Below, one piece after another: positions 1 through 64,000 of a DNA stretch of 64,000 nt (its first letter is position 1; each line of letters opens with the position of its first letter). The stretch is from Cryobacterium sp. PAMC25264 (GTDB taxonomy: Bacteria; Actinomycetota; Actinomycetes; Actinomycetales; Microbacteriaceae). Under the pieces are notes generated by a model. The model saw nothing but the letters and a program-made list of their open reading frames with translations. It was not told the origin of the DNA and searched no databases. The position numbers were made by a program, and so were the translations under genes. The stretch lies in contig NZ_CP080383.1 of the NCBI RefSeq assembly GCF_019443325.1, forward strand, positions 124,001 to 188,000. Direction: 5' to 3'.

Positions 1-73
1 CGGCCGGCTGCGACGATGCTCCTGTCGTCCCAGTTGCCTCGGCACCCGCTGTTCGAACCTGGATGGACCATCC

Positions 74-409
74 ATGTCATCACCGTCGATTCCGCCGCAC
101 GGTCAGCGGCCGAGTGCCCTCTCCGGTGCGGTTCTGCGCACACTGTGGGCGGCCGCACTGCTGGCCGGAGGGGCCGGCGGCACTCTGCTCGCAGCGGACG
201 AACTGGCCTCGGCGGCACCGGGCACGGCGGAGCAAGACCCGGCGTCGGCGGCCCAGGGCACGGCGTCGAGCGGGCCGGGGGCGGCATCCGCCCAGCAGGC
301 ACGCGACAGCACCGATGCTCTCGCTCTACTGCCCCTGGGCGGGGGAGTGGCGGCTCTCGGAACGGCGTCGGTAGTGGTGTTCCGGCGGCTGAACCTCAGC
401 GACGACTGA
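74..409 (+). CDS. small secreted or membrane-anchored protein of unknown function
   Basis: A 111-residue protein that I do not recognise. Residues about 20-48 form an Ala/Leu/Gly-rich hydrophobic stretch ending in a run of small residues, which looks like a signal peptide. The middle (about 50-80) is Ala/Gly/Ser/Gln rich and low in complexity. A second hydrophobic segment near residues 83-103 is followed by Arg-Arg and a short acidic tail, like a C-terminal membrane anchor with a positive stop-transfer signal. No LPXTG sorting motif is seen. Codon use with G/C in third positions fits a real gene, but the low-complexity composition makes this less certain. It converges on sdhB, and a hairpin lies between the two. 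The ATG at 74 has a weak GGATGG upstream. Confidence 0.5.
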   Translation: MSSPSIPPHGQRPSALSGAVLRTLWAAALLAGGAGGTLLAADELASAAPGTAEQDPASAAQGTASSGPGAASAQQARDSTDALALLPLGGGVAALGTASVVVFRRLNLSDD

Positions 410-440
410 CGCCCGGCTCGCGTCGTGCGCACGCCGGGCG
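410..440. terminator. hairpin between convergent genes
   Basis: CGCCCGGC (410-417) pairs with GCCGGGCG (433-440) around a 15-base loop. It sits in the 42-base gap between two convergent stop codons, so it could terminate both. No T-tract follows, as is usual in high-GC actinobacteria. Confidence 0.5.
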
Positions 441-451
441 GTCGAGGATCG

Positions 452-1213
452 TTACGGCTTGCCCCGCATGATGGCCTGCTTGACCTCGGCGATGGCCTGC
501 GTCACCTGGATGCCGCGCGGGCAGGCTTCGGTGCAGTTGAAGGTCGTGCGGCAACGCCAGACGCCTTCCTTGTCGTTGAGGATGTCCAGGCGCACGGCGG
601 CGCTGTCGTCGCGGGAGTCGAAGATGAACCGGTGTGCGTTCACGATCGCGGCCGGGCCGAAGTACTGGCCGTCGGTCCAGAAGACCGGGCAGCTCGACGT
701 GCACGCGGCGCAGAGGATGCACTTGGTGGTGTCGTCGAAACGCTCGCGCTGGGCGACGGTCTGGATGCGCTCCTTGCCGTCCTTGGGCAGGTTCTGCGCC
801 ATCAGGAACGGCTGCACCTCGCGGAAGGAAGCGAAGAACGGCTCCATGTCCACGATCAGGTCCTTCTCCAGCGGCAGGCCCTTGATGGCCTCCACGGTGA
901 CGGGCTTGGTGATGTCGAGGTCCTTGATCAGGGTCTTGCAGGCCAGGCGGTTGCGCCCGTTGATGCGCATCGCATCGGAGCCACAGATGCCGTGCGCGCA
1001 GGAGCGGCGGAAGCTCAGGGAGCCGTCCTGTTCCCACTTGATCTTGTGCAGCGCGTCCAGGATGCGGTCGGTCGCGTACATCTGAACGTCATAGTTCTCC
1101 CAGTGCGGGTCTTCGTCGGTCTCCGGGTTGAACCGGCGCACCGACAGGGTGACCGTGAACGACTGGATCTCTTCGGGAACCGCTGGAGGCTTCTCGAGGG
1201 TGGGGGTGCTCAC
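452..1213 (-). CDS. sdhB: succinate dehydrogenase iron-sulfur subunit
   Basis: The 253-residue iron-sulfur subunit of complex II passes electrons from the FAD of SdhA to the membrane quinone site. Residues about 15-115 form the 2Fe-2S ferredoxin domain with a SCAHGICGSDAM cysteine cluster and a later ACKTL cysteine. The C-terminal half carries CILCAACTSSCP and CRTTFNCTEACPRGI, the ligands for the 4Fe-4S and 3Fe-4S clusters. The GTG start at 1213 shares one base with the sdhA stop (TAGTG), so translation is probably coupled. A reading frame continues upstream of this GTG but there it only mirrors sdhA in another frame. It is the last gene of sdhCDAB. Confidence 0.96.
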   Translation of the reverse strand: MSTPTLEKPPAVPEEIQSFTVTLSVRRFNPETDEDPHWENYDVQMYATDRILDALHKIKWEQDGSLSFRRSCAHGICGSDAMRINGRNRLACKTLIKDLDITKPVTVEAIKGLPLEKDLIVDMEPFFASFREVQPFLMAQNLPKDGKERIQTVAQRERFDDTTKCILCAACTSSCPVFWTDGQYFGPAAIVNAHRFIFDSRDDSAAVRLDILNDKEGVWRCRTTFNCTEACPRGIQVTQAIAEVKQAIMRGKP

Positions 1214-3024
1214 TAGTACTTCCTCTCCATCGGCTGGTAGCGCGTAATGGTCACGGGCTTCCAGTCGAGCGAAATGTGGTCGGCAGCATCCGCCGACAGC
1301 GCGTCGCCGGACAGGTAGGCCATGGTGTGCTGCAGGTAGTTGACGTCGTCGCGCAGGGGATAGTCGTCGCGCATGTGGCCGCCGCGGCTTTCCTTGCGGT
1401 TGCGCGCGGAGTACACGACAACCTCGGCCAGGTCGAGCAGGAAGCCCAGCTCGACGGCCTCGAGCAGGTCGGTGTTGAACCGGCGGCCCTTGTCCTGCAC
1501 GCCGATGTTCTTGTAGCGCTCGCGGAGCAGGTGGATGGTCTCGGTCACCTCGGAGAGGGACTCGTCGGTGCGGAACACCTGTGCCTTGGCGTCCATGACC
1601 TCCTGCAGCTCGCGGCGGAGCACGGCGATGCGCTCGGTGCCGGTGGAGGTGCGGATGGTGGCCAGCAGCTCGCGCACGAACTTGGCCGGGTCTTCGGGCA
1701 GCGGCACGAACTCGGCGGTCTTGACGTACTCGACAGCGTTGTTGCCGGCGCGCTTGCCGAACACGTTGATGTCCAGGAGCGAGTTGGTGCCGAGCCGGTT
1801 GGAGCCGTGTACCGAGACGCAGGCGCATTCGCCGGCGGCGTAGAGGCCCGGCACGACGGTGGCGTTGTCGCGGAGCACCTCGGCCTTGACGTTGGTGGGA
1901 ATGCCGCCCATCGCGTAGTGCGCGGTGGGCATCACGGGCACCGGCTCGGTGACAGGGTCGACGCCGAGGTAGGTGCGGGCGAACTCGGTGATGTCGGGCA
2001 GTTTGGTCTCGAGCACTTCGGCGCCGAGGTGGGTGCAGTCCAGGTAGACGTAGTCCTTGTTGGGGCCGGCGCCGCGGCCCTCAGCGACCTCCTTGACCAT
2101 GCAGCGGGCCACGATGTCACGCGGGGCGAGGTCCTTGATGGTGGGCGCGTAACGCTCCATGAACCGCTCGCCGGAGGCGTTGCGGAGGATCGCACCCTCA
2201 CCGCGGGCGCCCTCGGTGAGCAGGATCCCCAGGCCCGCCAGGCCGGTCGGGTGGAACTGGAAGAACTCCATGTCCTCCAGCGGCAGGCCCTTGCGCCAGA
2301 TGATGCCCACGCCGTCGCCGGTAAGGGTGTGCGCGTTGGAGGTGGTCTTGTAGATCTTGCCGAAACCGCCGGTGGCGAAGATGAACGCCTTGCCGGAGAA
2401 GACGTGCAGCTCACCGCTGGCCAGGTCGTAGGCGACCACGCCGGAGGGCTGGTCGACGCCGTCGACGTTCGTCATGATCAGGTCGAGCACGTAGAACTCG
2501 TTGAAGAAGTTGATGCCGCGCTTGACGCAGTTCTGGTACAGCGTCTGCAGGATCATGTGGCCGGTACGGTCGGCGGCGTAGCAGGCGCGGCGTACCGGGC
2601 TCTTGCCGTGGTCGCGGGTGTGGCCGCCGAAGCGGCGCTGGTCGATCTTGCCCTCTGGCGTGCGGTTGAAGGGCAGGCCCATGTTCTCGAGGTCGATGAC
2701 CGCGTCGATGGCTTCCTTGGCGAGGATCTCCGCGGCGTCCTGGTCGACGAGGTAGTCACCGCCCTTGACGGTGTCGAAGGTGTGCCACTCCCAGTTGTCT
2801 TCCTCCACGTTGGCCAGGGCCGCGGCCATGCCGCCCTGCGCCGCACCGGTGTGCGAGCGGGTGGGGTAGAGCTTCGAGATTACCGCGGTGGATGCGTTCG
2901 GGCCGGCCTCGATGGCGGCCCGCATGCCCGCTCCTCCCGCCCCGATGATGACGATGTCGAACTGGTGGTAGTGCACGCCGTCGACGATGGTGGATTCGGG
3001 ATTGGTCACAGGTGCATCCGTCAT
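1213..3024 (-). CDS. sdhA: succinate dehydrogenase flavoprotein subunit
   Basis: The 603-residue catalytic subunit of complex II oxidises succinate to fumarate in the TCA cycle on the cytoplasmic face of the membrane. The N-terminus has the Rossmann motif [10 protein letters not shown] at about residues 26-35. [10 protein letters not shown] carries the histidine that binds FAD covalently in this family. [16 protein letters not shown] and HYAMGGI are active-site segments. The length is normal for the family. The ATG at 3024 is preceded by AAGGAG about 14 bases upstream. It is flanked by sdhD upstream and sdhB downstream, the usual actinobacterial CDAB order. Confidence 0.97.
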
Positions 3025-3050
3025 GGAAGTTTTTGCAGCTCCTTGGGGGC

Positions 3051-3503
3051 CTAGAGGGCCTGGCAGAAAGTGGGCAGAAGGTCGGCGGGAGAACCGGCCG
3101 GGCACGGGTCGAAGGTGAAGACAACGAGGGTGCCGAGAACGATCAGGATGACCACGGCAGCGAGGATCGCGGACTTGAGGATGCCGCGGCCGACCCGCGT
3201 GGTGGCGTAGTCGTTCACGAGGGTGCGCATACCGTTGCCGCCGTGGATGAGGGCGAGCCAGAGCATGGCCACATCCCACCACTGCCAGAACGGGCTGGAC
3301 AGCTTGCCGGCGACGAAGGCGAAGTTGAGGGCGCTGACGCCCTCGCCCACCATGAGGTTGACGAAGAGGTGGCCGAAGATCAGCACGACCAGCACGATGC
3401 CGGACACGCGCATGTAGATCCAGCCCCACTTCTCCCAGTTGATACCGCGCTTGTGCGGGGTGCGGGCGTACGGGCTGCGGGGGGCGGCGAGAGTCGAAGT
3501 CAT
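3051..3503 (-). CDS. sdhD: succinate dehydrogenase hydrophobic membrane anchor subunit
   Basis: A 150-residue membrane anchor of complex II. Three hydrophobic helices are visible at roughly residues 30-52, 65-95 and 110-132. IFGHLFVNL in the first and [12 protein letters not shown] in the second supply histidines of the kind that bind heme or line the quinone pocket in Sdh anchors. An AGGAGG ribosome site lies just upstream of the ATG at 3503 and overlaps the sdhC stop, so the two anchors are probably made in balance. The assignment rests on position between sdhC and sdhA, size and helix pattern. Confidence 0.93.
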
Positions 3504-3515
3504 GATCCGGTCCTC

Positions 3516-3932
3516 CTAGTGGCTGAACACGTTGATCAGGTGGCGGGGCACGAAGGCGATCATGGTGACCAGCCAGAGGCCGATGACCACGTAGAAGAGC
3601 ACCCGCTGGTACTTCGCGTTCCAGAAGTCGATGGCGATGATCCGCAGGCCGTTGAAGGCGTGGAACACGATCGCGGCGACGAGGGCGGTCTCGCCCAGGC
3701 CCATGATGGGCGTCTGGTATTGGCTGATCACGGCGTTGTAGGCCTCGGGACTGACCCGCACGAGGGCGGTGTCGAGAATGTGCACGAGGAGGAAGAAGAA
3801 GATCGCCACCCCGGTGATCCGGTGCAACACCCAGGACCACATGCCCTCACGGCCGCGGTAGAGCGTTCCGGCCGGGCGACGCGAGGTCGTCTTCCGCTGA
3901 GCTGTCAGGGCCCCTGCCGAATTCTGTGGCAT
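3516..3932 (-). CDS. sdhC: succinate dehydrogenase cytochrome b556 subunit
   Basis: A 138-residue heme-binding anchor and the first gene of the sdh operon. After a basic N-terminus with [17 protein letters not shown], typical of the SdhC start, come three transmembrane helices (about 38-58, 78-100 and 112-130). [11 protein letters not shown] contains a candidate heme-ligand histidine. I chose the ATG at 3932 because GGAGGG lies six bases before it; the in-frame TTG two codons upstream would touch that site. The upstream region holds two palindromes that may control the operon. Confidence 0.94.
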
Positions 3933-4003
3933 GACCAACCCTCCCTGGCTGAGTCGTGACCCCTGCTGAACGAGGTGTCATCGTTGAACAAACACGTGCC
4001 TAC

Positions 4004-4009
4004 AGTCTA
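4004..4009 (-). promoter_or_regulatory. candidate -10 box of the sdh operon
   Basis: Read on the minus strand this is TAGACT, matching the actinobacterial TANNNT -10. It lies about 72 bases upstream of the sdhC start, just downstream of the first palindrome at 4012-4025. No good -35 hexamer is visible, which is common in this group. Placement is inference. Confidence 0.4.
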
Positions 4010-4011
4010 TG

Positions 4012-4047
4012 TCTCGACAACGAGATAAGTCGGTTAGGGCTGCCTAA
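4012..4047. promoter_or_regulatory. paired palindromes upstream of sdhC
   Basis: There are two perfect inverted repeats of the same geometry. TCTCG-ACAA-CGAGA lies at 4012-4025 and TTAGG-GCTG-CCTAA at 4034-4047. Their centres are 22 bases apart, about two helical turns. Both lie immediately upstream of a candidate -10 for the sdh operon, where a repressor or activator would be expected. The TTAGG/CCTAA half sites recall DtxR/IdeR iron boxes, but the spacing is four bases rather than nine, so I do not call it an iron box. Confidence 0.45.
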
Positions 4048-4118
4048 GCAAGCTGGCCGGAACAGAGGCTTTGTACCCTCTCTCCTGCACCACCCTTTTC
4101 GGGGTCGGGCCGGCCGGG

Positions 4119-5273
4119 TCAGCGACGTTGCGCCAGGGGCACCAGGGTCTCGGCGCGGCGGGCGAGTCCCTCGTCGATGACCCGCTGGTAATAGTCGAAC
4201 AGGGTGCCGCAGACGCTCTCCCAGCTGCGGCCGAGCACCGCCCGGCGGCCTGCCTCCCCCATCCGGTGCCGCAGTGACCTGTCGGCGACGAGCGCGGACA
4301 CGTGGCGGCGGAGGTCCGCGTCATCGTCGGGATGGAACAGGAAGCCGTCGGTGCCGTGGTCGACGAGGTCGATCGGGCCGCCGGCCCGGGGCGCCACGAC
4401 GGGCAGTCCGGCCGCATGCGCCTCCTGCAGGGTCTGGCCGAACGTCTCCTCGGTGCCCGCGTGCAGGAACACGTCGAAGGCGGCGTAGGCGGCGGCGAGC
4501 TCGGGTCCGGCGAGACGGCCGAGCCAGGTGACCGGCATGCCGGCCAGCGCCCTGGCCACCAGGGGAGTGGACGGTCCGTCGCCGACCAGGGCGATGCTGA
4601 TACCGGGCAACCCGCGCAGGGCGCGGAAGCGTTCGACCTGCTTCTCGGGTGCGATCCGCCCCACGTAACCGATCACGACCTCGCCGGCCGGTGCCAGGGT
4701 CTCGCGCAACGCCGCCACGCTGGGGTCCCTCCGGTTATTGGGGTGATAGCCGTCCAGGTCCACACCGCGGGTCCAGCGATCCAGGTTGGCCACACCGATG
4801 CGCCGCAGGTCCCGCATCGAGGCCTCCGACGGCACCAGGGTGAGATCGGCGCCGTCGTGCACCCACTTGACGAACCGCCAGGCCAACCGGGTGGCCTGGC
4901 CGAGGTGGTTGCGGTGGGCATAGCCGGCCACATCCGTTTGGAACACCGCCACGCTGGGCACCCCCAGGCGCCGGGCCGCGGCGATCCCCTGGGCGCCGAG
5001 CAGGAACGGTGACGCGGCGTGCAGCACATCCGGTTGGAAGTCGGCCAGCAGCCCCAGCACCCGCGGGTTCGGCAACCCCACCGGGAACTGCCGGTAGGAC
5101 AGGGCGGGCACCGTGTGCACCGGAAAACCGGCGTACGACTCCGGGGCCCCGAACGGAGCCACGACCATGGCCTCGTGGCCGGTGCGGCGCAGTTCGGCCA
5201 GCACCTTGCAGACGCTCGTGGTGACCCCGCTGACCGTGGGGAGGAAGCTTTCGCTGACGACGGCAACCCTCAT
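4119..5273 (-). CDS. GT4-family glycosyltransferase, probably GDP-mannose-dependent (MgtA/PimB-like)
   Basis: A 384-residue retaining glycosyltransferase with the GT-B fold. The N-terminus (VAVVSESFLPTVSGVTTSV) is typical of the MgtA and PimB group that adds mannose to a lipid or glycan. The C-terminal domain has GYVGRIAPEKQVE and the EX7E-type motif around GTEETFGQTLQEAHAAGLPVV, which bind the nucleotide sugar. The neighbouring divergent manC makes GDP-mannose, supporting a mannosyltransferase role on a membrane lipid or lipoglycan. TACTGT sits six bases before the ATG at 5273, so the mRNA may be leaderless. The exact acceptor cannot be read from the sequence. Confidence 0.85.
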   Translation of the reverse strand: MRVAVVSESFLPTVSGVTTSVCKVLAELRRTGHEAMVVAPFGAPESYAGFPVHTVPALSYRQFPVGLPNPRVLGLLADFQPDVLHAASPFLLGAQGIAAARRLGVPSVAVFQTDVAGYAHRNHLGQATRLAWRFVKWVHDGADLTLVPSEASMRDLRRIGVANLDRWTRGVDLDGYHPNNRRDPSVAALRETLAPAGEVVIGYVGRIAPEKQVERFRALRGLPGISIALVGDGPSTPLVARALAGMPVTWLGRLAGPELAAAYAAFDVFLHAGTEETFGQTLQEAHAAGLPVVAPRAGGPIDLVDHGTDGFLFHPDDDADLRRHVSALVADRSLRHRMGEAGRRAVLGRSWESVCGTLFDYYQRVIDEGLARRAETLVPLAQRR

Positions 5274-5279
5274 GTCGCC

Positions 5280-5285
5280 ACAGTA
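5280..5285 (-). promoter_or_regulatory. leaderless -10 box for the GT4 glycosyltransferase
   Basis: TACTGT on the minus strand, six bases before the ATG at 5273, with no ribosome site between. Transcription would begin at or next to the start codon. Confidence 0.5.
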
Positions 5286-5339
5286 GGCAGCCCGCACGTC
5301 TGCCCGGTGAACCCTGGATGAACAGGGTCGACGAACCGG

Positions 5340-5345
5340 TAGTCT
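5340..5345 (+). promoter_or_regulatory. leaderless -10 box for manC
   Basis: TAGTCT lies six bases before the ATG at 5352 and no Shine-Dalgarno sequence is present, so manC is probably translated from a leaderless mRNA. It forms a divergent promoter pair with the box at 5280-5285. Confidence 0.55.
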
Positions 5346-5351
5346 GGCGCA

Positions 5352-6473
5352 ATGTCCCACTCCAGCGATGCCCTCGACCGCTTCTACAGTGTGATCCCCG
5401 CCGGCGGGATCGGCTCGAGGCTGTGGCCGCTCTCGCGCGCCGATGCACCCAAGTTCCTGCACGACCTCACCGGCAGCGGCCAGACGCTGCTCCGCGCCAC
5501 CTGGGACCGGCTCGCACCGCTCGCCGGCGACCAGCGCATCATGGTCGTCACGGGCCGCGCGCACCGCGCCGCCGTTGAGGAGCAGCTGCCGGAGTTGGCC
5601 GACCTCAACGTGGTCCTCGAAAGCGAGCCGCGGGACTCCTCGGCCGCGATCGGCCTCGCCGCCGCCATCCTCGAGCGCCGCGAGCCGGGCGTGATCATCG
5701 GCTCGTTCGCCGCCGACCACGTCATCAAGGGCCCGGCCGCCTTCCGTCAGGCCGTCGTCGAGGCCATCGCCGCGGCAGACACCGGTCTCATCGTCACCAT
5801 CGGCATCCAGCCCACCGAGCCGGCGATCGGCTTCGGCTACATCAAGACCGGCGGCCCGCTCGACATCGACGGCGCCCCGAGCGCCCAGTCGGTCAACTCG
5901 TTCGTGGAGAAGCCCAGCCCGGCCACCGCCAAGCGTTACCTCTCCAGCGGCCAGTACCTCTGGAACGCGGGCATGTTCATCGCCCGCGCCGACCGCCTAC
6001 TGGAAGAGATCGGCGCGTCAGAGCCCGAGTTGCTCGCAGGGCTCCTGGAACTGGCCGAGGCGTGGGACACGCCCCGCCGCGGCGCCGTGGTCGACCAGGT
6101 CTGGCCCAAGCTCAAGAAGATCGCCATCGATTACTCGGTGGCCGAACCGGCCGCCGTCAAGGGCAAGCTCGCCGTGATCCCCGGCCAGTTCGACTGGGAT
6201 GACGTGGGAGACTTCGCGTCGATCGCCAAGATCCATGCCAACGGCCGCAAGCGCGACCTGGCGATCCTCGGCGAGGGCGCCCGGGTGCTGGCCGACTCCT
6301 CCAGCGGCATCGTGGTCAGCCACACCAAGCGCATGATCGCGCTCATCGGCGTGGACGACATCGTCGTGGTCGACACCCCGGACGCCCTCCTGGTCACCAC
6401 CAGCGCGAACGCTCAGAAGGTCAAGGCCGTCGTCGACGCCCTCCGGCTCTCCGGCAGCTCGGACGTGCTCTGA
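5352..6473 (+). CDS. manC: mannose-1-phosphate guanylyltransferase
   Basis: A 373-residue nucleotidyltransferase that makes GDP-mannose from mannose-1-phosphate and GTP. The N-terminus has PAGGIGSRLWPLSR, the nucleotide-binding loop of the ManC family, followed by PKFLHDLTG. FVEKP near residue 185 is the sugar-binding segment, and FDWDDVGDF is also characteristic. The length fits the single-domain actinobacterial form, without the phosphomannose isomerase domain of longer ManC/AlgA proteins. It is divergent from the presumed mannosyltransferase gene, which would use its product. Confidence 0.93.
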   Translation: MSHSSDALDRFYSVIPAGGIGSRLWPLSRADAPKFLHDLTGSGQTLLRATWDRLAPLAGDQRIMVVTGRAHRAAVEEQLPELADLNVVLESEPRDSSAAIGLAAAILERREPGVIIGSFAADHVIKGPAAFRQAVVEAIAAADTGLIVTIGIQPTEPAIGFGYIKTGGPLDIDGAPSAQSVNSFVEKPSPATAKRYLSSGQYLWNAGMFIARADRLLEEIGASEPELLAGLLELAEAWDTPRRGAVVDQVWPKLKKIAIDYSVAEPAAVKGKLAVIPGQFDWDDVGDFASIAKIHANGRKRDLAILGEGARVLADSSSGIVVSHTKRMIALIGVDDIVVVDTPDALLVTTSANAQKVKAVVDALRLSGSSDVL

Positions 6474-6679
6474 CCGGCTTGGGCGCGCCCGCGACGGGTT
6501 GCTCGGCATTAGCCCCGGTAGATGACGATTTGTGTCCACCGGATTTCCAGAATGTCGCGGGTTGATAACCTTTTGGCTACAGTGCCGCTTTGCTCATCTG
6601 AGCAGGGGTGTTCTGGGTAACGTGTACTCCATATAGCAGCCCGTGCGATCCCACGCCGGGCCTCATCTGGAGGTCAATC
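6474..6679. other. 206-base leader region upstream of the nucleoside transporter operon
   Basis: No gene is seen here. The region is more AT-rich than its surroundings around 6560-6580 and carries the short palindrome GGTT-GAT-AACC near 6561-6571. A promoter for the operon is expected here, but I could not fix a convincing -35/-10 pair. No recognised purine riboswitch fold was found. Confidence 0.35.
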
Positions 6680-7780
6680 TTGACAATCACGACCCGCAAG
6701 GCAACGCTCGGCGGCCTTGCCTCACTCGGCGTTCTCGCTCTGCTCGCGGCGTGTGCGCCGGCCCCCACGACGTCCGGCTCGTCCGACAGTGCGAACGCGG
6801 ACTTCCTGCCCTGCATCGTCTCCGACTTCGGCGGCTTCGACGACAAGTCGTTCAACCAGTCCAGCTTCGACGGCATCAAGAAGGCCTCCGACGAACTCGG
6901 CATCGAATTCAAGCAGGCCGAGTCCACCTCTGAGGACCAGTACGCCGGCAACGTCACGAGCATGGTCGACCAGGGCTGCAACTTCATCCTGACCGTCGGC
7001 TTCGCCCTGGCCAACGCCACCCGCGACGCCGCACAGGCCAACGAAGACGTCAACTTCGCCATCATCGACTCCGCGCTCTCCAACGACGACTTCAGCCCGC
7101 TGACGCTCGACAACGTCAAGCCGGTTCTGTACGACACCGCGCAGGCCGCCTTCCTGGCCGGCTACCTCGCTGCAGGCACCACCAAGACCGGCACCGTCGG
7201 CACCTACGGTGGCATGCAGTACCCCTCCGTCACCATCTTCATGGACGGCTTCGCCGACGGCATCGCGTACTACAACGACGCCAAGAGCACCGACGTCAAG
7301 CTCACCGGCTGGGACAAGGCCACGCAGTCCGGACTGTTCGCCGGCGGCTTCGACGACATCAACCAGGGCAAGACGCTCAGCGCGGGCCTGATCGACGCCG
7401 GCGCCGACATCATCCTCCCGGTCGCCGGTCCGCTCTTCCAGGGCACCGCGCAGGCCATCACCGAATCCGGCAAGGACGTCGCCATCGTCGGTGTCGACAG
7501 CGACCTGTTCGAGACCACGCCCGAGTTCGCGGCGCTCTACCTCACCTCCATCATGAAGTCGATGACGGATGCGACCGACCAGATCGTCACCGACGCCTCC
7601 ACCGGAGACTTCACCGCCGAGCCGTACGTGGGCACCCTGGAGAACGAGGGCGTCGGCCTGGCCCCGCTGCACGACTGGGAGTCCAAGGTCGACCCGGCCC
7701 TGGTCACCGAGCTCGACGACCTCAAGGCGCAGATCATCAGCGGCGACATCGTCGTGACCAGCGACGCCACGCCCAAGTAA
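6680..7780 (+). CDS. BMP-family nucleoside ABC transporter substrate-binding lipoprotein
   Basis: A 366-residue extracellular lipoprotein that probably binds nucleosides and delivers them to the ABC permeases encoded next. The signal peptide ends in LLAAC, giving Cys25 as the lipidated residue. [20 protein letters not shown] is the hallmark of the BMP/PnrA/Med family, and [12 protein letters not shown] and [19 protein letters not shown] match the conserved ligand-binding core. The TTG start at 6680 was chosen because TGGAGG lies six bases upstream and it puts the lipobox at a normal distance. A hairpin after the gene probably lets it be made in excess over the rest of the transporter. Confidence 0.92.
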
Positions 7781-7831
7781 CACCCAGTTCCACCGGCATT
7801 ACCGTTTAGCACGACCGCCCGTCAGGGCACC

Positions 7832-7868
7832 GGGGAGGCCAGCGTCACGCTGGCCTCCCCGTTTCGTT
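7832..7868 (+). terminator. strong hairpin terminator or attenuator after the binding-protein gene
   Basis: A 13-base perfect stem (7832-7844 with 7848-7860, outer bases GGGG/CCCC) with a TCA loop, followed by GTTTCGTT. It lies between the binding-protein gene and the ATPase gene and would reduce read-through, raising the ratio of binding protein to transporter. Confidence 0.8.
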
Positions 7869-7923
7869 GCGTGGTCTGTTCCGGCTACCGCCCCGCCTGG
7901 ACCCCGGCCGGACAGCACCTCAA

Positions 7924-7929
7924 TAGAAT
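7924..7929 (+). promoter_or_regulatory. internal -10 box for the ABC ATPase gene
   Basis: TAGAAT eight bases before the ATG at 7938, just downstream of the terminator hairpin. It would restart transcription of the ATPase-permease-deaminase genes as a near-leaderless mRNA. Confidence 0.5.
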
Positions 7930-7937
7930 CGAAGACT

Positions 7938-9455
7938 ATGAAGCTCGAACTTCGCGGCATTACGAAGAGATTCGGTGCCCTGGTTGCCAATGACGACATC
8001 AACCTCACCATCGAGGAGGGCGAAATCCACGCCCTGCTCGGAGAGAACGGAGCAGGTAAGTCAACGCTGATGAACGTGCTCTACGGCCTGTACCGTGCCG
8101 AGGAGGGCGAGATCCTGCTCGACGGGGTCGCCCAACACTTCACCGGGCCCGGTGACGCCATGGCCGCCGGTATCGGAATGGTGCACCAGCACTTCATGCT
8201 CATCCCGGTGTTCACCGTCGCCGAGAACGTCATGCTCGGCCACGAGCAGACCAAGGTCGGCGGTCGCCTCGACCTGCCCGCCGCGCGCAAGCGGGTCCGC
8301 GAGATCTCCGACCGCTTCGGGTTCAACGTCGACCCCGATGCCCTCGTCGAAAATCTCCCTGTCGGTGTGCAGCAGCGGGTGGAGATCATCAAGGCGCTCT
8401 CCCGGGACGCGAAGGTGCTGGTCTTCGACGAGCCCACCGCGGTGCTCACCCCGCAGGAAACCGACGAGCTGATGAACATCATGCGCCAGCTCAAGGCCGC
8501 TGGGACCTCCATCGTCTTCATCACCCACAAACTGCGTGAGGTGCGCGAGGTCGCGGACCGCATCACGGTCATCCGTCTGGGCAAGGTCGTCGGCACCGCC
8601 TCACCCACCGCGAGCAACGAAGAACTCGCCACCCTGATGGTGGGCCGCGCCGTCGACCTCACCGTCGACAAGGCGCCCGCCACCCCGGGCGCCCCGGCAC
8701 TCGTGGTGACCAACCTCACCGTGATCGACCCGCTCGGCCAGATCCTCGTCAACGACGTCAGCTTCGACGTCAAGGTCGGCGAGATCCTCGCCATCGCCGG
8801 AGTGCAGGGCAACGGCCAGACCGAACTGACCGAGGCGTTGATGGGCCTGCAGGCCCGCGTGGTGGGGGAGATCACCCTCGACGGCAAGTCCCTCCGCGGC
8901 CACTCGGTGCGCCAGGTGCTCGACGCCGGTGTCGGCTTCGTGCCGGAGGACCGCACCAGGGACGGCCTGGTCGGCGCTTTCACCATCGCCGAGAATCTCA
9001 TGCTCGACCGCTCCAACAAGCTCCCGTTCGTCAAGCGGTTCAACGTGCAGTTGAGCTACCTCGCCGATTTCGCCCGAGCCAAGGTGAAGGAATTCGACGT
9101 GCGGTCGCAGGGCATCGAGACGCCCGTCGGCCGGCTCTCCGGCGGCAACCAGCAGAAGGTCGTGCTCGCCCGCGAACTCAGCCGCGACCTGCGCCTCTTC
9201 GTCGCGGCGCAGCCCACCCGCGGCCTCGACGTGGGTTCGATCGAATTCGTGCACGAACGCATCGTCGCGACCAGGGATGCCGGCACCCCGGTGATTGTGA
9301 TCTCGACCGAACTCGACGAGGTCGCCGCCCTCGCCGACCGCATCATGGTCATGTACAGCGGCCGCATTGTCGGCATCGTTCCCGGCGACACCCCCCGATC
9401 CGTTCTGGGTCTGATGATGGCGGGCGAAACCCCCGCAGAAGGAGCCGCAGCATGA
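7938..9455 (+). CDS. nucleoside ABC transporter ATP-binding protein (two ABC domains)
   Basis: A 505-residue energy-coupling subunit with two fused ABC domains, as in nucleoside and sugar importers of the RbsA/YufO type. Domain 1 has GENGAGKST (about 38-46) and [11 protein letters not shown], with a weakly conserved signature in NLPVGVQQR. Domain 2 has the loose Walker [11 protein letters not shown], a proper signature LSGGNQQKV, and [14 protein letters not shown], where the usual Asp-Glu of Walker B is replaced by Ala-Gln. One degenerate ATP site is normal for this family. Its last four bases overlap the start of the first permease gene (ATGA). Confidence 0.93.
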
Positions 9456-10710
9456 GCGCCGCTCAGCAGCCCACCCCGACCCCGGCGCCCACCGAGCCCG
9501 CCGAACCGTCGCGCTGGCACAACATCTTCCGCGAGATCACCACGGGCAACGCGATCATCTCGGTGCTCGCCGTGGTCCTCGCTCTGCTCGTCGGCGCCGT
9601 GATGATCGCCTTCACCAACGACGCGGTGCAGGAAAGCGCCGGGTACTTCTTCTCCCGGCCCGGAGACCTCGTCGGCGCCGTCTGGAACTCGGTCTCGGGT
9701 GCCTACTCGGCGCTGTTCCAGGGATCGGTGTACAACTTCCGCCGCCCGAGCTTCGCCGACGGCATCAAGCCGCTCACGGAGACCTTCACCTACGCCACCC
9801 CGCTGATCGCGGCCGGCCTCGGGGTCGCGCTCGGTTTCCGAGTGGGCCTGTTCAACATCGGCGGCCGCGGCCAGATGCTCATCGCCGCGACCCTCGGCGG
9901 CTGGGTGGCGTTCGCTCTCGAGCTGCCCGCCGGCATCCACATGATCGCGGCCCTCGTGGCCGGCGTCCTCGGCGGCGCCCTCTGGGGCGGGCTGGTCGGC
10001 CTGCTCAAGGCACGCACCGGCGCGCACGAGGTGATCACCACGATCATGCTCAACTACGTGGCCTTCTACCTGGTCAGCTTCCTACTGCGTGACGGGTTCC
10101 TCAAGACGCCCGGCTCGAACAACCCCAAGAGCCCCGCCACCAAGGAGACCGCGGTGTTCTTCGACATCCTCGGCCCCAACTACAACCTGCACTTCGGGTT
10201 CATCCTGGTGATCGCCGCCACCTTCTTCGTCTGGTGGCTGCTCGGCCGCTCGAACCTGGGCTTCAAGTTCCGGGCCGTGGGCGAGAACCCCAACGCCGCT
10301 CGGGTGGCGGGCATCAGCGTGCAGCGCATGTACGTCTACGCCATGCTGTTCTCCGGTGGGCTCGTGGGCCTGGCCGGCATCAACCAGGTGCTCGGTACCA
10401 CCACCAGCGGCTTCGGCGCCGGCATCGACTCGGGGATCGGCTTCGACGCCATCACCGTGGCGCTGCTCGGCCGCTCCAAGCCGTGGGGGTCTTCGCCGCG
10501 GGCATCCTGTTCGGCGCTTTCAAGGCCGGCAGCTTCTCGATGCAGGCAGCCGAGGGTGTGCCCATCGACATCGTGCTCGTCGTGCAGTCGCTCATCGTGC
10601 TCTTCATCGCCGCGCCGCCGCTCGTGCGAGCGATCTTCCGGCTGCCGGCGCCCGGGGCGCCGCGCCGTAAACCGGTTCCCAACGTGACCCAGGAGGTGGT
10701 GGCGAAATGA
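9452..10710 (+). CDS. nucleoside ABC transporter permease 1, interrupted by an apparent one-base frameshift
   Basis: A membrane permease of the BmpC/YufP type with about eight hydrophobic helices. Family segments seen are [32 protein letters not shown] and [14 protein letters not shown]. Up to about residue 344 the frame is normal. At the G5 run 10485-10489 it shifts into a Ser/Arg/Pro-rich nonsense tail that stops at 10687. One extra G would restore a frame reading [19 protein letters not shown] and ending at 10710, where TGA overlaps the ATG of permease 2. The restored end is fully family-like, so I annotate the whole span. The cause is either a base-calling error, a real mutation or slippage. 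If real and not suppressed, the last helix and tail are lost. Confidence 0.85.
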
Positions 10711-12005
10711 GCACGATCGCTCCCGTGAACCAGCCCACTCAGCCGTCGGAGCCGCACGAGGGCCCCGCGACCACCGTCATCAAGAGTTGGAAGGTGCCGA
10801 TCATCCTCGGCGTCTTCACCGTGCTCGGGTTCCTGCTTCTGGTCGTCTTCGGCCGCTCCGGCACCAGCACCATGGTGCTCTCCACCTCCAGTGACCTGAT
10901 CCAGCTGCCGGATGTGCCGCTGCCCACGCTGCCCACCGGCATCGTCGTGACCGTGCTGCTGGCGCTCATCACCGGGCTCAGCGCCTGGATGGTGCAGACC
11001 CGCCGCAAGGTTCCGCTCTGGCTCATCTCGGTCTTCGCGTTCCTGCTCCTGCTCGGCTTCCTGGCCTGGGCATCCGCCGACGCGCGCATCCCCGTGCCCG
11101 GCCTGCTGTTCGGGTCGCTGAGCCTGGCCGTCCCGCTGATCTTCGGCGCCCTCGGCGGCGTCATCTCCGAGCGCGTCGGCGTGGTCAACGTGGCCATCGA
11201 GGGGCAGCTGCTCGCCGGCGCGTTCACCTCGGCCGTCGTCGCGTCGGTCACCCGGCAGCCGCTGCTGGGCCTCGTCGCGGCCATGGTGGCCGGCGTGCTG
11301 GTGTCGTTCGTGCTCGCCGCGTTCTCGATCAAGTACTTCGTCGACCAGGTCATCGTGGGTGTGGTGCTCAACGTGCTTGTCACCGGCGTGACCGGGTTCC
11401 TGTTCTCGCAGGTGCTGGCGCCCAACGCGGAGCTTTTGAACCAGCCGCCCAAGTTCGAGCGCATCAACATCCCGCTGCTCAGCGAGATCCCGATCATCGG
11501 GCCGGTCTTTTTCCGGCAGACGCTGATCGTGTACATCATGTACATCGCCGTCGCCCTGGTCTACTACGGCATCTTCCACACCCGGTGGGGCCTCCGCCTC
11601 CGCTCGGTGGGCGAGCACCCGCAGGCCGCCGACACCGTGGGCATCAACGTCACGGGCACCCGGTTCTGGAACGTCTCCCTCGCGGGAGCCGTGGCCGGTC
11701 TCGGTGGCGCGTACTTCACGCTCGGCTCGGTGGGCGCCTTCGGCAAGGAGATGACGGCCGGCGCCGGCTTCATCGCCCTCGCCGCGGTGATCTTCGGCCG
11801 CTGGGACCCGATCCGAGCCACCCTCGCGGCCCTGCTGTTCGGCTTCGCCAGCAACCTGCAGAACGTGCTGAGCATCATCGGTTCGCCGGTGCCCAGCGAG
11901 TTCATGCTGATGCTGCCCTACCTGGTCACCATCTTCGCCGTGGCCGGACTGGTGGGGAAGTCCCGAGGGCCGGCGGCATCCGGCAAACCGTACATCAAGT
12001 CGTGA
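10707..12005 (+). CDS. nucleoside ABC transporter permease 2
   Basis: A 432-residue permease, partner of the preceding one. After a 25-residue cytoplasmic N-terminus there are about ten hydrophobic segments. The family core is visible as GGVISERVGVVNVAIEGQLLAGAF, the conserved YFVDQVIVGVVLNVLVTGVT and RSVGEHPQAADTVGINV, and near the end GFIALAAVIFGRWDP. This is the YufQ/BmpD group, longer than its partner, with extra N-terminal helices. Its ATG overlaps the end of permease 1 if that frame is restored, and its TGA overlaps an alternative GTG of cdd, so the genes form one translationally linked operon. Confidence 0.93.
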   Translation: MSTIAPVNQPTQPSEPHEGPATTVIKSWKVPIILGVFTVLGFLLLVVFGRSGTSTMVLSTSSDLIQLPDVPLPTLPTGIVVTVLLALITGLSAWMVQTRRKVPLWLISVFAFLLLLGFLAWASADARIPVPGLLFGSLSLAVPLIFGALGGVISERVGVVNVAIEGQLLAGAFTSAVVASVTRQPLLGLVAAMVAGVLVSFVLAAFSIKYFVDQVIVGVVLNVLVTGVTGFLFSQVLAPNAELLNQPPKFERINIPLLSEIPIIGPVFFRQTLIVYIMYIAVALVYYGIFHTRWGLRLRSVGEHPQAADTVGINVTGTRFWNVSLAGAVAGLGGAYFTLGSVGAFGKEMTAGAGFIALAAVIFGRWDPIRATLAALLFGFASNLQNVLSIIGSPVPSEFMLMLPYLVTIFAVAGLVGKSRGPAASGKPYIKS

Positions 12006-12016
12006 CGGAGACTGTA

Positions 12017-12451
12017 GTGACTTCTGACCCCTCAACCCCCACGTCCGGCGACATCGACTGGGGCGAACTGCGCAGCGCGGCCGCCGAGGCGATGACCCAT
12101 GCCTACGTGCCGTACTCGAAGTTCCCGGTCGGTGCGGCGGCGCTCGTCACCGACGGCCGCATCATCAGCGGCTGTAACGTGGAGAACGCCTCGTACGGCC
12201 TCACTCTCTGCGCCGAGTGCGCGCTCGTGTCGGTGCTGCACCTCACCGGCGGCGGCCAGCTCGTCGCCTTCAGCTGCGTCGACGGCGACGGCAACACGCT
12301 GATGCCGTGCGGCCGCTGCCGCCAGCTGCTCTACGAACACTCAGCCCCTGGCATGCTGTTGGAGACCGTCTCCGGCGTGCGCACCATCGACCAGGTCCTG
12401 CCGGACGCCTTCGGGCCCCGCCAGCTCGCCGCCTATCGGGAAGACCACTAA
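12017..12451 (+). CDS. cdd: cytidine deaminase
   Basis: A 144-residue enzyme that deaminates cytidine and deoxycytidine to uridine and deoxyuridine. CNVENASYGLTLCAEC holds the catalytic Cys-Ala-Glu, and PCGRCRQ gives the other two zinc-binding cysteines of the tetrameric (all-Cys) class. I prefer the GTG at 12017 because CGGAG lies six bases upstream. A GTG at 12002 overlapping the permease stop would add five residues. It follows the transporter genes directly and ends adjacent to deoA, so imported pyrimidine nucleosides are processed by the same operon. Confidence 0.93.
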   Translation: MTSDPSTPTSGDIDWGELRSAAAEAMTHAYVPYSKFPVGAAALVTDGRIISGCNVENASYGLTLCAECALVSVLHLTGGGQLVAFSCVDGDGNTLMPCGRCRQLLYEHSAPGMLLETVSGVRTIDQVLPDAFGPRQLAAYREDH

Positions 12452-13765
12452 ATGAGCTCCACCGCCCGCTCCATCGAAGCCTTCGACGCCGTCGACCTGA
12501 TCCACGCCAAGCGTGACAAGGGTGAGCTCTCGACCCCCCAGATCGACTGGCTGATCGACGCGTACACCCGCGGTTACGTCGGCGACGAGCAGATGGCCGC
12601 CATGACCATGGCGATCTTCCTCAACGGCATGTCCCGCCGCGAGATCCGCGACATGACCATGGCCATGATCAACTCCGGCGAGCGGATGAGCTTCGCCGGC
12701 CTCGGCAAGCCGACCACCGACAAGCACTCCACCGGCGGCGTCGGCGACAAGATCACCCTGCCGCTGATGCCCCTCGTGGCCGTCTTCGGCGCCGCAGTGC
12801 CGCAGCTCTCCGGCCGTGGCCTCGGCCACACCGGAGGCACCCTGGACAAGCTCGAGTCCATCCCCGGCTGGCGCGCCAACCTCAGCAACGAGGAGATGTT
12901 CGCCCAGCTGCAGGATGTCGGCGGCGTCATCTGCGCCGCGGGCAGCGGCCTGGCCCCTGCCGACGGCAAGCTCTACGCCCTCCGCGACATCACCGGCACC
13001 GTCGAGGCGATCCCGCTGATCGCGTCGTCGATCATGTCCAAGAAGATCGCCGAGGGCACCAGCGCGCTGGTGCTCGACGTCAAGTTCGGCTCCGGCGCGT
13101 TCCTCAAGGACATCGAGCGCTCCCGCGAGCTGGCCCGCACCATGGTGGCGCTCGGCGAGGACGCCGGGGTGGCCACCTCCGCGCTGCTGACCAACATGAA
13201 CGTGCCGCTCGGCCTGGCCATCGGCAACGCCAACGAGGTGCGCGAATCCCTCGAGGTGCTCGCCGGCGGTGGCCCCGCCGATGTGGTCGAGCTCACCGTG
13301 GCCCTGGCCCGGGAGATGCTCACCCTGGCCGGCATCGTCGACGTCGACGTGGAGGCTGCCCTCAAGGACGGCCGCGCGATGGACAAGTGGAACGCGGTCA
13401 TCCGAGCGCAGGGCGGGGACCCGACCGCCGCGATGCCCGTGGCCAAGGAGACCCACACGGTGCTCGCGGATCGCGACGGGGTGCTCGTGGAGCAGCAGGC
13501 CCTCCCGTTCGGCATCGGCGCCTGGCGCCTGGGCGCCGGACGCGCCCGCAAGCAGGACCCGGTGCAGCACGCCGCCGGCATCGACCTGCACGCCAAGCCC
13601 GGCGACACCGTGCGGAAGGGCGAACCGCTCTTCACCCTTAGCGCCGACGAGCCGGAGCGCTTCGCGCGGGCCCTCGAGGCCGTCGAGGGCGCCTGGCGCA
13701 TCGGCGACCCCGGCGAGCCCGTCCTCGACGGCGGCCCCCTGATCGCCGAGCGCATCACCCGCTAG
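12452..13765 (+). CDS. deoA: thymidine phosphorylase
   Basis: A 437-residue pyrimidine-nucleoside phosphorylase that splits thymidine or deoxyuridine into base and deoxyribose-1-phosphate. DKHSTGGVGDKITLPLMP is the family signature for phosphate and sugar binding. SGRGLGHTGGTLDKLESIPGW and ASSIMSKKIAEGTSALVLDVKFGSGAFL are also diagnostic. The C-terminal domain (about 345-437) carries the usual AAGIDLHAKPGDTV strand. The ATG follows the cdd stop with no gap. A strong hairpin ends the operon about 60 bases downstream. Confidence 0.96.
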   Translation: MSSTARSIEAFDAVDLIHAKRDKGELSTPQIDWLIDAYTRGYVGDEQMAAMTMAIFLNGMSRREIRDMTMAMINSGERMSFAGLGKPTTDKHSTGGVGDKITLPLMPLVAVFGAAVPQLSGRGLGHTGGTLDKLESIPGWRANLSNEEMFAQLQDVGGVICAAGSGLAPADGKLYALRDITGTVEAIPLIASSIMSKKIAEGTSALVLDVKFGSGAFLKDIERSRELARTMVALGEDAGVATSALLTNMNVPLGLAIGNANEVRESLEVLAGGGPADVVELTVALAREMLTLAGIVDVDVEAALKDGRAMDKWNAVIRAQGGDPTAAMPVAKETHTVLADRDGVLVEQQALPFGIGAWRLGAGRARKQDPVQHAAGIDLHAKPGDTVRKGEPLFTLSADEPERFARALEAVEGAWRIGDPGEPVLDGGPLIAERITR

Positions 13766-13818
13766 CTGCGCCGCAGTCCCGCATCCGCGGGCGGCGCCTC
13801 ACGGCCTGCCGCCCGACG

Positions 13819-13859
13819 TGCCACTTGAGGCCCCTTCGCAGACCGCGAAGGGGCCTCAA
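13819..13859. repeat. palindromic repeat copy 1, also the likely deoA terminator
   Basis: TTGAGGCCCCTTCGC (13825-13839) pairs perfectly with 13845-13859 around an AGACC loop. The left end reads TGCCACTTGAGGCC, the same core found in three further palindromes around the nuclease gene. Here the outer right arm (GTGGCA) has decayed. The hairpin probably also terminates the transporter-cdd-deoA operon. Confidence 0.75.
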
Positions 13860-13886
13860 CCGTCATCTCACGCGCGACCACGGTAG

Positions 13887-13943
13887 TGAGTTGCCACTTG
13901 AGGCCGCTTCCGCCGTGGACAGTGGGCCTCAAGTGGCAAGTCA
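13887..13943. repeat. palindromic repeat copy 2
   Basis: A 19-base arm (13887-13905) starting TGAGTTGCCACTTGAGG is matched by its reverse complement at 13925-13943 with one mismatch, around a 19-base loop. The right arm overlaps the stop codon of the adjacent nuclease gene. Confidence 0.8.
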
Positions 13944-14858
13944 GTGTGCGCCGTAGTATGGGCGCCAGCCCCTGGAGCGCAGCGCGTCGTCCACACGAGC
14001 GAGGATCTCCGACGTTGGGGTGTCCTTCACGACGCGGATCACTCGCCAGCCGTCCGCCATCACGTCGTCGAGACGTTCCAGATCGCGGGCGTACTGCACG
14101 CTGTCCGTTCGATGGTGTTCGCCGTCATACTCGATCAGCACGCGGTAGCTCAGGTAGACGAGATCCCCGCGAACCCGCTTTCGGCCCGCACGCAAGGGCA
14201 GATAGATATTCGTCTCTGGTTCGGGGAATCCCGCCCGCAGGATGAGCAGCCGCAGCCGGGTCTCCTGCCGAGACTCCACCCGGGGGCGCACCCACACCAG
14301 AGCCTGCCGGAGGCGCTGGGTTCCTCGCTGTCCGAAACGGTGCGCGACGGCAGCCGTCAGGTCGATCAGTGCCGCCGGAGGGCGACGGGTGCCCAGAAGG
14401 AAGTCGCCGGCCGCGATGAGATCGTCCAGGCCGAGCGTGCTGGCGAGATCGCACCATGTCGTGACGGGTGAGGTGACGGCGAGCCCGTCGACAAGCGACC
14501 TATCTGGCCGGACACTGAACGTGTGGCCGACCACACCCTTCATTCGCGGCGCTCGTTCGGGCGCGACGACTCCGACGTGCAGGCGGGAATCCTGGGAGGC
14601 ACCCTGGGGAAGCGGAATTCCCAGCAGCTGTGCGGCCGTGATGTGGCTGAAGAAGTGGCCGGAAGGCATGCCCGCGGCGTAGGCCTGTGCGAGGCTGCTT
14701 CTCTCGCGTTCGCCGCCGACCAGAACTCGTACCCCGCGGAACGGTATCTCCAAGTCGTTGGCGCGCGTGCGCTTCGTGCTGACCCCGGCGGCGCGGGCAT
14801 CAGCCAGGGTGAAGCCGTTCGGGGCCAGGCGGCGGGGCAGTTCTGAGCGCTTGCGCAT
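13941..14858 (-). CDS. DUF559-like PD-(D/E)XK nuclease with winged-helix N-terminus
   Basis: A 305-residue protein. Residues about 1-60 (LAPNGFTLADARAAGVSTKRTRANDLEI, written here only as a landmark of the region, starts near residue 10) resemble the winged-helix head of AbiEi-like proteins. The middle is poorly characterised. The C-terminus (about 215-300) has RGDLVYLSYRVLIEYDGEHH followed by YARDLERLDDVMADGWRVIRV, matching the Vsr-like DUF559 endonuclease fold with Asp and E-x-D-G as likely metal ligands. Such genes are scattered in actinobacteria without a settled role. It lies opposite to and inside the nucleoside-salvage island, flanked by two palindromic repeats on each side. Another start at 14891 (ATG) with GGTGGA upstream would add 11 residues. 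Confidence 0.75.
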   Translation of the reverse strand: MRKRSELPRRLAPNGFTLADARAAGVSTKRTRANDLEIPFRGVRVLVGGERERSSLAQAYAAGMPSGHFFSHITAAQLLGIPLPQGASQDSRLHVGVVAPERAPRMKGVVGHTFSVRPDRSLVDGLAVTSPVTTWCDLASTLGLDDLIAAGDFLLGTRRPPAALIDLTAAVAHRFGQRGTQRLRQALVWVRPRVESRQETRLRLLILRAGFPEPETNIYLPLRAGRKRVRGDLVYLSYRVLIEYDGEHHRTDSVQYARDLERLDDVMADGWRVIRVVKDTPTSEILARVDDALRSRGWRPYYGAH

Positions 14859-14938
14859 GCGAACACCGTGGCAGATGTCGCCCGTGGGCATCACTAGTTA
14901 TCCACCGGTATCCCCCCCCGCTGCGTTGCAGCGGGCGG

Positions 14939-14995
14939 TGAGTTGCCACTTGAGGCCCATCATGAGCCGTCGAACGGGCGTCAAATGGCAACTCG
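14939..14995. repeat. palindromic repeat copy 3
   Basis: Left arm TGAGTTGCCACTTGAGGCCC (14939-14958) is matched at 14976-14995 by its reverse complement with three mismatches. It lies upstream of the nuclease gene and shares its core with copies 1 and 2. Confidence 0.75.
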
Positions 14996-15011
14996 GCAGA
15001 TCGCGCCGTGC

Positions 15012-15068
15012 CGAGTTGCCAGTTCAGGCCCGTTCGACGGCGCTGAGGGGGCGTCAAGTGGCAACTCA
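15012..15068. repeat. palindromic repeat copy 4
   Basis: The arm 15012-15031 begins CGAGTTGCCAGTTCAGG and pairs with 15049-15068 (GGGCGTCAAGTGGCAACTCA) with a few mismatches around a 17-base loop. It starts 73 bases after copy 3, much as copies 1 and 2 are 68 bases apart. Confidence 0.75.
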
Positions 15069-15145
15069 GATAGATGACGGGCACGGGCACAGGGGCGCGA
15101 GCGGGCGGATGTGGCGGCATCGGGGCGTACACAGCGGTGGGGCGA

Positions 15146-15151
15146 TAGATT
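15146..15151 (+). promoter_or_regulatory. leaderless -10 box for add
   Basis: TAGATT six bases before the GTG at 15158. This spacing supports that GTG as the true start rather than the ATG at 15185. Confidence 0.5.
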
Positions 15152-15157
15152 AGGGAG

Positions 15158-16279
15158 GTGAATACGAGCCCCGAGGAATACCTGATGCCCGGCAGCGGCG
15201 TGAGTATCAACGCACTGCCCAAAGTTTCGCTGCACGACCACCTCGACGGTGGTCTGCGGCCGGCCACGATCATCGAGCTCGCCGAGGCCATCGACCTCGA
15301 CCTGCCCGCCGACACCGAGACCGACCTGGCCGACTGGTTCACCGCCCAGGCCACTTCCGGGTCGCTGGTGGACTACCTCAAAACCTTCGACATCACCGTC
15401 GGCGTCATGCAGACCCACGACTCCCTCGCCCGCGTCGCCCGCGAGTTCGTCGAGGACCTCGCTCTGGACGGCGTGATCTATGGCGAGATTCGCTGGGCAC
15501 CCGAGCAGCACCTAACAGCAGGGCTCAGTCTGGATCAGGCCGTCGATGCCGTGCAGGAGGGCATTGAGGCCGGTATCGACCGTGTCGCCCAGGCCGGGCT
15601 GGTCATCAAGATCGGCCAGGTGATCACCGCGATGCGGCATGCCAAGCGTTCGCTCGAGGTCGCCGAACTCGCCGTGCGGCACCGGGACCTGGGCGTGGTG
15701 GGCTTCGACATCGCCGGCGCCGAGCAGGGTTTCCCCGCCGCCGACCACACCGAGGCGTTCGACTTCCTCGCCCGCAACCTGTTCCCGATCACCGTGCACG
15801 CCGGCGAGGCCGACGGCCTCGACAGCATCCGTGGCGCGCTCTTCGACGGCCGTGCCTTGCGCCTGGGCCATGGGGTGCGCCTGGCCGAAGACATCGAGAT
15901 CGGCCGCGAGGACCAGGACAACACCTACGTCACCCTCGGCCCGCTCGCCCAGTGGGTGCGCGACCGCGAGATCCCGCTCGAACTGAGCCCGTCGTCCAAC
16001 CTGCAGACCGGCGCCATCGCCGCCTGGGGCGATGACATGCTCGACCACCCGTTCGACCTGCTCTACCAGCTGGGCTTCCGCGTGACCGTGAACACCGACA
16101 ACCGTCTGATGAGCGGCACCTCGCTCAGCCGCGAGCTGGCGCTGTTGACGGATGCCTTCGGCTACGACCTCGACGACCTCGAAGCCCTGCAGCTCAACGC
16201 GGCATCGAGCGCGTTCCTGCCGCTCGAGGAGCGCGAAGAACTCGCGGATGCCATCGTCGACGGCTTCGCCAACGCCTGA
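15158..16279 (+). CDS. add: adenosine deaminase
   Basis: A 373-residue zinc enzyme that converts adenosine and deoxyadenosine to inosine. LPKVSLHDHLDGG gives the first two zinc-binding histidines, HAGEADG the catalytic region, LGHGVRLAEDIEI the next conserved His, and VTVNTDNRLMSGTSLSRE the last Asp zinc-ligand region, with TDN in place of the common TDD. WAPEQH is also typical. The length is normal. The GTG start has no usable ribosome site but sits six bases after a TANNNT box, so it may be leaderless. An in-frame ATG at 15185 with GAGGA upstream is the alternative. The product inosine feeds the phosphorylase at 19019-19852. Confidence 0.94.
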   Translation: MNTSPEEYLMPGSGVSINALPKVSLHDHLDGGLRPATIIELAEAIDLDLPADTETDLADWFTAQATSGSLVDYLKTFDITVGVMQTHDSLARVAREFVEDLALDGVIYGEIRWAPEQHLTAGLSLDQAVDAVQEGIEAGIDRVAQAGLVIKIGQVITAMRHAKRSLEVAELAVRHRDLGVVGFDIAGAEQGFPAADHTEAFDFLARNLFPITVHAGEADGLDSIRGALFDGRALRLGHGVRLAEDIEIGREDQDNTYVTLGPLAQWVRDREIPLELSPSSNLQTGAIAAWGDDMLDHPFDLLYQLGFRVTVNTDNRLMSGTSLSRELALLTDAFGYDLDDLEALQLNAASSAFLPLEEREELADAIVDGFANA

Positions 16280-16308
16280 CCCGGCCCACCCCAACCCCGA
16301 AAGCAGCC

Positions 16309-16791
16309 ATGTCGCTTCCCCCGCTTCCCCTCGACGCCATCGACGTCGGCCTGCACGTTCCCGACTGGCGTGCCGCGATCGGCGCCGCGGGAGCGGCGCT
16401 CGAGAGAAGCGGCTCCACCGCCCCGGGCTACACCGAGCGCATGGTGGGTGTGATCGAAGAGTTCGGCGCCTACGTGGTGATCGCGCCCGGGTTAGCCCTT
16501 GCGCACGCCAGGCCGGGGCCCGATGTGCTCACCGAGGGTCTGAGCGTGGTGACCTTGGCCGATCCCGTCGCGTTCGGGCATCCGCACAACGACCCGGTCA
16601 GCGTGGTACTCGGCCTGGCGGTGACCACGGGCGACGAGCACGTGCACTTCGTCGCGGAACTCGCCAACGTGTTCAACGATTCGAGCATCATCCCGGCACT
16701 AGCAGCGGCGCTGGACGCCGAAACCGTACGCTCACTTCTGGGCATTGCGGCACCAACAGGGCACGCAGCCACCGAAGAGGAGTCATCATGA
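16309..16791 (+). CDS. PTS EIIA component (mannitol/ascorbate type)
   Basis: A 160-residue cytoplasmic phosphocarrier of the PTS EIIA type-2 (fructose/mannitol/ascorbate) fold. YVVIAPGLALAHARPG contains His66, the expected phosphorylated residue, and HPHNDPVSVVLGLA is also conserved in the family. The start is an ATG with a modest GAAAG upstream, 29 bases after add. It overlaps the EIIB gene by four bases. No EIIC membrane gene follows, so either a distant EIIC completes it or the pair has a regulatory role. Confidence 0.9.
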   Translation: MSLPPLPLDAIDVGLHVPDWRAAIGAAGAALERSGSTAPGYTERMVGVIEEFGAYVVIAPGLALAHARPGPDVLTEGLSVVTLADPVAFGHPHNDPVSVVLGLAVTTGDEHVHFVAELANVFNDSSIIPALAAALDAETVRSLLGIAAPTGHAATEEESS

Positions 16792-17060
16792 AGATCGTCG
16801 CACTGTGCGGAGTGGGAATCGGCACGTCCGCCATTCTCAAAGTCAACGCCGAACGCGCCCTCGAGCGCCTCGACATCCAGGCGGACGTCACCGCCGCCGA
16901 CATCGCCAGCGTCAAGCTGGCCGCCGCCGACGCTCAGGTCATCCTCACGTCGAGCGAGCTGGTGCCGTCGATCGGCAAGACCAACGCTGACGTCATCATC
17001 ATCGATAACTTCTTCGACCTCGACGAGCTGACCGCCAAGCTCGAAACCGCGCTGGGTTAG
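16788..17060 (+). CDS. PTS EIIB component
   Basis: A 90-residue EIIB of the lactose/ascorbate/galactitol superfamily. ALCGVGIGTSAIL has Cys7 in the phosphate-accepting P-loop, and the remainder follows the small alpha/beta Rossmann-like pattern. It starts inside the EIIA stop (ATGA) at 16788. It would take phosphate from EIIA and pass it to a sugar through EIIC, but the next gene is a phosphosugar mutase on the other strand and not an EIIC. Confidence 0.9.
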   Translation: MKIVALCGVGIGTSAILKVNAERALERLDIQADVTAADIASVKLAAADAQVILTSSELVPSIGKTNADVIIIDNFFDLDELTAKLETALG

Positions 17061-17069
17061 CCAAGCGGC

Positions 17070-17090
17070 CCGGGTCGCAGCGCGACCCGG
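17070..17090. terminator. hairpin between convergent EIIB and phosphosugar mutase genes
   Basis: CCGGGTCGC (17070-17078) and GCGACCCGG (17082-17090) form a perfect nine-base stem with an AGC loop in the 39-base convergent gap. A bidirectional terminator is likely. Confidence 0.7.
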
Positions 17091-17099
17091 AGCCGTGGT

Positions 17100-19022
17100 T
17101 CAGCCGATCAGCGCCCGCATGCCGCGGTCGAGCTCGGCCAGGGCGTCGGATGCGCCCTGACGCCGTTCGGCCAGGCTGCCGACGGTGCTGCTGGTGTCGA
17201 GGTAGACCTTCAGCTTGGGCTCAGTGCCGCTCGGGCGCACCATCACGCGGGATCCGTCGGTGAGCACGATGCGCAGCACGTCGCTGGGCGGCAGGCCGTT
17301 GAAGCCGCGCGAGAGGTCGTCGATGTGGTCGACCCGGCTGCTGCCGATCATGGCGGGCGGGCTGTCGCGCAGGCGCGCCATCACCCGGTCGATCTCGGTG
17401 AGGTCGGTGACCCGCACGGAGATCTGGCCGGATGCGAAGTGCCCGAACTTCTCCGAGAAGGCGTCCAGGTGCTCCGCGAGGGTGAAGCCGTCGGCCTTGA
17501 GGTCGCTCACCAGTGAGAGCAGGGCGACCGCGGCCGAGATGCCGTCCTTGTCGCGCACGGTGCCCGGGTTCACCAGGTAGCCCAAGGCCTCCTCGAAACC
17601 GAAGATCAGCCCGGGCGCGCGGGAGACCCACTTGAAGCCCGTGAGGGTGTCGGCGAAGGCCAGTCCGTAGGCATCCGCCACGGCCTTGAGGGCCGGGGTC
17701 GACACGATCGAGCAGGCCAGGGTGCCGTTGGCGCCGCCGTCACCCGGAGCGTTCTGGGCCTCCACGGCCGCACGCCAGCCGAGGATCGCGCCGATTTCAT
17801 TGCCGCTCAGGCGCCGGTAGCCCTCTGCCGCGTCGGCGTCGGGGATGGCGATGGCGAGCCTGTCGGCATCCGGGTCGTTGGCGATGATGAGTTCGGCGCC
17901 CACCTCGCGGGCGGTCTCGTAGGCGAGGTCCATCGCGCCGGGTTCCTCAGGGTTGGGGAAGGCGACGGTGGGGAAGGCCGAGTCGGGGGCGATCTGCGCG
18001 TCGACGAGGGTCGGCAACGCGAATCCGGCGGCGTCGAGCACCCGGCGGGTGGTGTCCCAGCCCACGCCGTGCAGGGCCGTGTAGACGGCGTTGACCTGTG
18101 CGCGCGGCGGCCGGGCGATGGCGGCGGTGGCGTCGACGTAGGCCTGCACGACGGACTCCGGTGCGGTCTCATACGCCGCGCGCGGCAGGTCGGAGACCAG
18201 GAGGGTGTCGGCCACCCGTTGGATCTGGGCGGCGATGGCCACGTCATCGGGGGAGACGATCTGGGAGCCCGCGTCGGCGTCGCCGAGGTAGACCTTGTAG
18301 CCGTTGTCGTTGGGCGGGTTGTGCGAGGCGGTCACCATCACACCGGCGCTGGCTCCGAGGTGGCGCACCGCGAACGCGAGCACCGGGGTCGGCAGCAGGC
18401 GGGGGAGCAGGATCGCGCGTACGCCGGCGCCGGCCATGATCGCGGCGGTGTCCGTGGCGAACACGTGCGAGTTGCGGCGGCCGTCGTAGCCGATGACCAC
18501 CGAGGGGATGCCGCCGGGCCGGACCGTCGGGGCCTGTTCGAGCAGGAAGGCGGCCAGGCCGGCGGCGGCCTGGGAGACCAGCACCCGGTTCATCCGGTTG
18601 GAGCCGGCGGCGATCTCGCCGCGAAGGCCGGCGGTGCCGAACGCGAGGCGCTCGTCGAACCTGGAGTGCAGGTCGGCTACGGCGGCCGGGTCGCGGTCCT
18701 GGGCCTGCTGCAGGAGCACGCGCAGTTCGGCGCGGGTCTCGGGGTCGGGGTCCTGGGCGAGCCACGCTGTTGCGGTGACGACGAGTTCGCCCACCGGGTC
18801 GGTCGCGGCCGGCTCGATCACGACGGTGTCGAGCACCGCGGTCGCAGCCGGGACCTCGTCCAGGGGCGCTGCGACGGTCTCGAGCACGGCGGTCTTCGGT
18901 TCGCGTTCCTCCTCGGGCACGGGTTCCTGGCCAAGTTCTGCGGCGGGCTCGGCGGCGTGCGCGCCGCGGCGGCGGGTGTCGTCGGCCGTCTGCTGGTCCG
19001 GAATGCCGTTGTCCAGGCTCAC
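17100..19022 (-). CDS. phospho-sugar mutase (phosphoglucomutase/phosphomannomutase family) with an N-terminal extension
   Basis: A 640-residue alpha-D-phosphohexomutase. VMVTASHNPPNDNGYKVY carries the phosphoserine, NDPDADRLAIA binds magnesium, GFEEALGY is the sugar-binding loop, and RPSGTEPKLKVY the C-terminal phosphate loop. It may interconvert glucose, mannose or pentose phosphates; being coupled to the nucleoside phosphorylase makes ribose or deoxyribose phosphate a plausible substrate. The first ~78 residues precede the usual family start. They are acidic and Ala/Pro rich, with TAVLETV (44-50) and TAVLDTV (61-67). The GTG at 19022 overlaps the phosphorylase stop (GTGA), supporting the long start. 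Confidence 0.88.
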   Translation of the reverse strand: MSLDNGIPDQQTADDTRRRGAHAAEPAAELGQEPVPEEEREPKTAVLETVAAPLDEVPAATAVLDTVVIEPAATDPVGELVVTATAWLAQDPDPETRAELRVLLQQAQDRDPAAVADLHSRFDERLAFGTAGLRGEIAAGSNRMNRVLVSQAAAGLAAFLLEQAPTVRPGGIPSVVIGYDGRRNSHVFATDTAAIMAGAGVRAILLPRLLPTPVLAFAVRHLGASAGVMVTASHNPPNDNGYKVYLGDADAGSQIVSPDDVAIAAQIQRVADTLLVSDLPRAAYETAPESVVQAYVDATAAIARPPRAQVNAVYTALHGVGWDTTRRVLDAAGFALPTLVDAQIAPDSAFPTVAFPNPEEPGAMDLAYETAREVGAELIIANDPDADRLAIAIPDADAAEGYRRLSGNEIGAILGWRAAVEAQNAPGDGGANGTLACSIVSTPALKAVADAYGLAFADTLTGFKWVSRAPGLIFGFEEALGYLVNPGTVRDKDGISAAVALLSLVSDLKADGFTLAEHLDAFSEKFGHFASGQISVRVTDLTEIDRVMARLRDSPPAMIGSSRVDHIDDLSRGFNGLPPSDVLRIVLTDGSRVMVRPSGTEPKLKVYLDTSSTVGSLAERRQGASDALAELDRGMRALIG

Positions 19023-19852
19023 AGCGAGGCCACAATCTTGGCCAGGAGCGCGCTGATGGTAGCTTCGGCCTGCTGGCCCGCCTCGAGCACTTCACCGTGG
19101 CTGAGCGGGGTCTTCTGGATGCCGGCGGCCAGGTTGGTGATCAGCGACATGCCGAGGATCTCCATGCCGGCCTGCCGGGCCGCGATGGCCTCGAGGGCCG
19201 TGGACATGCCCACGATGTGACCGCCGATGGCCTTGGCCATCTGCACCTCGGCCGGCGTCTCATAATGCGGGCCGCGGAACTGGCAGTACACACCCTCGTC
19301 GAGCGAGGCGTCGATGCCCCGGGCCAGGTCGCGCAGGCGCTGCGAGTACAGGTCGGTGAGGTCGATGAACGTGGCGCCCTCCAGCGGCGAGTCCGCGGTG
19401 AGGTTGATGTGGTCGCTGATCAGCACCGGCGTGCCGGGCGTCCAGGTCTCACGGATGCCACCGGCCCCGTTGGTCAGGATCATGGTCGTGGCGCCCGTGG
19501 CAGCGGCGGTGCGCACGCTGTGCACGACTCGGCGCACGCCGTGGCCCTCGTAGTAGTGGGTGCGGGCGCCGATCACGAGGGCACGCTTGCCCGTGGGCAG
19601 CAGCACGGAGCGAAGCGTGCCGGCGTGGCCGGCCAGCGCGGGCGCGCTGAAGCCGGTGATGTCCTGCGCGGGGATGGTGTGCGTGGTCTCGCCGATCAGA
19701 TCGGCCGCCTTGCCCCACCCGCTTCCCAAGGTGAGGGCGATGTCGTGATGGTCGACTCCGGTGGCGTCGGCGATTTCCTGGGCGGCGATCTTGGCCACGT
19801 CGAAGGGGTTGGTTTCCGGCGCGTCAAGAGGATTGATCTCGGTCGTGAGCAT
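19019..19852 (-). CDS. purine-nucleoside phosphorylase
   Basis: A 277-residue trimeric-type phosphorylase that splits inosine and guanosine into base and ribose-1-phosphate. LTLGSGWGKAADLI binds phosphate, GHAGTLRS and ARTHYYEGHG carry the conserved phosphate and sugar residues, LTNGAGGI and FRGPHYETPAE lie in the active site, and VGMSTALEAIAARQAGM is the conserved Met/Ser/Thr segment. Its end overlaps the mutase gene by four bases, so the ribose phosphate product and the mutase are produced together. TAGAGT lies six bases before the ATG. Confidence 0.94.
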   Translation of the reverse strand: MLTTEINPLDAPETNPFDVAKIAAQEIADATGVDHHDIALTLGSGWGKAADLIGETTHTIPAQDITGFSAPALAGHAGTLRSVLLPTGKRALVIGARTHYYEGHGVRRVVHSVRTAAATGATTMILTNGAGGIRETWTPGTPVLISDHINLTADSPLEGATFIDLTDLYSQRLRDLARGIDASLDEGVYCQFRGPHYETPAEVQMAKAIGGHIVGMSTALEAIAARQAGMEILGMSLITNLAAGIQKTPLSHGEVLEAGQQAEATISALLAKIVASL

Positions 19853-19858
19853 CCCCCT

Positions 19859-19864
19859 ACTCTA
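19859..19864 (-). promoter_or_regulatory. leaderless -10 box for the purine-nucleoside phosphorylase
   Basis: TAGAGT on the minus strand, six bases before the ATG at 19852. The six bases AGGGGG between them touch the start codon and are too close to act as a ribosome site, so a leaderless start is likely. Confidence 0.5.
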
Positions 19865-19915
19865 ATTGCCCTGGCGGGGTTTGGCCCGGCGCGGGTGGCG
19901 CGACAGAATAAGTGA

Positions 19916-21355
19916 ATGTCTTACGAGTTCGAGAGAAAACAGCGGATCGCCATCATCGGTGGAGGCCCCGGCGGTTACGAGGCGGCCCTGGCGGGTGCCC
20001 AGCAGGGCGCTGAGGTGACCCTGATCGAGCGCGTCGGCGTCGGCGGAGCAGCTGTGCTCACCGATGTGGTCCCCTCGAAGTCGCTCATCGCCACCGCCGA
20101 GGCGTCCAACTCGATCCGGGAGGCGACCGACCTCGGCGTCCAGTTCTTCGTGCGCGGCGACACCGGCAAGCCGCTGCACCCCGAGGTGGCGATCAACCTG
20201 GCCGCCGTCAACAAGCGCCTATTGGCGCTGGCCCGGGAACAGTCCGAAGACATGCGGGCCACCCTCGTCAAGGCCGGCGTCACGTTGCAGAACGGCCACG
20301 GGCGTCTCGACGGCCGCGACGCCGTGATCGTCTCCACGGGCGACGACGGGTCCGGAACTGACTTCGACCGGATCGAAGCCGACACCATAGTGCTCTCGGT
20401 CGGCGGCAGCCCGCGCACCCTGCCCAGCATGATGCCCGACGGCGAACGCATCCTCACCTGGACCCAGCTCTACAACCTCAAGTCGGTGCCCAAACACCTG
20501 ATCGTGGTGGGCTCCGGCGTCACCGGCGCCGAGTTCGCCTCCGCGTACCGGGCGCTCGGCGCCGAGGTCACCCTGATCTCCAGCCGCGACCAGGTGCTGC
20601 CTGGCGAGGATGCCGACGCGGCCGCCGTGATCGAGAACGTGTTCACCCGCAACGGCATGGTCGTGCTCAGCAAGTCCCGCGCCGCATCCGCCGAGCGCAC
20701 CGCCGACGGCGTCACCGTCACCCTGTCCGACGGGCGCACCGTCGAAGGCAGCCACTGCCTGATCGCCGTGGGCGCCGTGCCCAACACCACGGGCCTTGGC
20801 CTGGTCGAAGCAGGCGTGCAGCTGGATGAATCCGGGCACATCCGGGTCAACCGGGTGGCGCGCACCTCGATCCCCAACATCTACGCGGCGGGCGACTGCA
20901 CCACCGAGATGCCGCTGGCCTCGGTGGCGTCGATGATGGGCCGCACGGCCGTCTACCACGCCATGGGCGACGCCGTGAAGCCCATCGAGGTGCGGAACGT
21001 AGCCGCGAACATCTTCACCCAGCCGGAGATCGCCACGGTGGGGTGGGCTCAGAAGGAGATCGAGGAGGGCCTGCGCCGCGGCGAGGTCTACAAGATGCCG
21101 CTGGAGGCCAACCCGCGCGCCAAGATGATGGGCATCACCGACGGCTTCGTCAAGCTCATCGCCTCCCGAGGGACCGGCACCGTCATCGGCGGCGTCATCG
21201 TGGGCCCCAAGGCCAGCGAGTTGATCTTCCCGCTCACCTTGGCCGTCGAGCACGGCCTCACGGTCGACGAGGTCGCCGAGGCCTTCACGGTGTACCCGTC
21301 GCTCACGGGCTCGATCACGGATGCCGCGCGCGCCATGCACAAGGTGCACTACTGA
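19916..21355 (+). CDS. lpdA: NAD(P)H-quinone dehydrogenase of the LpdA type
   Basis: A 479-residue flavoprotein of the pyridine-nucleotide-disulfide oxidoreductase family. FAD binds at IIGGGPGGYEAALAG, NAD(P) at IVVGSGVTGAEFASAY, and the second FAD site is NIYAAGDCT. The position where lipoamide dehydrogenases have the redox CxxxxC reads GVGGAAVLTDVVPSK with no cysteine. The C-terminal interface lacks the usual His-Glu pair and ends in TVYPSLTGSITDAAR. This is the pattern of mycobacterial LpdA (Rv3303c), a soluble quinone reductase. A CAGAAT box six bases before the ATG suggests a near-leaderless mRNA. Confidence 0.88.
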   Translation: MSYEFERKQRIAIIGGGPGGYEAALAGAQQGAEVTLIERVGVGGAAVLTDVVPSKSLIATAEASNSIREATDLGVQFFVRGDTGKPLHPEVAINLAAVNKRLLALAREQSEDMRATLVKAGVTLQNGHGRLDGRDAVIVSTGDDGSGTDFDRIEADTIVLSVGGSPRTLPSMMPDGERILTWTQLYNLKSVPKHLIVVGSGVTGAEFASAYRALGAEVTLISSRDQVLPGEDADAAAVIENVFTRNGMVVLSKSRAASAERTADGVTVTLSDGRTVEGSHCLIAVGAVPNTTGLGLVEAGVQLDESGHIRVNRVARTSIPNIYAAGDCTTEMPLASVASMMGRTAVYHAMGDAVKPIEVRNVAANIFTQPEIATVGWAQKEIEEGLRRGEVYKMPLEANPRAKMMGITDGFVKLIASRGTGTVIGGVIVGPKASELIFPLTLAVEHGLTVDEVAEAFTVYPSLTGSITDAARAMHKVHY

Positions 21356-21373
21356 CCCGCAGGCTCGGCTGAC

Positions 21374-21403
21374 GGCCGACCGGTAGCTCGACCGGGATCG
21401 GCC
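21374..21403. terminator. hairpin between convergent lpdA and carboxylase genes
   Basis: GGCCGACCGGT (21374-21384) pairs with ACCGG-GA-TCGGCC (21391-21403) around a six-base loop with a two-base bulge. It lies in the 133-base gap between convergent genes. Confidence 0.5.
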
Positions 21404-21488
21404 TCCCGCCGAGGTAACTGTTCCTCGTGCGGACAAGTGCACCCGGCGTACCGGGCGCTATTGTCCGATTCGGGAGCAGTCGGGCCGG

Positions 21489-23255
21489 TTAGGACACGGT
21501 CAGCAGCAGGTGGCCGCTGGAGACCGTGGCGCCGACGTCGGCGCCGATGGCCCCGACCACGCCGTCCTTGTGGGCGGTGAGTGGCTGTTCCATCTTCATG
21601 GCCTCAAGCACGAGCAGCAGGTCGCCCTTGACCACGGTGTCGCCCTCGGCGACGAGGATCTTGACGATGGTGGCCTGCATCGGCGCCTTCACGGCATCTC
21701 CCGTGGAGCTGCTGCTCACCGAGTGTGCGGCGGTGCGGCGGCGCGGTGCGGGGCCCGCGGTCTTCTCCGTCGCGGTGCCGGGCAGCAAACGGCTGGGCAG
21801 GCTCACCTCGATGCGGCGGCCGTCGACCTCGACGACCACGTTGTGGCGGGCATCCGAACGGGGACGGTCTTCGACCGTGCCGCTCCAGGCCGCGATGGTG
21901 TTCTCGAACTCGGTCTCGATCCAGCGAGTGTAGATCGAGAAGGGCGCGCCGTCGGCGGGCGCGAAGGCCGGGTCGCGCACGATCATGCGGTGGAACGGCA
22001 GCACCGTGGGCAGGCCGGCGACCTCGAACTCGTCCAGGGCGCGGCGTGCGCGCTCCAGGGCCTGTTCGCGGGTGGCGCCCGTGACGACGAGTTTGGCCAG
22101 CAGCGAGTCGAACGAGCCGGAGATCTCGTCGCCGGACTGTACGCCGCTGTCGACGCGCACGCCGGGGCCGCCGGCTGGGCGGAACACGTGCACGGGGCCG
22201 GGCGCGGGCATGAAGCCGCGGCCGGCGTCTTCACCGTTGATGCGGAATTCGAACGAGTGGCCGACCGCGATCGGGTCGTCGTAGTCGAGCACGCCGCCCT
22301 CGGCGAGACGGAACTGCTCGCGCACCAGGTCGATGCCGGTGACCTCTTCGGACACCGGGTGCTCCACCTGCAGGCGGGTGTTCACCTCGAGGAAGGAGAC
22401 CGTGCCGTCCTGGCCGATCAGGAACTCGCAGGTGCCGGCGCCCACGTAGCCGACCTCCTTGAGGATGGCCTTGGACGCCCGGTACATCTCGGTCGTCTGC
22501 GCCTCGGTGAGGAACGGCGCCGGCGCCTCTTCGACGAGCTTCTGGTGGCGACGCTGCAGGGAGCAGTCGCGCGTGGAGATGACGACGACGTTGCCGTGCG
22601 CATCCGCCAGGCACTGGGTTTCGACGTGCCGGGGCTTGTCGAGGTACTTCTCCACGAAGCACTCGCCACGGCCGAACGCCGCGATGGCCTCGCGCACCGC
22701 GGAGTCGAACAGTTCGGGTACTTCTTCGCGGGTGCGGGCCACCTTCAGGCCGCGTCCGCCGCCGCCGAAGGCTGCCTTGATGGCGACCGGCAGGCCGTGC
22801 TGGTCGACGAAGTCGAGCACCTCGGAGGCGTCCGCGACAGGATTCAGGGTGCCGGGCGCCATCGGGGCGTGCACCTTCTCGGCGATGTGCCGGGCGGAGA
22901 CCTTGTCGCCGAGCTGTTCGATGGCCTCGGGCGACGGCCCGATCCAGATCAGACCGGCGCCGAGGACGGCGCGGGCGAAGTCGGCGTTCTCGGCGAGGAA
23001 GCCGTAGCCGGGGTGCACGGCGTCGGCACCCGACCGGCGGGCGATGGAGAGAATCTTCTCGATGACCAGGTAGGTTTCGGCGCTCGTCGTGCCGTCCAGG
23101 CCGTAGGCCTCGTCGGCGAGGCGGGAATGCAGGGCGTCGCGGTCCTGGTCGGCGTACACGGCGACCGAGAGGATGCCGCTGTCCTTCGCCGCTCTGATCA
23201 CTCGGACGGCGATCTCGCCCCGGTTGGCGATGAGGACCTTCGTTATACGCGACAT
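21489..23255 (-). CDS. acetyl/propionyl-CoA carboxylase alpha subunit (biotin carboxylase plus BCCP)
   Basis: A 588-residue fusion. Residues 1-450 form the biotin carboxylase ([13 protein letters not shown] at the start, [13 protein letters not shown] for [17 protein letters not shown] and [14 protein letters not shown] in the active site). After a short linker the C-terminus is a biotin carrier domain in which EAMKM holds Lys554, the biotinylated residue. It carboxylates its own biotin for transfer by the beta subunit encoded at 28964-30562, and BirA at 30740 would attach the biotin. TAGGCT lies eight bases before the ATG. Confidence 0.94.
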
Positions 23256-23263
23256 AGGTACTG

Positions 23264-23269
23264 AGCCTA
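23264..23269 (-). promoter_or_regulatory. near-leaderless -10 box for the carboxylase alpha subunit
   Basis: TAGGCT on the minus strand, eight bases before the ATG at 23255, with no ribosome site between them. Confidence 0.45.
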
Positions 23270-23357
23270 TTGGTCAGCACCCCAGCTTTTTTGGTTCTTT
23301 CCCACAAAAACGGATGCCAGAACCCTGCGTCGGGCTACAAAGACGCCCATAGGGTCG

Positions 23358-24017
23358 TCAGTCCGGTAGGGCCGAAGTACCCCGATTCCACAGGCTCGGC
23401 CAGTCATAGCCCAGCCGGGACACCAATCGGCGCAGGGTCGGCAGTGACAGCCCGACCACCGTCGACGGGTCGCCCTCGATGCGGGTGATGTACGGCGCGC
23501 CGAGACTGTCGATAGTGAAGGCGCCGGCCACGAACAGCGGTTCGCCCGTCGCGATGTAGGCGTCGAGCTCGGCATCCGGGATGTCGTCGGCGAAGGTCAC
23601 CGAGGCCTGGGCCACGGCCCCGACTGCCCGCCCGGGCGTGCCGTCCACGTACTCGATCAGCCAGTGCCCGGAGAAGAGTTGGCCGGTGCGGCCGCGCTGG
23701 CCGTGCCATCGTTCGCGGGCCCGCTCGGGGGTGTGCGGCTTGCCGTAGATCACGCCGTCGAGCACGAACACCGAGTCGCCGCCCAGGATGAGGCCGTCGA
23801 TGCCGTGCGTGGCGCCGTCTGCGGCCACTGCCTCGGCCTTCGCCCTGGCCAGAAGCTCCACCACGTGGTGCGGGGTCAGCGGCGCACCGGTGCGCACAGC
23901 CTCCGCTTCGGCGACGGCATCCTCGTCGACGTCGGGCGAGATCGTGGCGGGTTCGATGCCCGCCGCCCGCAGCAGCGACAGGCGGGCGGGGGAGGTGGAG
24001 GCGAGGTACAGGCGCAT
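23358..24017 (-). CDS. maf: Maf-like nucleotide pyrophosphatase
   Basis: A 219-residue house-cleaning enzyme that hydrolyses modified or pyrimidine nucleoside triphosphates. LYLASTSPARLSLLRAAGI is the N-terminal phosphate-binding motif of Maf, GLILGGDSVFVLDG holds the catalytic Asp, and GKPHTPERARE follows as usual. GAFTIDSLGAPYITRIEGDPSTVVGLSL is the C-terminal signature. The ATG at 24017 has GAAGGG four bases upstream. It lies between acyl-CoA carboxylase genes, a common neighbourhood in actinobacteria. Confidence 0.93.
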   Translation of the reverse strand: MRLYLASTSPARLSLLRAAGIEPATISPDVDEDAVAEAEAVRTGAPLTPHHVVELLARAKAEAVAADGATHGIDGLILGGDSVFVLDGVIYGKPHTPERARERWHGQRGRTGQLFSGHWLIEYVDGTPGRAVGAVAQASVTFADDIPDAELDAYIATGEPLFVAGAFTIDSLGAPYITRIEGDPSTVVGLSLPTLRRLVSRLGYDWPSLWNRGTSALPD

Positions 24018-24058
24018 GGGACCCTTCGGTGTCTCAGCAGATGTGGGATGCTCGTTCA

Positions 24059-25372
24059 ATGGGCACCAACACCAATAATCAGGCACGACAGGGCAATCCC
24101 GAAGGCGAAATCGGCACCGAGCTCGAGCTCGACGTCACAAACGTAGCCCACGGCGGCATCTTCGTGGCCCGGCACGAGGGCCGGGTGGTCTTCGTCAGCG
24201 ACACCATGCCGGGTGAGCGGGTGCGCGCGCGGTTGACCGACGCGAACAAGAAGAGCTTCTGGCGCGCCGAGACCGTCGAGGTCCTCGAGGCCGCCCCGGA
24301 ACGCCAGCCGCACATCTGGGCCGCCGCGGCCATCGACCGTGACCCGGCCGACCGAGCCGGCGGCGCCGAATTCGGCCATATCGAACTCGGCCACCAGCGT
24401 GAACTCAAGCGTCAGGTGCTCGCCGACGCCCTACACCGCATGGCCGGCATCGACACCGACGTCACCGTCGAGCCGGTTGCGGTGGCGGCGGATGCGTCGC
24501 CCGGTGACGCTATGGACGGCACAGGCTGGCGCACCCGGGTGCGCCTGCACGTGACCGACAGCGGAATCGTCGGCCCCTATGCGGCCCGGTCGCACCGGGT
24601 GATCCCGGTCGACGACCTGCCGCTGGCCGTGCACGCCCTCGAGATGGCCGCGCCGCTGGACCGGTTGTTCGCCGGTGCAGCCTCCGTCGACGTCGTGGCT
24701 CCCAGCGTGGGCCCCGTGCAGATCCTGCCCGCCGAGCAGGACGACAAGGGCCGCCGCCGCCGCACCGCCCCGAACCCGATCACCGAGCTCGTCGGCGACC
24801 GGGAATTCCGGCTCGACGCCGCCGGCTTCTGGCAGGTGCACGCCCGCGCCGCCGAAACCCTCTTCAGCGCCGTGCAGGACGCCATCGACCCCGACCTGTT
24901 CGACCCGAAGGCGGCCAACCTCGACCTCTACGGCGGGGTGGGTCTTCTCGCTGCCGCCGTCGGGGAGCGATTCGGCCCGTCCGTGCGGATCACCTCGGTG
25001 GAAAGCGACGCGCAGGCCACCGGGTACGCCGCAGAGAACCTGGCCGAATGGGTCGGCGCCGCTGCCCAGACCGACCGGGTCGACAGGTTCCTGGCCGGCC
25101 TCGCCCGCGATGCGAAAAACGCAGACCAGGGCCGCCAGCAGGCCGCCACCGTGGTCCTCGACCCGCCGCGTTCGGGTGCGGGGGCGGATGTGGTCGACAA
25201 GCTGGCCTTCCTCTCGCCCGCCCAGGTGGTCTACGTGGCCTGCGACCCCGTTGCCCTGGCGCGGGACATCGCGCTGTTCGCCGGGTACGGGTACACGCTC
25301 AAGAGCCTGCGCGCGTTCGACCTGTTTCCCAATACCCACCACGTCGAGGCCGTCGCACTGCTGACCAAATAG
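24059..25372 (+). CDS. TRAM-domain class I RNA 5-methyluridine methyltransferase
   Basis: A 437-residue TrmA/RlmD-family enzyme that would methylate a uridine in tRNA or 23S rRNA with SAM. The N-terminus (about 8-70) is a TRAM RNA-binding domain with VAHGGIFVARHEGRVVFVSDTMPGE-type residues. The C-terminal half is the methyltransferase: LDLYGGVGLLAAAVG binds SAM, VVLDPPRSGAG is the DPPR motif, VVYVACDPVALARD contains the expected catalytic cysteine, and NTHHVEAVALL the general-base Glu. No iron-sulfur cysteine cluster is visible at the N-terminus. Starts at 24029 (GTG) and 24041 (ATG) are in frame; I prefer the ATG at 24059 nearest the TRAM domain. Confidence 0.85.
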   Translation: MGTNTNNQARQGNPEGEIGTELELDVTNVAHGGIFVARHEGRVVFVSDTMPGERVRARLTDANKKSFWRAETVEVLEAAPERQPHIWAAAAIDRDPADRAGGAEFGHIELGHQRELKRQVLADALHRMAGIDTDVTVEPVAVAADASPGDAMDGTGWRTRVRLHVTDSGIVGPYAARSHRVIPVDDLPLAVHALEMAAPLDRLFAGAASVDVVAPSVGPVQILPAEQDDKGRRRRTAPNPITELVGDREFRLDAAGFWQVHARAAETLFSAVQDAIDPDLFDPKAANLDLYGGVGLLAAAVGERFGPSVRITSVESDAQATGYAAENLAEWVGAAAQTDRVDRFLAGLARDAKNADQGRQQAATVVLDPPRSGAGADVVDKLAFLSPAQVVYVACDPVALARDIALFAGYGYTLKSLRAFDLFPNTHHVEAVALLTK

Positions 25373-25373
25373 C

Positions 25374-25379
25374 TAGTCT
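25374..25379 (+). promoter_or_regulatory. candidate -10 box for the two-component operon
   Basis: TAGTCT directly after the methyltransferase stop. A start near 25386 would give a short leader of about 28 bases containing AAGGA before the GTG at 25414. Confidence 0.4.
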
Positions 25380-25413
25380 TAGCGAAGTACCCGCAACGAA
25401 GGATGAGCACATA

Positions 25414-26112
25414 GTGACCGAGCTTGACGCAGCGCCCGACCTGGTCGACCACCCCGTACGGGTGGGAATCGCCGACGACCACGAGTCGGTGCGTCTGGGC
25501 ATCAAGGCCGCGTGCGAGAACGCCGGCTTCGAGGTGGTCTTCGCGGCCGCCACTGTGCGGGAACTCGTCGACGGTATCTCCACCCGGACGGTCGACGTGA
25601 TCGTGCTCGACCTGTCCCTCGGGGATGGCTCCCTGGTCACCGACAACGTGCACCTGGCCCGTACCACCGGGGCGTCGGTGCTCGTGCACAGCATCGCGGA
25701 CCGGGTCGCCCTGGTGCGGGAGGCCCTCGCTGCCGGCGCGGCAGGCGTGATCCCCAAGTCGTCGCCGACAACCACGGTGATGGCCGCCGTCGCCTCCGTC
25801 GCCCGCGGCGATGTGCTCAACAACCTCGAATGGGCCACAGCGATCGACGCCGACCGGGACTTCGCCAAGGCGCAGCTGGGCCGCAGGGAGCGGGACGTCC
25901 TGCACCTGTACGCCTCCGGCCTGCCGTTGAAGATGGTCGCCATGCAGCTCGGTATCGCGCACTCCACCGCCCGTGAGTACCTGGACCGGATCCGGGTCAA
26001 GTACGTGGAGGTGGGCCGCCCGGCGCCCACGAAGGTGGACCTGTTGCGGCGGGCCGTGGAAGACGGCATCCTGCCCGGGCTGGACCCGGACGGCGGGGAT
26101 GGGCGCTCCTAG
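25414..26112 (+). CDS. NarL/FixJ-family response regulator
   Basis: A 232-residue regulator. The receiver domain (about 15-130) has the acidic pair Asp21-Asp22 in IADDHESVRLG, phospho-acceptor Asp66 in VIVLDLSLGDGS, Ser93 in LVHS and Lys115 in VIPKSSP. The C-terminal LuxR-type helix-turn-helix is LGRRERDVLHLYASGLPLKM to IAHSTAREYLDRIRVKY. The GTG start is preceded by AAGGA ten bases away. It overlaps the sensor kinase gene by 14 bases, so the two form an operon and probably a signalling pair. The target genes are unknown. Confidence 0.9.
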   Translation: MTELDAAPDLVDHPVRVGIADDHESVRLGIKAACENAGFEVVFAAATVRELVDGISTRTVDVIVLDLSLGDGSLVTDNVHLARTTGASVLVHSIADRVALVREALAAGAAGVIPKSSPTTTVMAAVASVARGDVLNNLEWATAIDADRDFAKAQLGRRERDVLHLYASGLPLKMVAMQLGIAHSTAREYLDRIRVKYVEVGRPAPTKVDLLRRAVEDGILPGLDPDGGDGRS

Positions 26113-27406
26113 GCCGGCGGAGGCCCCGCCGGTCCGGTCCTTCCGGCTCGCGCCCGGACGGGTCGCCCCCGAACAGCTCGGCGCCGACCTCCTCAACGAA
26201 TCCAAGCAACCTCGCAAGCCCATCTCCCGGGCCCAGATCGAGCGGGTGGTCTCCCGCGCCGTTGGCGGCGTCGGTGCGATCTTCGCCCTGCAGACCTATC
26301 CGGCGATGTTGCACCAGCTGGACAGCCTCAAGCCGGGCCTGGGCATCGCCCTGACGGTCGCGATCTTCGGCGGCCTGGGGCTGGCGATCATCGCCACGCT
26401 GGTGAAGAGGTTCATCCGGTTCACCAGCGGGCTCTTCGCGATCCTCTACCTGGTGGCGCTGGTCGCCTGGCCGGCCATGCTGAACACCCCGGACGGCGTG
26501 CTGGACGGCAAGTCCTGGCTCTGGTACCTCTGCACCGTCGCCACCTCCTGCGCCGCCGTGTCGTTTCCCCTCTGGTGGGCGATGACTTATACCCTCCTCG
26601 CACCGATCGCCTACGGCATCGTGCGTGTGCTGCCGGCCGGCGGTGGTGCGGAGCCCATGCTCGGCGCGCTCGACGCGTTCTACGCGATCCTGCTCGGCCA
26701 GGTCGTGCTCATCATCATCACCATGCTCCGTCAGGCGACCGCGGCCGTCGACACGGCGCAGACGAACGCTCTGCAGACCTACTCAGCGGCCGTGCGCCAG
26801 CACGCCACCGAGGTGGAGCGGGTGCAGGTGGACTCGATCGTGCACGACAGCGTCTTGGCCGCCCTGCTCTCGGCTGCCGCGGCCGGAACGCCCAAGGGCG
26901 CCGAGCTCGCCTCGACGATGGCGAGGGAGGCCATCACCCGGCTCAATGAGGCCGGCTCGATCCCTGTCGGCGATGACAGCATGGTGCCCTTCAGCGAACT
27001 CAAGGACAAGATCCGGGCCCTCGCCGGCCGGTTCGACGAGCCGATCGAGTTCATCGACTGCGACGCCGAGAACCTCAGCCTGCCCGCCTACGCCAGCGAG
27101 GCGCTCTACGCGGCCACCGCGCAGGCCGTCAGCAACAGTGTCCAGCACGCCGGAGCTCCCGGCGCGCCGGTGCCGCGGTCGGTGCGGATGAACGCCAATC
27201 TGCTCGGTGGCTGCACCATCGAGATCGCCGACTCCGGTGTGGGCTTCGACCCCGAGCTGGTGCCGAGCGAACGACTGGGCCTGCGCATCTCCATCAGAGA
27301 GCGCGTGGCCACGGCCGGCGGCATGGTGCACGTGCGCAGCGGCCTCGGCCGAGGCACGTCGATCCAGATCGAATGGCCGCTGAGCGACGGCGGTGACGAC
27401 GCGTGA
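26099..27406 (+). CDS. membrane sensor histidine kinase (NarL partner type)
   Basis: A 435-residue kinase. About five to six hydrophobic helices fill residues 57-210 with only short loops, so it probably senses something in or at the membrane. The dimerisation helix carries the likely phosphorylated His249 in VDSIVHDSVLAALL. The ATPase domain has the N box AVSNSVQHAG, ADSGVGFDP and LGLRISIRERVATAGG. It is typical in order but the N-terminal ~50 residues are basic/proline rich and cytoplasmic. Its gene lies between the response regulator and a third membrane protein, overlapping both. Confidence 0.88.
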   Translation: MGAPRPAEAPPVRSFRLAPGRVAPEQLGADLLNESKQPRKPISRAQIERVVSRAVGGVGAIFALQTYPAMLHQLDSLKPGLGIALTVAIFGGLGLAIIATLVKRFIRFTSGLFAILYLVALVAWPAMLNTPDGVLDGKSWLWYLCTVATSCAAVSFPLWWAMTYTLLAPIAYGIVRVLPAGGGAEPMLGALDAFYAILLGQVVLIIITMLRQATAAVDTAQTNALQTYSAAVRQHATEVERVQVDSIVHDSVLAALLSAAAAGTPKGAELASTMAREAITRLNEAGSIPVGDDSMVPFSELKDKIRALAGRFDEPIEFIDCDAENLSLPAYASEALYAATAQAVSNSVQHAGAPGAPVPRSVRMNANLLGGCTIEIADSGVGFDPELVPSERLGLRISIRERVATAGGMVHVRSGLGRGTSIQIEWPLSDGGDDA

Positions 27407-28458
27407 TCACGGTTCCCCGCGGGCTGATCCTCTCGCTCGCCGCGCTCTTCTCGGCCTATCACGTGATCCTGGCGTTCTACTCGCTGGGCGTGCCGGCGTC
27501 CCCGGTCCCGCCGCTGATCGCGATCTTGCTCTACGCGGCGGCCACCACCATGAGCCTGTGGCCCACCAGCCCGGCGCGGATGTCGCTGTGGCTCGGGTTC
27601 TTCAACGTCGCCGTGTGCATCGCCGTTCCGCTGCTCGTGGGCAGCCAGCTCGACGGGTCGGTGCCCGACAACGGGTACGCCACCTGGTACGTGGCCGCGG
27701 TTGGCACCCTGATGACCATCACGGCGACGCGGAGGCGCGCGACCCTGGCCTGGGTGGGGGTGGCCTTCCTGGTCGCCCACACGGTCGTCTGGGCCGGCGC
27801 GGGGGCTTTGGCGTCGATGGGTGTCATCGGCAGTGTGGTCTGGGTGGTGGTGGCGGTGATGCTGGCCCGCGCGCTGGCCAAGGCCGGCCGGGACGCCCGC
27901 CAGTACGGCCTCGCCGAACGGGAGGCCACCGAATGGCAGGCCGCCCAGGAAGCGCACCTCTACGAACGGCAGGTGCGCCTGGCCCAGACCATCCGCCTGG
28001 CCGCGCCGATGCTGCGCCACATCATCGCGGCCGGCGGCGCGCTCTCCGAGGGGCAACGGCAGGAATGCCGCTACCTGGAGGCCGCCATCCGCGACGAGAT
28101 CCGCGGACGCCGGCTGCTCAACGAAGCCGTGCGCCGTGAGGTGATGTCGGCGCGCCGCCGCGGCGCCACCGTGACCCTGCTCGACGAGGGCGGCATCGAT
28201 GACCTGGTGGGCACGGATCTGGAGGTCGTGCTAAACACGCTGGCCGACGCCATGGCGGGTACCTCGGCGTCGACGATCATCGCCCGCACGGCGGCCGACG
28301 GATCGGGCACGGCCGTCACCGTGGTGGGCCTGAACAGCCCGGACCCGCGTCTCAGCGCTCTCGGCCAGGATTCCGACGAAGAGGTGGACCTCTGGTTGGA
28401 GATCCCGCGTGCGCAACACGCCCGCGGCGTGGCGGGGGCGACGACCCGGCGGCACTGA
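27403..28458 (+). CDS. membrane protein resembling a degenerate histidine kinase
   Basis: A 351-residue protein without a recognised family name. Residues 1-165 contain about five hydrophobic helices. A cytoplasmic helical part follows, with QVRLAQTIRLAAPMLRHIIAAGG and then YLEAAIRDEIRGRRLLNEAV, which looks like the dimerisation region of NarL-type kinases. The C-terminal ~100 residues have the outline of a kinase ATPase fold (DLEVVLNTLADAMAGTSA in place of the N box) but no GxG ATP-binding motifs. It may be a non-catalytic partner or co-sensor of the upstream kinase. The GTG start overlaps the kinase stop (GTGA). Confidence 0.75.
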   Translation: MITVPRGLILSLAALFSAYHVILAFYSLGVPASPVPPLIAILLYAAATTMSLWPTSPARMSLWLGFFNVAVCIAVPLLVGSQLDGSVPDNGYATWYVAAVGTLMTITATRRRATLAWVGVAFLVAHTVVWAGAGALASMGVIGSVVWVVVAVMLARALAKAGRDARQYGLAEREATEWQAAQEAHLYERQVRLAQTIRLAAPMLRHIIAAGGALSEGQRQECRYLEAAIRDEIRGRRLLNEAVRREVMSARRRGATVTLLDEGGIDDLVGTDLEVVLNTLADAMAGTSASTIIARTAADGSGTAVTVVGLNSPDPRLSALGQDSDEEVDLWLEIPRAQHARGVAGATTRRH

Positions 28459-28476
28459 GCACTGAGCGCAGACGTG

Positions 28477-28510
28477 CGGAAGGGGACCTACCGAAGCAGA
28501 TCCCCTTCCG
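28477..28510 (+). terminator. hairpin after the two-component operon
   Basis: CGGAAGGGGA (28477-28486) pairs with TCCCCTTCCG (28501-28510) around a 14-base loop, 18 bases after the last stop of the operon. Confidence 0.65.
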
Positions 28511-28520
28511 ACATTTCCGT

Positions 28521-28551
28521 GTCGAGGCGACAACCCGAATGTCGCCTTGAC
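28521..28551. repeat. second extragenic hairpin in tandem
   Basis: GTCGAGGCGACA (28521-28532) pairs with TGTCGCCTTGAC (28540-28551) with one G-T wobble and a seven-base loop. It follows the first hairpin by ten bases. The remaining bases up to 28711 contain nothing I recognise. Confidence 0.55.
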
Positions 28552-28711
28552 GCGCCCCCAAACATCCGCCTGCTTACCCTAGTCGGCGAATATCTGGTGG
28601 TGTCACCCGAAAGCAACACCCAGCACTAGTAATACTGCTGCCAGTCGGCACCGGGGAAAAGTCGTCATTTAGGGGGACAGTCCATCGGGCCGCCGCCAGG
28701 GGTACCGCGGC

Positions 28712-28951
28712 CTAGGCCGTGAAGCCCCGCCAACGTTCGTCGCCGCGGGCCAACGGCTCGCGGATGGCGCGCGCACTGTCCTGCCAGGGGCTGCGGCTCT
28801 CGTCCGGAGCGGCGCGCAAGTTGTCTGACTCGGCCCGCAGCATCGCCCGCAGCACGGCCGTCACCGCGGCGGCCTCCTGGTCGGTGACGCCGGTGGTGAT
28901 GAAGGTCAGGTCGGCCGGGTCGAAGCCGGCCGGGAGCTCTGTGTCGGTCAT
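28712..28951 (-). CDS. acyl-CoA carboxylase epsilon subunit
   Basis: A 79-residue protein directly downstream of the carboxylase beta subunit, starting 12 bases after its stop. The sequence FITTGVTDQEAAAVTAVLRAML followed by SPWQDSARAIREPL and WRGFTA matches the small AccE/PccE-type epsilon subunits of actinobacteria, which bind the alpha and beta subunits and stabilise or activate the complex. The short size, the Trp-rich tail and the position support the call; family members are otherwise weakly conserved. Confidence 0.85.
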   Translation of the reverse strand: MTDTELPAGFDPADLTFITTGVTDQEAAAVTAVLRAMLRAESDNLRAAPDESRSPWQDSARAIREPLARGDERWRGFTA

Positions 28952-28963
28952 GAGAGACGCCGC

Positions 28964-30562
<1,599 letters not shown>

Positions 30563-30569
30563 GCCGTTC

Positions 30570-30575
30570 ACTCTA
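30570..30575 (-). promoter_or_regulatory. leaderless -10 box for the carboxylase beta subunit
   Basis: TAGAGT on the minus strand, seven bases before the GTG at 30562. It helps to decide between two possible GTG starts. Confidence 0.5.
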
Positions 30576-30624
30576 CCGGCCCCACCCCGCCGGCCTCCCA
30601 GGGCCCCGCCCCGTGCATGGTCCC

Positions 30625-30709
30625 GTGCGCCACTCCTGCAATTCCCGCTCGACCCGGCCGAATCCTGCGGTGCCCGGCCAAACTGGGCAGAATTGCAGGA
30701 GTTATGCAC
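30625..30709. repeat. long extragenic palindrome upstream of birA
   Basis: ACTCCTGCAATTC (30632-30644) and GAATTGCAGGAGT (30690-30702) are perfect inverted copies; flanking GTGC and GCAC extend them to 20-base arms with three mismatches, around a 45-base loop. The loop holds two CCCGGCC direct repeats. The right arm overlaps a possible ATG (30704) for birA. Confidence 0.7.
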
Positions 30710-30739
30710 CCGCAGGGGGTGAGGGAAGAGGCGCAGGTT

Positions 30740-31576
30740 ATGGAATTTCCGATCAGCAGGTCCGTCGGGGCCCGGTTCGAGTACCTCCCGGAGGCCGGCT
30801 CGACCAACGACGTGCTGGTGACCCGGGCGACGGGGCCGGATGCCGCGGCCTGGCCCGACCTGTCGGTCATCGTCACCGACAACCAGACCGGCGGCCGCGG
30901 CAGGCTCGGCCGGGTCTGGATGGCGCCCAGCGGCAAGTCGTTGGCCGTCTCGGTGCTCCTGCGCCCCCGCTTGGCCTCCGGACCATTGCCGGTCAACCGG
31001 TTCGGCTGGTTCCCGCTCCTGGCTGGCGCGGCGATGACCCGGGCCGTCCGAGCTGTCGTGGACGCCGCCGCGCCCGACGGCACCGACGGCGAGGAGGCCC
31101 CCCGGCACGAGGTCACGCTCAAGTGGCCCAACGATGTCCTCATCGACGGCTACAAGGTCTCCGGGGTGCTGTCCGAGCTGCTGCCGGACGCAAGCGGGCT
31201 GTGCATCGGTACCGGCTTGAACCTGGCCCTGGACGAACACGACCTTCCCACGCTCACCTCCACCTCCCTGATGCTGGTCACCGGCAGCGTGCCAGACCCG
31301 GATGCGGTGCTGGCCGCCTACCTCACCAGCCTCAGCACTCTTGTGACAAAGTTCCTCGAGCACGGAGCCGACCCCGACGCCAGCGGCCTCCGCGCGGAGG
31401 TCAGCGAGCTGTGCGGCACGCTGGGCAGCGCCGTGCGGGTGGAACTGCCCGGCGGCAACGACCTGGTCGGCACCGCAGTCGGCCTGGATGTCGACGGCCG
31501 GCTGATCGTGGAAGACCAGACCAACGGCGAGCTGCAGGCCGTGGCCGCGGGAGACGTGACGCATCTGAGGTATTAA
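30740..31576 (+). CDS. birA: biotin-[acetyl-CoA-carboxylase] ligase
   Basis: A 278-residue enzyme that activates biotin with ATP and attaches it to the carrier lysine of acyl-CoA carboxylase. [13 protein letters not shown] and [15 protein letters not shown] form the biotin/AMP-binding loop, [20 protein letters not shown] the catalytic lysine region, and [10 protein letters not shown] follows. The C-terminal domain (about 225-278) is SH3-like. There is no N-terminal DNA-binding domain, so it is the non-repressor class. I chose the ATG at 30740 (GAGG eight bases upstream). An ATG at 30704 lies inside a palindrome with the ribosome site too close. Confidence 0.92.
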
Positions 31577-31582
31577 TGGGTT

Positions 31583-32152
31583 ATGACCAACCCAGCCAGC
31601 ACGCCCCCCGGTGCCGCGCCGGCGGCCGCCCCGCCCGAGGTGGTCGTAGCCCGGCTGCGCTCGCACGCCCGTGCGCTCTTCTGGCCCACACTCGTCCTGA
31701 TCGGGGTGTGCGGTGCCACCGGCTACTTCTACGGCAGTTTCGCGGAGCCCTGGGAGAACGTGCTGGTGCTGGTCGGGGCCGCGCTCGTGGTGGTGCTGTT
31801 CTGGCTGATCCCGCTGATCGCCTGGCTCACCCGGCGCTACACCGTGACCACCCGGCGCCTTATCGTGGTGCACGGCATCTTCGTGCACGTGCGCCAGGAG
31901 CTGCTGCACAGCCGCGGCTACGATGTCAGCGTGCAGCGCACCTGGCTGCAGTCGCTGTTCCGGTCGGGCACCGTGCGGATCAATTCCGGCCTGGAGCATC
32001 CGCTGCTGCTGCGCGATGTGCCCGATGCCGGGCTGCTGCAGCGTGTTCTGCAGGACCTGATGGAACGCTCGCAGACCGTGATGAGCACCAGACGCCAGGA
32101 ACAGTCGGCGTTCGGCGAGGAATCAGCTTTCTGGACGGGTCGCCAGCCGTAA
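31583..32152 (+). CDS. bacterial PH-domain membrane protein
   Basis: A 189-residue protein. After a proline/alanine-rich N-terminus there are two hydrophobic helices (about residues 32-55 and 60-82) ending in [18 protein letters not shown], the typical entry into a bacterial PH domain (DUF304/bPH2). The sheet-rich domain continues through [20 protein letters not shown] and [16 protein letters not shown]. The role of such proteins in the membrane is not settled. It starts seven bases after birA and its last 30 bases overlap the convergent GtrA-like gene. Confidence 0.82.
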
Positions 32153-32671
32153 CGAGCCCGTCGTGGCCGGAACGGGACCGGATACGGGTGCCGTGGCCGG
32201 CGCTATGACCCGGGTGCGGCGGTCGGGGGCGAACACCCAGTAGCGGTAGAGCACGAACCGGAATACGGCACCGAGCAGGAGCCCGACCACGTTGGACGAG
32301 ATGTTGTCGGCGACGACGCTGGTGTAACCGAGCACGTAGTGGCTCACCCACAGGCAAGCCAGGCCGATGCCCATGCCGATGAAGCTGACGAAGAAGAACT
32401 CCAGTCCCTCGCGCAGGGTCTGAGACTGCCGGTTCTTCGAGAACGTCCAGTACCGGTTGCCCACCCAGTTGGCCAGGATGGCGAGGACCGTTGAGACGAC
32501 CTTGGCCCAGATCGGCCCGGAGTCCAGGTTCTCCGGCGAGAAGATCGTCGAGCGCAGCAGGTTGAACACCGTCACATCGACGGCGAAGCCCACGAGTCCG
32601 ACCATGCCGAACTTGGCAAGCTGCGCGGCGAACGCGAAGAGTCGGTGTCTGCGGGGCGTCATTCTCGGCAT
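32123..32671 (-). CDS. GtrA-like polysaccharide translocation protein
   Basis: A 182-residue membrane protein with four predicted helices. AKFGMVGLVGFAVDVTVFNLL and ANWVGNRYWTFSKNRQ are the GtrA/DPMS family signature, followed by FRFVLYRYWVFAP near the end. GtrA proteins take part in moving or modifying lipid-linked sugars, and a GtrB-like synthase is encoded at 41585-42658. Several starts are possible (TTG 32695, ATG 32671, ATG 32662). I took the ATG at 32671, which has GGA close upstream. Confidence 0.85.
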   Translation of the reverse strand: MPRMTPRRHRLFAFAAQLAKFGMVGLVGFAVDVTVFNLLRSTIFSPENLDSGPIWAKVVSTVLAILANWVGNRYWTFSKNRQSQTLREGLEFFFVSFIGMGIGLACLWVSHYVLGYTSVVADNISSNVVGLLLGAVFRFVLYRYWVFAPDRRTRVIAPATAPVSGPVPATTGSLRLATRPES

Positions 32672-32810
32672 GCTTCCGTCCGAAAGATAGGTCAAAATAG
32701 AAGGTGGAGCGGGATAACGCGCTTCTTTCGCAGTCTACGACGCGACATATTTCCCATCCTGGGAGTTCGTAGCCCTTGGGATGAACGCTCGCACAGAAAT
32801 TGGTGAACAG
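32672..32810. promoter_or_regulatory. divergent promoter region between the GtrA-like gene and purK
   Basis: An AT-richer stretch of about 140 bases separating divergent genes. Runs such as CAAAATAGAAG near 32692-32702 and CATATTTCCC near 32747 could hold -10 elements, but no clear box can be assigned. No PurR-like palindrome was recognised. Confidence 0.3.
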
Positions 32811-33947
32811 ATGAGCACGATCGTTGGTGTGATCGGCGGAGGCCAGCTGGCCCGCATGATGATCCCCGCCGCGGTGAACCTGGGCCTGGACCTGCGGGTG
32901 CTCGCCGAGGCCGACGGGATGTCCGCCGCGCTCGCCGCGGTGTCGGTAGGGGACTACCGCGACCTGGACACCGTGCTGGCCTTCGCCGACACCGTCGACG
33001 TCATCACCTTCGACCACGAACACGTTCCGCAGGCTGTGCTGCGCGAGCTCGTCGCGCGTGGGGTGAGCGTGCACCCGGGTCCGGATGCGCTCCTCTACGC
33101 CCAGGACAAGCTCCTCATGCGCGAACGGCTCACCGAACTCGGGCTCCCCGTTCCCGACTGGGCGCGCGTGCAGGACGCCGACGAACTCGCTGCCTTCCTG
33201 GCCGATCACGGCGGCCGGGCGGTCGTCAAGACGGCCCGCGGCGGCTACGACGGCAAAGGCGTCCGGGTCGTGCAGCACGCCCACGAGGCCGACGACTGGT
33301 TCCTCGCGCTCGCCGAAGACGGCAATGCCGGCGCCCTCCTGGTGGAGGAGCTCGTCGACTTCCGCCGGGAACTCGCCCAGGTCGTGGCCCGGCGCCCGTC
33401 CGGCGAGATCGCGATCTGGCCCGTGGTGGAGACCGTGCAGTTGGACGGCGTCTGCGCCGAGGTCATCGCCCCCGCACCGAAGTCCGCGGGCCGGCTGAGC
33501 GACGTGGCCGCCGACATTGCCGAACGGGTCGCAGAAGGCATCGGCGTCACCGGCGTGCTCGCCGTCGAACTCTTCGAGACCACGGATGGCCGGCTGCTCG
33601 TGAACGAGCTCGCCATGCGCCCGCACAACAGCGGCCACTGGTCGATCGACGGGGCCGTCACGAGCCAGTTCGAGCAGCACCTGCGTGCCGTGCTCGACCT
33701 GCCGCTGGGCGGAACGGGCCTGCGCGAACCGTGGTCAGTGATGGTGAACGTGCTCGGCGGCCCGGTGGAGGGCAGCATGGCCGACCGTTACCCCGCCGCG
33801 TTCGCCGAGCAGCCGCTGGTCAAGGTGCACAACTACGGCAAGGACCCGCGTCCGGGGCGCAAGATCGGCCATGTCACGGCATCCGGCGCGGATTTGGACT
33901 CGGTCACCTACCAGGCGCGTGCCACTGCGGCGTTTTTCCAGGACTGA
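32811..33947 (+). CDS. purK: N5-carboxyaminoimidazole ribonucleotide synthase
   Basis: A 378-residue ATP-grasp enzyme of purine synthesis that makes N5-CAIR from AIR, bicarbonate and [20 protein letters not shown] is the classic PurK beginning. [23 protein letters not shown] and [19 protein letters not shown] form the ATP-grasp core, and [26 protein letters not shown] is the end of the active site. The start at 32811 puts the Rossmann motif at the usual distance; an upstream ATG at 32781 would add ten residues. It is followed by purE. Confidence 0.93.
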
Positions 33948-33951
33948 AGCC

Positions 33952-33957
33952 TAAGAT
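33952..33957 (+). promoter_or_regulatory. possible leaderless -10 box for purE
   Basis: TAAGAT seven bases before the GTG at 33965, placed just after the purK stop. It would allow purE and the LCP gene to be transcribed separately from purK. Confidence 0.4.
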
Positions 33958-33964
33958 CGTCTCC

Positions 33965-34501
33965 GTGCCAGACAACCTCTCGACGAGCGCCCCCGAGCCC
34001 GTGTCCCCGCCCGACGTCCTCGTCGGTGTCGTGATGGGATCCGACTCCGACTGGAACGTCATGAGCGACGCCGCGGCGCTGCTGAAGGACTTCGGCGTGG
34101 CCCACGAGGTGCAGGTCGTCTCTGCGCACCGCACACCCGAGAAGATGATCCGTTACGGCCAGGATGCGCAGTCCCGCGGCCTCAAGGTGATCATCGCCGG
34201 AGCGGGCGGCGCTGCCCACCTCCCGGGCATGCTCGCCGCGGTGACCACCCTGCCCGTCGTGGGCGTTCCCGTTCCGCTCGGCCGGCTGGACGGCCTCGAC
34301 TCCCTGTTGTCGATCGTGCAGATGCCCGCGGGCGTTCCGGTGGCGACGGTGTCGATCGGCGGCGCGCGCAACGCGGCGCTGATCGCCGTCAAGATCCTGG
34401 CCACGGCCGATGACTCCCTGCGCCTCAAGTTGGAAGGCTACGCCGCGGACCTGGCCGAGCAGGTGGAGCAGAAGAACACGGCCCTGCAAGCGAAACTATG
34501 A
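33965..34501 (+). CDS. purE: N5-carboxyaminoimidazole ribonucleotide mutase
   Basis: A 178-residue PurE class I enzyme that rearranges N5-CAIR to [16 protein letters not shown] is the substrate phosphate motif, [11 protein letters not shown] holds the catalytic His, and [26 protein letters not shown] and [19 protein letters not shown] are diagnostic. It has a 16-residue N-terminal extension rich in Ser/Pro/Ala before the domain. The GTG start lies 15 bases after purK. Its TGA overlaps the ATG of the LCP gene. Confidence 0.94.
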
Positions 34502-35862
34502 GCCAGGCCAGCAGCCCGATCCGGTACCCGAACACCGGCTCAAGCCAGGTCATGACCCGCCGGGCCTGGTGGCTCGTGGTGCTCAACATCATCATCCCGG
34601 GCTCAGTGCAGGTGCTGGCCGGCAGCCGGAAACTCGGCCGGTTCGGCCTGCGCGCCACCCTGACCCTGCTGGTTGCGGCAGCGGTCGCCGCGATCGTCTA
34701 CGCCGTGAATCCTGAGATTCTGCTCACGATCGCCACCAACTCCATCGCCCTCTGGGTGCTGGCCATCGCGCTGGTGTTCTACGCCGTGGTGTGGATGATC
34801 CTGACCTTCGACACCATGCGCCTGATCCGGCTCATCAAGGCGCGGCCCAAGATGCGCCCGTTCATCGCCGGCCTGGCCACCGTGGCCATGGTCGCGGTCG
34901 CCGGCAGCGCCGGCTACGGCGCCTACTTCGCCACCACGACGAGCGGATTCCTCTCCTCCGTCTTCGCCGCCGGCCCCTCCGAACCACCCGTCGACGGCCG
35001 TTACAACATTCTGCTCCTCGGCGGCGACGCCGGCGCCGACCGTCTGGGCATGCGCCCCGACAGCACCTCGGTGGTGAGCATCGACGCCGAGACCGGCAAA
35101 GCCGACATCATCGGGTTGCCCCGCGACCTCGAGAACGTGCCGTTCCCGGAGGACTCCCCGCTCTACGCGTCCTACCCGAACGGCTACGGCTACGACGATA
35201 CCTGCGACGTGGACGTCTGCCAGCTCAATTCGATCTACACCGAGGTCGAGCTCAAGAGCCCGGACATGTACCCGGACGCGGTCTCGGAGGGCAGCGAACC
35301 GGGCATCGAGGCCATGCGTGACGCCGCCAGCGGCGTCACCGGCCTGACGATCCAGTACTACGTCTTGATCGACATGCAGGGCTTCGCCCAGCTCATCGAC
35401 GCCCTCGGCGGCGTCGACATCAACGTGGCGGAGCGGCTGCCCATCGGCGGCCAGGAGGACGACCTGAGCGATGTCGAGGGTTGGGTGGAAGCCGGACAGC
35501 AGCACATGGACGGTTTCACCGCCCTCTGGTACGGCCGGGCCCGGCACGGCTCGAGCGACTACGACCGGATGTCCCGCCAGCGTGTCCTGCAGGAAGCCAT
35601 CCTCAAGCAGTTCAACCCCGCGAACGTGCTCACGAAGTTTCAGGGTGTGGCGCAGGCCGGTGAAGAGGTCGTCAAGACCGACGTGCCCCAGGGCATGCTC
35701 GGCTACTTCACCACCCTCGCGGCCAAGACCAAGGAACTGCCGGTGGGCGCCGTCGAACTGGTACCGGACAACGGCGTCGATCCGACCGACCCCGACTACG
35801 ACTACATCGCCGGACTCATCGATGCGGCGCTCAACCCGGTCGTGGAGACGCCCGCACCCTGA
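34498..35862 (+). CDS. LytR-CpsA-Psr (LCP) family glycopolymer transferase
   Basis: A 454-residue membrane enzyme of the family that moves glycopolymers from a lipid carrier to peptidoglycan. Four hydrophobic segments (about 22-42, 50-72, 78-100 and 120-145) precede the extracellular LCP domain. [29 protein letters not shown] and [13 protein letters not shown] are family motifs with the conserved Asp and Arg residues, [10 protein letters not shown] follows, and [21 protein letters not shown] is the C-terminal signature. Most LCP proteins have one helix, so the four-helix head is unusual, though known in actinobacteria. It starts the glycopolymer locus and is translationally coupled to purE. 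Confidence 0.93.
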
Positions 35863-35954
35863 GGTAGCGGCTGATGCATCCGCGGTGAGCCGGTGCTGAG
35901 CGGCCGCCGCTCGGGGCGGTCAGCTTCGGGGCCCATCGGCGCTGACGCGAGGGC

Positions 35955-37100
35955 TCAGAGGTCGGCGTGCAGCTGCCAGACCCGCTCGGCGGTGTCCCGC
36001 CAGGTGAAGGCCTTGGCCCGGTCGCTGCCGAAGATGCGCAGACGCGTGGCGAGCTCGGTGTCGCCGAGCACGCGCCCCAGGGCCGCGCTCAGCCGTTCGG
36101 GATAGCCGGCCGCGTCACCGCGTTCCACGGCGAAACCCGCATCGCCGCCGGCCTCGACCAGGGCGGGGGCGTCGGAGTGGATGACCGGGGTGCCGAACTG
36201 GAACGCCTGGATGATGGGTAGGCCGAAGCCCTCCTCCAGGCTCGGGTAGACGAACACCGATGCTCGGCTCATGACGAGCGCGAGTTCCTGGTCGGTCAGC
36301 CCGTGCATCGATCGCACCCGGTCGGGCGCAAGGCCCGCCTCGTCGGCGACCGACGCCAGCGTGAGATCGCCCCAGGAATCGGGGCCGAGGACGATCAGCG
36401 GCAGGTCGGCGGCGCCCGGAAGGCCCAGAGCCGTGATGAGGGCCGTGACGGCACGGCGCGGCTCGAGGGTGCCGGCGGTGAGGATGTACTGGTCGGGGAG
36501 CTTCAGGGACACCGCCAGGGCCTCTGCTGCGGCCGAATTGGTGGGGAGGGTCAGTCCACTGCTGACGGCGCCACCGATGACGCGCACCCGGTCACCGAAG
36601 TCCATGACCTCCCGAAGCTGATCGGCGAGGGCGTGGCTGGGCACCACGATGGCATCGGCGTGCTTGCGGGCGCGCTTGAGCATCATCTTGGTCCAGGCCA
36701 CGGTGGTGGGGGTGAGCGACTCCGGGTGCGTCCAGGCGAGCACGTCGTGCACCGTCACGGCCACCTGCGTCTCGTCCCTGGCCCGGTCGTGCCGGCGGAG
36801 CGGTGCAAACAGGCCCGGGGCGTGCACGAGGCCGTGACCCGCCGAGGTGGCTACGCCCAGCTGCCAGGCAGCGGACAGCTCGCGGCGGGCCAACGCCATC
36901 TTGTGCAGGCCGGCCAGCCCGGGCAGGGCGGCTTCGATCTGGGCGTAGTTCTCCGCGCTGGCGGCCGAGACGATGCCTTCGACCGCGCAGTCCGTCGGCG
37001 CCGTGCTGATCAGCGACCGGGTGAGTTCCTCGGTGTACCGGCCGAGCCCGCCCGGAACGGGCGAGATCAGCTGGTCCACGACGACCCGGAGGGTGATCAT
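35955..37100 (-). CDS. GT4-family glycosyltransferase
   Basis: A 381-residue GT-B enzyme. The N-terminus RVVVDQLISPVPGGLGRYTEEL carries the acceptor loop; AVTVHDVLAWTHPESLT and DAIVVPSHALADQL are typical of rhamnosyl- and mannosyl-transferases of this family. The C-terminal donor domain shows ILTAGTLEPRRAV and SRASVFVYPSLEEGFGLPIIQAFQFGTPVIHSD with the E-x7-E pair. It overlaps the rfbD start by four bases, so it is co-expressed with dTDP-rhamnose synthesis and may well be a rhamnosyltransferase; the donor is inferred. Confidence 0.87.
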   Translation of the reverse strand: MITLRVVVDQLISPVPGGLGRYTEELTRSLISTAPTDCAVEGIVSAASAENYAQIEAALPGLAGLHKMALARRELSAAWQLGVATSAGHGLVHAPGLFAPLRRHDRARDETQVAVTVHDVLAWTHPESLTPTTVAWTKMMLKRARKHADAIVVPSHALADQLREVMDFGDRVRVIGGAVSSGLTLPTNSAAAEALAVSLKLPDQYILTAGTLEPRRAVTALITALGLPGAADLPLIVLGPDSWGDLTLASVADEAGLAPDRVRSMHGLTDQELALVMSRASVFVYPSLEEGFGLPIIQAFQFGTPVIHSDAPALVEAGGDAGFAVERGDAAGYPERLSAALGRVLGDTELATRLRIFGSDRAKAFTWRDTAERVWQLHADL

Positions 37101-37951
37101 GACGGGTCGAAGGCGCCGCGGCCGGCGGCGTCGGCGAGGGCTTCGGTCCAGTCGCGCATCGGGGTCAGGCCGGCCGCGGCCCAGGCGTCGTGCCCGAGGA
37201 CCGAGTAGGACGGCCGGGCGGCGGGTCGCACGAATGTGCTGCTGTCCGTGGGCCGTACTCGCTCGGAGTCCAGGCCGGCGCTTTCGAACACGGCCTGTGC
37301 GAAGCCGAACCAGGAGGTCTGCCCGGCGTTGGTGCCGTGGTAGATCCCGGCGGGGGCATCCGCGTCGAGCAGGGCCACGATCTGGGCGGCCAGGTCGACG
37401 GTCCAGGTGGGCTGACCGAACTGGTCGGCGACCACCGAGACGGTGTCGCGGCCCGCGGCGAGGGTCAGCATGGTGCGGCCGAAGTTGGGACCGTGGGCGC
37501 CGTAGAGCCAGGCCGTGCGCACGATGAAGCTGCCCGCCGGGTTCTCGGTGAGAACGAACTGCTCGCCCGCGGCCTTGGTGCGCCCGTAGGCGTTGATCGG
37601 GTCGATCGCGGTGTCCTCGGGGTACGGGCTGGTGCCGGTGCCGTCGAAGACGTAGTCGGTGGAGATCTGTACGAGCTTGGCGCCGACAGCGGCCGCTCCG
37701 ATCGCCAGGTTGCGCGGGCCGATGGCGTTCACCAGGTAGGCGTCGGCCTCGTGCTCCTCGGCCGCGTCGACCGCGGTGTACGCGGCGGCGTTGATGATCA
37801 CGTCGAACCCGGTCACCGCCTCGCGGACTGCCGCGAGATTGGTGATGTCGAGTTCGGTGCGGTCAACGGCCGTCACGTCGCGTCCGGCGAGGGCCGTCTG
37901 CAGATCGCGGCCGAGCATCCCGGCCGCCCCGGCGATCAGATAGCGGGTCAT
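37097..37951 (-). CDS. rfbD: dTDP-4-dehydrorhamnose reductase
   Basis: A 284-residue SDR enzyme for the last step of dTDP-L-rhamnose synthesis. GAAGMLGRDLQTAL binds NADPH, DVIINAAAYTAVDAAE and QISTDYVFDGTG are the RmlD motifs, and YGRTKAAGEQF carries the catalytic Tyr and Lys. The length is normal. It lies one base after rfbB on the same strand, and the three minus-strand genes rfbB-rfbD-glycosyltransferase form one unit. Confidence 0.95.
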   Translation of the reverse strand: MTRYLIAGAAGMLGRDLQTALAGRDVTAVDRTELDITNLAAVREAVTGFDVIINAAAYTAVDAAEEHEADAYLVNAIGPRNLAIGAAAVGAKLVQISTDYVFDGTGTSPYPEDTAIDPINAYGRTKAAGEQFVLTENPAGSFIVRTAWLYGAHGPNFGRTMLTLAAGRDTVSVVADQFGQPTWTVDLAAQIVALLDADAPAGIYHGTNAGQTSWFGFAQAVFESAGLDSERVRPTDSSTFVRPAARPSYSVLGHDAWAAAGLTPMRDWTEALADAAGRGAFDPS

Positions 37952-37952
37952 G

Positions 37953-38939
37953 CTAGCTCAGCGCCGCGCGGGCCTTGAGCGGTTCCCACCAGGAGCGGTT
38001 GTCGCGGTACCACTGCACGACGTCGGCCAGGCCCTGGGCGAAGGGCACCTCGGGAGAGTAGCCGAGTTCGGCCTGGATCTTCGAGATGTCCACGGAGTAG
38101 CGCAGGTCGTGGCCGAGGCGGTCGGCGACGCGGTCGACGTAGGACCAGTCCTTACCGGTCGCGTCGAGGAGCAGCTGGGTGAGCTCGACGTTGGTCAGCT
38201 CGGTGCCGCCGCCGATGTTGTAGATCTCGCCCGCGCGGCCTTTGACCAGCACCATGGCGATGGCGCGGGTGTGGTCGTCCACGTGCAGCCAGTCGCGGAT
38301 GTTGTTGCCCTCGCCGTAGAGGGGAACGTGCAGGTCGTCGATGAGGTTGGTCACGAACAGCGGGATGACCTTCTCGGGGAAGTGGTACGGGCCGTAGTTG
38401 TTCGAGCAGCGCGTGATCGACACGTTCAGGCCGTGGGTGCGGTGGTAGCTGCGGGCGAGCAGGTCGCTTCCGGCCTTCGACGCGGAGTACGGGGAGTTGG
38501 GCTCGAGGGCCCGCTCTTCGTTCCAGGAGCCCTCGGCGATGGAGCCGTAGACCTCGTCGGTGGACACGTGCACGAACCGGGGCAGGTCGTTGCGCAGCGC
38601 CGCGTCGAGCAGCTGCTGGGTGCCGAGCACGTTGGTCTCGACGAAGATCGACGCGTCGCGGACGGACCGGTCCACGTGGGACTCCGCAGCGAAGTGCACC
38701 ACGGCGTCCAGGCCGGGGAAGAGAGTGTCGAGCAGGGCACCGTCACGGATGTCCCCCTTGACGAAGGAGTACCGGGGGGAGTCGGCCACGGGGGCCAGGT
38801 TCTCCAGGTTCCCGGAGTAGGTGAGGGCGTCGAGAACGACCACCTCAGCGCCTTCCAGGCCCGGGTAGGCGTCCTGCAGGGTGCGGCGAACAAAGTTCGA
38901 GCCGATGAAACCGGCGCCGCCGGTAACGAGGATCTTCAT
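37953..38939 (-). CDS. rfbB: dTDP-glucose 4,6-dehydratase
   Basis: A 328-residue SDR enzyme for the second step of dTDP-rhamnose synthesis. VTGGAGFIGSNFVRR binds NAD, HFAAESHVDRS and HVSTDEVYGSI form the active site, and YSASKAGSDLL has the catalytic Tyr/Lys. RCSNNYGPYHFPEKVIPLF is diagnostic for RmlB. The ATG at 38939 matches the usual N-terminus. It is transcribed divergently from rfbC, with 73 bases between. Confidence 0.96.
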   Translation of the reverse strand: MKILVTGGAGFIGSNFVRRTLQDAYPGLEGAEVVVLDALTYSGNLENLAPVADSPRYSFVKGDIRDGALLDTLFPGLDAVVHFAAESHVDRSVRDASIFVETNVLGTQQLLDAALRNDLPRFVHVSTDEVYGSIAEGSWNEERALEPNSPYSASKAGSDLLARSYHRTHGLNVSITRCSNNYGPYHFPEKVIPLFVTNLIDDLHVPLYGEGNNIRDWLHVDDHTRAIAMVLVKGRAGEIYNIGGGTELTNVELTQLLLDATGKDWSYVDRVADRLGHDLRYSVDISKIQAELGYSPEVPFAQGLADVVQWYRDNRSWWEPLKARAALS

Positions 38940-38999
38940 AGAGAGGTAACCATTCCGTTTGCGTAAAGGGCCTACGCGATTGTACTGGACGCACATTGC

Positions 39000-39005
39000 T
39001 AGGCT
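39000..39005 (+). promoter_or_regulatory. leaderless -10 box for rfbC
   Basis: TAGGCT seven bases before the GTG at 39013, with no ribosome site between. The same 73-base gap must also hold the promoter for rfbB on the other strand. Confidence 0.5.
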
Positions 39006-39012
39006 GGCAACC

Positions 39013-39621
39013 GTGCAGATTCGCGAACTCTCCGTCCCCGATTCCTACGAGGTGACCCCGAAGCAGTTCGGGGACGACCGGGGGGTCTTCCTCGAGTGGT
39101 ACCGCTTCGACAAGCTCTCCGAGGTGGTCGGGCACCCGCTGGACCTGCGCCAGGCGAACACCAGCGTGTCCAGCCGCGGTGTGGTGCGCGGCATCCACTT
39201 CGCCGACATCCCGCCGGGACAGGCGAAGTACGTCACCGCCACGCACGGTGCGATCATCGACTTCATCGTCGACATCCGGGTGGGCTCGCCCACCTTCGGG
39301 CAGTGGGATTCGGTGCTGCTGGATGACGTGGACCGCAAGGCCGTGTACCTCGCCGAGGGCCTCGGCCACGCGTTCGTCGCGCTGACCGACAAGGCCACCG
39401 TGAGCTACCTGGTCTCCTCGACCTACAGCGCCGGCGCCGAACACGGCATCAACCCGCTCGACGAGCAGGTCGGCCTGGTCTTCCCCTCGTCGGCCGGCGA
39501 ACTGTTGCTCTCGCCCAAGGACACCGACGCCCCGAGCCTCGCCGAGGCCGCCGCGAGCGGACTGCTTCCCGAGTGGAACGCCGCCCGCGCCTACTACGAC
39601 TCGCTGAACGAACGGAACTAG
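39013..39621 (+). CDS. rfbC: dTDP-4-dehydrorhamnose 3,5-epimerase
   Basis: A 202-residue cupin enzyme for the third step of dTDP-rhamnose synthesis. [15 protein letters not shown] opens the fold, [22 protein letters not shown] carries the conserved His, and [21 protein letters not shown] and [19 protein letters not shown] continue the active site. The C-terminus has the Asp/Ser-rich family end. The GTG start is set by the TAGGCT box. Only two bases separate its stop from the start of rfbA. Confidence 0.94.
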
Positions 39622-39623
39622 AC

Positions 39624-40490
39624 ATGCGCGGAATCATTCTCGCCGGCGGATCGGGCACCCGCCTGTGGCCGATCACCAAGGGCATCTCCAAGCAGCTGAT
39701 GCCGATCTACGACAAGCCGATGATCTTCTATCCGCTGTCGACGCTGATGATGGCCGATATCAAGGACATCCTCATCATCACCACCCCGGAGTACAACGAC
39801 CAGTTCAAGGCGCTGCTGGGCGACGGGTCCGACCTGGGCATCAACATCGAGTACGCCGTGCAGCCGTCCCCGGACGGTCTCGCGCAGGCGTTCATCATCG
39901 GTGAGGACTTCATCGGCGACGACAGCGTCGCCCTGGTCCTCGGCGACAACATCTTCCACGGCGCGGGCCTGGGAACGGCGCTCCGCAACAACGCCGACAT
40001 CGACGGCGCCCTGATCTTCGCGTACCACGTCTCCGACCCCACCGCCTATGGCGTGGTCGAGTTCGACGACAAGTTCACCGCGGTGTCGATCGAGGAGAAG
40101 CCGGCCAAGCCCAAGAGCAACTACGCCGTGCCCGGACTGTACTTCTACGACAACTCCGTCGTCGAGATCGCCAAGTCCATCGAACCCTCCGCCCGCGGCG
40201 AGCTGGAGATCTCGACCGTCAACGAGCGCTACCTCAACCAGGGCAACCTGCACGTGCAGGTCCTGGACCGCGGCACCGCCTGGCTGGACACCGGCACCTT
40301 CGAATCCATGATGCAGGCCAGCGAATACGTGCGCGTCATCGAAGACCGCCAGGGCCACAAGATCGGCTGCATCGAAGAGATCGCCTGGCGCGCCGGCTGG
40401 ATCGACGACGCCCAACTCGCCCGCCTCGCCGCCCCGCTCGCCAAGAGCGGCTACGGCGTCTACCTCAAGGGCCTGCTCAGCACCGACTGA
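39624..40490 (+). CDS. rfbA: glucose-1-phosphate thymidylyltransferase
   Basis: A 288-residue enzyme for the first step of dTDP-rhamnose synthesis. [32 protein letters not shown] is the complete nucleotidyltransferase signature (the loop begins at residue 3). [18 protein letters not shown] and [17 protein letters not shown] are diagnostic for RmlA. It follows rfbC directly; together with rfbB and rfbD on the other strand the pathway is complete. Confidence 0.96.
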
Positions 40491-40507
40491 GCACCCGCCG
40501 ATGTGCC

Positions 40508-40540
40508 GAAGGCCCCGTGGATCTGATCCACGGGGCCTTC
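40508..40540. terminator. strong hairpin between convergent rfbA and epimerase-like genes
   Basis: A perfect 15-base stem (40508-40522 with 40526-40540) starting GAAGGCCCC, with a CTG loop and followed by TCTCGG. It lies 18 bases after the rfbA stop and also faces the minus-strand gene ending at 40620. Confidence 0.8.
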
Positions 40541-40619
40541 TCGGTGCGTAACCAACACGAAAACTGACGTGGGGGTTGTGCTTCCCGCCCCGGCGGTTTC
40601 ACGGGCGGGCTGGGGCGGC

Positions 40620-41588
40620 TCAGCCGCCGGACTGGATGTGCGCGAGCACGTCGTCCATGGTGGCCTTGATGCCGGCGGGCAAGCTGGTGAGCTGGCGCTT
40701 GTCCAGGTCCGGCCACACGGTCGACGTGATCCGCAGGTCCAGGCCCTGCATGGAGGCCTCGGCGGAGTAGCCGAGCATGACGTTGGGCTTGCTCTTGGCC
40801 AGGGTGCGGATGTGTCCGAGCAGGTTGCTGATCGTCACGGCCTGGCCGGAGGCGAGGTTCTTGATCGCCTCGGTGCGGCCGCCACGAGCGGTCACCGACT
40901 GGAGCCTGGTGACGCAGTCGACGACAAGCTCGGCGCAGTCGCGCACGTAGATGTAGTCGCGCATGGTCTCCAATGGAACGAAGATCGACGCCGGCTTGGG
41001 GGAGAACTGCGCTTTCGCGAGATGCGAGATGAGACCCTGCATCTTGCCGAGCTTCTGGCCGGGTCCGTAGAGGTTGGCGATCCGGCCGGCCAGGACCGAG
41101 ACGCCCGATGCGCGGGAGAAGGCGAACAGGCTCGCCTCGGCGTCGAGCTTGAATCGGCCGTAACCGGAGATCGGCACCGGAAGGCTGGTCTCGTCGAACG
41201 GCGGATGCGCCGACCCGCCGTAGACGCCGCCGGCCGAGGAAGCATAGAAGAGCGCGCCGCGCAGGGCGGTGCCGTGCGCGCCGGCGGCCAGGGCGACGGC
41301 GTCAAGCACCAGCCTGAGCTGGGCGAGCTCCGCCGCGATGGCGGCCGGGGGTGTGGAGGTGACAGCGTTTCCGGCCAGCCAGAGCACGGCCCAGTCGGCG
41401 GACTCCGTGGCGGCGGTGCGCAGCAGCCGTTCGGCGGTGGCCGCGGCTGTGGCGGCCATCGCCTCATCGTCGGCCCAGGGCAGAGGATCAGCGGGCAGCA
41501 GCACCCAGCCGTTGCGCCGCTCGATGGCGGCGGCGGTGGCGCTGCCCAACAGGCCGCGGGCCCCGATCACCCAGGCGTATGTGGTCAC
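40620..41588 (-). CDS. NAD-dependent epimerase/dehydratase-like SDR protein
   Basis: A 322-residue extended SDR protein. VIGARGLLGSATAAAI binds the nucleotide cofactor, LFYASSAGGVYGGS matches the catalytic Ser region and ISGYGRFKLDAE the Tyr-x-x-x-Lys pair. FVPLETMRDYIYVRDCAELV is typical of nucleotide-sugar epimerases. The substrate is not known; position in the glycopolymer locus and coupling to a lipid-linked sugar synthase (GTGA overlap at 41585-41588) suggest it modifies the sugar that synthase uses. The GTG start at 41588 gives the cofactor motif at residue 7. Confidence 0.82.
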   Translation of the reverse strand: MTTYAWVIGARGLLGSATAAAIERRNGWVLLPADPLPWADDEAMAATAAATAERLLRTAATESADWAVLWLAGNAVTSTPPAAIAAELAQLRLVLDAVALAAGAHGTALRGALFYASSAGGVYGGSAHPPFDETSLPVPISGYGRFKLDAEASLFAFSRASGVSVLAGRIANLYGPGQKLGKMQGLISHLAKAQFSPKPASIFVPLETMRDYIYVRDCAELVVDCVTRLQSVTARGGRTEAIKNLASGQAVTISNLLGHIRTLAKSKPNVMLGYSAEASMQGLDLRITSTVWPDLDKRQLTSLPAGIKATMDDVLAHIQSGG

Positions 41589-42658
41589 TTCGCGGCTTTG
41601 TGCGTCCGCCCGAGAGGCCCATCCGCCGGGTCGGTGGTGATCAGGTACGGCGGCTTGCCCATGGCCATGTTCACGTTGATGCCGATGTACTCGGCGATGA
41701 TGCCCAACGAGAACAGGATGAACCCGGCGCTCAGGAGCACCAGAACGCTCAACGACGCCCACCCCTGGATGGCGATGTCGCCGGCGAGCCGCTGGATGAA
41801 GATGACCACGGCGAAGACTACGCCGACGAGGGCGAAGATCACGCCCAGGCCGCTGACGAGCCGCAGCCCCCGGGTGCCGGTGGTGAGGATCATGCGCCAG
41901 AAGTGCGAGAACAGCCGGCGTGCGGAGTAGCCGGAGCTACGTTCGCCCTCCTCGCGCAGCTCCACCGGAGACGTCGTGACGCGGGCCGCGACCCAACCGA
42001 TGGCGACGTCGAGGTACACGCCGCTGCCGGCATACGCGGCGACGCTGCGGCCGATGTTGCCGAGCATGAGCCGGTAGCTCTGGTAGTCGGCGGCGGCACC
42101 CGAGCCGGACAGCTTGGTGAGCAGGTACTTGGCGGCCTTGGACGCGCCGTTGCGGAGAGCACCGTGCGGGGCGGGATTGGTGGGTTTGGCGTAGACGACG
42201 GAGGCCTGCTCACGCATGGCGGTGTCCAGCATCCCGCCGATGGCGCGCGGGTCGTGCTGGCCGTCCTCGTCGAGGGTGACGATCCAGTCGCCGCCGGAGG
42301 AGGCCATGCCGGCCAGGGTGGCGGCGTGCTGGCCGAAGTTCTTGCTCAGCCAGATGCCGCGGGCGAACGGGTAGCGTTCGGTGATGTCGCGGATGATCGA
42401 GGCGGAGTTGTCCGGCCCGTGGTCGAAGACCAGCAGAACCTCTTCCACCTGGAAGGTGTAGCCGTCCGGGGTGATGCTCAGCCGGGTCAGCGGTTCGATC
42501 TCGCCGAGCACGGCGGCCAGGGTGCGTTCGCCCTGGTAGACGGGGATCACGATCGAGATGCTGTGGTCGGCGACGTCGGGTTCTGCAGAGGGGAGTGTCA
42601 CGGGTTCAGAACCTATCACACGGCCGGTTTCGTCAGCCGGGAGCTCAGGCCGCTGCAT
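41585..42658 (-). CDS. GT2-family polyprenyl-phosphate sugar synthase (GtrB/DPM-like)
   Basis: A 357-residue enzyme. The GT-A domain (about 30-260) has SIVIPVYQGERTL, the donor-site IVTLDEDGQHDP (DXD) and LSKNFGQHAATLAG. The C-terminus contains two long hydrophobic helices (about 265-290 and 300-325) plus a short basic tail. This is the architecture of undecaprenyl-phosphate sugar synthases, which load a lipid carrier for transfer outside the cell, and it would fit the GtrA-like flippase at 32123 and the GT-C-like enzymes in the locus. Its start overlaps the end of the upstream GT2 gene by 14 bases. Confidence 0.88.
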   Translation of the reverse strand: MQRPELPADETGRVIGSEPVTLPSAEPDVADHSISIVIPVYQGERTLAAVLGEIEPLTRLSITPDGYTFQVEEVLLVFDHGPDNSASIIRDITERYPFARGIWLSKNFGQHAATLAGMASSGGDWIVTLDEDGQHDPRAIGGMLDTAMREQASVVYAKPTNPAPHGALRNGASKAAKYLLTKLSGSGAAADYQSYRLMLGNIGRSVAAYAGSGVYLDVAIGWVAARVTTSPVELREEGERSSGYSARRLFSHFWRMILTTGTRGLRLVSGLGVIFALVGVVFAVVIFIQRLAGDIAIQGWASLSVLVLLSAGFILFSLGIIAEYIGINVNMAMGKPPYLITTDPADGPLGRTHKAAK

Positions 42659-43547
42659 CCGCCTTCACCGCCTTGGACATGCGACGGCCGAGCCAGAGGT
42701 ACGCCAGCCGGCGCACCTGGGCCATGATGCGGGCGCGGGTGTTGCCGATTCGCCGGTCGAGGCCGGAGACGACGTCGGGCCGGGTCTGGGCCATCCAGTT
42801 GTGGAAGCCGATCGCCTGCTCGGCCTGTTCGTTGACCAGCCGCACGCTCCACTGGCTGTCGGAGATACGGAATCCGGCCAGGCTGCCGGGAACGCCGACG
42901 AACTTACCCTCGAGGAGCACCAGGGAATAAGAGGTCTCATCGATCAGGTAGGGCCAGCGGGAATCCCACCAGCCGACCTTCTTGAGAACGCTCGTGCGCA
43001 TGAGCACACAGCCGGGCTCGCCGAAGATGTTGGTGCCCTGGGTCACGGTCTTCCGCACGGCGACGGTGCCGTCGTGCACGCCGGTCAGGCCGGCCAGGCC
43101 GCGGTCCTTGAGCACCGGAACGCCGTTGGCGTCGACGATGTCGCGCGGCGAGGCGGCGAGCACAGCGCCGGGCGTGGACACGAGAGCGGCTACCTGCTGG
43201 GCAACGATGGTGGGGTAGAGCAGATCGTCGCCGCAGACGAGCTTGATCAGCTCGCCCGTGGCCGCCTGGCTCACCCGGTTCCAGTTGCGCAGGGCCCCGC
43301 CGCCGCCCTCGGTGTGCAGCAGGGTGACCCGGGGATCGGAGCTGTAGCGCTGCATGACCGCCCAGGTGTCGTCGGTCGACGCGTGGTCGGAGACGATCAC
43401 CTCGAGGTTGGTGTAGGTCTGACCGAGAACCGACTTCATCGTGTCGTCCAGGTAATCAGCGTTGTTGTACGCGGGGATCACGATGGAGACGAGGGGTTCG
43501 GCCTGGCTGGAAGGAGTGGGGCCCGAAGGCAGCGAGTTGGTACTCAT
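42645..43547 (-). CDS. GT2-family glycosyltransferase
   Basis: A 300-residue GT-A enzyme. VSIVIPAYNNADYLDDTMKSVLGQTY is the start of the domain, VSDHASTDDT binds the nucleotide and LIKLVCGDDLLYPTIV holds the DXD-type motif (GDD). The C-terminal ~60 residues are basic without membrane helices. It is a cytoplasmic transferase extending the lipid-linked glycan; donor and acceptor are unknown. It is the first of three minus-strand genes ending at 40620 and lies back to back with the large membrane protein at 43631. Confidence 0.87.
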   Translation of the reverse strand: MSTNSLPSGPTPSSQAEPLVSIVIPAYNNADYLDDTMKSVLGQTYTNLEVIVSDHASTDDTWAVMQRYSSDPRVTLLHTEGGGGALRNWNRVSQAATGELIKLVCGDDLLYPTIVAQQVAALVSTPGAVLAASPRDIVDANGVPVLKDRGLAGLTGVHDGTVAVRKTVTQGTNIFGEPGCVLMRTSVLKKVGWWDSRWPYLIDETSYSLVLLEGKFVGVPGSLAGFRISDSQWSVRLVNEQAEQAIGFHNWMAQTRPDVVSGLDRRIGNTRARIMAQVRRLAYLWLGRRMSKAVKADAAA

Positions 43548-43630
43548 ATGTAGGTGATGGCTCGTTTCGTTGTGGGAAACTACCCCACCACGATACCGGC
43601 TGACCCCCGTCGTGCGGTTGTGAAGGCACC

Positions 43631-45877
43631 GTGAGGGATAATCTTCTGGTGCAGTCCAAAATAGTGTGGCCCATTCTCGTCGTGGTGGCGGTCCTGGCGG
43701 GAGCGTCCATCCCGCTGCTCTTCGACCCCGGTTTCTACTACGTCGATGACAGCCAATCCGGAGCCTTCGGGCAGTGGTACGAGATCGGTCGCCGGGTGCT
43801 CGACCTGGACTGGTCGCTGATCAACCCGCGGGTCTGGCAGTCCGGTAACTACCTCGCAGAGGGTGCCTGGGGCATCCTCAGCCCGGTCCTCTGGGTTGTG
43901 GGCATCGGCGCCCACCTGTCCGGTAGCGCCCTGATCTTCAGCACCGTCATCAAGATGCTCTGCCTGCTTCTGGGCGGCCTGGGCGTGTACGCCCTTGCGC
44001 GCAATTTCGGGGCACTGCGCCCCTGGGCTGCGCTCGTCGCCGTCGCCGCGCCGCTGGCCGGCTTCACCCTGTATATGGATGCGCCCTCCTGGGCCAATGG
44101 ATTGATGGCGTGGAGCTTCCTGCCGCTGACCTGGGTGCTCGCCCGCCGGGCCGTGCTGCAGGCGAAGTCGCCCACCCTGCCGATCCTCTCCGGGATCGCG
44201 CTCGTCGGGATCGGCTACGCGCACGCCACGATCTTCTTGGCTCTGACCTTGGGAGCCCTCATCGTCGAGGCCTTCCTCACGCGGCACCGGCCCTCCATCG
44301 TGCGCGCGTTCGTGCTCGCCTTCGCGGCCGGCAGCTTCGCCGTGATCGTGCACCTGCCGGGCCTGCTCACCGCGCCGGTCACCGGCCGCACGAGCGGGGT
44401 GGGCAACACCGACCTGCTCACCGTCAACCTCAGTGGACTGTTCGCCTCCGGCACCCCCGTCGGCACGCCAGGCATCCTGTTCTTCAACGCGCAGTTCCCC
44501 TACGCCCCGCTGCTGTACATCGCGTGGTTCCTGCCGCTGCTGGCGTTCGTGGACCTGACGCGCCTGCGCCACCTGTTGCGGAGCCGGCTGAGCATCGTGA
44601 TCGTGCTGATCGCCGCCCTCGTGGGTGTGCTGCTGCCCAGCGATTTTGGGCCACTGCGCTTCCCGGTGCGCATGATGCCGTATCTCACCCTGGCTGTGCT
44701 GCTGCTCGTCGCCGTCGGACTGTCGCACGCCCGCCCGGCCGTGCTCAGCCGCAACCGGTTCCTGGTCGCGGGAGGCCTGGTCCTGCTGGGCGCCGGGCTC
44801 ACCTTCAGCGCCGGCCCGCAGTACGTCAAGGTGCTCGCCGCGGTCACCGTTGTGATCCTGGCCGCGGTGTGGGTGGCCTACCGGGTGCTCGGCGACCGTC
44901 CGCTGCCGGTGCTCGGCAGTGAGTCCGCCGGCCGGCTGGCCGGGCGGGGCGTCCCCGTCGTCGCCGGTGCCGCGATCGTCCTGACCGTGCTGCTCCTGGT
45001 GCCCCAGCACATCTCCTCGCCCACCTCGCCGCTGCCCGACTACGGGGTGCCCAACGATGTGAGTGACTACCAGCAGCAGCTCGAGGACGCCGAGGGTGAC
45101 GTCATCATCGCCGGCGGTGTCGGAGACCTCGGTGACCCGGGTGCCTGGGACGAGACCCTGGTGGGCAACCTCTGGTACGTCACCGAGGAAGACGTGCAGA
45201 ACGCCTACTCCGCCGTGTACTACACGCCGTACAACTCGCTCACCTGCATGCAGTACAACGGCTCCACCTGCGGTGCGCTGTATTCGCGCCTGTTCACCAC
45301 CATGCCCGAGACCGGCAAGACCGTCGCCGACCTGATGGGCGTCAGCTCGGTGCAGGCCGTCAAGGCCGTCGTTCCCAAGAAGGACTGGTCGGTTGTCCCT
45401 GAGGGCTGGCATGTCGCCGAAGACACCGCCAAGACCCGGCTGATCGTGCGCGACGAACCCGTCGCCGGAGCCGGCTCCGTCGTCTGGGCGTCCGACGGCA
45501 CCCAGGTCACCGTGTTGAAGGAAGACGCCATGGGCGTGTCGTTCCGCGTCGACGAGATCGGCGCCGACGGCGGCCAGGTGGCGCTCAGCCGCATCCCGTG
45601 GCCCGGCTACCAGGTGGACGGCGGCACGGTGTCCGCCGAACCGGTCGACACCTTCCTGCTCGGCGTCGACCTCGATGCCGACCAGCTCGGCAAGACCGTG
45701 ACGGTGTCGTTCTACGCGCCCGGCTACCCGGTCCAGCTCGCCGCGGCCGCGTTGCTGCTGCTGATCCTGCTCGGCTGGCCGATCCTGCGGCTGGTCGGAC
45801 GCCGCCGCGACGGCGACGGCCGCATCGTGCGCGTGGCACGCGCCAGCCGCGTCCCCGCACCCGAGGTCGCGGTATGA
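43631..45877 (+). CDS. large GT-C-like membrane protein with extracytoplasmic domain
   Basis: A 748-residue membrane protein with about twelve to thirteen hydrophobic helices (up to residue ~465), a soluble domain of about 230 residues, and one last helix near 705-725. The first loop after helix 1 reads FYYVDDSQSGAFGQWYE, an acidic pair in the place where GT-C glycosyltransferases keep their catalytic Asp. Proteins of this type (YfhO/PMT-like) use lipid-phosphate sugars on the outside of the membrane. The specific family is not recognised. The GTG start has GAAGG upstream. It overlaps the next glycosyltransferase gene by four bases. Confidence 0.8.
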   Translation: MRDNLLVQSKIVWPILVVVAVLAGASIPLLFDPGFYYVDDSQSGAFGQWYEIGRRVLDLDWSLINPRVWQSGNYLAEGAWGILSPVLWVVGIGAHLSGSALIFSTVIKMLCLLLGGLGVYALARNFGALRPWAALVAVAAPLAGFTLYMDAPSWANGLMAWSFLPLTWVLARRAVLQAKSPTLPILSGIALVGIGYAHATIFLALTLGALIVEAFLTRHRPSIVRAFVLAFAAGSFAVIVHLPGLLTAPVTGRTSGVGNTDLLTVNLSGLFASGTPVGTPGILFFNAQFPYAPLLYIAWFLPLLAFVDLTRLRHLLRSRLSIVIVLIAALVGVLLPSDFGPLRFPVRMMPYLTLAVLLLVAVGLSHARPAVLSRNRFLVAGGLVLLGAGLTFSAGPQYVKVLAAVTVVILAAVWVAYRVLGDRPLPVLGSESAGRLAGRGVPVVAGAAIVLTVLLLVPQHISSPTSPLPDYGVPNDVSDYQQQLEDAEGDVIIAGGVGDLGDPGAWDETLVGNLWYVTEEDVQNAYSAVYYTPYNSLTCMQYNGSTCGALYSRLFTTMPETGKTVADLMGVSSVQAVKAVVPKKDWSVVPEGWHVAEDTAKTRLIVRDEPVAGAGSVVWASDGTQVTVLKEDAMGVSFRVDEIGADGGQVALSRIPWPGYQVDGGTVSAEPVDTFLLGVDLDADQLGKTVTVSFYAPGYPVQLAAAALLLLILLGWPILRLVGRRRDGDGRIVRVARASRVPAPEVAV

Positions 45878-46836
45878 CCCGAACGTCGGCGGCTCGCACC
45901 GTCGCGGTCGTGGTGGCCTACAACCGGCGTGACCTGCTCATCGAGGTGCTCGACGCCCTCGCCGCGCAGACCGTTCCGGTCGCTGCGGTCGTGGTGGTCG
46001 ACAACGCCTCAACGGATGACACCGCCGCGCTGGTGCGGGACCGGTTCGGGTACGCGGACCTCGTGTCGGTGTCCCGTAACACCGGCGGCGCCGGTGGCTT
46101 CGCGATCGGGGCGGCCCGGGCCGTGATGCGCCAGCACGCCGACCTGGTCTGGCTGATGGACGACGACACCGTGCCCACCCCGACGGCCCTCGAGGCTCTC
46201 ATCGGCAGTGTCGGCGACGACCCGCTGGTCACCATCGCGGGCTCCAGAGTCGTCTGGACCGACGGCCAGGACCACCCGATGAACACCCCACGGGTCAAGC
46301 CGTTCGTCGGGTCGCGGGAACGCGCCGCCGCGACGGCACGGGAGGCGCTTCCGGTGCGGAGCTCGTCGTTCGTGTCGATGCTCGTCCGTGCGGACGCGGT
46401 GCGCCGGCACGGCCTGCCGATCGCCGACTACTTCATCTGGAACGACGACTTCGAATTCTCCACGCGCATCCTGCGCCGCAGCAGGGGGCTGTTCGTGCCC
46501 GCCAGCGTCGTCGTGCACAAGACCGTGAAGCTCGGCGCGACCGACATCGACCCGGGCGAGCGCTTCTACTATGAGGTGCGCAACAAGGTGTGGCTGCTGC
46601 GCCTGGCCCGCGGGCTGAGCCCGGCCGAGAAGGTGCTCTACGCCGGATCGACCGTGCGTCGGTGGGCGCGCACCTTCCGCGCCTCGGCCAACCGCCCGGT
46701 CCTGGTGTCGGGGCTCCGCCGCGGCCTGAGCGACGGATTCCGCAGCCGCCCGCGGCCCAACACTGTGGCGCTGGCCGGTTTGGGCGAGGCCTCCGACGAT
46801 GTCGCCGCCTGCGAGGCCGGGGTGGCCCGGGCATGA
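45874..46836 (+). CDS. GT2-family glycosyltransferase (GlfT1/rhamnosyltransferase-like)
   Basis: A 320-residue GT-A enzyme. AVVVAYNRRDLLIEVLDALAAQ starts it, VVVDNASTDDT binds the nucleotide, SRNTGGAGGFAIG and LVWLMDDDTVPT the metal site (DDD), and DYFIWNDDFEFSTRILRR resembles the acceptor site of GlfT1 and WbbL-type enzymes. GERFYYEVRNKVWLLR follows. It may start the galactofuran or rhamnose chain. It is coupled by ATGA overlaps to the genes on both sides. Confidence 0.87.
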   Translation: MTRTSAARTVAVVVAYNRRDLLIEVLDALAAQTVPVAAVVVVDNASTDDTAALVRDRFGYADLVSVSRNTGGAGGFAIGAARAVMRQHADLVWLMDDDTVPTPTALEALIGSVGDDPLVTIAGSRVVWTDGQDHPMNTPRVKPFVGSRERAAATAREALPVRSSSFVSMLVRADAVRRHGLPIADYFIWNDDFEFSTRILRRSRGLFVPASVVVHKTVKLGATDIDPGERFYYEVRNKVWLLRLARGLSPAEKVLYAGSTVRRWARTFRASANRPVLVSGLRRGLSDGFRSRPRPNTVALAGLGEASDDVAACEAGVARA

Positions 46837-47672
46837 CCGGCACCGAATTCTCGCTCCTGCTCCCGGTCTACGCCGGAGACAAGGCCGCCTACTTCGCCAA
46901 GGCGTTCGCCAGCACCGTGGTCGACCAGAGCCGGCGACCCAGCGACGTCGTGATCGTGCAGGACGGTCCCATCGGCACCGATCTGGCCGCCGCCGTGGCC
47001 GCCGCGACTGCCGCATCGCCCGTGCCGGTCAACCATGTGCGCCTGCCCGCCAACGTGGGCCTGGCCCGTGCGCTGGAGACCGGGCTCGGACATTGCGCCC
47101 ACGATGTCGTCGCCCGGATGGACGCCGACGACATCTCGCTGCCGACCCGGTTCGAACTGCAGCTGGCCGTCATCGAGGCCGGCTTCGATCTGGTCGGCAC
47201 CGGAATGCTGGAATTCGATGAGGCCGGCCGGGTGCTCGGCAAACGGATCCCGCCCACCGACGCCGACGACATCGTCGCGTCCGCGCGCTTCCACGACCCG
47301 TTCAACCACCCCACGGTCGTGTACCGGCGCTCGGTCGTGGCGCGCGCTGGCGGCTACCGGGAACTTCCGCTGATGGAGGACTACTGGCTCTTCGCCCGGA
47401 TGATCCAGGCCGGCGCGCTGGTGGCGAACCTGCCGGATCCACTGGTGATGTACCGGGTGGATGCGGGGGCGTACGGCCGCCGCGGCGGCCTCACCCTGTT
47501 CCGCAGCGAGATCGCCTTGCAGCGCAGCCTGCTCAAGGACCGTTTTGTCACCCGTGGCCAGTTCCTCCGCAATGTGCTCGTGCGCGGCGGGTACCGTTTT
47601 GTCCCGGTGTCCCTCAGACGGGTGGCGTACCGCCGCTTCATCGTGAGAAATTACGCCAATGACGCCGACTGA
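46833..47672 (+). CDS. GT2-family glycosyltransferase
   Basis: A 279-residue GT-A enzyme. SLLLPVYAGDKAAYFAKAFAST and VVIVQDGPIGTDL form the nucleotide site, DVVARMDADDISLPTRFE the DXD motif and FHDPFNHPTVVYRRSVV the acceptor region. This family includes amylovoran and capsule synthesis transferases. No membrane helices are visible. It is the last gene of a three-gene unit with the GT-C-like protein, and its start overlaps the previous stop. Confidence 0.88.
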   Translation: MTGTEFSLLLPVYAGDKAAYFAKAFASTVVDQSRRPSDVVIVQDGPIGTDLAAAVAAATAASPVPVNHVRLPANVGLARALETGLGHCAHDVVARMDADDISLPTRFELQLAVIEAGFDLVGTGMLEFDEAGRVLGKRIPPTDADDIVASARFHDPFNHPTVVYRRSVVARAGGYRELPLMEDYWLFARMIQAGALVANLPDPLVMYRVDAGAYGRRGGLTLFRSEIALQRSLLKDRFVTRGQFLRNVLVRGGYRFVPVSLRRVAYRRFIVRNYANDAD

Positions 47673-47840
47673 CCGGCGCGTCCGGTACCTGTAGACCTTC
47701 TCAGGCGCGCACTCGGCGTTAGGGTGGTCAGACGTGCGCAGAGGCGTGGTTGGTGCAGTGGGGGGCTGGTTTCAGGGCTTTTCGTTGGGCGTTTCCCGCG
47801 GTGGGCCGCACGATCACCGACCAGATAGCCGAGGCCACAC
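47673..47840. promoter_or_regulatory. 168-base region upstream of the large secreted-protein gene
   Basis: No gene. TAGACC at about 47692 and TTAGGGT near 47719 are possible -10-like stretches. GAGG six bases before the GTG at 47841 is a usable ribosome site. Confidence 0.3.
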
Positions 47841-50189
47841 GTGTACAGACCCGACCCAGAGCGGGGAGCCGGCGTCATTCGGCGCCCGGTCGCCCGCAAC
47901 CTCGTCGCGATCCTGAGCGTGTTCGCCCTCGTGCTGGGTCTACTGACCGTCGGCGCCACCACGGGCCAGGATTCGGCCGAGGCAGCCACCGCCAGTGACT
48001 TCAATCCCGGCAACATCATCAGCGACGCCGAGTTCTACAACCCCGGCACCATGACGGCGAACGAGATCCAGGGATTCTTGAATTCCCGGGTGCCCAACTG
48101 CCGGTCCGGCTTCGTCTGCCTGAAGGACTACTCCCAGGCCACTGCCAGCCAGAGTGCCAAGAGCGAGGGCTGCGCCGCATACCCCGGCTCCGGCAGCGAG
48201 TCCGCCGCCACGATCATCGCCAAGGTCGCGGCCGCGTGCGGGATCAACCCGCAGGCGCTGCTGGTGCTCCTCGAAAAGGAGACGAGCCTGGTCAGCGACA
48301 CCTGGCCGTCCTCCCTGCAGTACCGCAAGGCCGTGGGCTACGGCTGCCCGGACACCGCCGACTGCGACGCCAACTACTACGGCTTCTTCAACCAGCTCTA
48401 CAACGCGGCCTACCAGTTCAAGAAGTACCAGGCCAACCCGGGGTCGCGCGGCTACGTCGCGGGCCGCTGGAACACCATCCAGTGGAACCCGAACTCCTCC
48501 TGCGGCTCCTCCAACGTCTACATCGAGAACCAGGCCACCGCCGGGCTCTACCTGTACACGCCGTACCGTCCGAACGACGCCGCGCTGAACAACCTGTACG
48601 GCACCGGCGACGGATGCTCGTCCTACGGCAACCGCAACTTCTGGCGGCTGTTCACAGACTGGTTCGGTGACACCCACAGCGGCAGCTCCATCGTGCGCGA
48701 CACATCCAGTGGCGGCCTCTTCCTCATCTCCGGAACGTCGAAGTACCCCATCCCGACCATGGACGTCTACTACGCCCTGGCCAACCTGGGCAGCTACCGC
48801 GATGTGCCCGCCTCCTATATCGCCGGGTACAGCACCGGAACCGCCGCCAGCGAGCTGGTCCGCAACCCGCTGACCGGTGAGATCGCGCTGGTGCAGGCGA
48901 ACAGCCGGCACCGATTCAGCACCTGCAACCAGGTGGCCGACTGGGGATACAACTGCTCCACGGCGATCGACCTGATGCCGGGCCAGTGGGCCAAGCTCCC
49001 GTCCAGCGGTGACGTCTCGGCGTTCGTTGTGCAGCCGGGCAGTTCCACTGTCTACTACCTGAACGCGGCGACCCGGTTCCCCGTCGACGAGTGGGCCGGC
49101 GTTCTGCGGCTGAACGGTGGCGGCGCACCCTGGGTGGGCACGATCCGCAACTCCGCCGCTGAACGGTTCCCGGTCGGCCGGGTACTGGCGACGCCGGCGA
49201 CCGCAGTCAAGTCGGCGTCGTCCAGCGATGTGTTCCTGATCGACGGCTGGGGATCCCGGATCCGCATCCCGTCGATGGCGATCCTGTCCGAGTACGGCCT
49301 CAACTCCATCCGCACCCTCAGCGACAACGCCATCAACGGCTACCCCCGCACTGGGGCCGACCTCACCACCGTCGCGAACTGCAACGGCACAGAGGGACTC
49401 GTGCACGGCGGAGCGTTCTCGGCGCTGAACAGCAATGGAACGGGCATTCCGGTCACCGGGCTGGACGGAACCACCTGCGCCGCGTTCGCCGGCGGGGCTG
49501 CCATCGCGTCGGCCGCGTTCGTGCTCACGCCGGGCTCGCCCGACGTGTACCTGCTCACCGGCGGCGCCGCCCGGCCCGTCTGGGGCTGGAACGACGTGCT
49601 CCGTCTCAACAACGGGTCAGCTCCGGTCATCTCCGCCCTCACCGGCGGCACGGTGCAGGGACTGCCCCAGCCCGGCGGCGTCGTCGCCCCGTACGCGCTG
49701 GTGAAGTCGAACCAGGACTCCACGGTGTGGGTGACCGACGGTCTGGACAGGAAGCTTCGACTGGACTCGTTCGGCACCAGTGACGCCCTGGGCCTCGGGT
49801 CCTACCGTGTCGTGCCCGATCAGCTGCTGAACGCCTACGGCACCACGGGTGCCACGCTCAGCCGCGCGGTGTCCTGCTCCGGAACGACCTATCTCGGCCT
49901 GGGCGGCACGCTGTACTCGGTGTCGGCCGGCAACCCGCACGGGCTTCCGGTTGTCGCTCTCGGTGACGCCTGCGGCGTGCTCAACCGCTCCGGCGCTGCG
50001 CCGCTCGACCGGGTGTTCCTCAAGTCCAGCACGTCCTCCATGGTCTACTACCTCGTCGGCGGCCAGCGCCGCGCGGTGAATTCCTGGTCTGACCTGGTCG
50101 CGTTGAACGGCGGGTCTGTTCCGCAGATCTTCACCGTCAACCCGTCGGAGGTGTCGACTCTGCCCGATGGTGGGGCTGCCACCCTCTAA
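47841..50189 (+). CDS. large secreted protein: lysozyme-like domain plus propeller-like repeats
   Basis: A 782-residue exported protein. A basic head and hydrophobic core (about 20-40) end in AEA-A near residue 48, a probable signal-peptidase I site. Residues about 70-270 contain CGINPQALLVLLEKETSLVSD, then GYGCPDTADCDANYYGFFNQLYNAAYQFKKY and WNPNSSCGSSNVYIENQATA, a transglycosylase/lysozyme-like domain with a conserved Glu seen in actinobacterial secreted proteins. Residues ~275-775 hold about six diverged repeats of the type VYLLTGGAARPVWGWNDVLRLN, each about 80 residues, suggestive of a beta-propeller. No anchor is visible. Its place in the glycopolymer locus suggests work on, or binding to, the cell wall. 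Confidence 0.82.
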   Translation: MYRPDPERGAGVIRRPVARNLVAILSVFALVLGLLTVGATTGQDSAEAATASDFNPGNIISDAEFYNPGTMTANEIQGFLNSRVPNCRSGFVCLKDYSQATASQSAKSEGCAAYPGSGSESAATIIAKVAAACGINPQALLVLLEKETSLVSDTWPSSLQYRKAVGYGCPDTADCDANYYGFFNQLYNAAYQFKKYQANPGSRGYVAGRWNTIQWNPNSSCGSSNVYIENQATAGLYLYTPYRPNDAALNNLYGTGDGCSSYGNRNFWRLFTDWFGDTHSGSSIVRDTSSGGLFLISGTSKYPIPTMDVYYALANLGSYRDVPASYIAGYSTGTAASELVRNPLTGEIALVQANSRHRFSTCNQVADWGYNCSTAIDLMPGQWAKLPSSGDVSAFVVQPGSSTVYYLNAATRFPVDEWAGVLRLNGGGAPWVGTIRNSAAERFPVGRVLATPATAVKSASSSDVFLIDGWGSRIRIPSMAILSEYGLNSIRTLSDNAINGYPRTGADLTTVANCNGTEGLVHGGAFSALNSNGTGIPVTGLDGTTCAAFAGGAAIASAAFVLTPGSPDVYLLTGGAARPVWGWNDVLRLNNGSAPVISALTGGTVQGLPQPGGVVAPYALVKSNQDSTVWVTDGLDRKLRLDSFGTSDALGLGSYRVVPDQLLNAYGTTGATLSRAVSCSGTTYLGLGGTLYSVSAGNPHGLPVVALGDACGVLNRSGAAPLDRVFLKSSTSSMVYYLVGGQRRAVNSWSDLVALNGGSVPQIFTVNPSEVSTLPDGGAATL

Positions 50190-50199
50190 CCTGGCATCA

Positions 50200-50240
50200 C
50201 ACACAGCGCGTCCCGCCTCCGGTCGGGGCGCGCTGTTGTG
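50200..50240. terminator. hairpin after the secreted-protein gene
   Basis: CACACAGCGCGTCCCG (50200-50215) pairs with 50224-50240 (one G-T wobble and one bulged T) around an eight-base loop. The remaining bases to 50487 are GC-rich and show no gene or repeat that I recognise. Confidence 0.65.
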
Positions 50241-50487
50241 TTCGTGGGGCCGATACCGCGGCACAGACACCCCGGCGCGACGTCGCGGGTGAGCCGATGG
50301 TGAGCGGGCAGACCACCGGATGCCTCAGCGCGGCGCCCCGTGCCCCGCTCAGGCGCCGAGAACGCAACGACGTCCCGATGCCGGGGCCGAGCGTGCCGAC
50401 GCGCGTGAGAGCGGCCTGGCGGCTACCGCCGAGCGGGTGCGTTGCGACAGACCGGTGCGGCCGGAAGGCGAGTGTGGCGCTCGGTCG

Positions 50488-51246
50488 TTACTGGGCGCGC
50501 ATGCGCGCGACGGCCTCGTGCGATTCGCCGTCGAAGACGACCCGGCCCTTGTCGATCAGGATGCCACGATCGCACAGGTCGGCGACCATGCCCAGGTCGT
50601 GGCTGACCACGACGAGGGTGCGTCCCTCGGCGTGCAGCTGCCGAATCTTGGCCAGGCACTTGCGCTGGAACGGTTCGTCGCCCACGGACAGGATCTCGTC
50701 GACGAGGAGGATGTCGACCTCGGTGTGGATGGCGACCGAGAAGGCCAGTCGCAGGAACATGCCGGAGGAGTAGTGCTTGACCTCGGTGTCGATGAACTTG
50801 GCGATCTCGCTGAACTCGACGATATCGTCGAAACGCGCGTCGATCTCCTTCTGCGACATGCCCAGAATGGCTGCGTTGAGGTAGATGTTCTCGCGCCCGG
50901 AGAGGTCGGGGTGGAAGCCGGCGCCCACTTCGATCAGGCCTGCGACCCGGCCGCGGGTGAGGACCTCGCCGCGGTCAGGGCGCAGTACTCCGGAGATCAG
51001 CTTGAGCAGGGTGGACTTGCCCGAGCCGTTGAAGCCGAGAAGAGCGACGGATTCGCCGGTGTTGATGCGAAAGCTCACGTCATCGAGTGCGTTGAAGGTC
51101 GACGAGATGGGCTTGCGACGCAGCGCCGCGATGACCGATTCCTTGAGGGAGTGGGTGTGGCGCAGCAGGAAGGTCTTGCTGAGGTCGGCGGCGATAATCG
51201 CCAGGCGCGGCTGCGCCTCGGCCTGTGGGTCAGAGGTCTTGGGCAA
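50488..51246 (-). CDS. wzt: polysaccharide ABC exporter ATP-binding protein
   Basis: A 252-residue ATPase of the Wzt/TagH/RfbE group. ALLGFNGSGKSTLLKLISGVL is Walker A, HYSSGMFLRLAFSVAIH the signature and VDILLVDEILSVGDEPF Walker B; GLIEVGAGFHPDLSGRENIYLN is specific to polysaccharide and teichoic acid exporters. There is no C-terminal glycan-binding domain, so export is not of the chain-end-capped type. The TTG start lies inside the end of the permease gene with GGAG seven bases upstream. It would power export of the glycan together with the permease. Confidence 0.92.
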   Translation of the reverse strand: MPKTSDPQAEAQPRLAIIAADLSKTFLLRHTHSLKESVIAALRRKPISSTFNALDDVSFRINTGESVALLGFNGSGKSTLLKLISGVLRPDRGEVLTRGRVAGLIEVGAGFHPDLSGRENIYLNAAILGMSQKEIDARFDDIVEFSEIAKFIDTEVKHYSSGMFLRLAFSVAIHTEVDILLVDEILSVGDEPFQRKCLAKIRQLHAEGRTLVVVSHDLGMVADLCDRGILIDKGRVVFDGESHEAVARMRAQ

Positions 51247-52102
51247 AGCGGCGCTCCAATCGGCGGAAAACGAGCTGCCCGAGCACGAGCAGGACGCTCG
51301 AGGTGATCAGGGCGCACAGACCGTAGAACCACATGTTCGGTGGCAGCGGGCTGCTCCCGTCCGTGGTGGGGTACCAGAACCCGGCGTGCAGCAGCTCGAC
51401 TGCAGCCGTGATGGGGTTGAGCTGGTAGATGACCATCAGCCAGTCCGGCACCTTGTCGGCCACGGTGTTCCACTGGTACAGCACGGGGGAGGCCCACGTG
51501 GCGACGAGCAGAATCAGTTCGACGAAGTTCTGCGCGTCGCGGAAGGACACGTTGATCGAGCCGAAGAACAGACTGAGCCCCATCGCCAGAAGAACGATGA
51601 TGAGAACTCCGAGCAGGATCCCGAGCACCTGCACGAGGTTCGGGTGCCAGCCCGTGAACACGCAGACGACTCCGAGCACGAGGGCCTGGGGGAGGAAGTT
51701 GATGAAGGCCACCAGGGTGGACGACACCGGGAAGAGCTCCCTGGGCAGATAGATCTTCTTGATCAGGGGCGCGTTGTCCACCAACGACTTGGTGCCGTTG
51801 CTGAATGCCTCACTGAACAGATTGATGACGATGAGACCCGAGAACAGGTACACGGGGTAGTTGGGGATGCTTCCGTTGAGCTGCAGGAACACGCCGAGGG
51901 CCACGAAGAACACCAGGAACTGCGTGATCGGCTTGACGTAGGACCACATCCAGCCCAGCACCGAACCGCGGTAGCGCACTTGCACTTCTTTGCGCACGAG
52001 CAGGGACAGCAGGTACCGCCGGCGGAATACGTCGATCAGTCCCGCCCCTTGACCTGGCCGGACGAACCCGTCGAGGTCGGGTACTGGAGCGATTTGCGTC
52101 AC
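51230..52102 (-). CDS. wzm: polysaccharide ABC exporter permease
   Basis: A 290-residue ABC-2-type permease. The cytoplasmic N-terminus is followed by six hydrophobic helices. LLSLLVRKEVQVRYRGSVLG and WSYVKPITQFLVF are the entry signature of Wzm/TagG permeases, LIKKIYLPRELFPVSS the conserved coupling region, and YQLNPITAAVELLHAGF the C-terminal loop. The GTG start at 52102 has AGGA upstream. It would move the lipid-linked galactan- or rhamnan-type polymer out across the membrane. Confidence 0.93.
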   Translation of the reverse strand: MTQIAPVPDLDGFVRPGQGAGLIDVFRRRYLLSLLVRKEVQVRYRGSVLGWMWSYVKPITQFLVFFVALGVFLQLNGSIPNYPVYLFSGLIVINLFSEAFSNGTKSLVDNAPLIKKIYLPRELFPVSSTLVAFINFLPQALVLGVVCVFTGWHPNLVQVLGILLGVLIIVLLAMGLSLFFGSINVSFRDAQNFVELILLVATWASPVLYQWNTVADKVPDWLMVIYQLNPITAAVELLHAGFWYPTTDGSSPLPPNMWFYGLCALITSSVLLVLGQLVFRRLERRFAQDL

Positions 52103-52200
52103 GCGGGTCCTATCATCGAGTCGCCTGCCTGGGTTTCACCGGGAGGGGGCAACGGGCCCACCCGTGATTCTAGCTGTATGCCGCGGCGCGGGACTCGTCC

Positions 52201-54219
52201 CTATTCGTGGGTGCTCTCGGCGGGAACCGGAGCGGTGTCGGCCGCCGGAACGGACGCGGGGGCGACCGGACCGAGTCCGAGGGTGGACGTCCAGGACTCC
52301 AGTGACGTGAGGTCGTGCTCGCGCGAGCGGTACGTCTCACTCAGCGTGCTCCACCGGCGGCGGAAGCGCAGGTTCTGGGTCAGGCTCGACCAGAGCAGCG
52401 ACCGGAACATGCCGCGGTCGCGGATGTGCCAAGTCACGCCCGAGCCCTCGGCGTTGGTGATGACCACGCTGTCCATGCTCGGCACGGTCCACCACGGCGC
52501 CGTACGGGGCAGATGGGTGTCCGGGCGGACGCTGGCCTGCGGGTGCGGCTTCTTGAGGCCGTGGCGCACGAAGCTCTTGATCAGGAACGAGTAGAGCTGG
52601 CGACCGCTCGGGCGCGGCTCGTCGCTACCGACGAGATTGGTCATCGGGAACCGGCCGAAGCGGCCGAGGTCCTTGATGAGAGCCGATTCGGGGTAGTCGC
52701 CGGCCAGGGCGCGGATGGCGGGAAGCCGGGTGGTCAGCTCGCCGTGCAGGGCGTCCGGTCCGGCCATGACGCTCTCGTAGGCCAGCTGGCGCAGCTTGAC
52801 CGTGTAGTAGTCCATGGTCAGCAGGTGCCGCACGTCGGAGGCCAGGTTGCTGATGGTCAGCCGCCCGCCCTTGGCGTGCGGGGAGTGCAGCAGGGCCGCA
52901 ACGAGGCGGTTACGGGCGTGGTAGAACGCCTGCCAGTCCCTGGAGTCGTCCTTGTCGACCCAGGACACGTGCCACACGGCCGCGCCGGGCAGGCTGACGG
53001 TGGAATAGCCGTGCTCGGAGGCGCGCAGGGAGAACTCGGCATCGTCCCACTTGATGAACACGGGAAGGGACAGGCCGACCTCACGGATGATCTCGATCGG
53101 GATGAGGCTCATCCACCAGCCGTTGTAGGCGACGTCGTTGCGCTGGTGCAGCCAGGTGGTCTGGCGCAGGTTCATGGCGGTGAAGTCGTGCCGTGACGGC
53201 GTGATCGGGCCCCACATGAAATTCCACGTGTCGATGGACTCGGCGAAGGCGTGCAGCTTGGTCTTGTCGAACATGTCGAACATGTGCCCGCCGACGATGG
53301 TCGGGTCCGTGCACACACGGGCGAAGGCCAGGGCGCGGCGGATGCTCTCCGGTTCGACGACGACGTCGTCGTCCAGCAGCATCACGTAGTCGCTGGTTCC
53401 GGCAGCGACGGTCTCGAGCATTCCGCGGGAGAACCCGCCGGAGCCGCCCGCGTTGACCTGGTCGATGACGCGGAGGCGTCCGCCGAGCGCGGCATCCACC
53501 TCGGCGTACCGGGCGTGTTCGCGGATCTTGTCCGTGCCCTGGTCGACCACGAGGATCTGGTCGAGTCCGGCCAAGACGTCAGCGTCGGTGGCGATGGTGG
53601 CCAGTAGCTCGAGGCAGTAGGCGGTGCGGTTGAGCGTGGTGATCGCGATGGTGAGGGTGCGCTCCGGGCCGACCGGCTCGTCGGAGGGCGGCGCCTGCCA
53701 TTCTGCGCTGGTGAGGGCGAAGTCTTCGCCGCGCGAGACCAGGTCGAACCAGTACCAGCCGCCGTCGATGAAGTAGTCGAAGCCGAGGTCGAAGTCCACG
53801 GTTCCTGCCTCCTCCACGTGAGCGGAGTCGACCACCTGGATGACACCACGGGCGTTGGAGCGGTAGACGATGATGTCACCGGGGCCCGTGGTGGAGATGC
53901 TCAGGCGCACGCCGGTGAGCTTGGTCCAGCGACGCCAGTAGCTGGCGGGGAACGCGTTGAAGTAGGTGCCGAGCGAGACCCGCTTGTCGAGGCCGGGCTT
54001 GAGGCCGCGGCGGCCGTCGAGCATGGGCGTGACGTTGTGGTGGGTGAGCCGCAACGGCTGCAGCGTCGACTCATCGGGTGCGGCGCGGCGGCCGCGCCTG
54101 GTGACGGCGCCGGGGGTGACGATCTGGGTCCACTCGTCGGGGTCGACGTAGAGCGGCGCGACGTCGGGGTCGGACGACGACGGGAAGATCACTTTTTGCA
54201 GAACGATGGGGGTGGACAT
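52201..54219 (-). CDS. galactofuranosyltransferase GlfT2-like polymerase
   Basis: A 672-residue enzyme matching mycobacterial GlfT2 in layout. An N-terminal beta-sandwich domain (about 1-185) ends in GWYWFDLVSRG. The GT-A domain starts at TLTIAITTLNRTAYCLELLATI and carries YVMLLDDDVVVEPESI (metal site), YNGWWMSLIPIEII and FIKWDDAEFSLRASEHGY. WHVSWVDKDDSRDWQAFYHARNR follows, then a helical C-terminus. It would polymerise galactofuranose from UDP-Galf made by the adjacent Glf. The ATG has GGAG seven bases upstream. Confidence 0.92.
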   Translation of the reverse strand: MSTPIVLQKVIFPSSSDPDVAPLYVDPDEWTQIVTPGAVTRRGRRAAPDESTLQPLRLTHHNVTPMLDGRRGLKPGLDKRVSLGTYFNAFPASYWRRWTKLTGVRLSISTTGPGDIIVYRSNARGVIQVVDSAHVEEAGTVDFDLGFDYFIDGGWYWFDLVSRGEDFALTSAEWQAPPSDEPVGPERTLTIAITTLNRTAYCLELLATIATDADVLAGLDQILVVDQGTDKIREHARYAEVDAALGGRLRVIDQVNAGGSGGFSRGMLETVAAGTSDYVMLLDDDVVVEPESIRRALAFARVCTDPTIVGGHMFDMFDKTKLHAFAESIDTWNFMWGPITPSRHDFTAMNLRQTTWLHQRNDVAYNGWWMSLIPIEIIREVGLSLPVFIKWDDAEFSLRASEHGYSTVSLPGAAVWHVSWVDKDDSRDWQAFYHARNRLVAALLHSPHAKGGRLTISNLASDVRHLLTMDYYTVKLRQLAYESVMAGPDALHGELTTRLPAIRALAGDYPESALIKDLGRFGRFPMTNLVGSDEPRPSGRQLYSFLIKSFVRHGLKKPHPQASVRPDTHLPRTAPWWTVPSMDSVVITNAEGSGVTWHIRDRGMFRSLLWSSLTQNLRFRRRWSTLSETYRSREHDLTSLESWTSTLGLGPVAPASVPAADTAPVPAESTHE

Positions 54220-54236
54220 GGTGAGACTCCGACTCG

Positions 54237-55553
<1,317 letters not shown>

Positions 55554-55572
55554 TCACCCGATGGCCCCAAGG

Positions 55573-55578
55573 TATGGT
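55573..55578 (+). promoter_or_regulatory. leaderless -10 box for the membrane protein gene at 55585
   Basis: TATGGT six bases before the GTG at 55585, with no ribosome site between. Confidence 0.45.
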
Positions 55579-55584
55579 GAATCA

Positions 55585-57483
55585 GTGACAGACGCACGAG
55601 TGGCCAGAGTATCCGGCCGCGGCCGATTCCGAACCGGCGCAGTGGTGGCGGCAGCTCTCCTGCTCCACCTGATCACGCAGGCCGGTATGTACCTGGCCAC
55701 CCCCGGTTTCTCGCTCGGACGGTTCCGCGATTACTTCGTGCACGACCAGCTCGGCTACCTGGCGATCGTGAAGAATTTCTCAGAGGGACTCTTCGTCGCC
55801 GTGGAGCCGGACACCGAGACCGGGGCGAACACCTACCCGCGGATGTACTACGAGGCCATCGGCCTGGTGGCCCGCGTCACCGGGTGGGACCCGATCGTGG
55901 CGTGGAACGTGTGCGGCATGGCCGTGCAGCTGGTGCTCGTCGGGCTGCTCGCCGGCATCCTTGTCGGCCTGAGCCGGCGCTGGTGGGTGGGCCTGATCGC
56001 GCCGGTTCCCTTCATGCTCGGCACCTTCTCCCGGCTCACGGTCACCGGCTGGTACACGCCGCTCGAGTCGCACGCCGTGATCTGGGGCCCGTTCGGGCTG
56101 CTGCACACCCTCAACGGCGAATCGGTGTCGCTCTCGCTCGCCGCCATCTGCCTGCTCTCCCTCGGCCTGCTCTGGTTGCGGCCGGCCCGCCCGCGCACCC
56201 GGGTGCTGCTCACGACGCTGATCAGCCTGGTGCTCGGTGGCCTGGCCAACGTGCAGACCTACTCGTTCATCGCCGCGATCTACCTGCTGGCCTTCGGCCT
56301 GGCCACCTGGGTGATCCTCCGTGGCCGGCACTACGTGCTCGCGGCGCTGTCCGTCGTCCTCATCCCGGTGGTCTTCCTGGCCGGACCCACGGTGGCCGAC
56401 GCCGGCGGTCAGCTGCCGGCGCTGGTGTTCGGTTTGCTCCCCGCCGTGCCCGGCATGATCGCCCTCATCGTGCGGAGCCGGGGTACCGTGCTGCTGTACT
56501 GCGTCGCCGTCGTGCTCGGAGCGTCCCCGCAGGTGGTCCAGACCGTCGTCGGCCTCGTCACGGGCGACCCGTTCCTGGCCTACCGGGTGGCCTCCAACAC
56601 CAAGCTCGGCGTACCGCTGGAGACCGGGCTGATCTCGGGCCTCGCGCTGATCGTTCCTCTGATCGTCGTCCTCACCGCTGCCATCTGGCGCAAGCGCCCG
56701 CTCTGGGGCGCCTACGCGCTCGGAGCGGCCCTCGCCTGGATCCTGCTCGGCACCAACGACCTCTGGGGTGCCAACGCCGAGCCCTACCGGCTCTACATGG
56801 ACGTGTTCTTCCTCGTGGCGGCCACCATCCTCCCCATCGGGGTCATGGTGCTCACCGATCTGTGGAACGCCCGCGCCGAGCCTGTCCCGTCGGAGGTGGT
56901 CGAAGCCGACACGGCAGCCACGGCCAACGTGGCCGACACGCAGCCGTCGGATGCCCCCGGTGCCTCCGCGCCGCGCCGCCGCGCCGTCCCCCGCTGGGCC
57001 GTGCTGGTGGCCGCGCTGCTCTGCGTCGGCATCGCCACGGTGTCGCTCACGGACTGGTGGGTGTTCTACCGCGCCGGCGTCGCCCGGTCCCTCCTGGTGA
57101 CCGATTCGCCCCGAGACCGGGCGCTGACCGAGCTGGCGCTGCTCTCGGCCCAGACGCATCCGGGCACCCTGGTCATGGTGGATTCCTGTATCGACCCGCG
57201 GGTGCTCAAGGTCACCTCCGGTGTGCCCATTGCGTACTACCACCTCGGAATGGCCTGGCCCACCGACTATGACGCCATCGCCACGATCGTGTCGAGCCGG
57301 CTGAGCGGCGCCATCGACCGCGACGCGGCCATCGAGGGCAACGCCACCCAGGTGCTCACCGACAGCGAGTGCGGAGACGACTGGGGCGACCGCTACGCGG
57401 ACGACCTGGTCGAGCAGAGCACCCTGCCGTATACCCAGCCCGACGGCTCGAGCGGCACCATCACGCTGTGGGGCCTGGAGTAA
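55585..57483 (+). CDS. GT-C-like polytopic membrane protein
   Basis: A 632-residue protein with a hydrophobic N-terminal two-thirds (about ten to eleven helices, 15-440), a cytoplasmic Ala/Asp-rich linker near 445-475, one more helix (about 478-500) and a soluble C-terminus of ~130 residues with two cysteines (VDSCIDP and DSECGDD). The first extracytoplasmic loop has FVHDQLGYLAIVKNF, where an Asp could act as in GT-C enzymes. I do not recognise the exact family. It is divergent from glf and stands alone. Confidence 0.75.
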   Translation: MTDARVARVSGRGRFRTGAVVAAALLLHLITQAGMYLATPGFSLGRFRDYFVHDQLGYLAIVKNFSEGLFVAVEPDTETGANTYPRMYYEAIGLVARVTGWDPIVAWNVCGMAVQLVLVGLLAGILVGLSRRWWVGLIAPVPFMLGTFSRLTVTGWYTPLESHAVIWGPFGLLHTLNGESVSLSLAAICLLSLGLLWLRPARPRTRVLLTTLISLVLGGLANVQTYSFIAAIYLLAFGLATWVILRGRHYVLAALSVVLIPVVFLAGPTVADAGGQLPALVFGLLPAVPGMIALIVRSRGTVLLYCVAVVLGASPQVVQTVVGLVTGDPFLAYRVASNTKLGVPLETGLISGLALIVPLIVVLTAAIWRKRPLWGAYALGAALAWILLGTNDLWGANAEPYRLYMDVFFLVAATILPIGVMVLTDLWNARAEPVPSEVVEADTAATANVADTQPSDAPGASAPRRRAVPRWAVLVAALLCVGIATVSLTDWWVFYRAGVARSLLVTDSPRDRALTELALLSAQTHPGTLVMVDSCIDPRVLKVTSGVPIAYYHLGMAWPTDYDAIATIVSSRLSGAIDRDAAIEGNATQVLTDSECGDDWGDRYADDLVEQSTLPYTQPDGSSGTITLWGLE

Positions 57484-57501
57484 CCAGCCGCCGGCAGCTG
57501 C

Positions 57502-58821
57502 TCAGACGGCGGTGACCCGGGTCTTCCGCACCAGGATCAGGTACACGGCGTGCAGGAGAACTCCGGCCGCCGGGCCCACCAGCAGCGCCAGAACGGTCTT
57601 CTCGATGAAGCCGAGGGGCAGCAGCAGGCAGCCGATCGTGGTGAGGGCGGCGACGATCCAGCCGGCGCTGAACGCGGCGTGGGCGTTGCGCGAGAGCACC
57701 GCGGGGGCGCTGACGCACAGCGCACCGACCAGGGCAGAGGAGAGCACGAGGATCGCGATGATCCAGCCGTCCACCGTCGGCGCTTCCGGGTAGACGAAGG
57801 CGAAGATCGGCGGCCCGAGCAGGTAACCCAGCACGGCGAGCACGAGCCCGACGGCCACAACAGCGCCCTCCAACATGAGCAGGGTGCGCCAGAACTGCGC
57901 GGCCCTGCTGCGGAAGAAGACGATCAGGAAGCTCTGCAGGGCCATGCCGACCACGATCAGGGGCGCGCGGGTCAGCGTGGCTGCGAGAACGATGATGCCC
58001 AGGTCGTCGGCCGAGACCGTGGGCGAGGTGAGCTTGAGCACCAGCGGGAACCCGCTGATCATGATGCCCATCGCGGCCGCGGCCACGATGGTGCGGCCGA
58101 CGTTCCAGGTGAGCTGCGGCAGGGAGACGTCGAGCCGGGTCTTGCCCACGATGCGGGCGCGGGCGAACGGCCACACGGCGAGAACGGCCACCGGGAACGG
58201 GATGGCGATGGCCCAGGCGAAGGCGACGGCATCCGGGATCAGGTAGGCCACGCCGATCACCAGTACCAGGCGCAGCAGGCCCTCGATGCTGATCAGCGCG
58301 AACAGGGCCTTCCAGTGGCTGACGCCGTAGAGGGAACCGGCCAGGACCGCCAGCGGCACGTAGGAGGCGGCGCCGACGGCCAGCGGGAAGACCATTGCCC
58401 AGCCGTGTTCGGGGAAGACTGCGGCCTGCCAGAACGGCGCGGTGCCCAGTACGAGCACCAGGACCCCGAAGAACGCCATCAGGGCGAACGTGCCGGCCTG
58501 GCCGGACCGGGTGGTGTCACCCGGGAGCCTGGCCTGGGTGCCCCGGGTAATCTCCTGCTGGATTCCCGTCAGAGCCGCGGCGACCAGGAAGGTGAAGGCC
58601 CAGAACACAGCGAAGGTCGCGTACGGGGCGACGCCGATCAGCTTCGGCACCCACGCTGTGATCAGATAACCGGCGATCCCCACCACGCCGGTCGCCGCCA
58701 CGATCAGGACGAAGCCGTTGCCGGTCTTCGGGGTCGCCGTCTCCACAACGGGCAGCTCCTGGTCTGGCTCTTCTGTTTGACTCACGTGCACGGGTCCCGC
58801 TTCCTCGACTGGTCGTTCCAT
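57502..58821 (-). CDS. Wzx/MurJ-like polysaccharide flippase
   Basis: A 439-residue protein with about twelve predicted helices starting at FVLIVAATGVVGIAGYLITAWV. The first helices and the short basic loops resemble oligosaccharide flippases (MATE/MOP fold); GLLRLVLVIGVAYL is also typical. The first 30 residues are acidic and cytoplasmic. Its neighbours are two ligase-like proteins, a common arrangement for lipid-linked oligosaccharide transport. The identity within the superfamily is uncertain. An in-frame GTG about 11 codons downstream could be the start. Confidence 0.8.
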   Translation of the reverse strand: MERPVEEAGPVHVSQTEEPDQELPVVETATPKTGNGFVLIVAATGVVGIAGYLITAWVPKLIGVAPYATFAVFWAFTFLVAAALTGIQQEITRGTQARLPGDTTRSGQAGTFALMAFFGVLVLVLGTAPFWQAAVFPEHGWAMVFPLAVGAASYVPLAVLAGSLYGVSHWKALFALISIEGLLRLVLVIGVAYLIPDAVAFAWAIAIPFPVAVLAVWPFARARIVGKTRLDVSLPQLTWNVGRTIVAAAAMGIMISGFPLVLKLTSPTVSADDLGIIVLAATLTRAPLIVVGMALQSFLIVFFRSRAAQFWRTLLMLEGAVVAVGLVLAVLGYLLGPPIFAFVYPEAPTVDGWIIAILVLSSALVGALCVSAPAVLSRNAHAAFSAGWIVAALTTIGCLLLPLGFIEKTVLALLVGPAAGVLLHAVYLILVRKTRVTAV

Positions 58822-58868
58822 TGTGCGTGCTTCGGTGGTGGCACCGGCGCAGGCCGTTCGCCGCGAGC

Positions 58869-60173
58869 CTAGCCGTCCGTGCTGTTACGCAGGCTCGGCC
58901 CCAGTAGCCGCCGCCAGCTCTGCCCCTGCGCGGCCTTCACCGAACAGATCAACAGAAGCACCCAGCCGTACTCCACCAGGACCGTGCTCTCGGCCGCGGA
59001 GGTGACGAGCAGCACCACGAGCACGAGTGGCGACCAGACGTACACGACGGGCCGTTTGTTCGAGGCGAGCAGCCACGAGCGCACGAAGGCCAGGATCACG
59101 AGCGTCACGAAGGATAGGAATCCCACGAGGCCGACTTGGAAGTATACGTCGAGGAACGCGTTGAGGGCAGACGCGTGCTGGCTGTTCGTGACGAAGTCCA
59201 GCCAGCCGTACGGGCTGATCCGCTCCGGCCAGATGCCCGTCCAGCCCCAGCCCTCGAGCGGATGCAGGTCCACCAGACGCCACATCTCTCGCCAGAGCGA
59301 CGAGCGGGTCTCGAACTCGCTGCCGGCGTTCAACTGGCTGATGATGCCGGCCCGGGCGACGAAGACGAACAGGGCCGTGAGCACGGCGGCGCCGAGCAGG
59401 CTCAGCTGCAGGAGCCAGCGGTTCTCGGCCGGCGTGCGCCGCAGCCAGTACAGCGCAAGGGCCGCGATGCCCACGGCGCTGGCGACGACCACGAAGACGG
59501 GGGAGTGGGTCAGGATCAGGCCGAGCACCGCGAGGGCGATCGACCAGGCGGCCCGGCCGGGACGCACCGAGCGGGAGCGCAACTCGATGATGAAGCTGAT
59601 CGCGGCGATCAGGGAAACCAGGCCGAGAACGTTGCGGGAACCGAAGATGCCCTGGATCGGGCCGAGTAGGGCGATGTTGCCCTGCACGCCGAGGAAGGTG
59701 ATCGGGAGGTCGAGCAGGAGCCCGGAGAGCACCTCGAGGGCGATAGAGAGCCCCAGGAGCACCCGGAGGACGTCCCCGGTTGCACGGACGATCTGGATGG
59801 TGTCGCGCACCAGGGCCACATAGATGGCCAGGAATGCGAAGGCCAGCTGGTAGCCGACGCCGCTGAGCGTGCGCATGGGATACTCGCTCCAGAGCACCGA
59901 CAGGGAACACCAGACCAGGAACACCAGGATCGATACCGGCAGCAGGCCGTGCCACTCGATACTGTGCCTCCGGGCGATCATGGATGCCGCGGCCAGGAGC
60001 ACGAGGCAGATCAGCGCGCCCAGGAGCCCCGGCCACCCCATCAGGCTGCGCAGCAGGTGTGTGGCGAAGGCCAGGCCCAGGATCAGGTGGGTGAGCGTCG
60101 CGCTGAACCGCGGCGACGAGAAGGCCGCGGAGACCGCGGCGGGAATATGGCGGGGCCGGGACTGGTCCCTCAT
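58869..60173 (-). CDS. O-antigen-ligase-like membrane protein 1
   Basis: A 434-residue protein with about ten helices and a large loop between late helices (about 290-345). GSEFETRSSLWREMWRLVDLHPLEGWGWTG and NSQHASALNAFLDVYFQVGLVG fit the Wzy_C/WaaL family loop with its conserved Arg and His. In the second motif the residue before Asn is Leu rather than His, and the His lies five positions earlier. Such proteins polymerise or transfer lipid-linked glycans outside the membrane. The ATG overlaps the stop of the second paralog gene (ATGA). Confidence 0.85.
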   Translation of the reverse strand: MRDQSRPRHIPAAVSAAFSSPRFSATLTHLILGLAFATHLLRSLMGWPGLLGALICLVLLAAASMIARRHSIEWHGLLPVSILVFLVWCSLSVLWSEYPMRTLSGVGYQLAFAFLAIYVALVRDTIQIVRATGDVLRVLLGLSIALEVLSGLLLDLPITFLGVQGNIALLGPIQGIFGSRNVLGLVSLIAAISFIIELRSRSVRPGRAAWSIALAVLGLILTHSPVFVVVASAVGIAALALYWLRRTPAENRWLLQLSLLGAAVLTALFVFVARAGIISQLNAGSEFETRSSLWREMWRLVDLHPLEGWGWTGIWPERISPYGWLDFVTNSQHASALNAFLDVYFQVGLVGFLSFVTLVILAFVRSWLLASNKRPVVYVWSPLVLVVLLVTSAAESTVLVEYGWVLLLICSVKAAQGQSWRRLLGPSLRNSTDG

Positions 60174-61483
60174 CGCCGGCCCACACCCAGAAGCTCGGCG
60201 TCTGCGCCGGGGCGTTTGGTGGTCACGGCGAGGATCACGAGCAGCACCCAGCCGGACTCGACCAGGATGCGGCTTTCCGCCAGGCTCTGCGCGAGGAGGG
60301 CGACCGTGAGCAGGAGCGGCAGCAGCGAGACGACGGAGAACGGTTCGGTGTCGGCGACACCGAGGCGCGGCCGGTCGACGGCGAGGAACCAGGCCCGCCA
60401 CAGGGTCGACAGGGTCAGCGCGGCGAAGACGATCAGGCCCAGGATGCCCAGCTGCAGCCAGACATCCAGCCAGGCGTTGTGGGCCTGCAGGTATTGCACG
60501 CCCTTCCGCACCGCCAGGCCGTTGAACGGCTCCACCCACGGCGCCCAGTAGCTCACCCAGCCCCAGCCGACGACCGGCCGCTCGCCGGCGAGGCCGATGA
60601 CCCGGGACCAGATGTCGAATCGTCCGGTGAGGTCCTCGCTCTTGCCGAGCAGGGAGAGCAAGGTCGAGGAGAAAGCGACGAGCCCGACGACGGCCGCGGT
60701 CAGTGCCGCCGCCGCCGTGACGTAGAGCGGGCGACGGCCCAGCGGCGGCAGCCGGCGTGCCCACAGGGCGAAGAGCAGCGCGGCGGCGACGGCGACGAGA
60801 GCGACGGACACCGTGGCCGACCGGGTCAGCCAGAGCATCACGAGCGCCACGGCCACCCAGAAGATGCCGCGCCAGCGCGTCACGGTGCCGCCGACCAGCT
60901 GCACGGCGAAGACGATCAACGCCAGCAGGGCGATGAAGCCCAGCAGGTTGCGGCTGGCCACGATGCCCTCGATCGGGCCGCCCTCCAGCAGCAGCGCCCG
61001 CGACCAGTAGAACGCGGCGGGGATCTTGCCGCTGTACTCGACCCAGAACGGCAGTACCGGATGCCCGATGAACACGGCCACGATGAACTCGAAGAGGACG
61101 GACAGGCCGAGGATCAGCTTGAGGGCCACGCTGAGGGTGCGCAGCAATTCGGTCCAGCTCAGGCACAGGGCGAGGAACAGCCCGGCGATGGTGGTCGCCC
61201 ACTGCAGGGTCACCCCGATGGCCCCGGCGCCTGGATACGCCGACCAGGCCAGGGACAGGGTCGCCAGCAACAGGAACGCGGCCAGGGATTTGGGGAAACT
61301 CCGCCAGGTCCACTCCCGCCGGATGGACAGGAGGTAGCCGACGCTGCCGACGAGGACGACCACGGCGATGGCGCCGAATCCCCACCAGCCGAGCAGGTTG
61401 CGCCAGGCCTGGCCGGCCAGCACGGTGAAGAACACCAGGGTCGCGAAGAGGCGAACGGTGAGACGGCTCTGCACGGCGGGCAT
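60170..61483 (-). CDS. O-antigen-ligase-like membrane protein 2
   Basis: A 437-residue paralog of the previous protein, upstream in the same operon. It has about ten helices, with the family loop DLTGRFDIWSRVIGLAGERPVVGWGW and QAHNAWLDVWLQLGILGLIVF that keeps the usual His-Asn. ASRNLLGFIALLALI is shared with the paralog (GSRNVLGLVSLIAAI). TACCCT lies six bases before the ATG, so the mRNA may be leaderless. The two may act on different glycans or together. Confidence 0.86.
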   Translation of the reverse strand: MPAVQSRLTVRLFATLVFFTVLAGQAWRNLLGWWGFGAIAVVVLVGSVGYLLSIRREWTWRSFPKSLAAFLLLATLSLAWSAYPGAGAIGVTLQWATTIAGLFLALCLSWTELLRTLSVALKLILGLSVLFEFIVAVFIGHPVLPFWVEYSGKIPAAFYWSRALLLEGGPIEGIVASRNLLGFIALLALIVFAVQLVGGTVTRWRGIFWVAVALVMLWLTRSATVSVALVAVAAALLFALWARRLPPLGRRPLYVTAAAALTAAVVGLVAFSSTLLSLLGKSEDLTGRFDIWSRVIGLAGERPVVGWGWVSYWAPWVEPFNGLAVRKGVQYLQAHNAWLDVWLQLGILGLIVFAALTLSTLWRAWFLAVDRPRLGVADTEPFSVVSLLPLLLTVALLAQSLAESRILVESGWVLLVILAVTTKRPGADAELLGVGRR

Positions 61484-61489
61484 GTGTCT

Positions 61490-61495
61490 AGGGTA
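61490..61495 (-). promoter_or_regulatory. leaderless -10 box for the ligase operon
   Basis: TACCCT on the minus strand, six bases before the ATG at 61483. The operator of the opposite rhodanese operon begins 36 bases away. Confidence 0.45.
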
Positions 61496-61531
61496 CTGGG
61501 GACGCCTCTGCCGGACGGCGCGGATCCTCTG

Positions 61532-61550
61532 ATACCCTGAGGGGTATAAC
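61532..61550 (+). promoter_or_regulatory. CsoR/CstR-type operator overlapping a -10 box
   Basis: ATACCC-TGAG-GGGTAT (61532-61547) is a perfect inverted repeat with the G/C tracts and four-base centre of CsoR-family operators. TATAAC at 61545-61550 overlaps its right arm and could be the -10 of the rhodanese operon, so bound repressor would block transcription. The repressor gene is in the same operon. Confidence 0.7.
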
Positions 61551-61611
61551 TCGAGCGGATGCCGGCGCGTTCTGTGTGCCGCACCGCCCCGCGCAGCCCC
61601 GGAGGGACCCC

Positions 61612-62204
<593 letters not shown>

Positions 62205-62218
62205 TCCCGGGCCGGCGG

Positions 62219-62665
62219 CTACTGCGGGGTGCCTGCGCCGCCCTCGGCCAGGTAGGCGAGGCGGCGCAGGGTCTCCGTGTTGCGTACCGAGATGGCCGCG
62301 TCGCGCAGGAACAGCGGCACGAACCGGCCGGGTCCTGCGGTGGCGTCCTCGGTGATGCGCACGCGGCATCCGTTGCCCTGCGGCCGCACGTCGACGGCCA
62401 CCTGGGCTTCGCCGATGGGCCAGCCCCGCGCCTGCAGCAGCGCGTGCCGGGGCGGGTCCCACTCCAGCACCGACGTGGTGTCGTCGAGCAGGGCGGGCCA
62501 GACGCCGACCGAATGGTGGATGGTGCTGCCGGTGGCGGGCCAGGTCGCGTCGACGTCCCGCATGCGGGAGGCACCGACCACCCAGCCCGGGTAGAGCCAG
62601 CCGTCGGCGAGTACCGCGAAGACGCTCTCGGGGGAGCACTGCATGGTTCGGTAGTTCACGGCCAC
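62219..62665 (-). CDS. SRPBCC (START/polyketide cyclase-like) family protein
   Basis: A 148-residue protein of the SRPBCC ligand-binding fold. VNYRTMQCSPESVFAVLADGWLYPGWVVGASRMRDVD is the typical start, and the strand pattern with VLEWDPPRHALLQARGWP and FVPLFLRDAAISVRNTETLRRLAYLA forms the long C-terminal helix. The ligand is unknown. I chose the GTG at 62665 (GAAAGG eight bases upstream); a GTG at 62674 is possible. It lies next to a carotenoid-type oxidoreductase gene on the same strand, with which it may form an operon. Confidence 0.8.
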   Translation of the reverse strand: MAVNYRTMQCSPESVFAVLADGWLYPGWVVGASRMRDVDATWPATGSTIHHSVGVWPALLDDTTSVLEWDPPRHALLQARGWPIGEAQVAVDVRPQGNGCRVRITEDATAGPGRFVPLFLRDAAISVRNTETLRRLAYLAEGGAGTPQ

Positions 62666-62680
62666 GGGGGGCACCTTTCA

Positions 62681-64000
62681 TCAACCGGCTGTCGGGGAGA
62701 GATCGGGAGCGACGCGCACGCCGAGGTCGTGGCGCAGCGCGCTGAGGGCGGCGTGCCATCCGGCCAGGCCGTGCACACCGGGGCCGGGCGGGGTGGCCGA
62801 GGAGCACAGGTACACCCCGGCCAGCGGTGTGCGCCAGGGGTCGGGGGAGAGCACGGGCCGTCGCACCAGCTGGGTGAGGCTCACCTCGCCGGCCGAGATG
62901 TCCCCGCCGACGTAGTTGGGGTTGTGCCGCTCCACGTCCTGCGCGGTGCGGGCGGCGGTCGCCAGGATGGTGTCGCGGAAGCCCGGCGCGTACCGCTCGA
63001 TCTGGCGGATGATCACCTCGGTCTGATCCACGGTGGAGCCACGGGGAACATGCGTGTAGGCCCAGAGGGTGTGTCGGCCCGCCGGAGCGCGGCTCGGATC
63101 GATTCCGCTGGGCTGCGACACCAGCACATAGGGTTCCTCGGCGTGCCGGCCGCGCGCCACGGTGTTCTCGGCCCTCCGGATCATCGCCCGGGTGCCGCCG
63201 ACGTGCACGGTGCCCGCGGCGGCGAGGCCCTGCGCATGCCAGGGCACCGGGTCGGACAGCGCAAAATCCACCTTGGCGACGGCGTTTCCGTACCGGAAGG
63301 CCGCCAGACGCCGCGCGTACCCGGCGGGCAACTCCCCCTCGGCCAGTCGCAGCAGGGCACGGGGCGTGAGGTCCAGGAGCACCACCCGGGCCGGCGGCAG
63401 CTCGCGCAGCCGTCGCACCTCGGTGGACGTGACGATCTCGCCGCCGTGCGCCAGGAGGTCGTCGACCATCGCCGTCACGATGGCGCCGCTGCCGCCGACC
63501 GGGATCGGCCAGCCGCCCGCGTGCGCGTAGGTCGCGAGGGTGAGCCCGGCGCCGGCCGTGGCCAGGCTGGGCAGCGCCCTGATCGTGTGCGCGCTCACGC
63601 CGGTGAGCAGCGCCGGGGCCGTGTCGCCGCTGAACCGCCAGTCCCACAGTGGGCTGCCCTGCTCGAGGGTGCGCAGGCCGAAACGCAGCGCGGTCGCCGG
63701 GTGCCGGGGCATCCGCAGCAACTGGTTGCCGGTGAACTCGGCCACCTGCTGTGAATGCTCCACGAGCGGGGCGAACAACCGGTGCCACGCCGGGCCGTCG
63801 CGGCCCAGTTCGTCGACCGTGCGCGCCAGGCTGCGGTACGCCAGTCCGGCCCGGCCGCCGGGCAGCGGATGCCCGTAGGAGACCTCGGGCACCGTCAACT
63901 CCAAGCGATCCGAGAGGCCGAACCGCTGGAAGAACTCCGACGCCAGCGCCAGCGGGTGTACGGCGGAACACACATCGTGGTGGAAGCCGGGCAGTGTGAG
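62681..64000 (-). CDS. phytoene-desaturase-like FAD-dependent oxidoreductase (partial, N-terminus outside the window)
   Basis: At least 439 residues of a CrtI/COG1233-type FAD enzyme. The frame is open to the window edge, and the first visible residues (LTLPGFHHDVCSAVHPLALASEFF) match the segment that follows the missing N-terminal FAD motif by about 40-50 residues. GGWPIPVGGSGAIVTAMVDDLLAHGGEI is the substrate-domain signature; TPLAGVYLCSSATPPGPGVHGLAGWHAA is the C-terminal FAD-binding end. The substrate is unclear: many of these proteins are not carotenoid enzymes. It precedes the SRPBCC gene by 15 bases. Confidence 0.87.
   Translation of the reverse strand, partial: LTLPGFHHDVCSAVHPLALASEFFQRFGLSDRLELTVPEVSYGHPLPGGRAGLAYRSLARTVDELGRDGPAWHRLFAPLVEHSQQVAEFTGNQLLRMPRHPATALRFGLRTLEQGSPLWDWRFSGDTAPALLTGVSAHTIRALPSLATAGAGLTLATYAHAGGWPIPVGGSGAIVTAMVDDLLAHGGEIVTSTEVRRLRELPPARVVLLDLTPRALLRLAEGELPAGYARRLAAFRYGNAVAKVDFALSDPVPWHAQGLAAAGTVHVGGTRAMIRRAENTVARGRHAEEPYVLVSQPSGIDPSRAPAGRHTLWAYTHVPRGSTVDQTEVIIRQIERYAPGFRDTILATAARTAQDVERHNPNYVGGDISAGEVSLTQLVRRPVLSPDPWRTPLAGVYLCSSATPPGPGVHGLAGWHAALSALRHDLGVRVAPDLSPTAG

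Follow-up and report, generated by a model that had tools for sequence, protein, structure and literature searches.

A gene for a predicted nuclease in the genome of Cryobacterium sp. PAMC25264 (4.06 Mb, single contig) is flanked on each side by a pair of related palindromes, and copies of these palindromes are dispersed over the genome. The window analyzed here is the complete stretch of 64,000 nucleotides from C1:124001-188000. A first-pass annotation of this DNA had already described the palindromes around the gene. This observation was confirmed and turned out to be wider than first noted, and the sequence data support a link between the palindromes and the nuclease in a layout resembling that of REP/RAYT systems. 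Comparative analysis shows that the flanking layout recurs with constant geometry, that the arm families are cognate to their nucleases, that near relatives differ by a block, that palindromes of particular families were gained or lost at orthologous sites and that the catalytic residues are conserved. These features are probably best explained by a dimeric sequence-specific nuclease which would bind and cut dispersed palindromic targets of ~59 bp and thus promote their spread, a putative convergent analogue of REP/RAYT.

Structure of the nuclease locus

The nuclease gene (13941..14858, minus strand) encodes 305 amino acids from its ATG, and an alternative GTG start at 14894 would extend the protein to 317 amino acids. 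The left pair consists of an outer palindrome (13815..13869), whose right arm is partly decayed, and an inner one (13888..13942). The last arm of the latter (13925-13942) shares two bases with the stop codon of the nuclease gene, as the first-pass annotation had stated. The inner palindrome of the right pair (14940..14994) lies between the nuclease start and the adenosine deaminase gene and is followed by the outer one (15013..15067). All four palindromes are 55 bp long. The two pairs around a single gene were thus described correctly, and so was one of the two reported spacings (68 and 73 bases), since both pairs measure 73 bases from start to start. The nuclease gene stands between whole palindromes and not inside one of them.

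The neighbouring genes encode a pyrimidine nucleoside phosphorylase (12452..13765, plus strand, here called deoA) and an adenosine deaminase (15158..16279, plus strand, here called add). An AbiEii toxin gene was absent among the four genes near the nuclease in the window, which belong to other families. An Rfam search of window positions 12001-17000 with E-values up to 1 gave no match, and no intron was found. The 15-mer core of the arms had nine matches in the window with at most three mismatches, compared to 1.79 expected; none of 100 shuffles reached nine.

The predicted protein

Profile and fold searches agreed in an AbiEi-like head followed by a Vsr/homing-endonuclease-like domain. The structure model of the nuclease (pLDDT 94) resembles the AbiEi antitoxin and an I-Bth0305I/Vsr-like nuclease; this fold comparison was a VIA search, made as a second look at Foldseek hits, in which the nuclease domain was closest to a homing endonuclease. 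Accordingly, residues ~3-191 would form a DNA-binding head of the AbiEi type and residues ~196-298 a nuclease domain of the Vsr/I-Bth0305I type. Among 72 aligned sequences E199, R203, D232, H249 and R262 were invariant and E243 and D259 nearly invariant. The score for DUF559 (PF04480) was 18.5 bits and therefore below the Pfam cut-off of 20.6, which was passed by four of seven homologues. Matches to the Y1/HUH transposase family (PF01797) were lacking in the PAMC25264 genome, while 5 of 14 control genomes had one. The earlier statement that the central enzyme is not a Y1 transposase holds for fold as well as for genome content.

Palindrome units across the genome

A search of the whole genome with the 18-mer arm (at most three mismatches) yielded 77 matches and 8 for the reversed control, and the two-arm pattern of this family (arm O) matched 56 times per strand. 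In total, 28 paired units were found, each with four arms near offsets 0, 37, 73 and 110 in the orientation + - + -, although some contained degenerate arms or a shift of one base. Most of the 28 units carry GTGA at the left end, and they are symmetric.

Within this family the arms are conserved, whereas the spacers are nearly fixed in length and largely random in sequence. The variable arm positions match the partner arm at about chance level only, so that paired binding sites of a protein seem a better description than conserved hairpins. A hairpin constraint as a conserved property of the family was consequently rejected. In 27 unit rows examined with a simple ORF caller, 22 were free of ORF overlap and were located between convergent (9), tandem (9) or divergent (4) genes; the other five overlapped an ORF call.

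Palindromes at homologous loci

We analyzed 92 loci, comprising 30 and 60 best-scoring homologues and two paralogues, which represent the best-scoring part of a longer list. Palindromes within 400 bp of the homologous gene were present on the left side in 69, on the right side in 71 and on both sides in 57 of the 92 loci, compared to 4/92 gene bodies and 37/181 far flanks as controls. These loci showed the same palindrome geometry with other arm sequences.

Left and right flanks of the same locus were generally related. A left-right match of at least 15 was found in 69 of 91 loci and in 34 of 400 cross pairs, the latter including related loci. Among loci not named Cryobacterium, 56 of 59 had flanks long enough to be scored; 38 of these 56 reached a match of 17, but only one of 375 cross-genus pairs did so in this set of 80 loci from named genomes. 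Measured against same-locus controls, the values were 46/68 and 2/136, respectively. The top score (169, locus L229) may reflect a local duplication. A stricter scan for palindrome centres confirmed palindromes in 43 of the 59 loci not named Cryobacterium, in 26 of them on both sides. Three homologues from Arthrobacter plasmids with 33-40% identity fitted into this picture, two being flanked on both sides and the third on one side. The REP/RAYT-like layout around a winged-helix and Vsr-like nuclease, as proposed at first pass, hence recurs with locus-specific arms. On the other hand, a centre scan of the 92 loci found no palindrome in 10 of them, which counts against the palindromes being targets.

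Different families, once aligned at their centres, shared a common (C/T)GA anchor, and the other families carried it at both palindrome ends. With even centres the anchor was located at 28 nt in 31 of 60 halves; with odd centres it was found at 27 in 39 and at 28 in 20 of 78 halves. None of the other positions tested exceeded 7.

A possible interpretation is that an AbiEi-like repressor uses the palindromes as operators. The copies beside the gene would serve autoregulation, the dispersed copies would form a regulon and the nuclease domain would have another job such as defence. The AbiEi-like fold, the location of the right pair between divergent genes and the behaviour of the arms as protein sites are in line with this, and AbiEi and Rv2827c are described to autoregulate from inverted repeats, those of Rv2827c being nearly of this size, in the available part of the source (PMC7319586). 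However, the units of PAMC25264 are not bound to promoters, as indicated by their distribution over convergent, tandem and divergent positions and ORF overlaps, and a near relative lacks such units at orthologous sites. Moreover, 57 of the 92 homologous loci have palindromes to both sides, and the catalytic residues are nearly invariant. We therefore regard a purely regulatory role as unlikely.

Close relatives keep the nuclease in synteny, since 55 of 62 pairs with at least 80% identity share both neighbours. In IMG/VR at least one locus was found, matching at 34% over 69 residues, and no exact palindrome match was present among the matches listed. A phage collection contained one nuclease record (30% identity), and seven plasmid records had a nuclease match of about 40% identity or less.

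The first-pass annotation had also raised the question of whether other genes of the DUF559 type in the genome are flanked by palindromes. This applies to a second nuclease homologue of PAMC25264 (L032, C1:2485237-2486109), both flanks of which carry matching family E palindromes (CGAACYGTGASTTAAGCACC). Family E is the larger of the two cognate families in this genome, with 194 arm matches and a single control match genome-wide. The third homologue, L033, had none, and the weak homologues L034-L036 showed unmatched inverted repeats only. In the tree L033 is placed close to L163, L166 and L172, and flanking palindromes of the same geometry are lacking in all four.

Arm families and nuclease similarity

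Arm similarity tracked protein identity with a Mantel r of 0.63 across 64 loci, whereas 999 permutations gave at most 0.11. The 64 loci were taken from 82 palindrome loci, the others dropping out for want of a GA anchor, because of short flanks or because they were outside the alignment (L092, L106). For non-syntenic pairs alone r was 0.32. All these comparisons include genomes of the same genus, which are not independent. An identity above 0.6 together with an arm similarity above 0.8 occurred in six non-syntenic pairs, which were all formed by the same five related loci. Conversely, 65 pairs sharing both neighbours with an identity below 0.72 had an arm similarity below 0.65. After removal of total identity (526 pairs), the excess arm signal was strongest within residues 12-56 and 72-116. 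The arm sequence may be set mainly by the head.

The genomic abundance of an arm family largely agreed with the presence of its cognate enzyme for arms O, A and E, while B and G showed clear exceptions. Among 57 genomes of the same genus, all 12 with a nuclease of at least 64% identity (in G038 a fragment) had O matches, ranging from 2 to 56. The highest numbers, 56 and 29, were found in the two genomes whose nuclease is flanked by O, PAMC25264 and G011. Only five of the other 45 genomes had O matches (1-4), but the weak ends overlap, since the two matches in G055 have three mismatches like several of those five.

Arm A was found 37, 25 and 19 times in its three genomes, followed by G035 (18) and G015 (16). 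Two genomes with apparently broken nuclease copies, G009 (locus L115) and G014 (C29:205709-206598), in which the nuclease matches in two pieces, have 1 and 2 family A matches, respectively. Arm E was most frequent in PAMC25264 (194), followed by G007 (151), G006 (99), G002 (98) and G023 (64), and was not found in G018, G029, G034 and G035. Arm G was found 119 times in G023, 74 in G048, 67 in G024, 62 in G038 and 45 in G004, with controls of 6-13 in the nine genomes given for this arm here and below. Arm B, which was irregular, was found 62 times in G005.

Several counts argue against the palindromes as targets of the cognate enzyme. G035 has its 18 A arms together with only very weak nuclease matches. 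Arm E occurs in G004 (52) and G024 (49), for which no E-flanked nuclease was present among the loci examined. Arm G flanks the nuclease of G002 and is nevertheless found there only 17 times (control 8), while G053 (38), G055 (35) and PAMC25264 (33) contain it without G flanks at the nuclease. In the same way, arm B is found only seven times in G032, whose nuclease it flanks, but 37 times in G033, 26 in G003 and 22 in G012, with no B-flanked nuclease among the loci examined; the single nuclease match of G033 is flanked by other arms. As to the question raised at first pass of whether copy number follows the nuclease, arms O, A and E largely agree and arms B and G show clear exceptions, and the arms without nuclease which the first-pass annotation had named as evidence to the contrary exist in part, namely family A in G035 and family B in G033.

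Such orphan families would be expected if the palindromes were ordinary intergenic hairpins or terminators, with flanking and co-distribution inherited by chance. Most units of PAMC25264 are indeed intergenic, and at one site a family A palindrome is found where relatives carry other hairpins. Still, this explanation is already disfavoured and appears highly improbable, given the locus-matched arms (38/56 and 46/68 compared to 1/375 and 2/136). In addition, the abundance of arm O is not predicted by how similar the neighbour proteins are. G004 and G024 share DeoA at 99-100% identity with PAMC25264, yet they have only 3 and 6 O matches, compared to 56 in PAMC25264 itself and 29 in G011, whose DeoA and nuclease are 95% and 77% identical.

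Comparison with known systems

The gene of a RAYT enzyme is flanked by its cognate palindromes, copies of which are dispersed, extragenic and often doublets, and enzyme and palindromes co-evolve, the enzyme diverging faster than its neighbours and repeat abundance following it, according to the available parts of the sources (PMC2817692; PMC3116915). The system described here resembles REP/RAYT (REPtrons, REPINs, BIMEs) in the flanking of the enzyme gene by cognate palindromes, the dispersed extragenic copies often found as doublets, the co-evolution and the faster divergence of the enzyme (18/18 loci, see below). It differs in the enzyme, which combines an AbiEi head with a Vsr-like nuclease instead of Y1, and in palindromes of 55-61 bp with fixed geometry, variable arm positions which do not pair in the PAMC25264 family, and no one-sided GTAG tag (GT(A/G)G). 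The system is thus not a member of REP/RAYT, as it has neither the Y1 enzyme nor the GTAG tag. To our knowledge, Y1 transposases are the only dedicated enzymes known for dispersed palindromes in bacteria, and a search of the open-access literature yielded no account in which palindromes are coupled to a DUF559/AbiEi nuclease. Since the same principle is seen here with an unrelated enzyme, which has an antitoxin-type head and a nuclease of the homing type, such a pairing would have arisen at least twice.

With AbiE type IV toxin-antitoxin systems the protein shares the N-terminal two-domain fold and the inverted-repeat targets. Here, however, the head is fused to a nuclease, the neighbours are a pyrimidine nucleoside phosphorylase and an adenosine deaminase instead of an AbiEii toxin, and the targets are located on both sides of the gene and are dispersed. 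The operator of Rv2827c, a member of the AbiEi family, closely approaches the palindromes found here in arm length and in the spacing within a pair, but its two pairs are 4 bp apart, and the S. agalactiae AbiEi site (49 bp) has a gap of 3 bp, both unlike the arrangement found here; these values are taken from the available part of the source (PMC7319586).

The Vsr-like catalytic domain is shared with EDxHD homing endonucleases such as I-Bth0305I and with Vsr, and the I-Bth0305I target has nearly the dimensions of the palindrome, as far as covered by the part of its description available. The DNA-binding head is different, no intron was found by Rfam, and the nuclease is rare in phage collections, with one weak locus each among the matches listed. 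Furthermore, assuming that the palindrome is the target, it is a repeated one that flanks the gene as a whole, and the gene is not inserted into it.

MITEs are short repeats without coding function that correspond at their ends to a coding element, and the palindromes share these features. In contrast, the arms of the PAMC25264 family are conserved and the interiors largely random, there is no constant target duplication and the gene is syntenic in close relatives.

Putative mechanism

A dimeric nuclease with dispersed targets, which we consider the most probable explanation, would recognize a palindrome of 55-61 bp with two inverted arms of ~18-23 bp, one arm per monomer, each occupied by the head. 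The poorly conserved centre would be the place where the two nuclease domains meet. Cutting or nicking at the centre may induce repair, by which palindromes would be copied to other sites. The gene itself stands between such putative targets, and cognate copies occur in dispersed form, mainly in intergenic regions. Recombinational repair or copying could also exchange the block of nuclease and palindromes between alleles. After a change of the head or a swap of the whole block, a new palindrome family would grow while the older one decays.

PRDM9 and the turnover of hotspots may serve as a picture for comparison. By analogy, the nuclease could create and keep its own palindromic targets of ~59 bp, while its head evolves or is swapped as a block together with the flanking targets, whereupon a new genome-wide target family would grow and the old one decay. 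Together with a Y1-independent origin of repeats and a spread of the nuclease/palindrome pairing through Micrococcales, this forms a joint reading that we put forward tentatively, at slightly less than even chances. As many natural pairs of head and palindrome share a single fixed architecture, it could become possible to read the DNA code of AbiEi heads from them. Near relatives that carry different alleles at one locus could render the spread of REP-like repeats and their retention by the host directly testable.

Block difference and turnover in close relatives

The neighbour proteins of G004 and G024 are 98-100% identical to those of PAMC25264 (99-100% in G004), while the nuclease is only 64% identical. 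At the DNA level, identity between PAMC25264 and G004 was 96% up to the deoA stop and again from about 15101. The block in between (13767..15100, boundaries approximate), enclosed by two flank alignments of 96% identity, had 46-79% per 60-base bin and 66% in the aligned part of the nuclease DNA. The palindromes and the nuclease hence differ as one block, which may reflect an exchange. In all 18 loci compared, the nuclease (50-77%) was less identical than each neighbour found (74-100%).

This block difference is compatible with homing into target-bearing alleles without being proof of it. In a homing-type drive, the nuclease would cut a rival allele at the palindromes of the locus, repair would copy the block and the dispersed copies would be by-products. 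The block between near-identical flanks and the similarity of the nuclease domain to a homing endonuclease, its top match, speak for such a drive, but the gene lies between whole palindromes and not inside one, and a single family has as many as 194 dispersed arms in PAMC25264. Cross-cutting is also not evident, because the arms differ in the 65 pairs mentioned above which share both neighbours. Allele drive as the main function is thus doubtful.

Returning to the dispersed palindromes, we compared the O units of PAMC25264 with G004. In total 24 sites were tried, of which ten had both flanks in the G004 stretches (83-97% identical); two (305540 and 575182) were set aside as rearranged and eight were scored. 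The G004 stretches had been picked partly by predicted synteny and partly for G-type arms, so that the comparison is biased towards finding G-type. The O unit was absent in G004 at 74223, 103613 and 297001. At 1069402 and 2515516 G004 carried less mismatched G-type arms, and PAMC25264 O units beside more mismatched ones, whereas at 3479419 decayed G-type arms were present in G004 in place of O. One O palindrome was kept in G004 at 59270. At 3131279 the first palindrome was common to both genomes and the second was O in PAMC25264 and G-type in G004. A single site thus shows one palindrome type cleanly changed for the other at the same place, and the G-type layer is partly common to both genomes. 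As older, more mismatched G-type arms are already located beside O units at several sites of PAMC25264, most differences represent gain or loss of O and not replacement.

Starting instead from G004, we found an orthologue in PAMC25264, among the stretches examined, for 7 of 12 G-type clusters, and in six the PAMC25264 copy was more mismatched or absent; this is weak, since the sites were chosen for G-type in G004. The genome-wide counts weigh more, because the choice of sites favours such outcomes in both directions.

The empty O-type sites were imprecise and lacked a constant target duplication. A clean insertion with target duplication, which was considered as well, would fit one family A site, with GCTAG on both sides in G029, an empty site in G014 and decayed forms in other relatives. 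At another site, orthologous to L184:3001, where G034 has a family A palindrome, GCGACACGCC-like hairpins were present in six relatives and GAATTCGACGGAG-like hairpins in two (L273-L278, L281, L282). At the G004 site orthologous to C1:305540 (L311), a palindrome unit is accompanied by ~1.2 kb of extra sequence which PAMC25264 lacks there. Finally, L179:2528-2604 contains a different dispersed repeat of ~70 bp with many matches in G035, G014, G020 and G018.
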